Shown here: in pieces, positions 1 to 64,000 of the stretch
Numbering within the stretch: position 1 is the first letter of the stretch
Layout of the letters: every line of letters begins with the position of its first letter
Assembly (NCBI GenBank): GCA_943737045.1
Contig: CALSFV010000146.1
Span: 41,369-105,368 of the forward strand
Direction of reading: 5' to 3'
DNA length: 64,000 bases
DNA from: Parapristionchus giblindavisi
Lineage: Eukaryota; Nematoda; Chromadorea; Rhabditida; Diplogasteridae
The notes under the pieces: model-generated
Seen by the model: the letters and a program-made list of their open reading frames with translations, nothing else
What the model was told of the DNA's origin: nothing
Database searches by the model: none
Position numbers and translations under genes: made by a program

Positions 1-3000
1 TATCCGATTGTTTCTGTAGAAGAACGAAATTCGTGAAGTGACGCCCTGAGGATGAATCTAAAAGGATAATTATTGATTGATTGATAGAGGAGATATTATT
101 GATTACCTCAGGATTGGGAACTCTTACAAATAGAATAGATGGATCAACAGGAGATGTAGCTGATGATACGGTAGATCTCCACGTATCTTTACCATTCATC
201 GATGATGATTCAACCTAAACGAAAATCAATATTTCAATCTTTAGATACTGTAGTCTAACCTGTAGATCAGCGATCGAATTCACTTTGGAGAAGGAAACTC
301 TAATGAATACATGTGACTCTTTATCAACGGAAGGTCTCTCAGAATTAGCCACAGACCATATCATTTGAGATGTTATCATCTACAATATTGATTGATTTGA
401 ATATTATTGATAGATTTATCTAACTTTTCGTGAGCACGCAAAGGCTACATAAGGAGGAGTGACTGACATGAGACGCGGATGGACCTGGAGATGAAGATAG
501 ATCAAAGATCAAAGATAAAAAAATCAATTACAGATAGATCAGAATCAAGGAATCGTCTAGACGCTGGATCATGAGTGAATGAAAGAGGAGATGAAAGATG
601 TGGTGATTGAGATATATTGATTAGTCCATCACAGACCTACAATTATCGATTGATTAGTATAAATAGTAGATAATACTACAGTAATCTTCTTACATGATGT
701 CTCTCTACAGTAGAATTATAGCAGTTCGGTTGACAGTATCTACCGTATCCATCTCTAGCAGTTACCGTAACCGTTCGTGAAACATCAGCACTAACCTTCG
801 GTAGAGGAACGTACACCGTCCCCTCAAATGTTAAAAAAAATAAAATTTAAATAAATAAAATTTAAAAAAATACCGGTAATTCAGGATATTCCATCGTCTG
901 ATTGAGGTATACAGTTGTCTTGTATCCATCACCGTAATCTACAGTAACCGATGCCAAAGTATCACGCAGACCCCGACCATCCTGTAATTGCTTCAGTGTA
1001 TTTAATCAACTTAACCGACTATCAACTTCTTCAAACTTTCTGAAGTTCGAACTTTATTATCAAACTTTGGAGTTACTAGGGAAACTTGGCAGATTGGACA
1101 GAACCCTTATTTTTGCAGACATTTCCCACATAAGTGATGACGAACTTTACAAAATGAAAGAAAGAATTCAAATGTTTCAGCGATAAGATAATAGATCGAA
1201 TGATTATCTAACAAATAATGAATACCTCATCAATAAGTAATGCTTTAGTCCATACAATTCCTCCTTTCAATGGTGATTTCTTCTTTGATTTAGTGGGCGG
1301 AGTCACGTCTTCTTGCGAATTTGGACTATTCTTCTGTAGACGACGAGCGAGTTCAACACGAGGAGGAAGACGACATGAACCCTGAGATTATTAATCAATA
1401 CAATGAAGTCAATCAATAAATCGATAATTGTCTATTCAAATTTGATCTACCTCCATAGATCTTAATATGAAATAAGTGTTCACGAAAACAGACAACAGAT
1501 TCAAATGGATTCTAATTTCGTTGGTTTGAATAATAAATCGATTAATGTATTACCCTCATACATGTGCTCTTATAACAGATAGCTGATCCCTCGAATCCTG
1601 TACAATTTCCACCCAGGACTACTTTAGATCTGAAATAGAGACTGATGACAAACTCCATTGATGTAGTACAATACCTGCACTTCCATTCTTTCTCATCACA
1701 GAAAATATAGGGTGATTGACATGTTGGTTTAGATTTAGTACAATGGATAATTGGTTCATATTCGTACCTTAATAATATAAAGATATATTGATTCTAAAGA
1801 AAGATTCAATATACTATAGTACCATTCATCAGTATATCGATTGGATAATCCATCTCTATTCGTTATACTAAATGGTTTCATTTGAGCATCCAATTCTTGC
1901 AATTTCGAACATGTTTTCTGCAAGGGATAAATATGAGATATGTGTATAGAGTAAGTTCATTTACCTCTGCATATTCCGATTCTCTTCTATCTCTTGACTG
2001 TTGCTTCTGTCGGAATCTACAAAAGATCAAAGATCAAAATGGAAGGAGCCACGAGATACAGTATACCTTTCCCATAGAGAGTCAATGAATGCATGATGTA
2101 GATAGAAGGAAGGATCATTAGGAGATACACGGATGACAAACATGAATCCTCCCACCCATACATGGGATAGACCATGCATTGATTCAAATGTCTTAATCAC
2201 AATATATTTTAGAATTATAAATAGTTTTAAATAATACTATTTTTATATTAAAATCAGTATTATTATTCCTTATTATCATTTAATCGAGAGTTTACAGTAA
2301 CATTTGAACTTTCTCACCCAAACACACCCATGTTTGTATCTATCTACCCATTCCAACTAATTCATCTACAAGACAAATCCACATAAATAATTCATCTTAA
2401 AAGTCCCCGTAAATGACTAAACATGTTTTTTTTCAACATTGATGATTGATTCAGAATAACACTAATGTTCAAAAGATGCGAAAAGAAAGAAAAAAAACAG
2501 AGAAATAATCTCCTCGTTTTGCACACTCTCTCGACTTTTCGTAACTTTTGAACACAACATGAATCTAACCTTATCATGACAGAAAGTGAGATCAGAATAG
2601 TTCTTTCTTGATTCAATCCAATCAATATCTCGTGGACCCAATAATCGATCATTTGCACGACCACCAGTAGACCTGTAGAGTACGGTACACTATTTACTTA
2701 TCATGAACTGACTCACTCTATCTTGGTCTACAATGATACATCAACTACTCTATTATCATGATGGTCACATAAACCGGTTAACACATAACTGTTTAGGTTT
2801 CCATCTCAAAATGCACAGAAAGAACAAGAGTAAATTGCGCGTGGGTGCGAGTAATATATCTAATATACATTAATAGAAGAAGGAATAGGATATGACAGAA
2901 TTGAACTGACGATGTTTTTTGTATCTTCGAAAAGAATGTAATGATTATGAGTCAGTCCAGGGTGTGGTTAGAACGGAGATATAGAGAGAGGAATAGAGAG

Positions 3001-4313
3001 AAATAGAAGAAAAGATAAAGACATAGAAGCAGATAGAGGTAGAGACAGAGATGTACAGAGAGCTAAAGGTAGAGAAAGTATAAAGATGGAAGAAGGATGG
3101 ATAAAAAAGGGAACGATGAAAGGTCATCGTGATCAGGATAAACTTCTCCTACCACGTAACAATGAGACATTTCGATTGATAAAGTGCAAATATCGATTGA
3201 TTGATTAATTGATCGATAGATTGACTAACCGATAAAGTCTTTTGACAGGAATTTCACTCAATGGCATGTATACATTAGTCTCCCAATCTTTGAATGGTCC
3301 AGTCTTCACATATCCATTTCCATTCCCTAATAACTCATCTGACCATAACACTGAATCTGCTGGACGAGGAAGACCTACAAAAAATTGCAGTAAATCAAAT
3401 AATCAACCAATAAATGAAGTAATCGAAAAAGATGAGATTACGGCATGACGAGAGGTGTGGTACAAAGAACTATCATCCGTGAATATAAGACAACAAAGGT
3501 GGAGGAAATATAAGAAAAGGAAGTAAAAAGGAGGTGACCTTGGTCTAGAGTAGAATCCCAATAGGGTAAGAATGCATTCGGTCGTTCTTTCTGTAAAGCT
3601 ATCTCGAATTGACGAAGAAATTCACGATGCCATGGAAGAAATGCTGGACCCCAATGAGCACCTTAATATTGATATTTGATCTTTAGACAGATAAATTGAT
3701 CTTTGATCACATACCAGGTGCACTATCTGGATAGTGAACAAGAGTGTGTAGATCCCATGCTGTGATGTTGTCAACCTTAATTGATCTTTGATCTCTATGA
3801 ATCAATCAATATATTTCTACCTGAGTATTCTTCAATTCGTTCATTGCTTCAAATACAATGGCTCTCTCTTCTTTCGTCATCATTCTAATCTCTCTTCTGA
3901 TAGTTTTCCTTGCCGTTGCTCGTTTCTAAACTTACTCTTTGATCTTTGATCTTTGATCTCTGAAAACTCACCGGCCTTCTGGCAGACTTGACACAGTTTT
4001 CACGTGTACATTTGTCAATAGCACGAAGATATGCAGATTGTTTCCCTTGAAATGGGGTTAAATGATAGAAGATAAGCTAATGTAATGACTCACTAGTAGG
4101 TTTATCAATCATTTCCATTGATATATTCATATTTCTTCCATTCATCCATATATCTCTATGATGACAAACCATCTCAAGTTGTTGAGAAGTAAAGAAATCA
4201 TCTTGTGATGGAAGTGAATGACAATCGATTGGTAGATCAAATGAACTATCGATTGATACGATGAGTAATAATAGTAGTAATAGTAGATGAACTATATGAT
4301 GATATGGACCCAT
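1..4313 (-). CDS. Tyrosinase (nematode type), partial at the left edge
   Basis: Copper oxidase of the tyrosinase family, secreted, of the kind used for cuticle or eggshell phenol oxidation. Nineteen exons read in frame (high to low): 4313-4094, 4045-3972, 3925-3821, 3775-3715, 3661-3539, 3374-3230, 2672-2570, 2191-2067, 2016-1965, 1917-1823, 1767-1675, 1629-1554, 1381-1226, 981-874, 822-694, 484-425, 379-260, 214-107, 57-1. The start gives a hydrophobic signal peptide. The CuA site is seen as HTLVHY and [15 protein letters not shown], the CuB site as HVWVGGFM and [16 protein letters not shown] cysteine-rich stretch ([19 protein letters not shown]) follows, as in nematode tyrosinases. The C-terminal region after it is long and I recognise no domain there; the stop lies beyond base 1. 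The substrate is not readable from sequence. It lies 325 bp downstream of MetAP1 on the same strand. Confidence 0.88.
2466..2553. repeat. Short foldback repeat, family A
   Basis: About 90 bp hairpin inside the 2673-3229/2569-2192 intron region of the tyrosinase gene. It starts with TTCAAAAG and ends with its complement CTTTTGAAC, with CTCTCTCGACTTTTCG in between. The same layout recurs at 45301, 52593 and 56328. Confidence 0.6.
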
Positions 4314-4638
4314 AACAGAAGTATCATTCCAAATAGACTAAGTAGATAGATAGATAGATAGGAGACTAACACATAAGGAGGGGGAGGAGTCAACTCTTTC
4401 TTTCTATTCTTTAAGTGTTCTTTTTCATTCTACGACTCCTATTCGGTATATCAATTGACTCATATCTTCCTCATTTCAATGTTATCACATCCTATTTACA
4501 CGATCAATTTATGCATATATACTCCTTTACGATCTCTAACAAGATGAAGTAAACATAACAATAACAGGGATGAAAACTACGGTGTACGGTGACTAACAAT
4601 TAATCAATAAATGAATCAATAATGATATATAGATATAT
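4314..4638. other. Intergenic, MetAP1 to tyrosinase
   Basis: 325 bp between two minus-strand genes. It holds a short GATA repeat near 4345 and otherwise A+T-rich unique sequence. It should contain the MetAP1 3' UTR and the tyrosinase promoter or trans-splice site. Confidence 0.5.
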
Positions 4639-7358
4639 CTAATGATTAAGTTGTAGTGGTATTTGTTCATAGAACCATGGTTTTCCTCCATCTCTTTGAG
4701 TCAGAATCTCACATCCATTATCAGTAACTAGTAACGTCTGTTCGAATTGAGCTGATCGCTTTCCATCACTCTGTAAATATATACAATCATTCCTCTTTTA
4801 AAAAAACTCCATTTGACTATTGTAATACTATCAACGTCATTTAAATGTATTGAATGAATGTGACTCTAAGCCCATCTTTTACTCTCTATCTATCTCACCT
4901 TCCTTCTCTTTCTTATATTCTCACACACTTTCCAATCACGTTCAAAAGCACACGAGAAATGGTGATAGAATGGACGAAAGATGAGAGGGAGGAGGGGACA
5001 GAGAGGAAGAGGAACAAGGGGACATCAATGGTATAGAGACAGAAGATAGAATACTACGAGATATCATGATTAAAGTGCCCTTCTCAATATAGTTCAGATC
5101 AATCGATAATCGAATAACCCTACCGTATCCTCCACAAGTATGACCAAAGTAACTTACAGTAACAGCAGTCCAATCATCAGGCCATCTATCATCGGAGTGC
5201 ACTCCAGCATTGATCATAGGTTCAATAGTGAATGAATTACCCGCTTGCATAACTCCCGGAGTACTATTGCCTGAATCAAGATGAGATTACAGTACTCCCT
5301 TTGTGTTATCATTGTAAATGTTCTCATTGATTGATTATAAGATGGGTTGGAATGATATGAACAAGAAGAAGAAGAATAGGAAAGTGAGTAAGAGGGACGA
5401 GGAACATTGACTAACTACCCCCAATTTAGTTGTTAGATATGACAACGAGGTTCTCAGAATGGCAGACAAAAAGAATCACAATGTTCATGTCATTCCCTCC
5501 CTATTTGGAACACTTGAATTAGTGAAAGGAGAAGAAGAATCTAAGTGGATAAATCTCTAATTCTATTTAGTCACATTAATCACTTTGTACTTACCTGCAT
5601 AATGGGGAATGTTCGGTGCAGTGTGGAAAAGCCTGAAATGAATCATTATTGATTGATTAACTGATTGATCTACTTCGAGAATAAGATGATTATTGAATGA
5701 TATAGAGTTGAACATGACAACGAGACTCTCACTTTCATACAAGCAAGTTTGATCATTCATTCACCCCCCCCCCCTACCTCCCTTCCTCTCTCTCTCTTTG
5801 ATTCAATCATAATCCATGCCATAGATGAACAAGAGTTAGACAATACTAGATAAGATGAGTAGACGAGACGAGTCAATGGCATACTATGAAACATACATGG
5901 GCGGGGGAACTCGATTCTAAAGGGGCATCCGAACAAAAAACGTTTACAAAAGGTTTACAAAGGACATTAAAAAAATTTTTCACATAACATAATTTTTACA
6001 TGGAGTGCATTCCACACAATTTTCGAAAAGTCCTAATTTTACAAGGGACACCCCATGTAGGCGCCCTTGTATGCTATGAAACATATAGGATGGATGAAGA
6101 CGAACCTATGGATGCCGTGTCCACAGAATGTCTTCACAACAGAGAACCCATGGGCATTTGCGTGCTTCTGAATCACATTACCGATCTCACGGAATTTGAC
6201 ACCCGGTCGGACTGAAAAAAAAAACAAATATTTGTTTATGTGATATGTGGAAGTGATATGTGATATGTGGAAGAGTTGAATATTTGGATAAAGGTGAAAA
6301 ACAAGAAACCGATAGCAATAGCTTTCTCCAGACATTCATAAGTTACTCGAACGAGATCTTGACTCTCCTTATCAACCTTGGTTCCTACGAGGAATGTTTC
6401 ATTCAGATCACCATGGAATCCACGATGGAATACGGTAACATCCACTGAAAAAAAGGATACGGTAATTTTTATTGATTGATTGGATATTGTAACCATTGCA
6501 TAGATCGCCATCTTCTAGCTTTCTCATATCAGGAATACCATGACATATGACCTCATTCACTGATGTACAACAACTCTTAGGGAACTTGTAGTATCTGAAA
6601 GCAATGGTGTAATTGACAGATTATGTAGTCTATAGTACCCAAGTGGAGATGGATAACATTCATTCTCAATACAAGCTTCATGTACTGCTCTATCGATCTC
6701 ATCTGTAGTCACACCTGGACCACACGCACGTGCTGCCTCGTTCAGAACCTACATAACATATGTAAACATAAGGTAGACTATTTCGTCATCTTACCGTTCG
6801 TCCTAGCTTGCACGCAACTTTGAGTCCTTCTTGCTCTTCTGGTGTCAGAACCTAGAATGTACATATTGCAGAGTAAAAGATTTGTTAAATAAATATCCTG
6901 GATTTAGAAATGGAACAAAATGGTAACCTTGACAATTCGATTGTTTCTGGCTTGTTGTTCAGAGAATGAAACACCTTCAGGATGAAGAGCATAATCAGGA
7001 CGAGTAATTGCCTCAGGAACAGTACGACGAGCTGATAAACGATGAGGACGAAGTGAACCAGAGAACTAAAGTTTATGATAAATTTATATCTCAAATATAA
7101 AGCATTGTACCTTGAAGTAAGGCCATGGATTGTATTCCTCATTAGGATCAATGTGAAGGGTCTTGTGAATGTTCCAATTGTCCTTGAAGCAAGCCTGAAA
7201 TATTCATTAGATTCTCGAACTAAGGTTAGAACGTTTACTACCTGATTGCAGAAGAAAGCATCGGTGAGCTTCAGTTTAATACATGACGGACATCTGAGTT
7301 TGGCTGGTTTGCCGCAGTCAATTCCTTGGCAGATTCGTCCTTCGAGAATATCTGTCAT
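4639..7358 (-). CDS. Methionine aminopeptidase 1
   Basis: Removes the initiator methionine from nascent proteins in the cytosol. Exons (high to low): 7358-7242, 7194-7111, 7065-6928, 6851-6795, 6748-6639, 6594-6494, 6444-6310, 6211-6106, 5632-5595, 5270-5158, 4770-4639. The N-terminus has the type-1 zinc-finger signature ([17 protein letters not shown], then FFCNQ). The catalytic metal ligands are all present: Asp in VDVTVF, Asp in HGDLNETF, His in [13 protein letters not shown], Glu in FTIEPMI, Glu in [28 protein letters not shown] is the typical substrate-pocket segment. Length is about 380 residues, normal for MetAP1 and without the lysine-rich MetAP2 N-terminus. It is head to head with Rpp21. 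Confidence 0.95.
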
Positions 7359-7630
7359 CTAGAAGAATCTTAATCATTAAATCACAGTAACTTTGAATAT
7401 TTAAAAACAATTAATTAAACAATATTTAAAATGGCAATTTATTTTTGAAAGTCATGATTTGTGGTGTATTACGGCGACATTTCACGAACTTAAGAATTAG
7501 ACCGTAATTACTGTTTCGCACGACGATTTCAAACTTATTCAGTTTTTAATATTTTAATCAAATTAATATGTTTATGTTATTTATTGACGACTCCAGATAT
7601 ATCCAGATTACGCGGCATGCTGCATACGTC
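7359..7630. promoter_or_regulatory. Divergent promoter region MetAP1 / Rpp21
   Basis: 272 bp separate the start codons of two divergent genes, so both promoters must lie here or overlap. It is A+T-rich with a TTTAAAAACAATTAATTAAAC stretch near 7400. I see no convincing TATA box. Confidence 0.55.
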
Positions 7631-8276
7631 ATGTCTGATGCGAAAAAGGAAGTGATCAAGCCCGCCGTTGTGAGCACAGCTCAAAAAAAGATACAAAAGG
7701 CAGCCGCCGTTGTTACTGATCAGCATATTCGACTCAATTTTCTTCATCAATCAGCTATTCTGATAGCCGAGCAAAGTGAGTCTAAAATGTATTCTTATTA
7801 CACGTTCGATATTCATTATCTCGTTGGCACTACATTCATGTTACTTGTAGGTTCTTCTGAAGAAGATGCGTTCACTAAATTAAGTCGTAAATATGTTCGA
7901 GAAATACGGGAATGTCTTAATGCTGATCGTGTCAGAGTTCAACCCAACTTCATGAGAACCTTTTGCAAAAAGTGCAAGCAAGTTTTTGTAAATGGCAAAG
8001 TTAAAAGGTAATGAGCAACTTATTTCCATGTAAATTTTGCTACAGTTTAATAATTTCTTTGCAGATTTGACCTAACTATGATTCAGAGAAAGGTGGTTCA
8101 ACGCAAATGTAGAAGATGCGGGTATGCATCTAACTTCCAGGTATATCATTCAATCATCTTGAGTTGTTCTGATTGATTAAATTCCAGATGGGTTCGGTAC
8201 TAACGCGTAATGAGAAAGCAAAAGAAGCAGAGAATAATGCTGATGAGTCTGATCAGAAGCAGACTATGATCTCATG
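7631..8276 (+). CDS. RNase P/MRP protein subunit Rpp21 (Rpr2/SNM1 family)
   Basis: Small protein of ribonuclease P, which trims the 5' leader of pre-tRNAs in the nucleus. Four exons: 7631-7775, 7851-8007, 8065-8140, 8188-8276. The frame runs MSDAKKEV... to a TGA. It has the Rpr2 layout: N-terminal helices (IRLNFLHQSAILIAEQ), a basic stretch RVQPNFMRTFCKKCKQ, then a zinc ribbon made from CKKC and CRRCGY with the second pair after RKVVQRK. About 150 residues, the usual size. An upstream in-frame ATG at 7568 exists, but the start at 7631 fits the family better. AATAAA at 8278 follows the stop closely, and DUS3 begins 111 bp on, suggesting a two-gene operon. Confidence 0.85.
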
Positions 8277-8387
8277 AATAAAAGTGATTATTTCAATCAT
8301 TGTTGTTATTTTCGTTTTATTTCGTTAGTAACGAACTATCATATCTTCATTTGTTACTACATTCATTCATTATATATGTTTTGTAGT
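8277..8387 (+). promoter_or_regulatory. Probable operon intercistronic region
   Basis: 111 bp between the Rpp21 stop and the DUS3 start. AATAAA lies at 8278-8283 and TTTTGTAG ends at 8386, just before the ATG at 8388. This is the size and order expected of a nematode SL2-type intercistronic region: poly(A) signal, T-rich spacer, 3' splice acceptor. No cDNA evidence is available here. Confidence 0.55.
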
Positions 8388-11300
8388 ATGACTATAATGG
8401 AAGGTGGTTCCGTTGAATTAGCGGAAGAAGTGGCTCAATTATCTGTCACGGATCAAGTAGCTCCTAAGAACGGATATTGTAATGTTAGTGTTGCTCCAAT
8501 CAAGAAGGAATTTCTCATCGAGGTATTTGGATCTAAGTTTCAATTGATCAATAAATTATTTGATGATGTAGACTCCATCGGAAGTAGATCAAGATAGTGG
8601 AGTAGTAGAGACGAAGGGTCAAGATAGAAGAGATAAAAGAGATCGTCGAGGAATGAATAAAGATAGAAAGAGGGAAATGGCAAGAACGGAAACGAAAGTA
8701 CGAGCTGCAGCTGTTAGATTATGTCCATCCGTTATACATAATGATGTCAAGTGCAAGTAAGACCATCTTATGATATGTTTAAAAGTTCCGAAAACAAGAT
8801 AACAGAAAACTCCTCCCTTTCGTTGTATTTCTTTCCTTTTTATGGCAGCACCACAATGGACTATATCGATTGATTTTGTATTTTGTTTAGGTTCGGTGAG
8901 AAATGTTCGAGTGAACACGATGTATCAGTCTTTTTGGAGAAGAAACCAGCAGATATTGGTTCAGTCTGTCCTGTATATGAAGCTAATGGAAAGTTAGTGA
9001 ATATTGACTTGTTTATCGTTTTATTATCATTCTCCGTTTATTTTTAATCTGCTTGTTTATCATGTCTTTAATTTTCTAATCTTTCTTATCTCTAGATGTC
9101 GTTTCTCATACGCTTGTCGTTTCGGATCTGCTCATATGGATGCTGATCTCAAGCAGGTATTACTGTAGTTTCAATCAATATTCATTTATTGATTTATTAG
9201 ATGGAGAAAGAACCAACGGTATCGAATGGAGAAGTGAGTAATCATCATTCAATGCATATCCAAGTTGCTATGCGAAAAAGAGAATATGATTTCTCACGAT
9301 CTGAAAAGGTTTGTTATTTTATTTATATTGATATTGTGTAATTCAACTAATAATATTTATCATAATAATAATGCCGCAAACCAAGTGCTTAATAGAACGA
9401 TAACATTGAATTGAAATAAAATAGGAATGATTATGTAGGAGGCTAGGATAATGAAAGATAAATCTGACACGATAATTTGATTATTGCAGGCAGTGGAAGA
9501 GCTGAAAGCAGGAGGAATTCTTCATGAAGGTGCAATGGAATGGGAGAAGAGGAAATTGGATATGAAAACATTGAAGGGAAAGAAATATCTTGCTCCACTC
9601 ACTACTGTTGTATGTTATTTTACTTGTCGTACATCACAAAGATGTTTCAGTAAAATAATTTCGTTATGATTATTCGCTATCATTCATCCTTGGTGGTTTC
9701 ATGTTTCAGACGTTCAATTTGAGCTTTATCTTCTAATCTTGTAGTTGTTTTGAGTATAGTAGAGTCCCTGTTATAGTATTGATACCAGCTAGCCGCTTCC
9801 AATATACCAGGGCTGAGGAATTTTACGATTTTCGTCATTTTTGGAATAATCAGTTAGATATTCTAGGGTAATCTTCCATTCCGTCGTCTTTGTGTTGAAT
9901 TAGGAGCTGAGATCACATGTGGAGAGATGGCATTGGCTACGAGTCTATTAGGAGGAACGCCCAGTGAATGGTACGGTAGAGTTATTGATTGGATTACGGT
10001 AGATGATAAGAATGATGATACTGTAAGTCTACGGTAGTATTATTGATTGATTACGGTAGATGATAAGAATGAGAATATTGTAGGCATAGGTCGAAAAGTA
10101 TGTTACAAAGTACCAAGCCTGACCGGATTTTGAGCGAAAATTTCACAAAAATCGAAAAAGCTGACCGAATTTTGAGCCAAAATTTCACATAAATCGAAAA
10201 ACTTGACCGGATTTTGAGCCAAATGTGCCAAAAATCGAAAAACCTGACCGGATTTTGAAAAGCGATAACCTAGCTATTCAACCTATGACTGTAGGTCTAC
10301 GGTACTGTTATTTCTTGGATTATGGTAGATGATCTGAATGAGGATACTGTAGGTCTCTAGTGAAGCGTCATTCATCTGAGAAGATATTTGGTGTACAAAT
10401 GGCTGGAGGATTTCCTGATACTATGGCTAAAGCAGGACAGATTATCGTTGATGAAATGGAGGTTAGATCCATACATTTTCGGTACCCTCGCCGTCTATTT
10501 TTATATAGTGGGTCAATTCTCGAAATAGGGTGGGTTGATACATAAAGTTCGTTATTTTCGCTTAAAAATCGTCATTTTTAGCTTCCTTTTTTATCAAGTG
10601 GCCTAAAATGGCCCTTATATAGTGGGTCAATCCTCGCACAGCGAGGGTATGGCAATGTATGGTTAGATCTACCTTATCAATTGTCTTATTAACCAGTGCA
10701 TTTTTTTGTCTTTTGTGAAGGTTATCTGATTTCACTATCTCTCTTATAGGTATGATGACATTGATGAATTGAATATTGATAGGTTGACTTCATCGATATC
10801 AATCTTGGATGTCCAATTGATGTAGTCAATCAGAAGGGAGGAGGATGTGCATTAGCTGCTAGAACGAATAAACTAATTGATGTACTCAAGACTATGAGAT
10901 ATGTCATGAAGGATGTACCACTGTTGGTTTCATTTATATCTTATCATATCTTGTATTATATTACGCATAACTTATTAGCTCATTTATATTTCATACATTT
11001 TCGGTACCCTCGCCGTTTATTTTTATAAAGTGGGTCAATTCTCGAAATAGGATGGGTTGATTCATAAAATTCGTTATTTTCGCTTAAAAATCGTCATTTT
11101 TAGCTTATTTTTTTTATCAATTGGCCTAAAATGGGCCTTATATAGTGGGTCAATCCTCGCACTACGAGGGTATGACAATGTATGTTTATATTTGTATTGT
11201 TTCAGTACGATCAAACTACGTACAGGATTGAAAGAGAATGAGTTAACAGCAGATAAGACATTGAGAAGTATATTGGATAAAGTTCCATTTGATCTTATTG

Positions 11301-13573
11301 ATTTCCATCCACGATCCAAGTTAGATTTTATTATCTTCTTTTATATTATACAATAAGGCTTTAGTCATTCTTTTGAGTCTTGATCATATGTCGAAAAGTA
11401 TGTTACAAAGTACCAAGCCTGACCGGATTTTGAGCTAAAATTTCACAAAAATCGAAAAACCTGACCGTATTTTGAGCCAAAATTTCACAAAAATCGAAAA
11501 GCCTGACCGTATTTTGAGCCAAATTTGCTAAAAATCGAAAAACCTGACCGGATTTTGAAAACAGATAACCTAGCTATTCGACCTATGGTCTTGATAATTG
11601 GTCAAATTATTATTTACTATTTTCTTTTTTTGCTTGCCTTCGTTTACTCTATCAAAATTTATCCTATATATTTAGTATTTTCATTTTGAATCGGTCTCAA
11701 TAATTGAATTGAATTAAGGGAACAACGGTATACGAAGCAGGCTAGATGGGACTTTGTTGAGAGGATTGCACAAGCTGCTCAAGAAGTACTAATAGTCATA
11801 ACTTATTTATGTTATCTAAATATATTTTATCAACCGCTTTCATTAAATTGAAGAAACAATGATTATTCTGGTTATGTATACAATAATTGAATTGAGGTTC
11901 CTCTATGGGTATGTGGTGATGTTCTCAGTTATGAAGACTACTATAATCGGCTTAAGAATAATCCTATCGATGTAAGTTTTAAAAAGTGTAATTTGCTAAT
12001 TTAAAAAAAAAAGAAAATCGAGAACAAATACATCGAAATTGACAAACATGCCGTTAGAGAAATCGCTGATTTGAAAGTTTCTATGCTTATCACAGTAAGG
12101 CGCCAAAGCTGCTTGTTTGATTTTTAGAAGTTAATTATTTTTGTACTCTTATTCTACTATTTTTTTGCTCTTTGCCGGTTTATATTAATTCTATTCCAAT
12201 TTAACTTCTTTACTTCTTTTTTACCAGTGGTCGTATGCAAGAACAACGGGAAAACCGTTTTCCGGGAAAATGTGACGTCATTAGCGTAGGCGGAGGATTT
12301 TTAGAAAACGCCTCCGCCTACGCTAATGACGTCACATTTTCCCTGAAAACTGTTCTTGCATACGGCCACAGTTCACATCTATCTATTAATATGTATTTTA
12401 TAGGGTATTGTAATTGGTCGTGGAGCTCTCATTAAACCATGGATATTCACTGAAATTGATGAGAAGAGACATTGGGATATCACTGCCACTGAGAGAATTG
12501 AGATGCTACACAAGTATCTTTCATTTATTTATTTATCCTTTTGTTTCAATATTGTTATATACAATTTAATAGAAAAGTGATTGTGAGAAGCACCGGCGAC
12601 ATTTCGGTTTATGGCTCTTTAAAAAAGATTGGAAACTCGAAATCGTCCGGTTTCCAAGCTTTACAAAATCAACCGGAAACTCGAAATTTGAATTCGCGGG
12701 CGCGAATAAGGTGCGGGAATTCAAATTCTGACTTTCCGCCATCCAATTTCTGCGTTTTAAAAATGTAGCATGTCTGGAATTTCTTTTTCAACTTTTAGAT
12801 CTCGGATCTCTCTGCAAATTTCAATTTCCGCACCTTATTCACGCCCGCGAATTCAAATCCACACCATACATTGCCAAACTCTCGCAGTGCGAGGATTGGC
12901 CCACTATATAAGGCCATTTTAGGCCACTTGATAAAAAAAATTAATCTAAAAATGACGAAAAATGACGAAAATAACGAATTTTGTGAATAAACCCACCCTA
13001 TTTCGAGAATTGGCCCACTATATAAAAATAGACGGCGAGGGTACCGAAAATGTATGATCCACACTTTTTAGAGAGCTATTAATCACTATTTCCTATTCGC
13101 TTATCTCGTTATTCGTGTGTTCATATTTGTATATTATAGATTTGTAAACTATGGATTGGATCATTGGGGAAGTGATGATACAGGAGTAGAGAAGACTAGA
13201 CGATTCCTATTGGAATTGTTATCATTCCAATGTAGATATATACCTGTTGGACTATTGGAAAGAATACCACAGAAGATTAATGATAGACCACCATTCTATA
13301 GGTATACACAATACACTAATATATCATATTATTCGTCTTATTCCTAATAACAATAATAATTATTATTATACGTATTGATCAAATTTTATTTATGTTAATG
13401 ATATTTATTTATTTAATATAATTCCATTTATATATTTCAGAGGTCGATCAGAGATGGAGACTTTACTGTGTAGTCCTCGTAGTTCAGATTGGGTAGAGAT
13501 ATCCAAGATGTTCCTTGGTCCTCCTCCCGAACAATTTGTATTCATTCCTAAACATAAGGCCAGTGCATACTAG
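8388..13573 (+). CDS. tRNA-dihydrouridine synthase 3 (DUS3-like)
   Basis: FMN enzyme that reduces a uridine in the tRNA variable loop to dihydrouridine. Exons: 8388-8522, 8572-8756, 8891-8992, 9096-9156, 9201-9308, 9490-9609, 9867-9975, 10361-10461, 10783-10922, 11206-11319, 11719-11785, 11897-11971, 12404-12513, 13140-13301, 13441-13573. Two CCCH-type zinc fingers precede the catalytic domain (RLCPSV...CKFGEKC, and [20 protein letters not shown]). The catalytic part reads [43 protein letters not shown] with the active-site Cys, IKLRTG, DFHPRSKEQRY, and [13 protein letters not shown]. The C-terminus ends in the usual FIPKHKA. Introns 7, 8, 9, 10, 12 and 13 hold repeats, listed separately. The intron-10 boundary gives one-base frame shifts if misplaced; the CT|GTTGGT donor keeps the frame. 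Confidence 0.93.
10086..10286 (+). mobile_element. MITE-like element M1, copy 1 (201 bp)
   Basis: Starts ATAGGTCGAAAAGTATG and ends in TTCAACCTAT, an inverted copy of the start. The inside is three to four tandem units of about 41 bp, each carrying CTGACCGGATTTTGAG and ATCGAAAA. It lies in DUS3 intron 7. Two more copies of exactly 201 bp are at 11386 and 28338. Confidence 0.8.
10470..10661 (+). mobile_element. MITE-like element M2, copy 1 (192 bp)
   Basis: Ends are CATACATTTTCGGTACCCTC and GAGGGTATGGCAATGTATG, an imperfect inverted pair. Inside are two TATATAGTGGGTCAAT motifs. It sits directly after the DUS3 exon-8 donor, so the donor GTTAGATC is followed by the element. Confidence 0.8.
10992..11184 (+). 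mobile_element. MITE-like element M2, copy 2 (193 bp)
   Basis: Near-identical to the copy at 10470 and in the same orientation, in DUS3 intron 9, ending 22 bp before exon 10. Confidence 0.8.
11386..11586 (+). mobile_element. MITE-like element M1, copy 2 (201 bp)
   Basis: Same ends and tandem core as the 10086 copy, same orientation, in DUS3 intron 10. The 5' end reads ATATGTCGAA, one base different from the other copies. Confidence 0.8.
12230..12366. mobile_element. Foldback element in DUS3 intron 12
   Basis: Two arms of about 60-70 bp, starting GGTCGTATGCAAGAAC and ending GTTCTTGCATACGGCC, pair almost without mismatch around a loop of a few bases near 12300. Each arm carries TGACGTCA and TAGCGTAGGCGGAGG, so it is much more G+C-rich than the host intron. 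The left arm has a few extra bases (ACGGGAAAACCG). Confidence 0.75.
12686..12860. repeat. G+C-rich inverted repeat in DUS3 intron 13
   Basis: GAATTCGCGGGCGCGAATAA near 12690 is matched in reverse by TTATTCACGCCCGCGAATTC near 12836. The arms are about 40 bp with a spacer of about 90 bp. It directly abuts the M2 copy at 12865, and the two insertions may be nested or adjacent. Confidence 0.6.
12865..13056 (-). mobile_element. MITE-like element M2, copy 3 (192 bp), reversed
   Basis: Starts CATACATTGCCAAACTCTCG and ends GTACCGAAAATGTATG, the reverse complement of the 10470 copy. It lies in DUS3 intron 13. Confidence 0.8.
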
Positions 13574-13954
13574 TCACCTTTCACTTTGATCTTTGATCTT
13601 TTATCTTCAATCTCTACTTTGTTTTACCTTCTCAGGCTTTACCAATTCCTTTCGTTGCTAAATCGTTGTTGTTGTTATTTAATCTTCTTTCGATCGATTT
13701 GTTCAATAGTATAAATATATTGTTATGTAATGATGATATCATTGATCTCAATGAAATGTTCTTGACATTTGTCCATATCTCATATTATTGATTGAATTCC
13801 ATTCCTTTATTGTCTTCTCTTGTCTCTAACCGTATTAATTGCAGTGATTGATCACTCATCTACCGTAATCATTGATAGTCTATGGCTACAGTATCCACAC
13901 TATCATTGTCATCCATCATCTCCACTTAAACAAGAATCATCATCCACTCCTGAC
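13574..13954. other. Intergenic DUS3 to TAF2
   Basis: 381 bp. It contains one TTTGATCTTTGATCTTTTATC run after the DUS3 stop and T-rich sequence ending in AATTGCAG at 13844, a possible trans-splice acceptor. An open frame covers 13820-13954 upstream of the chosen TAF2 ATG, so some of this could be coding. Confidence 0.45.
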
Positions 13955-16900
13955 ATGGAGGTCAGTCGAGATCATCTCCATTTGGCTACTAATGTAATCA
14001 TTTTTATCTTTATCTCTTTCATACATTGCCATACCATCGCAGTGCGAGGATTGACCCACTATATAAGGCCCATTTTAGGCCACTTGATAAAAAAATGAGG
14101 CTAAAAATGGCAATTGTTAAGCGAAAATAACGAATTTTGTGAATCAACCCATCCTATTTCGAGAATTGACCCACTATATAAAAATAAACGGCGAGGGTAC
14201 CGAAAATGTATGATCTCTTTCCTTTCATCATACCACCCATATCGTATTCTTTAAAACTTAAATGATGTGACATTGAATTTTGCGAGTTTTGACACACCGG
14301 GATATGGCAGATATAATAGACATTTGTCCGAGTAATGATATGAATAATGATAATATAATGATAATTTATTGCACAGGCAACAATGGAATGGAGGCCAATG
14401 GATAAAGTTCATCATAGTTTGAATGATATATTAGAAGTTGATAGACAAGCTGAACCTCCTCCATTACTTGTAAGTGGATCTGACTAAACTACAACTGTGT
14501 AGGTGAATTAGGCGAACTACGTGAAACTGGTTGCATAACTACATCAAATGTTTGATTTACATGCAGTTATAAAATTTGTACATAGTTATATTTTGTTGTG
14601 GGTTTGTCGTTTATTTTCAAAAATGGCTTCCATTTCCAGTCAAATGGAATATTTCCATTTTAATCTAAATTTTGATAATGTTTGTGTGAAAGCCACAATA
14701 ATTTTGGATGATTCAGTAGCTCATTTATCTTTTTTTTGTATAGGAAGAAGAAGTGAATGATCCAGTAGAAGAGCCAGTGAATGGAGTTGAAGAAGAAGCT
14801 GAAAGAAGAGAAGAACAACCTGTTGCTTATGTTGATTGTTATTCTGATTGGAGAGTACTATCACAGGTATACTGTAGTCTTGAAGGATACGGTAGTGATG
14901 TATTGATTGATTGATTGATTACAGACAGTAGTGATAAGGAATATGGATATGATAGGTAGAACATTGTCAGTGTATACACAAATGGCTATATTACCATTGG
15001 ATGCTAATCTCACTGCTGTTACATTGAATCTAGGAAGAAGTTAGACACAATTACTCATTCATTTATTCATTATTAATACCATATTCTAGATTGTAAACTT
15101 CCCAATGAACCAGGAGGAAATCGAGCTGAAAAGGTGGAAGTGAATAATATCGAAACTGGGTATCAACGAGTTCAACCCTTCGAGGTATTGATTGGTGTTA
15201 TTGATTGATTGATAAGATCTAATCATTGTAGGGTATGGCTAATGAATGTCGAGAGAAATCAATGGGTGAATTTATGAGAGTGAAAAGTGATCGAGTGAAG
15301 GAATATCAAGGTGAATTGAGGATACAGGTAAGATATTTAAATATAGTTTAAGGGAGAAAACTGTTGGATAATCAGAAGAAACATTTGTATACCTATTCTA
15401 GATTCCACCTTCTGTTATTCCTGAGATTCGTCGATTAAATTGTATCAAAGTATCACTCGAAGTCGTTGTGTGCAATCCTGTTGATGTATGATTTCAATTC
15501 TATTTTAATTGGGATTATTCTGTTTGTTTCATTGATATCATAATGATCTTCTAGGGAATTCAATTCAATGGAGTGAAGGGATCGGATGGTCAATTGGAGA
15601 GAGGAGCTCATGCATTCACTTATCGATCATCTCTTCTATCATCTACTAGTTTGTTGATCTTTGATCTTTGATCTTTATACTATTGATATATAGGTGAATG
15701 GTTACCTTGTATCGATGAGCCAGATCAATTGAGTCTATGGACAATTCATTTTACTTGTGATGCATCAATGACTGTTATCATGGCTGCTGAATTGACTGTT
15801 AGTACTTATCTTTATTGCTTTAGAAATATATTTACATTTTGTAAAGAAAAATAGCTTTTACGGGTAATGATTTCCCAATTTCGTTCTCATATTTCACCCG
15901 TTGATTTCTTGTTAGAAATGGTTGATTTTTTTGTTAGAAAGCTAGAACATATCGCTTATCTTTTTTGCTTGGTTGGTATTAATATCATAATCTAATTTAA
16001 GGAAGTAGATATGAGTAGAGATCTGAAGACGAAGACGTATCATTATCAACAAATGTGTCCCACTGCTCCTTGCAATATGGGATGGGCAGTTGGTCATTTC
16101 ACTCCCAATCTACATAAGGATATGTCTGAGGTTTCATCTTTCATTCATTTCAATCAACATCTATTTATTAAAGAAATCATCAATCGATTTTTTAAAAATT
16201 TATTATTCATAATCAATCTCAATTCATTTTTAAAAACGTGAATTACTGTATTGTAGATGACAAACTTCTCCCTACCTGGTCTATCATCTCTAGTCACTCA
16301 TACTACATCATCATTAGATAGAACATTCGAATATCTTGAAGAATTGTTATCATGTAGATATCCATATCCATCATATAAACAAGTATTTGTTGATAATGTA
16401 AGTCATTCTATCGACGTCATACCCATCAACTTGCCTTGTCTTTCTTTTAGTTACCCGAAGATGTCGTTTGTTATTCATCCTTTACTCTCGTATCTGTTAA
16501 TGTACTCTATCATAAGAAGATCATAGACGTTGTCCAGGTATCGATTGATTGACCAATCGATATTCAATCAATAATGTGCTGATTTCATTACAGAAAACTC
16601 GTCAATTGCTTGCTTATGCCGTAGCGACTCAATTCTTTGGTTGTTTCATATCTCCAGCTGAATTCCAAGATATGTGGGTAGTACGATCACTGGCGAGGTT
16701 TGTTTCGTTCTATACTCTCTCAACTTGTCAATTAATGTTTCACTCTCATCTTATTCCCTCATTACAATTGTGTGGATTGATGAAGCCCTCATTACGTCAA
16801 TAATAATATGATGAGATGTTAAGATATGTGACATCATTGTTCGTTGAGAAAGTCTTTGGTCGTTGTGAATCTCTCTATCATACGAAGATGATATTGAATG

Positions 16901-19900
16901 AAGTATGCGAGTATGAGAACGCATGGGGATCGGTATGCCTCTTTACTTTAGTCAATGGTTGTCAATTCAATTATTGAACCCTTTTATCTATCTCCAGTGG
17001 ATAAAAGGATTCAATAATTTTTCGACACAAAAAGTATTTTTTCCCTAAAAATGTCCCCAAGACCCTTTGGCGTTTCTGATAAATGGCAGAATCTTCTCAT
17101 TTATCCACTGATGATATCATATAATTTGATATGTATATTCATGATGACAGATAACTGTAATTGTAGATAGTACTCCGTGGATCATTCCCATCAACATCAT
17201 CATTATCTCATGCTGATCCATCAAATTCTCTCACATGTTCTCCACTCTATGCTGATATGTTATGGAAGAAAGGAGAATTGGTCATTCGATTGTTATCAAA
17301 GAGATTGGGACACGAACCATTCTTTCAAGTAAGTTGCATTCCTTACTTTGGTGCTTCTTCCAATAACAAAATCGTTTTCATTTCGTGTCGTTTTTAAGAT
17401 AGTGCTGTTGAGAAATGTAGGCATAAACCTCGATTTCATTGGTAAAAGAGCGCATAAGAAGCCATGATGTCATTCTTCTTCCTGATTCAATGTTTCTAGT
17501 TGAACACATTGACTGGGATGAAGTACAAAAATCTGTTGCATAATCCCCAAGCATGATAAATATCCTCTTTATCTATCTAACGAATTTAGCTTGGAAGTAT
17601 GATTATGTGATTGATCTTTGATCTTTGCCTCTTATTATAGGTACTTCATAAGATGTTATCAGTGGGTGAACAGATGGGACGAGGTCGAAGGGATAATCCA
17701 ACATGTTGGACATATCTTATTGTATCCACAGTTGCATTCTTTCGTACTGTACACAATGTGACTGGACAAGAAGCCCCAACATTCCTTGAACAATGGGTAT
17801 ATGGAGGAGGACATGCTTCATTTCATGTATTCATTTACTCTTTATTTATCATCCAATCAATCAATAATGTATCTATTATAGGTGAACTTTGCCTTCAATC
17901 GTAAGCGAAATATGGTCGAGTTGGATATCAAGCAGGAGGACACGGGAAAGCCTGGAGTTATGATGTATGTTAGATATATTGATCGATTGACTTTGATTAT
18001 TGATTGATTGAAGGTACACTGGTCCGATGACGATAGTCGTTCAGGAATTGGATGGATGCTTCGAACATCAAGTACAGATTGATTCGGATATATCAAGGTA
18101 TTCATTGATTGTGTTTTGGCTAACCGACTTATATACATTGTCTAATGATTGGTGAATGGTTCATAAATGAGCTGAAACGTGTTTGTTGCAGGCACGAAGT
18201 TCAATGTCATTCGAAAGGAAGAAAACAAAAGAAGAAGAAGGTATTGATATTATTGATTGATTATGGCGATATTGATTGATTGATAGGTACCTCTATCAAC
18301 AGGAGAAGAAGTAGAAGTAGATCTGACTAATATGGATCCAGATTCACCCGTATTATGGATAAGAGTTGATCCTCATCTATTACTATTGAGAGAAATGCAT
18401 GTGAGACAACCGAGTTATCAGGTATCATACTTTATTCATTTTGTACTTGATGAAGCAACCTTGTGGTGTACGATAAATAAATAAAAAAATAATTTATTTG
18501 TACATCGATATTTCAGTAGTTTTTGGGTATAGATAGATGTTGTTGAAGTTGAGATATTTTTAAAACAGTTTCTTTTCTCATTTAATAAATCTAGAATTTA
18601 AAAAAAATATCTTTGCTGCTTCGAATTGATATAATTATTGATGATATCTCGTTTTAGTGGGAATATCTTCTTAGATATGAGAGAGATGCATTGGCTCAGA
18701 TGACAGCATTGGATAAGATTCAAGAGTTTCCATCGGCTACGAGTAGAAATTTATTAGTTGATACTATATCTACTGAACAATTCTTCTATCGGTTTGTATA
18801 CAACTTTTATATCTTTTTACTATTTACGGTCTTGTCGAACAGTTTGCTTTGTCTTTCACTTTTGCCTTATTTTCACTCTTTTTTTGAAAAGACTAATTGA
18901 TTCCTAATTAATTCTCGTTATAACACATACAGTAGTTGATTTGATGTTCCACGGAGTTTTTTTATTCATACCATAATTAGCATTCTAATCACAGAATAAT
19001 TCCCATCATAAAAAATAATAAACTTATCTGACATCGGAGGGATTCATAATTAAATGTTTAAAAATATGATAAAGTCAGGAGGAAATTGATAGGATTACAT
19101 AATCGTGGCATACAATACTTGAAATAAGAGACTTGAATACATTGGATACAAAGAAGACTATTATTATAATTATAGTGTTCGTTGTCGTGCAGCCATTGCT
19201 CTCAGTACTATACACAATAAGATGGCTGATGTTGCTGTAGGAAAACCTGCTTTGATGCAACTTTATACTCAGAAGTTTGGTATGTTATTATTGATTTATT
19301 GATTATGGAGATGCGCTAATTACAGTAATAGATAAATCATATTGCTTCGTTCCAGGATGCAAATCAGCCTCACATATTCCAAAGTCGAACAATTTCCTCG
19401 CTACCAGTTCTAGTCTACAGACATACTTTCTCATGCAGGTATGTTAGAGTATAAAGTTGATTTGATCTTTGATTTTTTGTAGACGATTCCCCGTGCAATA
19501 GGACGAATGCGTAGCAAATACAATGCAGCATTGCCTGAGGCACATTCATTCATTCTTGATCTTCTCTATTATAATGATAACTGCACTAATCGGTATGTAT
19601 ATATCTCAACTATAATATAGACTATTTATTGATATTGTTACTCATTCCATAATGTCATAATCTATTATCTTCTTATATCTTTCACATATTTATTTATTAT
19701 ATTAAATTAAGATATGCGGATGACCATTATCGTGCGTCTCTCATCAGTGCTCTATCATCAACAATAGTAGTAGGAGAGACATTGGGAGGGGGAGATATCA
19801 ATAATCCATCCTCACTCACTACTGATGCATCACAAACACTTAGGGTATATTGACAGAGACTTTATCGATCGATAACATTCAAATCGATATATTGATTGAT

Positions 19901-21385
19901 TGATTTATAGGAGTTGACACTTGCCTTGAACATGGATACTCTTCGTCCGTCGTATGGAAGAGTAGTAGGAATAGCCGCACTCTTTGGAATATATCAAATG
20001 CAAAAGACTGGTTTGTTGATCTACTTTATTATTGATTTATTGATTGTGCATCTGAATATTGATTGATTGACTTGCAGGTATCATTCCACACGATTCATCA
20101 TTCTTCTGGAAGTTTGCCCATCCTAATGTCTTCATCGAGGTTACTTTCTTCTCTTTTCTCTTCACCTCGTGAATCTGTGTTTCACACAATTGTTTATTTA
20201 GTTTGTGTATTGTATAATCTATTATCGTTGATAACTTCCTTGTCATTACATTAATGATTATTGATTCATTGTAGCTTCGTCGTGCAGCATTATGGATTTT
20301 AGTAGATCGTCAATCATTGAAAGCTTCTGCTTCACCAGATGAACTACTTCGTCTTGTTCGTTTATCTCTTGATGATCCAAATCCAGGAATTAGACGATAT
20401 GTACCCGAACTTTTGGCTAATCATCCACCATTTGAGACTACTCAATGGTTTGTTCATGACCTACATCTATGATTATTGATTGAGTGATATGATTTCAGTG
20501 CTGAGATGGGATCAGCTAACGTATTGAATACTCCACTAGTCGCTGAACAATTGTGGGCTATCATTACTGCACCGAGAACTGTGAGTTATTCTATTCATTT
20601 AAATACACAAACGAGATATTTTTGATGGTGTTCTTACAGTATTGACTGTTGATGATGTTTTTATTATTCAAATTCTCATTTTTGATTGATTTATGTATTT
20701 AAAATAGGATATAGTTGATGATATTCTTCAGGAATGTCGTGTTCGTTCTCTTCTATGTGATACATGGTTCAGTATGTATGGATGGGGTGTACCTCCTGTA
20801 TTGGGAGGAAAGATTGATGGAGTAGCACTACCAGAGAGACGATCACCACCTATTGGAAGGAAGATTGAAGGACGATTACCTCAACCATTATGTGGTTAGT
20901 TACCCGTCCAGGCTATTGTCCATAGAGATAACAGATATAAAAACGTAAAACTCAGAACAAAATATTTCGCCTGTACTATCTTGCCTCCCTCTCGATTACC
21001 ACTCCACTTCCTTACACTTTACCCTTCTGACGTTTGCCGCACAGATTTAACACTTATAATATGGTTACTTTAGAATAAGTAAATCAAGGGTCAGTATGTG
21101 TTGTGCATAAGGCTTTGACTTATCAGTGAACATGTGCTATACAAAAAGAATATTAAATAGTGGAGAAACCGGAATGCCACAGCCACTGCAAAATTTGTCA
21201 CACAATTTTTTATACAGATTAGCATTAAGATACACTTAAATATAGTCCTTAATTCGCATTTTGTTGTTGTTTTTAATTAAAAATTGTTATTTGAAGGATG
21301 GCATTCAGCTGAAGTGGTATTGGAACGTCATGATACACATACAGTCACACTTGATGATGGTATGCAAGAGGAAACATTACAGTAA
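13955..21385 (+). CDS. taf-2: Transcription initiation factor TFIID subunit 2 (TAF2)
   Basis: TFIID subunit with an inactive M1-aminopeptidase fold that contacts core-promoter initiator DNA. Exons: 13955-13993, 14377-14469, 14744-14866, 14925-15039, 15090-15184, 15232-15327, 15402-15485, 15555-15648, 15694-15797, 16002-16130, 16257-16397, 16451-16537, 16594-16697, 16824-16932, 17167-17328, 17641-17826, 17882-17964, 18014-18097, 18192-18240, 18287-18421, 18658-18791, 19176-19279, 19356-19438, 19483-19592, 19712-19844, 19911-20010, 20078-20139, 20275-20447, 20499-20580, 20708-20894, 21297-21385. Diagnostic stretches are SCRYPYPSYKQVFVD, QFFGCFIS where peptidases carry HExxH, YTGPMTIVVQELDG, a lysine-rich KGRKQKKKK, PVLWIRVDP, and the HEAT-like C-terminal half. 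The histidine-rich tail of vertebrate TAF2 is absent. The first three exons (acidic, EEEVNDPVEEPV) are the least certain part. Confidence 0.92.
14020..14212 (-). mobile_element. MITE-like element M2, copy 4 (193 bp), reversed
   Basis: Starts CATACATTGCCATACC and ends GTACCGAAAATGTATG, in TAF2 intron 1, shortly after the exon-1 donor. Same orientation as the 12865 copy. Confidence 0.8.
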
Positions 21386-22172
21386 TCTCCTTCCATCTCT
21401 GATTACCGTATACCCTAAATATTGTGATACCATATTGATTTTTGCGATCTTTTTTTTCAGCCGATCTCTTGTTATATTCTTTGTTTTTATTTCTATGATT
21501 TATCAATTTTTATATTCTTTTTCTTTTGTAGATTTAGTTTGTATTGTATAATATCGTTATGAATTATGCCTTTATTGCTCCAATTCTTATGGTCTCAGAT
21601 ATCATTCAATAGCTCATTTTGTTGTTATTCCTTTTGTATCACCTCTCAACCTCGTATATCTAGTATCACATTTATTCATTGTTTCATTAATTGTTACTAG
21701 GATATACTCTTCTTATCATATCTCTATAATCTCAGGGTATTATCATTACGAGTAGTCTTTATCATTATCATTATTGTTTCACTTCCTCCTCCATTCATCA
21801 GTTCTATCTCTATCATCTCTTTCAATCTGCATCATCATCATGGACCAAATCAATCAATAAACACAGCTCTTATTCTGCACAATACTACTACCGTATCATT
21901 CATTCATCTCATTCATTGTATCTCATCTCTCAATCACGTACACACAAATGTTGTTATCCCATTGATTCTTCCCATTTGTTTCATTTGTTGTCCATTGTAA
22001 GCCTCTTATAAGAGAAATATCCACTTCATAGGCTAAAAGCCTTCATACATAATAATGATAATAATAAAACTTTTATCTAATCTCGACTAGTTATTGAAGA
22101 AATGGTTTGAATCCATCGCTATATCTAGCTGTATTTTCTGTATTGATCAACTATCGATTGATTGATCTATAG
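21386..22172. other. Intergenic TAF2 to BORCS6-like gene
   Basis: 787 bp of T-rich and then mixed sequence. It should hold the TAF2 3' UTR. No ORF or repeat is convincing. TCTATAG immediately precedes the next ATG and may be a trans-splice acceptor. Confidence 0.5.
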
Positions 22173-22949
22173 ATGGATGGATTATCAATAAAAGATGATG
22201 ATGATGGAGGAAGGGAAGCATCGACTTCAAGGGAAGGAAGTAAAGTACCCACTACTTATGTAGCTGATAGATTAGAAGAAAAGATTAGGTATGATAGATC
22301 CATGAGATGTATGATCAATCAATAATATTATAGGGAGAGTAATAAACCTCGATCACGATTGAGAAGTAGTGTCAGTAATGATCAACTTGTTCATCCTGAT
22401 CCAAAGGTAGGGTACACTTTAATTTCATCAAGATCTAATTTGATTTTCATGACATTGAATTATTAGGTTGGAAAATCACATGAAAAATTTGTATGATGTT
22501 TCCAATTCCATTGTTCCAATTGTAGATTCTGGACGATATCGAAGCATCGTCGAGAAGAATCGCATCGAATATCGATCAAGTAGTCAGAGAATTACGAGGT
22601 ATACTATATCTTTGTATTGATTGATCGACCAATTATCGATTGATTAGGTTCCCTTCATGGAATGAGTGATCTCGTAGTAGAAGCATGTCAATGTTATCAA
22701 TCAGGAATATCATCATCATGTGATCAAGCTGATCAACATATCAGGAGTACTTATGCTGTAAGATATTGATTGATTGATTAGGGGATACTGTAGTTATCTG
22801 TTCGAGACAAATGATTAGATGATTAAATTCAGATGATAGCTAAAGTGGAAGAATTGAATAATCAATTGGAGAAAGTTAGTGGAACAGCAGCGAAGATTAA
22901 GGAAATGAGAAAGATGGTTGAGATGTTTGAAACAACATTCAAAGATTGA
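22173..22949 (+). CDS. BORCS6-like subunit of the BORC lysosome-positioning complex
   Basis: BORC sits on lysosomes and recruits Arl8 for kinesin-driven movement. Five exons: 22173-22288, 22334-22406, 22526-22598, 22648-22757, 22833-22949. The first 50 residues are polar and low-complexity. The rest is helical: [17 protein letters not shown], a [17 protein letters not shown] segment, then [20 protein letters not shown] and [19 protein letters not shown]. The order (an S-hxMT/S-V-x-YQ-like helix, a linker with repeated polar residues, a terminal xxIRxMKxxVExxE helix) matches the C-terminal domain of BORCS6 as I know it. Identity is low, so other small coiled-coil complex subunits (BLOC-1 type) are possible. 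The ATG directly follows CTATAG. Confidence 0.62.
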
Positions 22950-23249
22950 TATGATGATATAGATTGATTTATCGAACTAATTGTATATTTTGCATGCAGA
23001 GAATTTAATTGAAGCAATATTCGTCTCAGTTGTATATTTTGTATGTATAGTAATTTATGCTTAATTATATTATAATTATTTTCAAGTAAGCAATGATTTC
23101 TATCCATGGTTGTGATAAAGGCTTGCCATTTCATAATCTTTATTTAATTGTATATTTTCATTTATCGGTTCGGGACCGACTACGTATCTCCTATCGTATT
23201 ACATTCTCTGTAACATACCATAATCTTCTCATTCTTCTCAGGGTCAAAG

Positions 23250-23784
23250 ATGTTCCGTCGTGTTATCTCCTCTGTTCGTCCTCTAGTCTCACTCTCAACC
23301 TACCGTGCCCTCTCATCTATCACTCGTCTACCTACAGTATCAGCTTCTTCATCTCTTCTCCGATCTACTCCTATCCTCGCTGAACAGAAACTTCGTTTCT
23401 CAGCCAAAGCTCCTCTTACTAAGAAGACTCTTGAGGACAGAATCCTTCTTGTTCTAGGATGTTATGATAAGGTACGTAGAGACAACTTTAACTGATCTTT
23501 GATCTCTCCAATTGCAGTAGTTGATATTTCAGATTGACCCTAAGAAGTTGAACATGGACGCTGACTTCGTCAAAGATCTAGGACTCGATTCCCTTGATCA
23601 CGTTGAGGTATACTACATATAAGCACCTTGATTACGGTAACTGATCTTTGATCTTTGATATCAGGTTGTGATGGCAATGGAGGAAGAGTTTGGATTCGAG
23701 ATTCCTGATGGAGATGCTGATGGATTCAAGACTCCTCGTCATATCTGGCAGTATATCTGTGATAAGGAAGATGTATTCGAGTAG
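23250..23784 (+). CDS. Mitochondrial acyl carrier protein (NDUFAB1 type)
   Basis: Carries acyl chains on a phosphopantetheine arm in mitochondrial fatty-acid and lipoate synthesis, and is an accessory subunit of complex I. Three exons: 23250-23471, 23533-23607, 23665-23784. Residues 1-50 are rich in Arg and Ser with no acidic residues (MFRRVISSVRPLVSLSTYRA), a mitochondrial presequence. The mature part has LEDRILLVLGCYDKID, the attachment site LGLDSLDHVEVVMAMEEEF with the modified Ser in DSL, and FGFEIPDGDADGFKT. About 140 residues, the normal length. CTTCTCAG just upstream of the ATG may be a trans-splice acceptor. Confidence 0.95.
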
Positions 23785-24433
23785 AATATTTGATCTTTGA
23801 TCTACTTGTAGTAGTTGTGTTCCTTATCTCATCGAGTCTTTCTCTACAATTCTCTCTTCATTTGTATCTTTGGTTTGATCGTGAACCCGTTTGTACCCAT
23901 ACAACTACAATGATCGAGTGAAGAGAATGACTAGAGATTGACTATAGAGTATATGTTAGATACCTTCTCCCCTTTCCTCACTCCATCCATCCCTATCCAT
24001 TTCATTCTCTTTGTCGCAGTTAGGATTTGTTTATCCCTACAATACTTTCTGTGTCGATTGTCTTCTGTTTTGTTTCGAGTAGCCAGTTATGAAATATATT
24101 GTTGCAAATGAAAAATGAAGAGATATGGATTGATATTGTGTTGTTTCGTATGAAATACTCGTATACATCGGTATTGATGTACTTTGATCTTTGATCTTTG
24201 ATCTAATTGATATCATTTGATATGACTACACATTCACATAGAATACACTTGATACAATACTGGTAGTGTTTATCACTCTCACTATCGTAAACACTCCATC
24301 ATTCACAACACGTGTTATTATTCTTCCTTCCTTATTATTTCCGTACCTATATTATTGATTGATTGATTATCAGGGTGGTGATCTACCGTAATCGTGTGAA
24401 TCGCTGGACCCATTGAGAGACTGAGAGACAAAG
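23785..24433. other. Intergenic ACP to FAAH
   Basis: 649 bp. It has two GATCTTTGATCTTTGATC clusters near 23790 and 24183 and a TGATTGATTGATTA run near 24356. It should contain the FAAH upstream promoter. I see no gene. Confidence 0.5.
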
Positions 24434-27400
24434 ATGGGTAATTCAATGGTGAGTGAAGATGACTCCTCTGTATCAGTAGTTGATCATCCTCTTCTACTCT
24501 ATCCTCTATGGGTATACGCAGTACTTGCTCTCATCGCTCGAATCATCTATCTTCAGGTCAACAAACACACAGACACTTTCACTGTCAAAACACTTGCACA
24601 CTACTACTATTATTGAATGTTGTAATGTAAATAAGTATGTAGTCATGAGGAAGTGCATATTGATAGATTAGATCACATTATACTCTATGTATTGAATAGT
24701 TCTTGAATGAGGGAGTTAGAGAGATAGAACCTTGTTAGTAGTACTTATGACGAAGGTAAACCTCTCTTTATCCCCTTCTCTTCTCTTCTCTTTACTCTTT
24801 CTACTAATGGCCTCTCACACGTAGTAGTTAACAAACGACGACGCTTGATTCTCTCATGGGACAATTTCCTCTCTCCATACCTATCTTCTTTTAATAATAA
24901 CGAGAAGAAGAAGAAGAAGAAGACCTACAGACTCCTCCCCCTTCATTCATTTTATCCAAACTTCTGTTACCGTCATGCCTGATCGTATATCTCCCTATAT
25001 TGCTTCCGATGGTGAAAAGGTCACTATTGAATATCCACCATCACCAGACGATCAGATGGGGTGTTGTCAGGTGTGCTACCTTAGCATCTGTAGTTTGATC
25101 TTTGATCTTTAATATATTTGATCTTTGATCTATGCTTTTCAGCCATGGGGAGTGAAGTCAATGAGACAGAAGGCGATTGAAAGAGCGCAGAAGAAGAGAA
25201 ATGATACTTTCGAACTGACAAGGTTTGTATTGATGTTATCGATTAGTTTGGATTAATGAATTACTGTAACTTGACCGTTGTAGGAGTCGTCTCAATTCAG
25301 ATGATGATGCAGTATTGAATAGAAGAAGTGATATTGTGGAGAGGGATTTCGTATCGCTCAGGGGTATCTATTTTTGAATTTGATTGAAATGGTTGCTATG
25401 GAGAATCTATCATAGATAGAGAATGAAGATTCCTATGAGACCAATTAGTATGAATGAATGAATGAATGAAAAAAACTCATACCTTATACGAATAATTCGT
25501 TACGAATAGATTGATTACGGTATATAATATCAATCAATCAATTAATTTTAGATGCCCTTCAGAAGGAAGAGCTCACTGCTGTTGAAGTGCATGAGGCGTA
25601 TATGTGGAAGGCCTTGCAGGTACGGTAGTCTTATTATCGATTGGATTACAGTATCATTCGCTACAGTCATGCTGTAGTAGATGGGTTACAGTTGTATAGA
25701 TTACGGTAATGCAATTGTAGGTTCAAGATCGTCTAAATTGTTTGGTTGAAGTGATAACAGAATCATTTGAATGGGCAAAAGAATCAGATGAAAAGTGGAA
25801 AGGAAAGAAGGAGAAACCTCCACTTTATGGAATTCCATTCTCGGTTAAAGGGAATTTCCATGTCAAGGTACTAATGATCTGCCCTATTCCTTCTCCGATC
25901 AATTATTGATTATTCAGGGATACGATTGTAATCTTGGATTGGGCAAATATGTCGATATGCCACAACAGGATGAATGCACGTTAGTTTACTTTTAATGCTG
26001 TTAAAGGAATATCGATGTGGTTGAATAATTTACTGACTTTAAATGTTTAATACGAAACATGAATTTGCAAGGTCAATAATGAAACATTTTCCTACTAAAT
26101 CAATTGTTGGTTTGGTTTCAGATTCGTAACACATCTTCGCTATCTCGGTGGTATCCCATTCGTGATCACTACTGTACCTCAGGTTATATTTATTGATTGA
26201 TATATTATCAAATATCGATTGATATTGATTGTTCTAGGCTCTTCTCTCGTTTGTTTGTTCATCATCAGTGTATGGTACCACAGCGAATCCTCATGATGTC
26301 ACCAGGTTGGATCATCTATCTGTAACATTTATTTTTATTATTCATTAAACGCGATTTCTTTCGATATTATCGATTGAATTATCTCATGATCTATCCCAAT
26401 ACAGTATCATAACACTCTAAGAGTGATGGTTGTAAACTTTTCTAAAAGATAAACTTAACCAGTTATTCAAGGCAAACAGAGAAGAGCGGATTTTTGTTAT
26501 TCCTTATATAGAGTTTCGGTTTATTCATGTATCATTACAGTTATTCTATATATGATTATTTGTATATTCTAGAGGACCAGGTGGATCATCAGGAGGAGAG
26601 GGAGCTCTTGTAGCAGCAGGAGGTACTCCATTTGGTATTGGATCTGATCTATTGGGAAGTCTACGTATTCCTGCACAAATGTGTGGATTGACTACATTGA
26701 AGCCTACGGAGGTCAGTGTATTTTCATTAGTTCCATCATGATATCAATGATATTTATAAAAAAAGAGATGCGACGCAGAAGATATTCTCTAATAATAAAC
26801 TGTACAAGTTTAATGACAAAGATGTGGATACAACTTGGTGAATGCGCGTTTCATGGTTATATTACTACAATGTGTGATAGATTGAATTCGATTGTATTCT
26901 TTAGTATCGATTAAACTATTATTATGATTGCAGTCCCGTTTCGTAGTGAAGGGTGCACATGGAGGTGTACCTGGTAGAGGAAGATTAGGTCTCGGATATG
27001 GATTCTTCACCAAGAATGTTAATGAACAAGTTATACTACTCAAGGAGGTATGGTAGACAGAACGTATTATCGATTGGTTGATTGATTGATTGTAGGTCCT
27101 TGGTCATCCAGCCTACACCAATATCGTCCCTGAATCAAGCAGACAGAGATTGGATGAGGGAAAGATTAAGAATGGAGCAAAACTAAAAATTGGATATTTC
27201 GAAAGTGATGGATGGTTGAATCCTGTTCCATCGTTAGTTTCATATCATATCTTTCGTATGAATCATCGATCCCATTCTAATCGATAATTGTTATTCATCG
27301 ATATGATCTTATTGATTGATTGATTTCAGTGTCACTCGTGCTGTTCGTGATACTGTTGAGAAGTTGAAGGCGGAAGGACATGAACTCGTTCTATTCAAAG

Positions 27401-28708
27401 TTCCTGATGTAAGTATGAAAAGATCAAAGATCAAAGATCAAAGATTAATATGATCAGGTGGAGAAGGCAGTATCGATGATGTATAAGAATACAATGCCTG
27501 ATGGAGGAGGTTATTCAAGGTATCAAACAAATAATATTGATTGATTTAAATGGTTCTATTAGATTCCTCTACTCAAACGATGTGGTCGATAAATGGATGA
27601 GACAATTTGTTCTCCTTCTCAATGTGAGTCTACAGTAATCATTGGATTACGGTATTCAATCAATCGATAATGAATACATTACAGGTTCCTCGTTGTATTC
27701 GTGTAGCAGTATCATATCTATTAGATCTTGTCTCACCTCAATTGGCTCTTGTAGCGAGATCTAATGTAAAGACTCTTGAAGATGTACGATACAATCAAGA
27801 ACTCACTGATATCTACAAGACTGAGGTATACGGTAGTATTCATTGATTCAGAGACTTACGGTATTTGTTAATTTAGTTCACCAATTACTGGAAGACACTT
27901 GGAATTGATGCTCTTGTGTGTCCATCGTTCACAGGTTTGTAAGCTTTAATAATCAATACTACCGTAATCGGTGATACAGTAATCTAAACTATTGATTGTT
28001 GATTACAGTAACAGCAATGGGTCATCAATATCCATCACAATTAACTCCATGTGCATTTGCCACTGGTCTATTCAATCTAGTTGACTTCCCATGTGGTTCT
28101 GTTCCTATTGGAAGAGTAACTAAAGAAGATGATAATAGAATACTCGATGAAACTTCATTCCCTGTTGGTAAGTCCTCATTCTACCCTTACGATCTCTTCA
28201 AAAGTCACGAAAAAAAATTTTAAAATGTTTTTCTTACTTATCTCATGTATTCAAGGTAAAAATCCTATTCTGAAGCTGATGAGAGATGGTTGTAAGAACA
28301 GTGCAGGACTACCAGTGACTGTACAGGTACGGTAGACATAGGTCGAAAAGTATGTTACAAAATAATAAGCCTGACCGGATTTTGAGCCAAAATTTCGCAA
28401 AAATCGAAAACCCTGACCGGATTTTGGTCCAAAATCTCACAGAAATCGAAAAACCTGACCGGAATTTGAGCCATGTTTGTCAAAAATCGAAAACCCTGAC
28501 CGGATTTTGAAAACCGATAACCTAGCTATTCGACCTATGACGGTAGATATGGATTACGGTAGGAAAGATTAAAGATCAATTGTAGGTAGTAACTCTTCCA
28601 TTGGAAGAAGAACTGTGTCTCAATGTGATGGCAACAATAGAGAGATTATCTCATTATGATACTCGTATCGCTGGAGAACATTCATCTACTGCTACTGCAA
28701 GTCCTTGA
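24434..28708 (+). CDS. faah: Fatty-acid amide hydrolase (amidase signature family), two alternative first exons
   Basis: Hydrolyses N-acylethanolamines and related lipid amides. Alternative first exons 24434-24556 and 24975-25070 both end in phase 0 and join the same acceptor. Shared exons: 25143-25222, 25284-25363, 25552-25619, 25721-25867, 25918-25979, 26122-26182, 26238-26305, 26573-26711, 26934-27047, 27096-27232, 27330-27408, 27458-27519, 27563-27623, 27685-27825, 27877-27934, 28009-28167, 28257-28326, 28586-28708. Catalytic Lys is in [22 protein letters not shown] holds the cis-Ser, and [15 protein letters not shown] the nucleophile Ser. Position -2 to the nucleophile has Leu-Leu-Gly where Gly-Gly is common. 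The C-terminus has [18 protein letters not shown] and [25 protein letters not shown] lies near 28901. The upstream first exon encodes a transmembrane segment; the downstream one does not. Confidence 0.93.
28338..28538 (+). mobile_element. MITE-like element M1, copy 3 (201 bp)
   Basis: ATAGGTCGAAAAGTATG to ATTCGACCTAT with the same tandem core, in the last FAAH intron, 12 bp after the donor. Again exactly 201 bp. Confidence 0.8.
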
Positions 28709-29007
28709 AAGTACTCTAAGATTCTATTCATTTAATCATTCAAATTTACATTTGAAGTGCATGCAAACCTATATTTGTACATCTATTAATTACTAATTTA
28801 ATTGTCGCTAATTGAAATATTGTAGTCTACCTCAAACTGTTCATACTTAATCAATATTCCATGTTATCTATTCATAATCCTGTACTGTATATACATCGAA
28901 ATAAATGCATTTATAATAACTAATGTTGTCATTGCACATGATCTGTGGGTGCTACAGTATAGAATACTGATAGAATGATATTTATTATCATTGTTGTGAT
29001 TTATGAG

Positions 29008-29996
29008 ATGGATTTGCTTCAATTGGATAGAAAGAGAAAAAGACGAGGGAAGATTCCCAATTGGGATAATGAAGAATGGACTGAAACGCCTGTAGAGATA
29101 CGGTAGTAATCACGATCATGGTATCGATTGATTATCGATTGATTGTAGAGGAGGAGAATGTACCGTACCCTCAACATCTCATGCATGTACTCTACGATGG
29201 AAGTTTGGGTACGGTAAATTCCCAAATGAAGATAGGAAAGGAAGAGTGATGGAGAATCTATTTGATAGTGAAAAAGAAGCAAATGATTGGAATGGTATAG
29301 AATATTGATTGATTTCATAGATTTATTGATTGATTTAAGATATGTTATCTGGGGATGGTCGATTGAGATTGTGCCCTGAAGAAGTACTATATCTAATGGA
29401 ACATGATAGAGTATATCTAATGAGAAATGGTATTTGATCGATTGACTACCGTATCCAACTTCCATTTAGGAGTTAGACAATCGATTGAAGAAACATTCAA
29501 TTATTTCCATTCTCTATCCAATCGTTTCTTCAATTCCTTCATAGTTTATCGATTTCTTCATCGATCAGGATGGACCCCTCGTAGTGGACTCCCATTTGGA
29601 TGTGATTACTGTAAATGATGATTACGGTACTCCTATGTAATCAATGATTGGTACAGTAATCTACGATGGAACTCCCAGTGATACTCATGCTAGTGCTGGA
29701 ATATTAATTGAAGACGATCGATCGATATCAGTTTTGGATCGAGAAACACTTATTCGATCACTGGGTCATGATAAGAAGGTACGGTTGAAATGAAATATTG
29801 ATTATTGATTGATTACATTCAGAAATTGATTATCGCTAGTGTATCATTGTTCGGAGAGAATAGGAATTATTCAGATATGGACAATTCATCAGTAAAGGTA
29901 GATCAATTAGAGGAATTGAAGAGAAGAAATAGAAATGTTCATTGCAGACAACAACTCTTGCCTGCACATCAATCAATACATTCGAATAGATCATAA
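29008..29996 (+). CDS. tRNA-splicing endonuclease subunit, Sen2-like
   Basis: Cuts introns out of pre-tRNAs. Six exons: 29008-29102, 29149-29294, 29340-29429, 29470-29610, 29657-29778, 29823-29996. Exon 1 is basic and polar. LRWKFGYGKFP and RLRLCPEEVLYLMEHDRV resemble the N-terminal half of the family; FIVYRFLHRSGWTPRSGLPF then GCDYLIYDGTPSDTHASAGI and HDKKKLIIASVS form the nuclease fold. The three catalytic positions Tyr (DYLIY), His (DTHAS) and Lys (KKKLI) all appear present, which favours a catalytic subunit (Sen2 or Sen34) over Sen54. The exon-1 donor is ATACG|GTAGTA; the earlier GTAGAG would break the frame. About 255 residues, short for a Sen2. Confidence 0.72.
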
Positions 29997-30877
29997 TATC
30001 TCCATGATAATCATTAATTCTATCAATAATAAGGATCTCCCCCTTCCCTATTCCTATCTTCATCTGAAGTGAACACCCTTCCCTCATTCTCTTCTCTCTA
30101 TTACTTTCCTCTCTCTCCTTTTCTTCTTCTTCTTCTTCTCTGCCCCAATAGACACTCTTCTTCGTCTCACAAACATCTCTCCCTTCATATCGAATTCTTC
30201 CCTATTCTATTCTATTCTCTTTCCATTTATTCTAATCTTTTGTCGTTATTCAATTAATTTTACATTTTGATTCGTAACTTATCTTATAATTTGCCCTCTA
30301 TTACTCATTGTGATGAAATTACATCGGTCCATTGTGAAATAAATACTTTATATTTTCTATTTTCTATTCTTGGCGCCATTATATCGATTACATACATGAG
30401 TTACCCTTAAATACATCATTATTTCCTTATGCACTTTATAGGTGCCGAGAGGTCCATCCATATTCCTTCATATTGTATCGGAGATCTATCGAATTGGGTC
30501 CAATTCGATTCTCATTTATTGTAAGCCACAATCAATAATATATTTACAAACAGTAATGAATTATTATCAAGATTACGGTAGAAAATTAGATAAGCAAAAC
30601 GATTCCGGTGTTTATCTTTTTGCAGCGCACGTGCGCTGTAAGATTTTTGAACAGATTTTCGCGGTTTTCACTTTCGATCGAATTCCGACCTAAAATGAGC
30701 TCAATTGCTCAGTCAATGTTTTGCTTTCGAAATGGATATATTACCATGACACCCTACTAACATCTGAGTGTACGACTATCGCGCTAAATGCGTTGCTAAT
30801 GCTCTCATGATGAAATTCTACAAGAACTTATGCAAATCGCTTTTTACTCATGCAAATCGATTTAGGGTTGTCTCTGA
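29997..30877. other. Intergenic Sen2-like to UBA1
   Basis: 881 bp. The first 250 bp is pyrimidine-rich (TTCTTCTTCTTCTTC near 30121). TTGGCGCC at 30371 resembles an E2F site, and TGACGTCG overlaps the UBA1 start codon. An open frame at 30442-30693 has no recognisable motif and I do not call it. Confidence 0.45.
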
Positions 30878-33398
30878 ATGACGTCGTTGCTGCCACTTGA
30901 TAACACAACTGAGAACGCTCCTCCCGCTAAGAAAGCCAAGATCATCGAGTGTGCAGACAAACCGCCAAAGGTAATTATTTATTGATCAGTGTACTTTATC
31001 TGTTTGCACTTGCTCTCTTTGCTTCTTTTATTCTTTTACTTATATCATGATTGGCATAGCTGTTTTTGTTCTCGTGGAGCGATTAGCCTGTAATATTATC
31101 ATTGATGATCACCGAACTAATATGAAATAACCTTTGTAGTACTTTGTTGTAGTTTCACGGGTTCAGTAGAATTTGGTATCAACTGGAATGATTATATTAC
31201 ATTACTTAATCGGTAATTGTTTAACCATAGCTGTAGCGCTGCTCTTCGTGTTATCAATGGGTCTCTGTGCAGTAGGGATCAACTGAATGGAGTCATTGAT
31301 TATATTCGTTCGTTCATGTTTAATATGTTAATTAACTCACCATCGCTGTTGCGCTACTTTTAGTGTGATCTACTTGCTTTGAAGCCGTTGGAATCAACTA
31401 GAATTATTATCGTCTATGTAACTGTATTCAATTGTCTACCAACCATAGCTGTAGCAGAACTCTTAGTCTGATCAATAACATTCTGTTTCACTTTAGTCTC
31501 CATGGTTTCACGAGCGTTTACTCGATGAATCTAAATTAGTCATGGAAACAGAATATAATATAGTGCGACCGTACTTCCTTGGAGACTTCGATGAATGGTT
31601 TGAATACAGCCGGAGTGAATGGACCTGTACGAGTAGATCATTGAAGATATCGATTGATTAAGTACCAGAAGCTAGAGCTGATTGAAGTTTAAGTGGAAAA
31701 TGTCCACGACGATCGATGAGATCTGCAGATGGACGATAACGTTGAACTTTAGCACATCCACCTCAATTATCGATTGATTATATTGATTAGAAGAATGAAT
31801 GAGTGATACCAAGCATGGATAGATTAGTTGATCGTTGTTCGTCAGTTCCTTCACCGACATCTTCATTCTCGAACGATTCATCAATAGGACGAAATACTTC
31901 AGCCAAAGTCTTCTCCTTCTTATCCATTCAACCGATCTTATTCAATGAAGGAGATACAAATGACTACATATCAATGTCTCATCATCGTCTAATTGATTTG
32001 TCTTCTCTCATTACATAATATCGTTATGTAATATTGATTGTTTCATAGATGAGAATGATTATTTTTGATGTTATATCATGCGAGATGAGGTAGTAGTCGT
32101 CGAATATGTGGGATGTGATGAGATTGAAATGTTTGTATTGGTAAGAATAATGGATGTATGAAGTTGTCATGGATACAATAGGAAATGATATTGAAGAAGA
32201 TAGATTATGAGATGAGATTATGTAGTGAGTGAGTCTGTCAGATGGAAGATGAGTAGATGAAAGTTATCCCATTCTATCTATACAACATAGTTGACAACTA
32301 GTCGTCCTCATATCTTCTCTTCTCTCAATGTATCGAAGATTTATGCTCATCGAATTGAAGGTACCATTTCATATATAGAATACAAAAGAGATAATCTCTA
32401 TGGGACTAGTTACTATGTAAAATGGAGATGGAATATCGAATAGTTGATTTAAAAATCTAAACATTGTTTTCTAACTTTGTTATTGTTAACCTTTCGTGTT
32501 GGTAACAAGTAGGTCAGTAGATCGAATTGCATAGAAATTCTAGAAGGAATTAGTCATATTGAATCGATAAGGAAGAGATAGGTTGATAGAGGGAAGAGAA
32601 GGGAAGGGGGAACCCCCTGCAGTGGAGGAATTCATATTCTTATTCATTCTACTAAGGAGTGTTCATTGAATATATCAAATCTCTACTACTAGTAGTCTGT
32701 ATGTCTATTCCTCTCTCCACTATGTTTGTTGTCCCTACTCTCTACTCTCACTCTTCTTCACTCTCACTTCAACTCTCGTCACTCGTCCACTCTCTAACAC
32801 TCTCCACTCTCTCCATTTCATACACACTCTCATTTGTCATCCTCTCTCCCCACTTCGACTCCCCCTTCCCCTCTCTCCTCTCCCTTCAACGTTCTTCCAC
32901 TTTTTGAATATTCCTCCATATTCTCTTCTTCCTCTTTCTATTCTATATGAGTCCTTCTCCTCATTCCTTCCTCTACTTGGAATGAACATTACATTCATTG
33001 ACTACTCTTCTTATTTCATAACTCTCAACCTTTCCTTTCTTCTTCGTTCGTTTGAATGGATCCATAGTTCAATGGTACATTGTACTTACTATCGACTATG
33101 GACATTCTCTACCTCTCTCTCTCCTCTCTCCATTCTCTTCCTTCTCCATTCCCTTATCTATCTCCATCTTCAATTATTGTCACACTAACATGTAGTTCTT
33201 CACAAGTCTGACATCATCATTTTGTGTGGTAACAATGTTCTTTAGCTTTGTCATGGATTCAATGGAATTTGCATATGAACTGTCTGACCATAATGTTTAA
33301 TTATAATGTAGTCATAGGTATTGTCATTGTGTAAACTCTGATTTATATCTTGATGGTGCGGTATGACAGATCTCTATCTCCCTCTCTCTCTCTCTGTA

Positions 33399-33471
<73 letters not shown>

Positions 33472-36400
33472 AGTGGGGATTTATCTGATTGTACCACAAT
33501 GGTCATATTGATGATGAGTCATGATAATCCCTCTCATTTTCATTGTTTATCTACACGTATCTCTTTATATTCTAATTATATTTGCTTAGATTCATTTGAT
33601 TTATCATTATATATATATTGATCATGATCGTTGATAATATATTGAGCTATCTCTAGGTCTACACACTTTGCTCAGTTTCCTGTATCTTTAAATATTCGGA
33701 TTGATTAATGGAAACACTTTTACCTTATGATCTTGATGAATGAATGAATGATGGTCATTATTTAGGAGCAGTCGTTTGCGATAACTGAGAGTTCAATGGA
33801 CGAATCATGTCATAGAAATGTTCATAATGGAAATGAAAAGAATGGAAAGGATGAAGAGAATGGAGGAGGAACACTCGATAAGAATCTATACTCTAGACAA
33901 ATGTAAGTAGTATTGGATTGATATCTGGTGGGTTCATGTTTCATCCACAATCCATTGTCCCTTACTTTCTGTTCTATCCAATAATTATCCATTTCAAAGT
34001 ACGCATAGTACTATAAAACATATCATGATATACTTTTAGCTATGCTCTTGGTGAATCAGCAATGATGCATCTTCGTGAAGCCTCTGTCCTCATCTCTGGA
34101 ATGAGTGGACTTGGAGTTGAACTCGCCAAGAATCTTATCCTTGGAGGTTTGTCCTTATATATCTGTATTCTTATACCTCAGTGGTATTCTGACGGCTATA
34201 TTATGGCTTAATGTTTTCCTTGATCTATCTTTAGTTTACGATAGATTTGGAGATTACTTTATAATCCCTTGTATGTTTACCTCTTCTCTCTCTCTTCTAG
34301 GTATTCGTCATGTTTCCATTCATGATACAAAGACTGCAACATGGCACGATCTCTCTGCACAATACTACATCAAAGAGGAAGATCTGGGAAAGAATCGTGC
34401 TACTGCATGCTTTGAGAGGTACGGTAGATGTGTGATGATAGTGAGTCGAAAAATGGGTCAATTTAATGATTGTTGGTGTTGTAGATTGGCCGAGTTGAAC
34501 GACAGTGTCACAACTTCAGTCAATACTAATGAATTGACGAAGGAATATGTATCTGGATTTGATGTAAGTAGTTAGTTGATGTCATCTCATTTGATTATCT
34601 TACCATTAACATCATGATGTCTCGCACATTAAATGTCTTTTTCATCATGTCATATTAAGTGTTTACTCTTCATATAGTCATTTAATTATTTATTTGTGAT
34701 ATTCAGCTCGCAATTCTCTGTGATGCTCCTCGCTCCCTCCAACTCGCTGTGTCAGAATGGACCAGAGCTGCAGGCAAAAGGTACGGTAGATGGAGAATAC
34801 TGTAATTTTATTAATCATCGATTATTGATTATTCTCCTTTTAGACTTCTGGTCGCTGATGCTCGTGGTCTTTTCTCATATGTCTTTGTTGATTGTGGAGA
34901 GAGCTTCCGAGTTGATGATGCTAATGGAGAAACTTGCAAGGAGGTATCGTAGTCGTTGATTTATTTATTTATTGATTGATTGGGGATGAAATTATTGATT
35001 GATTGTTTTCAGTTCCACGTTGAGCACATTGATGCCGATTCTGGAGATGTGATGACTCTTGAGAATGCATTCCATGGACTTGAGGTTAGTGAATGAGATT
35101 GATTGAATGAATAGGTTGATAGATAGATAGTCTCGGTTGTTTTATGTTTCACATTATTGTTAATTATTCATCCATCATTCTTGTTAGTGTTCCTCACTTA
35201 CATGGGAACGATCGGGCCGTACATTTCTCAATATCCTCGAAAATTTGAGGGTACACTAAGTCGAACGCGCTGATTTCAAATCCGTTTTCAAAACCTGCCA
35301 GTTCCTTAGGACAAAGAAGTTACAGGACGTCAAAGTTTGAGCCAAGTTTTTCCATGCTCGCTATGAGCAGCACTCTGGAGAGAACTAGACAAGCAGCGGT
35401 GGTCGAGTGGGGTAAGGCGGTGGGTTGAGGTATTACTTACACTGGTTCGACCCCTTGCTGGTGCAAATGTTTTGCACTTTTTTCTAAACTTTGTATTGTA
35501 TCAGGTTGTGTTAGAAAGTCCGGTACATTTTGAGGGTATTTTTGCTGCGATGTCGCTGTTCGTGTAAACATCTGATCTAATTCACCATAGGTGGGATAGA
35601 GAGTGTGAACATCTCTTATTCTTTTTCACTAGGCCCACAAGTCAACAGTATTGTCCACGAGCAATGGCGGTTGTTTTACTTCCGTCAGTTTTTCACTTTG
35701 GTCATGACCTCATATTCCCGCAATTCTCAAAGCTAAAAGAGAAGGCTGGGGAAAACCAAATCAACACCGTGTACGGCGAGAAGTCCATCGTCCATCACAT
35801 GCTGAGCAAATCGTACCAATTGTTCAAGAAGGAGTGCGACCTCGAAGACCAGCCGAGGTCGGGTCGTCCCCTTTATCTGTATTTGGACCTTTTGCGGAGA
35901 ACGTTGGAGAAGAGCCCATACCAGACCACCCGCAATATGGAGCAGGTTCTTGGGGCCTCCCATGCTACTATTGTCCTCGAATTGGAATCTGTCGGGAAGA
36001 CTAAAAAGTTTAGAAGAAAGCTACCCCATACCCTGACCGATTTCGACCGTCAGAGGAGGGTCGACACGTCGTTGAAACTCCTCAGCTCCCATCGCCGGTT
36101 TGAATGACTCGATCAAATCATGACTGGCGATGAGAAGTGGGTGTTGTATTCTAACGTTGGACCCAAGGGCGGGTGGCTCAGTTCCGGCGTAACCCCACAC
36201 CCCGTCCTTCATGCCGAAATTGATGGCCAAAAACAGGTGTGGTGGTTGTGGTGGTCTGTCCGTGGCATTGAGTATTGGGAACTGCTAAAGCCTGGTAGCA
36301 CCATCGACACCAATGTCTACATTCATCAACTACGTAGCCTGAAATCTCATTTCGATTCCGCCTGGGGAAGTACAGCACAAATATCATTTCTGCATGACAA

Positions 36401-39400
36401 CGCCAGATAAGACTCCACGACAAAGAGCAAGAACGAGCTATCGTTGTATGGCTGGTCCTTCCTACCCCACCCAACCTACAGCATGGACCTAGCTCCTTAT
36501 GATTACCACCTATTCTCCGACCTTCAACGCCATCTCGATGAGCACGACTTCCAGAATGAGACCGACCTCATTCGCGACATCGCCCACTATTTTGGCTCTA
36601 AGTCCTCGGAGTGGTAGGCAAGTGGGGCCCTGGCCCTGCAGGTGAGATGGAGGAAGGTCATCGCTGTTGATGGCCAATATCGATGATCATTCGCTTGTCT
36701 ATTACTGAGATGCTGGATAAACAAGTTTGACCAAAAAATGTACCGGACTTTCTAACCAACCTAATACTTTGATCTTACACTGTTGTGTTACAGTAACCAA
36801 ATAATTTTATTAGCACGTGTGGTAATCGATGACAAAGCACTTGAAACAGAAATTTTTTTGGCAAGTGGGGCATAGAATGAATGACATTTTGGGGCAGCTA
36901 GCGATGTCACAACTGGCATCTGTCAGCCTCTTGATGTATTCTTCTTTCGGCCTTTCAAAGGAGTTGTTCTTCGAATTCAGTTCCGATCGTTCCCATGTTA
37001 GTTCTACTCGGAGTATAAAATAATGATTGATTTGTAGGATGGAGATCACGTAACCTTCTCTGAGGTAAAGGGAATGACTGAATTGAACGAATGCACTCCC
37101 ATCAAGATTACTGTAAAGAGTTAGTATTGATTTATTAGTAATTGCATTGATTGAATGATGATTTTCCAGAGCCCCATATCTTCAACATTGGTGATGCTGC
37201 AAAGACAGCCTCTGCTTATATTGAGGGAGGAAGAGGACGTCAAGTCAAGGTATACTGTATCGATTATTGATTGATTTATTGATATGTTTTTTAATGTATC
37301 TGTTTAGGTTCCATTCAACATTTCGCATAAGTCATTGAGTGAGTCATTGGCTGAACCAGACTATGCCATCTATGACTTTGCCAAGTTTGATTATCCTGAT
37401 AAGCTTCATGCTCTATGGACTGCATTGTATTCATTTGAAGAGAAACATGGACGGTTTGTCTATTATCCTATTAAATGTGAAGTATATTATGAAAAGCATG
37501 TTAATGTACTAATGAAAGTAGATAAGCCCCACTGTTTCGACTATATGTTATAGGGGGGGGGGGAATCTTATCCTTCTTTGATCCTTATATAATGTAATTG
37601 TGTTAATTCAGTTCTCCATCTCCTCGTTCCCTCTCCGATGTTGAACTCCTCAAGGCTGAACTACCTCAGGGAGCTGAAGTCAATGAGGAACTCCTCAAGC
37701 TATTCTCATTCTCGGTAAGCTCTTATAGCTCCCTACAAGACTGTTTCATGCAATTATCGATTGATTACAGGCTACCGGCAACCTTGTTACTGTATGCTCT
37801 GTCGCGGGAGGTATCGCTGCCCAGGAAGCGATGAAGGCTGTCACTCACCATATGACTCCTCTCAAACAGGTATACTGTAATATTGATTATAATCACTGGA
37901 TTATCGATTGAATGATTATATCGATTGATGATTATTATAGTGGTTGTACATGGATGCAGCAGAAGCAGTACCCGGTCAATGGACTGTACTCGATAATGAG
38001 AAGTTGACAGAGGAAGATTGTAAACCAAGAGATAATCGATATGATGGACAAGCTGCCGTATTTGGATGGACATTCCAAGAACAATTGTTGAAACAGAGGT
38101 GAGTAGGAGGGAAGGGGGGGGGCTGGTGGATTTGTGTTTCATGATAGTGTCATAGTCGACTGATAATGATGAAGCTGATAATAATCATAAATAAAAAATA
38201 AGTCGTGATCAATCTGGCACGTTTCACAATAAGTGGTTATTGATAATTCCTCCAAATATACGACAACGTTATTAGTATTGCTATATAATTATAATGTGTA
38301 TATTATAGATGGTTCATCGTTGGTTCGGGTGCAATTGGATGTGAACTATTGAAGAATATGGCTATGATGGGAGTAGGATGTGGTGATGGAGGACTCATTA
38401 AGATTACTGATATGGATCAAATTGAAATATCTAATCTCAATAGACAATTCCTATTCAGAAGAGCTGATGTTGGAGTGAGTTATTCATTATTTGATTGAGA
38501 TATTGATTGATTGATTAACTGTAATCAATAATGTGTCATTGCAGAGTAAGAAGGCCGAGGTTGCAGCACGCGCTGTTCAGCAGTTCAACAAACATGTATT
38601 GTTTTGTCTTTATATATTTGTTATTCATATTGATTGATTGAAGGGATTATTGATTGATTAAGGTGAACATTGAATGTCTAGCAGAGAGAGTTGGAGCTGA
38701 TACTGAATCAATCTTCAATGATGACTTCTTCTCACAACTAAATGGTGTTGCTAATGCACTCGATAATGTTGATGCTCGTGAGTAGATTGATCGATTGAGT
38801 ACAATATATTGATGATTATCGATTGATTAATTTAGGTCGTTATATGGATCGTCGTTGTGTATACTATTCTCTTCCTCTACTTGAATCGGGTACGATGGGA
38901 ACGAAGGGAAACACTCAAGTTGTCTATCCTCATCTCACTGAGAGTTATGGGTACGATATCATACTGTAGCCCGATATCGATTTATTGATTGATTGTAGAT
39001 CATCTGCCGATCCTCCAGAGAAGGAAGTTCCCTTCTGTACTCTGAGAAACTTCCCCAATGAGATTAATGTGAGTGGTCCTATATGAAATGTCTACTAGAC
39101 CGTTTACCATATCTGTCCACGTATTGATTGATTATCAATGTTCCAGCATACGATTCAATGGGCTCGTAATCTATTCGAAGGAGTATTTCTCTGAACCTGT
39201 TGAGACTGCCAATCGATTCATTACTGATCCTAAGAAGTTCTTGGAGAGTGTCACACAAATGAACACTCAACAACAGGTATATGATAGATGAGAAGAGTAC
39301 GGTAGTCTTACTGTAATCACTCCCGTTTAGTTGGATGTATTGTCTAGTGTAAAGAAACTTCTGATTGATGAGAAGCCGAAGAATGCTGAGGATTGCATCA

Positions 39401-41221
39401 AGTGGGCTAGACTTCTATTCCAGGTAATAATGATCACGCATTGATTAGTTATATGAATGATCGAATTTTCTTCTTTTTTTTCATTATATTGTATTCATTA
39501 AAATATATCGTTTCGGAAACAGTAATGAGTGATTACATTCTAGGATGGTCATCATGACAGTATTGCTCAAATGCTCCATGCCTTCCCTCCTGATCAAGTT
39601 ACTGATATGGGAAGTGAAGTTCTGGTCTGGATTGAAGAGATGTCCTCATGTACTCAACTTTGATCCTTCTCAGGTAATATCACTATCTATTGATCTTTGA
39701 TCTTTAAATCTTTGATCTCTTATAGGAAGCTCATCTTGATTTGGTCTATGCTGGATCAATCCTTCGATGTGAAGTGTACGGTATCGAGCCCATTCTTGAT
39801 AGAGAATTAGTTGGAAAGATTGCTGCTGCCATTGAGGTACTGTATGATTATAAGAGATCAAAGATCAATATTGTGATTGTAGGTGAGGCCATTCAAACCT
39901 CGTGATGGAGTCAAAATTGCTGTCACTGATGAGCAAGCAAAGGAGCAGGGAGGCAATGTATGTAGATATATTGATTGATTAATTAGATGATATGATTTGA
40001 TTCATTGATTATATTTAGGTTGAAATGGAAGGTGATAGTGAGGAACTCGTTGAGGAGATCAAGAGAAAGCTTGCTCTTCTTGATAGTTCTACTCGTGTGC
40101 TTACTCCTATTGATTTTGAGAAGGTTTGCTTTACTTTCATATTTTTATAGCTCTGCCATATAATTTCCCGTTTCAAACTTTTTTAACTTGAAGCTTTCCA
40201 TCACATAGTAATGAGTACTGTGTTGATCTTTTTACATGATTCAAGTTTGATAATTTAGGATGATGATTCTAATCACCATATGGAGTTTATCACAGCTGCT
40301 AGCAATCTTCGTGCTGAGAACTATGATATTCCTCGTGCGGATAGAATGAAGGTATGCGATCGCTCTTTATATTGTACTACGTCCATCAAATCATCATTAC
40401 TACTTGTCAATTGATGATTAGTTATTAGCATCTAATCATTATTTTGTCTTTGAGACGAAACAAATCGCTGGTCGTATCATTCCTGCTATTGCCACCACTA
40501 CTGCTGCTGTATCCGGTCTCGTATGCATTGAATTGTATAAGACGGTCAGTTGGATTATACTGTAGAAAATATTATTGATTTATGATGTAGTGATTGTGAT
40601 TACTGTAGCTGTTCTCTGAGTACTTGGAAATGAGTGAATGAATGATTGTAGGTAGTAGCTGACTCTGAACAGGGAGTAGCCCATCCTCCAATGGATCGAT
40701 TCAAGAATGGATTCATTAATCTTGCCCTTCCATTCTATGGATTCTCTGAACCTATTGCTGCACCTAAGAAGAAATATATGGATAAGGAATTCACTCTATG
40801 GGATAGAATTGAGATTAAGGGACCTCTTACTCTTTCTCAACTCAAGGAACGAGTCGAGAAGGTACGGTAGCCGTTGACTATTGATTGAGTGAATGAATGA
40901 TTGATTGATTATAGCAATGTGGAGTAGAGATTGGAATGATCTCTGCGGGTGTCTCTCTCATATACTCTTTCTTCATGGATGCTAAGAAACGTGCGGCACG
41001 TGAGGGAACTGAGTAAGTATCGTAAACTATCTCGGATTACTGTAATCGATTTCTACCGTAATCTCATGTGTTATTTCAGAGTGCGTACAGTAGTTGAAGA
41101 AGTGACTCGAGTTCCTCTTCCTCCTCATGTGAGATCATTGGTATTGGAAGTAATGGCTAGTAATCCAGAGAATGATGAAGATGTAGAGATTCCTTATATC
41201 AAATATGATATTCTTCTATAG
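30878..41221 (+). CDS. uba-1: Ubiquitin-activating enzyme E1 (UBA1), with two frame breaks
   Basis: Adenylates ubiquitin and loads it on a catalytic Cys for E2 transfer. Exons: 30878-30970, 33766-33902, 34040-34146, 34301-34418, 34485-34563, 34707-34780, 34844-34943, 35013-35084, 37038-37119, 37170-37249, 37308-37453, 37612-37714, 37771-37869, 37941-38098, 38309-38474, 38545-38595, 38663-38777, 38836-38950, 38999-39068, 39147-39276, 39331-39423, 39544-39673, 39726-39836, 39883-39957, 40019-40123, 40259-40351, 40455-40544, 40652-40861, 40915-41012, 41080-41221. Seen: [22 protein letters not shown], the ATP loop [25 protein letters not shown], the catalytic Cys in [25 protein letters not shown] and the ubiquitin-fold end. 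Exons 20 and 22 are each one base too long (near 39186-39195 and 39611-39620). Exon 1 carries APPAKKAK, nuclear-signal-like; exon 2 has its own ATG at 33799. Confidence 0.94.
31040..31927 (-). CDS. Unknown gene nested in UBA1 intron 1, built from duplicated exons
   Basis: I do not recognise this protein. Eight exons on the opposite strand read in one frame from ATG to TAA: 31927-31810, 31761-31666, 31624-31575, 31530-31444, 31397-31341, 31282-31226, 31182-31132, 31087-31040. All junctions are GT-AG. The N-terminal half ([57 protein letters not shown]) looks like an ordinary soluble protein, with no signal peptide or membrane helix. Then come module exons ending [30 protein letters not shown], each later one starting LIPTA or LIPNS. 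Exons 5 and 6 are both exactly 57 bases and in the same phase; exon 7 is a diverged 51-base version. About 185 residues. Expression is unproven; the consistent frame across eight exons is the main support. Confidence 0.68.
32590..33190. repeat. Pyrimidine-rich stretch in UBA1 intron 1
   Basis: A long CT-rich tract with many CTCTC and TTCTC words. It opens frames of up to 94 codons that are low-complexity Ser/Leu and have no splice context, so I regard it as non-coding. Confidence 0.6.
33402..33469. repeat. (TA)n microsatellite after (CT)n
   Basis: About 34 TA units, preceded by CCCTCTCTCTCTCTCTG from 33380. The minus-strand frame across it is a Tyr-Ile repeat artefact. Confidence 0.95.
35393..35464 (+). 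ncRNA. tRNA-like sequence (degenerate)
   Basis: TGGTCGAGTGG (35400-35410) fits a pol III A box and GGTTCGACCCC (35444-35454) a B box, 33 bases apart. A TTTTTT run follows at about 35478. The acceptor arms pair poorly and the anticodon arm is not convincing, so it is a pseudo-tRNA or a tRNA-derived SINE head rather than a working tRNA. Confidence 0.5.
35501..36764 (+). mobile_element. Mariner transposon, full length but inactive
   Basis: 1264 bp bounded by TA on both sides. The 5' end TCAGGTTGTGTTAGAAAGTC and the reverse complement of the 3' end TTAGGTTGGTTAGAAAGTCC form the inverted repeats, continuing into CCGGTACATTTT. It lies inside the 35201-36997 element, so it arrived later. It is clearly more G+C-rich than its surroundings. 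Confidence 0.93.
35664..36686 (+). pseudogene. Mariner transposase, broken by three in-frame stops
   Basis: One reading frame of about 341 codons with no frameshift but nonsense codons TGA at 36105, TAA near 36408 and TAG at 36615. It has the [11 protein letters not shown] linker after the helix-turn-helix region. The three catalytic Asp survive: ITGDEKW-like [18 protein letters not shown], and LAPYDYHLF, with 34 residues between the second and third (DD34D, the mariner signature). The frame ends with [11 protein letters not shown], as normal for the family. The N-terminal first 30 codons are weak, so the start at 35664 is tentative. Confidence 0.9.
36832..36975 (-). pseudogene. Cysteine-rich transposon-type zinc-finger remnant
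   Basis: Minus-strand frame ending in [20 protein letters not shown], then [18 protein letters not shown] and VIDYHTC with a stop. The C-x4-C-x7-C-x2-C-x4-C-x2-C-x4-H layout resembles the C-terminal zinc fingers of cut-and-paste transposases (piggyBac and relatives). It is a fragment, cut off by the element end, and probably the coding remnant of the outer TIR element. Assignment to a superfamily is not possible from this piece. Confidence 0.45.
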
Positions 41222-41630
41222 AATATTTATTCTAGTCTTATCTAATCTATTAAAATGTCTCAATATGATCTTTGATCTTTCTTCTCACATTGATTGTCTT
41301 ATTGATTATTCTTGTTTTATCTCATGAAACGTGTTCATTCTTCTCCATTCGCATACAATATTTGTTAATACTCTTATAATCTCTTCTCTTCATTCATTAT
41401 AAGCTAACTTATCATCCATCCCTGTGTTTGTATTCTGTCCGTTGTCCCCCTTCCCCTGTTCTTTTTATAATTATTATTCCAGATGTAACATTAATTATAG
41501 ATTCTGTTTGTGTTCTAATAAATGTTTTATCGGGAATCTAGTAAAATGGAATGCACAACAATAAATTATTACATGCTATGGAGTAGTACAGTACAGTACA
41601 GTGGAGTACAGATGGCTATATTTATAGTTC
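41222..41630. other. Convergent 3' intergenic, UBA1 and second FAAH
   Basis: 409 bp between two stop codons on opposite strands. AATAAA at 41517-41522 can serve UBA1. A short GTACAGTACAGTACAGTG repeat is at 41588. Confidence 0.6.
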
Positions 41631-44600
41631 CTAGTTGTTTGTACCATTTTCGATATCTACTAGAACTTTGAGTACGGCTTCTTCCCAATATGGAGGAGCA
41701 GCTACTTGAACGCCTAGTGGAATACCAATCGAATCCTGAGATTATTGATTGATTGGTACTTTTCTGATGGAACAGTACATCGCAAGAGAGAAACTTGTAT
41801 GAAAGTTAGGAGATCTTGTTTGCACTGTTTATTTTTTTAAATTTCAGATTTCACGTGATCAATTTGGCAAAAATGGTAAAAAATACGCACAAATCTTATT
41901 GTTAAGCCTAACACCCATGGTCATGGAGACGATTACGGTACAGTAATCTACAGTACCTTTGAATAGTTCTTAGCCATCTTGTACCATACATCTGTAGTCG
42001 GATAGTTCTCTAGATTCTTCTCATCCTCTTCACTCCATTGTCCAGTCTATAATCAATCGATATCTATCAACTACCGTAATCTTATAAAATTCAAACCTTG
42101 CAAACTCCTGCACCGAAATCGAGAAGATTGAAGATGGCAGTGTATGAGACTCCACACGAGAGATGAATGGGACCTTCATGGGGTGGAGCAGGCATCACCT
42201 GATATATTATTGATTAGGTCTAATAAATCAATAAATCAATCAATACATTTGCTGGACAAAGAAGGATATCAACGTTGGCTTTCTGCATTTCTTTTATGAA
42301 TCGAGCACGATATGCTTCAATAGCTGCGTAACTCTCACGAAGTTCTGAAGATTACTGTAGATTATTGATCAATCGATAATGACTACAGTATACCCGAAGT
42401 GGTAAGAGCCATAGATTGGGAGAGTTTATGAATTCTACTGTATCCAAGAAGATTTGCGATGACACCCGCTAATCTTTGAAGAAGAATAGGAATACGAAGG
42501 GGCATCAAAGCAGTTAGAAAGACTGGAGGAGGAATATCCTGAATTATTGATTGATTGGGAGATCAAAGATCAATCGATACATTCTCAATCTTATCCATGA
42601 GGTACTTTCCACCATCAACACAAACTGAACGAACGAATAGACGATAAACTTCAGGAACATCAGGAGGATGGAATGGAACTACCGTATGACCTAAGATGAT
42701 TACGGTAGTTATTGAGGGTGTACGGTAGATCAAGAATACGGTACCTTTAGCTTCAAGGATCTTCTTAGCCTCAAGGACCATTCGTGAACAACCAGGAGTA
42801 GGAGTGAACCATCCATCATCAGTGTAGTATCCTACAAGTAATATGTTGATCTTTCATCTTTGATCTTTGGTCTCTCTAACCAATGCGATAGGTCTTCTTA
42901 GCATCAAAGAGTTCATCTCTCCATGTGACGGGAGGTACGTAAGGGTCTCTATCAGAGATCCAATGAGATGACCATAGATGTCTATAACGAAGAGTACTGT
43001 AGATACAGTAATCAAGGATGGGTTACGGTACTTTAGAATATCAGCACAAGTCTTGATGGTAGGTGCCATAGGTCCATCACTAGCATTGATGAGAGGACGA
43101 CCGGGAACTGATCCAATAACTCCAGCAGATGAGAGACGAAGATGTGATGGCTAATATATTCATTGATCCTAATCAATCAATAAATCAATAAATGAGTACC
43201 TTAATAGCGGCAGTTCCGGTATAATGAGCGGGAATTCGAACTGATCCTCCGACATCTCCACCAATACCAATAATCGATCCACCAGCACCGATTATAGCTG
43301 ATTCACCTCCTGATGAACCTCCAGGTGTACGGCCTTTCTTATGAGGATTCTCTGTCCAACCTGATATCGATTTATTGATTGATTTATCATTATCGTTTCT
43401 CTCTCGTATTCGTCAGTAATATTCCTAAACAGTCTCTCTCACTACACCTCATCTACCAATCCATCGGAAATTGTTGACGGTAATCTATTATAATACATGT
43501 GTCTAGCTAAATACCTGTTGCTATAAGCTCTCATAGATCGATAAATTAAAAAAAGATAAGTACGTGTTGATTGATTAATTTACTTACCATAGATAGAGTT
43601 GCCACAAGTATATGATAGAAGTGAAGTGGGAACGTTAGTCTGGACGAAAGGAATGCATCCTGCAACGAATTAGATTGATTACGGTAATCGATTATCGATT
43701 GGAAAACATACCTAATTCTTTAAGTTGAACAACAAGAAGAGCATCTTCAGTGGCTGGACTACCAATGCATGCAGCATAACCACGAGTTTGATCGTATCCT
43801 TTCACCTGAAAAGATCAAAGATCAATTAGATGATGATGAAAGATGAAAGATCAATGAGATGAGGATGAAAGATGAAAGATCAATGAGATGAAATATGAAA
43901 GATCAATGAGATGAGGATGAAAGATGAAAGATCAATGAGATGAGGATGAAAGATGAAAGATCAATGAGATGAAATATGAAAGATCAATGAGATGAGGATG
44001 AAAGATGAAAGATCAATGAGATGAGGATGAAAGATGAAAGATCAAATACCTTATTGCATTCCTTGATTGATATAGGTATTCCAAATAGAGGTGGTTTCTT
44101 CTCTCCATTCTTTACTCTCTCATCCCATTCTTCCGCCCATTTACGAGATTCCTGTATAAATGAAACATCTCAAATCACATTTAGAGAAATTTGTTATTTT
44201 TGTGCGTACTACATATGTAGTCATTTTGTAGCTACACTTCAATAGAAAGATATACATATGAAAGAGAGAATTATGAGAGACAATCAAATAGAATTCATGT
44301 GAACAACATAGAAAACGATTATGATTCTGTGACTTATGCACACAATCCATACATATTCAAGCACATATTCGATAATCAAATGAAATACTATAATACGTAT
44401 GCATCGAAACCATTTTGAAACTATTTTGTCAGAGTTCACTAAAACAGACTACAATTGTTACACAAAATGGCATACCTTTATGAATAGAGTAATACAATTG
44501 GTCTTTCTATGAGCCTTGAGAGCAAGTCCATAGTATGTAGTGAGGACATCGGAAGCTGTGACGTCACCCTTCTGAAGGGCTTCTAGAACATGAAAGATGA

Positions 44601-45020
44601 ATGATCAAATGGACAACAATGACTGTTCAAAAGTTGAGCGAAAGTCACACTGGCCCTTCATTTGTTTTTCTCATTCTTTTCTTATTTTGTCTTTTGAAGA
44701 CCACAAAATTAGTTCTTATTAAAAGAGGATAGAAAGATTCAAACCTTTGAGTTGTTCGAATGAAAGTGATCCAATCTTTTCCCTTTTCTCTACAGGAATA
44801 GTTCTTGATTCATTATCAGCCCAATCAAGAGAATGTGCTCGCTCTTCTAATCTTTTGATCACTTTATATTCTAATTCAGCTACTCTCTGAATCAATCAAT
44901 CGATAATCGTAACTAATCAATCAATAATATAATTCATACAGCCTTTCGTCGTTCCTTCTTGATTAACCACCATGAGAGAATAGCTATGGCTATGGAAGAT
45001 ATAATTAGAAGAGTAGACAT
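41631..45020 (-). CDS. faah: Fatty-acid amide hydrolase, second gene, membrane anchored
   Basis: Amidase-signature lipid-amide hydrolase. Exons (high to low): 45020-44940, 44886-44745, 44582-44476, 44151-44050, 43805-43712, 43659-43588, 43360-43200, 43150-43032, 42996-42881, 42831-42745, 42690-42581, 42538-42394, 42344-42247, 42198-42097, 42046-41957, 41735-41631. Exon 1 alone is a transmembrane anchor (STLLIISSIAIAILSWWLIK). Catalytic Lys in [23 protein letters not shown] with the cis-Ser; GIGGDVGGSVRIPAHY with the nucleophile Ser and the normal Gly-Gly before it. Then YYTDDGWFTPTPGCSR and IFNLLDFGAGV. It is about as diverged from the 24434 gene as separate paralogues are. It lies next to the p38 cluster, matching C. 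elegans gene order. Confidence 0.93.
43806..44046. repeat. Minisatellite in a FAAH intron
   Basis: Irregular tandem copies of GATGAAAGATCAATGAGATG and GAGGATGAAAGATGAAAG fill almost the whole intron between exons 4 and 5. The repeat ends one base from the exon-5 acceptor on one side and 4 bases from the exon-4 donor on the other. Confidence 0.85.
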
Positions 45021-45768
45021 GACTATCCTTCAAGAGAATATAATAGAAGAATGAAGTAGAAGGGGAAGAGATAAGAACCGAAGTTGGAACTACGGATTGT
45101 ACAGAAAGAGAAGAGAATGAAGAGAGAGACACACTTCTTATCGTTTTTATTGATATTTGCTATTTGATCAGACCTTTATCATTTTATACAATATTACAAG
45201 TCTTATCATCAAATAATTAAGTATTCATTAGTAAATTGAAAGCAAAATTGATCATACAACAATGAATAGCACATGATAGTCTCCAATGAATAATGTTCCA
45301 TTCAAAAGTTACGAAAAGAAAAAAGAAAATGAGCGAAAACTCTCTTCAACTCACACACTCTCTCGCCTCTTTTTGTTTTCTTTTCGTGACTTTTGATTAG
45401 CACACAAGTTTGTACTCTTTGAATGAGACAATGATGTACTAGAGAAGAGTGAATTGGTATAGAATAGAAAGTAGTGATGGAATAGTGAAGAAGAAATAGA
45501 ACCATGAGTGGAAAGGGCAGAACTTGTATAGATTGGAATACAATAGACACTAACATCATCATTACGAACCTAATCAATATGAAAGGGTAATATAATAAAG
45601 ATCTATGCAAATTGCTATTGCAGTATTATAATATCTGAATATATCTTATAAAACATCGATCTGTGAGATTCTCGAAATAAGCATCTTTTTAAGCAAGAAA
45701 GCATATGATAAGCAAATAGATGAACTAGACCATATCTACAGCATTCTACAGTATGATTACAGTATCGA
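45021..45768. other. Intergenic second FAAH to pmk-1-like kinase
   Basis: 748 bp between two minus-strand genes. It contains a family A foldback at 45301-45397. Small open frames here have no motifs. It should hold the kinase 3' UTR and the FAAH promoter or acceptor. Confidence 0.5.
45301..45397. repeat. Short foldback repeat, family A
   Basis: Starts TTCAAAAGTTACGAAAAG, ends CTTTTCGTGACTTTTGA, with CACACTCTCTCGCCTC in the middle; folds into one hairpin. Confidence 0.7.
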
Positions 45769-49383
<3,615 letters not shown>

Positions 49384-49877
49384 CTAAATGAAGAGAATGA
49401 ATAGATTATAATGAAGAAATAGATGAAGGAATTAATGAGCTCAAAATGAATGGGATTGTTTTGGTTTACTCCTTCATTTCTATTCTTTTCTATTTACAAA
49501 CTAAGTCATTCATTATGTGAAATAGCCACGACGGACATCTATCACAATTCTTGTAATCTATTAACTGTTGTTGTATGAACTTAGTGGTAGAACAATAAAT
49601 GTATATTATAAAAGATATTGGAAGCGATTCTAACGCCGATTGAGGTATAATCAATAGAATTATTAACAAAAGTCATTTATACAATGATTGAGATCTTAGA
49701 TGGAAGGAATTTGTATTGTGGAAGTGAGTTGAAAGTAGTTTTGAGTGACTAGAACTGATATATCGAATGAATCAATGACAATGTTATTGCATACTAATCG
49801 ATAATGTATACGGTATGTACAGTCATGCTAGATAGAGTGATACAGTATGTACAATAAATGAGAGATCAATATATTGA

Positions 49878-52012
<2,135 letters not shown>

Positions 52013-52592
52013 GATGATATATATGAACACTATGAAAACATCTATAATATGGACATGATGAAAAATACAATATTATTTTTCTATAAAATCCTTTGTTATA
52101 AGACATGCAAAATATTGTTTTTTTTTTTTAATTTTTAGGCTTTTCAAAATGCTACACTCGACATAGCGACCCATTTTTCAATGGCTAGAGTGGTAAAATT
52201 ATTGTTTATAGCAGCGTTCGCTTAAATGTTTGATAGGGTAAAACGTCAAATTCAAATTCCCATTTTTATAATTTTGTATGAGAGAAAAACGCATAGCATA
52301 ATGTGGCGTTATGTCGCGTGTACCATTTGGAAAATATTCGGCGACATCATCTATAATATTAGAATGAATGAATGAAGGTATTGGATTATTCATCCATTCT
52401 GAATATAATACATAAGAATGTAATAATGAATAATGATAGTGAATAAGTTATTTATCCCGTTGAATGAAGAGATTTCAGTGGTGAAGGTGATAAGAATGAT
52501 GTTATACACGAATGAAAAGAATTGGAAAGAAAAGAAAAAGTGAAGACAAATGCGAATCAATAGTTTAAAGATGAATGAATCACAGCATATGC

Positions 52593-52705
52593 TGTGCTCA
52601 AAAATCACAAAAAGAAAAGGAAATCAGAGAAAACTCTCCTTGTTTTACAAACTTTCTCACCACTTTTCGCTTAATTTCTTTTATTTTTGTGACTTTGGAA
52701 CACCA
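52593..52705. repeat. Short foldback repeat, family A
   Basis: GTGCTCAAAAATCACAAAAA to TTTTTGTGACTTTGGAACAC, between the pmk-2-like and pmk-3-like genes. Confidence 0.6.
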
Positions 52706-52828
52706 CATTAGAAAGAAGGAAATAATTGTGATATTGAAGTAGAATGAAATGAGAAATGGTAAAGAATAAAATACAAGTGAATTATTGATTGATTATATCT
52801 ATACAATCTATTAAATAAGTAATATTCT

Positions 52829-56111
<3,283 letters not shown>

Positions 56112-56327
56112 TATTGACTCGTGATCTTTACTATGAGTAAAGAATGGAGCACCTGAAAGGCATTAGATATAATAAATTATTGATCGCACATATCGATTGA
56201 TTGATTGAATTTATCGATTGATTGATTGATTTAATGTACTGACATAACGATACAATACGACAGCTTAGCATGAGAGCATTCAAATCTTTGATCAATCTAC
56301 AGTTTGGACATGTTTATGTCTTATGTC

Positions 56328-56421
56328 GTGTTGAAAGTGACGAAATTAAAATGAAAAAGAGGCGATAGATTGTGTAAAACGAGGAGAGTTTTCTCTGCTT
56401 TTGTTGACTTTTGAACACCAC
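56328..56421. repeat. Short foldback repeat, family A
   Basis: GTGTTGAAAGTGACGAAATT to TGTTGACTTTTGAACACC, with GGAGAGTTTTCTCTGC in the middle. Confidence 0.6.
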
Positions 56422-56654
56422 ATATGTAATTTTTTTTTTTGAACTCTGTGGTATTTATCTTTTTTGTTTATAATATTTAGCGTGTCCAAACTGTATAAAG
56501 GCTCTAGCGACCCAATAAAAAATATAAAAAAAACAACACAGGACCAGTGATATTCTTCTTCTTTGATAGTCGATTCTTCTTCTTCTTTCTTCTAAGATGA
56601 ATACAGTTGATGTTGCCCATACGATTAATCACAATCTGAGATAAGCACACAGAA

Positions 56655-56830
56655 CATGCAGAAGCGAGAGGATACAGAGATAGAGAGGGAGACAGAGGGA
56701 GAGAAAGGGAGAGGGAGAGGCAGAGAAAGGGAGAGGTAGAGAAGGGGAAAGGGAGAGGGAGAGAAAGGGAGAGGGAAAGGGAGAGGGAGAGAAAGGGAGA
56801 GGGAGAGGGAGAGGGAGAGAAAGGGAGAGG
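56655..56830. repeat. Polypurine GAGAGG/GAAAGG tract
   Basis: About 175 bases with only purines apart from a few bases, made of GAGAGGGAGA and GAAAGGGAGA units. Confidence 0.9.
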
Positions 56831-57046
56831 TACGAGTAATGTGATATGAGATAGTTAACCTCACTACATCAATGAAGGACCTCTACTCGTCCTTTCTCCG
56901 TCTTCTTCTTCTCCACCTTCTTCTTCTACTTCTTCTAAATGATTTAATTCCTCATTTATTTACTTTATTCATTATCAGATATAATAGACTGGATAATGAA
57001 CCAGTTCGACATCAAACAATCAATATTAAATTGAATATTATTTATT

Positions 57047-60000
57047 CTATGATTTCAATGACACTTGACTATTATGTCTTTGTCCTTTCTTCACTGAAGA
57101 TGATCGATAGATGGGAACCATTGACTTTGCTCGTCGTCTCGATGAAGTGGATACAGAAGCCATTGAATCACGACGACGATTCTCAACGATTCCAGACGAC
57201 GAATCAATAACGGCTGAGTGGAATCTGAAAGGAGAACGGAACGCCTTAATCAAAGTACTGTATGTATTTATGTGATCTACTGATGAATCTTTGAACTTTA
57301 CCTCGTCAAGGAAGCAGCTCTCAGTGTATTATATGGACTAGCAACGAATACACTTGTAGGTGGTCGACCATGAAGGGTTAGAGTTGAGCAACCAGGGATA
57401 CTGTAATCAGGGTATTATTGATTGATAGCAATCGATCAATGATCTACATTACTTACACAGGTGGATACAATTTGAGTTCATCTTTGGGTCTAACATGTCT
57501 TGAATGAGCATATCGATTCTGTAGTACAGGATAAGCAGGAGGAGGCATGGGTTGATAGGGATGCTCTTCGAATTGAGGAAGACGTTCCTAGAAGAAGTAA
57601 ACGATGTACAAAGGAGACAAATATAGTATACATCAGAATGATAGAGGCCGTTGATGTTATGGTAGACTACTATATGTTTTCACTGAAGTAAGGCGTGTGA
57701 AAACTTCGCGGTTAGAACAAGCTAGAGAAATAGAGAAATATGGAGAGATCGTGGGATAGGAGAGAATCAGAGAAAGCGACGGTATATTGGACATGCTGGC
57801 AATAACACTCCATGCTAATTGATTGACTAACGAACAAATATATAGAAGAAATATGAGAATAGAGCGTGTATAGTTATTACTAATTGGACAAATCAAATAT
57901 CTTATATGTCTACATTTGATATCATTCAAAGATCAAAGATTAATACCTTGTACATAGTAGTGATAGTAGTTACACGTGATCGATCATTATGAGGACGGGT
58001 ATGATGGAGATATAATTTGAAGAACTTAAGAAGGATTTATTAATAATTAAAACTTATCACGTAGTCAATGACTTATTCATAAGTAGATTAGTAACGACTT
58101 AGTAAAGACTTACGTTAGTGTTAGATAGAGTGTATATAGCAGATATGAGAAGAAGAAGAGATCCTATTCCAAGAAGAATTGGTCCGATTATCTTAAATAA
58201 TTATGATATTGATGAATAGTGAATAAATAGATAGAAACCTGAATAGGAGGAGGACGATATTGTCTATCTATTGGCCATTTCCAGAATGGAGAATCATATA
58301 GAAGAAAGTATCCAAGATAGATCTACAATACAAACATGACTGAAAGGGGGGGGGGGGGTAATTTTACTCTCCGCTCTGGTAACGTTCTCTCGTAGACAAA
58401 GAAAGCGAGAGAACATGGCCAGAGTGGAGAGTCTAATTAGCTCGTGGTGCGCCTTTAAAGGGACGGAAATCTTTGTCAACGGTCTCTTCAACGCTCTACG
58501 CTCTCTCGTTGTTAGAGAGCAGAGAAATAGTGTGCGCAACCGTTGACAAAGGTTTCGGTCCCTTTAAGTAAATAAGTTAATAATACTTTAAAATTTATAA
58601 ATATTGGTTTGCCTGCATTTTAAATGTAAAATGTGTTAAAAGTTAAATTGATAGCGTACGCTATGGTGTTTCGTATCGGTAAAAATGGACAGTTTTACAT
58701 ATGTATTGCAACTAAAGATGTAGATATTTAACATTTTCAAGAGTAGTGCAATATGTTTCAAATGAAAGATAAATAATGGGAAGAATGAATTGAATGATGA
58801 TATTTCCATTATCATTTGAAAAATAAAATAAATGATCTAACCATGAATGAACCTCCGAGAACAAAGAAAACACCGAATGCACATGTACATATTGATGATG
58901 ATGATCCACGGAATTTACTGAAGAGATTAAGATAATCAATAATTACTAATCGATAACTAACTCAGTTCTATATGGAAAAAAACCAAATGTAGCCGGATAT
59001 AATACATCCCATCCTTTAGGATAATAATAGAAGTAGGGATCTCTTTGAGCCATTGGACCAAAATGAAGAACTCGTTGATTACCTCAAATAATGAACAGAT
59101 TGATAGATTGAAGATGGATGAGGTCAATAAAGGAATAATCAAGACACACGAAGAACTAGTGATAAGGGAAATAAAACGTTGTCTATGGTATCCTCATCTC
59201 TCCATATTCTTTTATGGTCAGAGAACTAAGAAATAGTGTGTGATATGAAGAGATCACAGACAACAATTTCGAATCCTATGAAATTATGTTTGAAGTTGCA
59301 TTACAAAGATCGGAAGAACCAATCAACTTAAAATTTCAAGATCTGGCAATTGATAAATAGATGGTATGGGCATATTTCATATTTATCTCATCACCCTCGA
59401 TCATACTCTATCTATCACATTATGGATCTTACGAAATAAAAGACCAGATTCATCTTTTGTGTACATGACAACAAACTTTGAAAGCTATGCAGTACAACGA
59501 TTTTGATTTCGTAACATAATCGAGGATAATTCTATAGACCTTTACGAAAAGAAATATGAAATATCTGAGTTGTAATGATTTTTAGGAATGTTCGAAATAG
59601 TGTAAAATTTACAAAATCAATTGGAGGTTAACATTAGAGCCACTATGATTAACCCGTTAATTCGTTTTAAACTAAATATAATAATAAATGAGTTCTAACC
59701 AGTCCATGCAGATGGATCGATATCCCCGACTCCAGCCTGTACCATCTCATCCTTCTTATGAGTTATTGTTAACTTATCTGAAATCATATCCATCTATAGC
59801 ATAATATTAATTCAATTTAGAATTAAACAAATGAAAATAAAGCATATGAGTCATATAAATATAGTAATGACAAAAGTGGATGATTAACTGCTCGGGCATG
59901 GACACCACAATATGAATTGAAGATATAAACTAACTATGAGTTCTTCTCTTCTTTTTGACAGAATGATGATCAGATTTAGATCCAAATAGAAGATGAGTCC

Positions 60001-60107
60001 TTACTCTTTCTTGTCCTCCACCACCTGAAGGAGGAGCTCGACGAGATCTACCTCCCAACTTAAACATTAAGTCACTTAAGTATTACTAAGTTAAGGTTAC
60101 TTACCAT
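57047..60107 (-). CDS. Unrecognised two-helix membrane protein
   Basis: I do not recognise the family. Eleven exons in one frame: 60107-60105 (ATG only), 60058-59935, 59777-59700, 59082-58962, 58917-58842, 58322-58239, 58191-58114, 58024-57947, 57587-57457, 57400-57302, 57224-57047. The N-terminus is basic and polar (LGGRSRRAPPSGGGGQERVR, KKKRRTH), then PYFYYYPKGWDVLYPATFGF. Two hydrophobic helices follow: CTCAFGVFFVLGGSFMIYLG and IIGPILLGIGSLLLLISAIY, separated by a short PFWKWPIDRQYRPPP loop. The tail is Ser/Arg-rich (RRRDSMASVSTSSRRRAKSM) and likely cytoplasmic, so both ends probably face the same side. About 370 residues. It may head the kinase operon. The one-codon first exon is tentative. 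Confidence 0.7.
58358..58452. repeat. Hairpin repeat, family C, copy 3
   Basis: ACTCTCCGCTCTGGTAACG to CATGGCCAGAGTGGAGAGT with the ACAAAGAAAGC core, in the membrane-protein gene intron, preceded by a G12 run. Abuts the family D hairpin. Confidence 0.7.
58453..58567. repeat. Hairpin repeat, family D, copy 2
   Basis: TTTAAAGGGACGGAAATCTT with TTTGTCAACGG pairs with CCGTTGACAAAGGTTTCGGT and CCCTTTAA. Loop centre is TCTCTCGTTGTTAGAGAG. Confidence 0.75.
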
Positions 60108-61167
60108 GAGAGTTAGCGCGCTAAGTTGATAGAGATCAAGAGTGGCGAAGAGAAAGAAGAGATTTGAAGACAACTGCTTCAGCTATATCTTCTTCTTCTT
60201 CATCATCATCGTAGATGTAATATCTATTCTATTATTCTATTGATCATGAATCCTCCTCGCCTATCCGTAATCTTCCATCCTCTTCTATCCTCTTCTATCC
60301 TCTTCTATCCTCTTCCATCCTCTTCCTCTTCCATCCTCTTCCTCTTCTTCTTCAATTGTCATCCTTGTCTTCATTCACTCCTACTATCGACTACGTCTCT
60401 TCTTATTTGTCTGTTGTCCGCTCTCCCATTGTGTACTTGTGTGTGTGCCCATTCACAAACGTCGCCTTTCCCACACCATCCACACCACTCTAATCAGATA
60501 TGTACATATAGAGAGAGGGATGAAGGAGGGAAGCAGTTTAACTGTCTACTCCAATGTCTAGTCAGACTACTCAAAGCATGGGAGAGTATCGATCGATTTT
60601 CTATCTCAATTTTTTTCTAAATATTTTTAATAGATGCTATTGTTATAGATGATCTACAAAGTAGTGAAAGATTGCCTGTACTCTCCAATAGAGAGTCTCT
60701 CTACCATTCAACCATTTCTCGTAGTCAGAGAACAACGAAATAGTGTGTGAAATGAAGAGATACCAGACAATCATTTGTTCTACTTTAAATCTCTATAGTT
60801 CTTCTAGTTCTAAAATAGTTCTTCTTGTTATTGCAATTTCATCGTCTTTGTCTAAATCACATCTGCTCTTCTCCATGACCTCTCGTGATATTCACTCTCC
60901 TTCTCCTTTTCTCCCTCTCCCTCTCCTTTTCTTCTCTCCCTCTCCCCTTCTCCCATCCCTCTCCCTTTCCTATGTTCCTCTCCCTGTCCTCCTCTTTCTC
61001 TCAATGTCTTGGTCTATCTCATCCTCCCCTCTTCTCTTCATTCATCTCATTTTGACTGTAGTATCCATCATTAGACCGGTCATTCAATGTCTTCTTCTTC
61101 ATGGTTTTCCATTCATTCATTCATTATTCCTATAATGTTTCTTCTCCTCTATGTCTTCCTTCTCAGA
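60108..61167. other. Divergent intergenic, membrane protein to adenosine deaminase
   Basis: 1060 bp. Several CT-rich tracts (ATCCTCTTCTATCCTCTTC near 60277 and CCCTCTCCCTTTCC near 60955) open long low-complexity frames on the plus strand, up to 130 codons, which I treat as non-coding. Must contain two divergent promoters. Confidence 0.5.
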
Positions 61168-64000
61168 ATGACATCACATATCCTTCCTCAATCACTCATC
61201 GAAGGTCTTCTACACAATGAGTAAGTCATCTCTACCTCTCCTTATTCTCTCCCTCTACCTCTACAGTCTCTACCTCTCCTTATTCTCTCCCTCTACCTCT
61301 AGAGTCTCTACCTCTAGAATCTCTTATCATTACAATCCTAGTAACCTTTAATCTTCTCCTCCTTCAACTTCTTCATTCAGTGGTTCATTCCCTCCAGTAT
61401 TTCAATCTCCTCCATCCATGGCCTATTCATTCCCTAAAGTTGAACTTCATCTTCATCTTGATGGGGCCATTCGATTCCAGACTCTTATCGATCTATCCAA
61501 GTAAGTCTATACCGTACTCCATCGTACTCATCTACAGTAATCCATTGAAGGGAGAAGGGAATTCCACTTGGGAACGCGACGAATGTTGAGGAATTGAAGA
61601 AGTTGTTAGTGACGAATACTCCTGCTAATCTATCTTCTGTACTTCAAGCATTCGAGATATTCACTCCTGTCATTAAGTCAGTACTTAGATCATTGAATCA
61701 ATGAGTTTGATCTTTGATCTTTTCAGGAATGATCTAAAAGCAGTGGAGAGAATCGCATATGAATTGTGTGAGGATCAAGCAAAGGAAGGAGTTATCTACT
61801 TTGAAGCAAGGTTTATTATTATCCATATGTGTAACATAATAATAGTCTTTCAAATGATGAAGTCGTTAGCAAAATGAAATTGAATTAGCACTCAATAGGA
61901 AAATATAATTTATATGATTCATTCCTTATGGAAATATAATTTGATCATTCATAACTTTATTTCATCAATGTTTATTCAATTATAAATGATTCAGAATAAA
62001 TTGAATTAGCGATTTCTAATTGAATCAAAAATCTTTCATCAATCGTAGATACCACTACCAATTGTTCATATGATATTGCAATGGAGGGATTGATCTTTGA
62101 TCTTTTTCAGATATGCTCCTCATCTTCTATTCAATGATTCCAAGGTATGATAATCTTCCTTATCAATATGGGGGACATCCACCGTGTAGTATTAAGCTTC
62201 TATTCCTTATCAAACTTCTATTGTAAGCACATGAGAATTGATAGACCGAATGAGACAAAAACTGATACTGATTAATTTATTATGAGTGATTCATATACTG
62301 TATTAGACTGTACATAGTTTGATATCTACAGTATGATTCATATTATTGATCGATTTGTAGATCTCAGCTCGTGAGATTGTAGAGGCAGTGGATAGAGGAT
62401 TGAAGAGAGGAAAGAAAGAATTTGGAGTTGAGGCCAGACAGATTCTATGTATGATCTGTGGACTTCCACAATATAATAAGGAACTATTGGAATTGGGTTA
62501 GTACTTTTATTGATTTATTGACTGAATATAATTGAAAATAATATCCAATATCATTAAAAAGAAACATGTTGTTGCTCGAATAGATCTTGCTATGTACTCA
62601 CAGTTTGAGACACACATCAAAACTTTGCTCTTTTTCTTTGATTACACCGAATACGGAAGTATTTCTAATGTACTGATAAGAAAGTTTACAATAGGGGCGA
62701 AAGAGTGTTATGATCATGAAAGTACACGTAAATAATGATTGATTCTCTTCAGTGACATCTTGTAAGGATCTAGGAGTAGTGGGTATTGATGTGGCTGGAT
62801 CTGCCCATGGAGCTGATGAGAAATATGAAGATTCTGTTGTTGAAGTATTCCAGGTACTGTAACTACCGTATGCCATAACACTGAATTTTAATGTACTGTA
62901 AGATCAACTACCGTAATCTTACTTGTCATAGCGTAATTATTGTAGTCTCAAACACCAAACTATCGTCTACGTTTAATTACCCTATAACATAGTATAGATA
63001 TTTATCACAAGTATGGATTATGTGGTGTGACGGGGTGCGCACGTTTTGAAAATGTAACACCACAGTAGTATGCTGAGAGAAATATTGAATTACCATGGTC
63101 TCTCTACCGTAATCTGAATATCGTTTCAGGAGGCATACAAGAGAGGAATTCATCGTACTGTCCATGCAGGAGAAAGTGGAGGAGCAAAGGAAGTTCTCAA
63201 TGTAAATTCATTCAATTATTATAACTTTTTCCATCTACGATTTGAATGATTCTATTCTGTGAAATTCTCACGTTTAAAGGGAAAATGACATGGATTTCGA
63301 AAATAAATCCGAGTGATATTGTATTCGTTGATTCTCATCGAATGTGTCAATAGATGATCTATGATCTCATAGATAAATATATACATAATAATATCTTTAT
63401 GTGGGATCAAGAATTTTATGATAGAAAATACGGTACATCATATACAATACCACAACTACATATTATTTAAGTTGAACGATTCCTAATCAATCGACATTCA
63501 GGCCTTAAATGATATGCATGCTGAACGTATTGGTCATGGATACCGTATTCTTCGTGATGAAGATGCCTACCGTAAACACTTCCTCGAAGATAGAAGAGCC
63601 CATCTCGAAGCATGTCCCTATTCATCTGTGATGACTGGAGCTGTGAATCCTGACTGGAAAAGACATCCAATTGCAAGGTATACTGTAGTCAAGTATTCAT
63701 TGATCTATCGTAATCTGTCTCAGATGGGCAGAAGATGGGGCAGATTTCTCACTTTCCCGTGATGATCCAACATGTTTCGATAACACTCCATTGTCTGAAC
63801 TTGAATTGGTTCATACGAAGATTGGTCTGAGTGTCCATCAAATGTGGCAAGCTGTACGTATCATATATCTTATTATATTTATTCTATTTATTTACAAATA
63901 TAGAGTATATTTCCCTTTTGTAGTGGGAAAATACAATATGATGTTGGCAATTGGATTCTTTGACGTATTCCTAAAAAATCGTAGATTTTCGTTTAGATAA
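61168..64000 (+). CDS. Adenosine deaminase, partial at the right edge
   Basis: Converts adenosine to inosine in purine salvage. Exons: 61168-61220, 61381-61500, 61551-61676, 61727-61810, 62111-62144, 62361-62496, 62753-62853, 63129-63201, 63502-63677, 63724-63853; the next exon lies beyond the window. Zinc and active-site motifs: VELHLHLDGAIRF (two His and the Asp), YFEARYAPHLL, GIDVAGSAHGADE, the zinc His in HRTVHAGESGG with the catalytic Glu, ERIGHGYRILRDE, EACPYSSVMTGA, and SRDDPTCFDNT with the last zinc Asp. A classical ADA1-type enzyme with no signal peptide, so cytosolic. The ATG follows TTCTCAGA, a possible trans-splice acceptor. A second ATG at 61420 starts just before the conserved domain. 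Confidence 0.94.

Follow-up and report, generated by a model that had tools for sequence, protein, structure and literature searches.

A lineage-restricted gene predicted antisense within uba-1 intron 1 of Parapristionchus giblindavisi carries tandemly duplicated exons under protein-level constraint

In Parapristionchus giblindavisi, a small protein-coding gene is predicted to lie antisense within the first intron of uba-1, with which it was probably inherited from before the Pristionchus split, and short motifs appear to have multiplied in its tail, which would make the protein multivalent. We put the probability of this reading at about 0.8. On the minus strand of the window (the whole 64-kb stretch of DNA that was analysed) eight exons of 118, 96, 50, 87, 57, 57, 51 and 48 nt (exons 1 to 8) were spliced into one open frame, which runs from 31927 to 31040, encodes 187 aa and ends with a TAA stop. 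All seven introns (41-58 bases each) follow the GT-AG rule, and the rebuilt model agrees with the preliminary description of this DNA, which had reported an eight-exon frame with its splice sites and stop intact. The exons of UBA1 were placed by tblastn with the P. fissidentatus UBA1 (P0005) as query and the host gene was traced exon by exon on the plus strand from 30878 to 41218.

30878..30970 (+): UBA1 exon 1, placed by tblastn
30971..33765 (+): UBA1 intron 1, 2,795 bases, GT at 30971-30972 and AG at 33764-33765; contains the nested gene
33766..33903 (+): UBA1 exon 2, placed by tblastn
33766..41218 (+): remainder of UBA1 from exon 2 to the C-terminus, placed by tblastn
31810..31927 (-): nested gene, exon 1; start codon 31927-31925; conserved N-terminus MxK..KTLAEVF.PIDESFE.ED
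31666..31761 (-): exon 2; conserved block KxQRYRPSAxxIDRR
31575..31624 (-): exon 3; conserved block PFTPxVFxP
31444..31530 (-): exon 4; first DQTKSSATAM at its end
31341..31397 (-): exon 5, 57 bases; LIPTASKQVDHTKSSATAM module; phase 0-0
31226..31282 (-): exon 6, 57 bases; LIPTAQRPIDNTKSSATAM module; phase 0-0; duplicate of exon 5
31132..31182 (-): exon 7, 51 bases; divergent module LIPNSTEPVKLQQSTTK; phase 0-0
31040..31087 (-): exon 8, with the stop codon; its C-terminal RTKTAMPIMI matches the end KTALPIPI in Pristionchus
30978..30983 (-): candidate poly(A) signal AATAAA, one of two (the other at 31032-31027)

With UBA1 exon 1 running up to 30970, exon 2 beginning at 33766, and GT and AG at the two edges of the interval, the nested gene lies entirely in UBA1 intron 1, near the 5' end of this intron. 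Its complete coding region (31040-31927, minus strand) is contained in a single host intron (30971-33765, plus strand) on the opposite strand, which makes it an opposite nested gene, as had been proposed. The two candidate poly(A) signals are weak, because the five AATAAA found in the 3,888 bases of L008 correspond to chance expectation. No RNA family was found in the 64-kb window at gathering scores.

Several other features of the window were recorded. Between UBA1 exons, at 35568-36614 (+), there is an element which we take to be a mariner-type transposon; its frame is interrupted by stops, a Transposase_1 domain was detected in 36108-36407 (E 4e-14), and when 35500-36700 was searched against the genome, scoring 40 of the 91 candidates yielded at least 44 match rows with identities of 82-100%. 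A 42-base tandem unit (CCTGACCGGATTTTGAGCC...) occurs nearly identically at 10118-10258, 11418-11558 and 28370-28510, with 3.4 copies each, and these three places are probably part of one dispersed repeat. An 81-base tandem repeat (2.9 copies, 97% matches) is located at 43810-44045. The minus strand carries a protein kinase coding stretch at 53067-53549 (Pkinase, E 5.7e-10) and a zf-C6H2 zinc finger at 6885-7358 (E 2e-9), a domain with which methionine aminopeptidase 1 begins.

The rebuilt exons reproduce the repeated sequences for which this locus had been singled out, namely three exon ends reading D-x-T-KSSATAM (DQTKSSATAM in exon 4, DHTKSSATAM in exon 5, DNTKSSATAM in exon 6) and three exon starts reading LIPTA (exons 5 and 6) or LIPNS (exon 7). 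When all six frames of the window were inspected, SSATAM was found in these three places only, once in each minus-strand frame, so that the copies are joined by splicing alone. LIPT or LIPN was found in the window in these three exons and at 13337, 18897 and 15982. The idea of repeat modules holds for exons 5 and 6 in full; exon 7 (51 bases) keeps the module start only, and exon 4 belongs to the module with its last 30 or so bases, its remainder lying outside.

That exons 5 and 6 are both exactly 57 bases long and in the same phase was confirmed (phase 0), and their adjacency, likeness and 0-0 phase agree with the proposed tandem exon duplication. The two exons differ at 19 bases (38 of 57 identical) and at 5 residues (14 of 19 identical); 14 codons differ and in 9 of these the residue is kept. 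The comparison of silent and replacement differences that had been suggested as evidence of selection on the frame gave, by the method of Nei and Gojobori, 12.5 of 12.7 synonymous and 6.5 of 44.3 replacement sites differing (pS 0.99, pN 0.15). In a neutral simulation restricted to stop-free pairs that differed at 19 bases, and assuming equal substitution rates and one hit per site, five or fewer residue changes were seen in one of 56,782 pairs started from exon 5 (1.8e-5) and in one of 66,951 pairs started from exon 6 (1.5e-5). Divergence of the silent sites together with so few residue changes indicates that the duplication is old and that its products are constrained; judged from these codons, exons 5 and 6 are old duplicates under purifying selection. 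A recent duplication of an exon together with its intron was considered and found unsupported, as the synonymous sites are saturated and the flanking introns measure 46, 58, 43 and 44 bases (sizes compared).

For exon 4, the last ten codons differ from exon 5, and likewise from exon 6, by 7 bases and 1 residue, and 3.5e-4 and 4.6e-4 of the simulated pairs were as good, figures that are generous because this stretch was picked after being seen, whereas those for exons 5 and 6 use whole exons. Among the module differences is serine encoded by TCT versus AGC. Over 57 bases, exon 4 compared with exon 5 or 6 gave pS values of 0.58 and 0.52 and pN values of 0.42 and 0.39, and thus its likeness is limited to the exon end.

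Exons 5, 6 and 7 are multiples of three with phase 0 on both sides, so that gain, loss or skipping of a copy keeps the frame. Any of them could be omitted from a transcript, and mutually exclusive splicing is known to arise from duplicated exons (PMC9741552, PMC6071210). It is possible, if somewhat doubtful, that the duplicated exons serve cassette or mutually exclusive splicing and yield isoforms with different tails and not a fixed longer tail. However, phase symmetry is also required for a plain exon duplication to survive; being needed under both readings, it does not discriminate a fixed tail from alternative splicing. Alternative splicing is compatible with the multiplied tail motifs of our preferred reading, and the odds of the two do not sum to one.

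Searching the databases with the nested protein, we found four homologues with E up to 10 among 1,269 candidates, all from Pristionchus. They are PRIPAC_82968 of P. pacificus (E 6.1e-25; BLASTP covers 83% of the query), PFISCL1PPCAC_16694 of P. fissidentatus (E 1.3e-23), PMAYCL1PPCAC_19044 of P. mayeri (E 1.5e-23) and PENTCL1PPCAC_18570 of P. entomophagus (E 1.5e-20); the latter three records are marked partial and their BLASTP query coverage is 45-47%. The preliminary description had named the lack of a conserved frame in a related species as grounds for refutation; homologous proteins recorded in four Pristionchus species show that such a frame exists, and the proposal passed this check. In the multiple alignment, the four homologues show 45-48% identity to the nested protein, whereas that of P. 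pacificus is 80-84% identical to the other three, which places Parapristionchus giblindavisi probably outside these four Pristionchus species. The start and the front half are conserved across the family, with invariant columns in the front half. Like the nested protein, the homologues have the same start and front half (RYRPSAxxIDRR, ASGPFTPxV), but they are recorded with 140-159 aa (three of the four being partial) and lack the KSSATAM/LIPTA expansion, compared with 187 aa for the nested protein.

A profile built from the five sequences retrieved no further homologue with E up to 10 among the 7,994 candidates scored; these candidates were the proteins sharing most words, so that a relative must share short exact words to be among them. 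Within the scored candidates of the searched database, the family has no homologue outside Pristionchus and Parapristionchus giblindavisi. The preliminary description could not place the protein; it can now be assigned to this family, which is known here only from these nematodes. A search of the genome (251 Mb, 703 contigs) yielded no second copy among the best candidates scored and returned this locus alone.

Two of the homologues, P0002 and P0004, start upstream of the conserved Met. According to PMC7992802, the 2021 PPCAC annotations were derived either from P. pacificus proteins or from transcribed frames, some of them partial. A start before the Met is unexpected in a model copied from P. 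pacificus, and P0002 and P0004 are therefore probably transcript-derived, provided that the same pipeline was used for the later assemblies.

The similarity extends to the very end of the protein. The last 12 residues of the nested protein, STRTKTAMPIMI, match the Pristionchus ends SKMDKTALPIPI, SKMTKTAQPIPI and SKMERTALPIPI with 7, 8 and 6 identities, and 1, 1 and 7 of 20,000 shuffles were as good; this comparison comprised three of the four Pristionchus sequences, P0003 being omitted as its record is one residue short. The end reads KTAxPIPI or RTAxPIPI in the three Pristionchus records that reach it and KTAMPIMI in the nested protein. When the entire C-terminal part was aligned, the match was clear for P. 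pacificus (0 of 2000 shuffles as good) and weak for the other three species (91, 198 and 267 of 2000 shuffles for P. entomophagus, P. fissidentatus and P. mayeri, respectively). On one reading of these alignments, the KSSATAM/LIPTA module may derive from the common C-terminal motif (TA followed by IP).

Among the four Pristionchus records, P. pacificus alone carries a doubled 18-residue C-terminal unit, RSPSKMSRMDKTALPIPA followed by RSPSKMSKMDKTALPIPI. This doubling resembles the situation described here in that a C-terminal unit was gained in tandem in the same protein, but its unit has 18 residues compared with 19 here, its sequence differs from KSSATAM/LIPTA and it is known at the protein level. 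Since the sequence is different and the doubling is missing from the other three Pristionchus records, it is probably a separate event, and the same tail has thus been lengthened in two lineages, probably separately. A bolder proposal, which we consider rather unlikely, is that the tail is a hot spot at which short binding motifs are gained repeatedly and independently, with 19-residue exons added in the Parapristionchus giblindavisi lineage and an 18-residue unit in P. pacificus; selection would then adjust how many binding motifs the disordered tail of this young, uba-1-nested gene offers (its valency). Under the same proposal, the hydrophobic I-x-I at the common end could be a PDZ-type ligand.

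The records of two Pristionchus species also bear on the association with the host gene. In P. fissidentatus, UBA1 is PFISCL1PPCAC_16692 and the homologue PFISCL1PPCAC_16694, on contigs equal in size (45,728,744); in P. entomophagus, UBA1 is PENTCL1PPCAC_18569 and the homologue PENTCL1PPCAC_18570, again on contigs equal in size (48,146,603). The record numbers are adjacent in P. entomophagus and two apart in P. fissidentatus. For P. pacificus and P. mayeri, no named UBA1 was present among the 120 matches listed. Adjacent or near record numbers and contigs of equal length in two species suggest that the linkage to UBA1 is probably old; if record numbers follow the chromosome, the nested gene has probably stood beside uba-1 since the common ancestor with Pristionchus, and the Pristionchus homologue would be expected inside the uba-1 intron as well.

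Such a linkage, here deduced for two Pristionchus species, would also suit a gene that matters mainly through the act of its transcription, which would modulate uba-1, the protein being secondary. The available part of PMC12274878 reports that ceh-10 of C. elegans induces its host polq-1, and counts 567 opposite nested pairs. In the present case, however, the constraint on the modules and the protein similarity across species indicate that the product itself is selected, and we regard this explanation as improbable. Least of all do we expect a chance antisense prediction, that is, a spurious frame opposite UBA1 without a product: although such artefacts are known among Pristionchus orphan genes (PMC7992802, as far as its text was accessible), the frame lies in an intron and not opposite UBA1 exons, four Pristionchus species have homologues with E values between 6e-25 and 1.5e-20, the best of which is not to be expected by chance in a database of 5.8 billion proteins, and the differences between exons 5 and 6 are mainly silent, so that this candidate was ruled out. 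Taken together, the sequence comparisons indicate that the nested frame is a real and constrained protein-coding gene, which is presumably expressed in Parapristionchus giblindavisi.

As to the properties of the encoded protein, no Pfam family was found at the curated cut-off (below it, CER1-like_C at E 0.017 and Tla3_N at E 0.15), and among solved structures there was no convincing relative, the PDB matches (E 0.24 to 0.56 and 0.53) being at chance level. AlphaFold2 modeling of the P. pacificus protein (P0001) on a 4-row alignment gave no usable fold (pLDDT 53, pTM 0.09); models from so few rows are often weak anyway, and the low scores fit disorder without proving it. The charge-hydropathy line speaks against disorder by a small margin, since mean hydropathy is 0.439 for the protein, compared with 0.425 at the line, and 0.440 for the tail, compared with 0.437, which puts both just inside the folded range. 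The tail (residues 84-187, 104 in total) contains 27 Ser/Thr and 15 Lys/Arg; Trp, Tyr, Phe and Cys are absent from it. From the AlphaFold2 model we consider the protein probably disordered, and its tail is most likely a flexible segment of repeated short motifs.

The preferred reading of a nested coding gene with multiplied tail motifs would then work as follows. The protein would combine a conserved front half with a tail of short repeated motifs in a probably disordered chain. Duplication of a small phase-0 exon has added motifs to the tail, and an extra or missing exon 5, 6 or 7 would leave the frame unbroken. Most likely, the tail would serve as a multivalent segment for binding or phosphorylation (K-S-S-x-T-A), and the copy number of its motifs might set the affinity.

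The locus is a compact example of a nested gene confined to one lineage in which the duplicated modules are themselves under protein-level selection, and it could help to study how proteins of this type acquire additional motifs, Pristionchus being a genetic model genus. In a literature search with subscription papers mostly outside its reach, no work joining Pristionchus and uba-1 was found, and the accessible part of PMC12274878 mentions Pristionchus only for ceh-10 and polq-1.

Nesting, restriction to a lineage and the tandem duplication of exons are each of a known, ordinary kind. Orphan genes have already been studied in Pristionchus, and titin PEVK and elastin are cases of tandem exon duplication. 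Opposite nested genes are common, with 567 pairs in C. elegans (PMC12274878, available in part). From the same portion of that paper it can be seen that ceh-10, like the nested gene, lies antisense in an intron of another gene, polq-1, and is conserved there across species; the ceh-10/polq-1 pair is reported from all six nematodes analysed there, whereas our searches recovered the nested gene from Pristionchus and Parapristionchus giblindavisi alone. Known tandem exon duplications, as covered in the accessible part of PMC9741552, resemble exons 5 and 6 in that symmetric exons are copied in frame, but the module described here is very short (19 aa).
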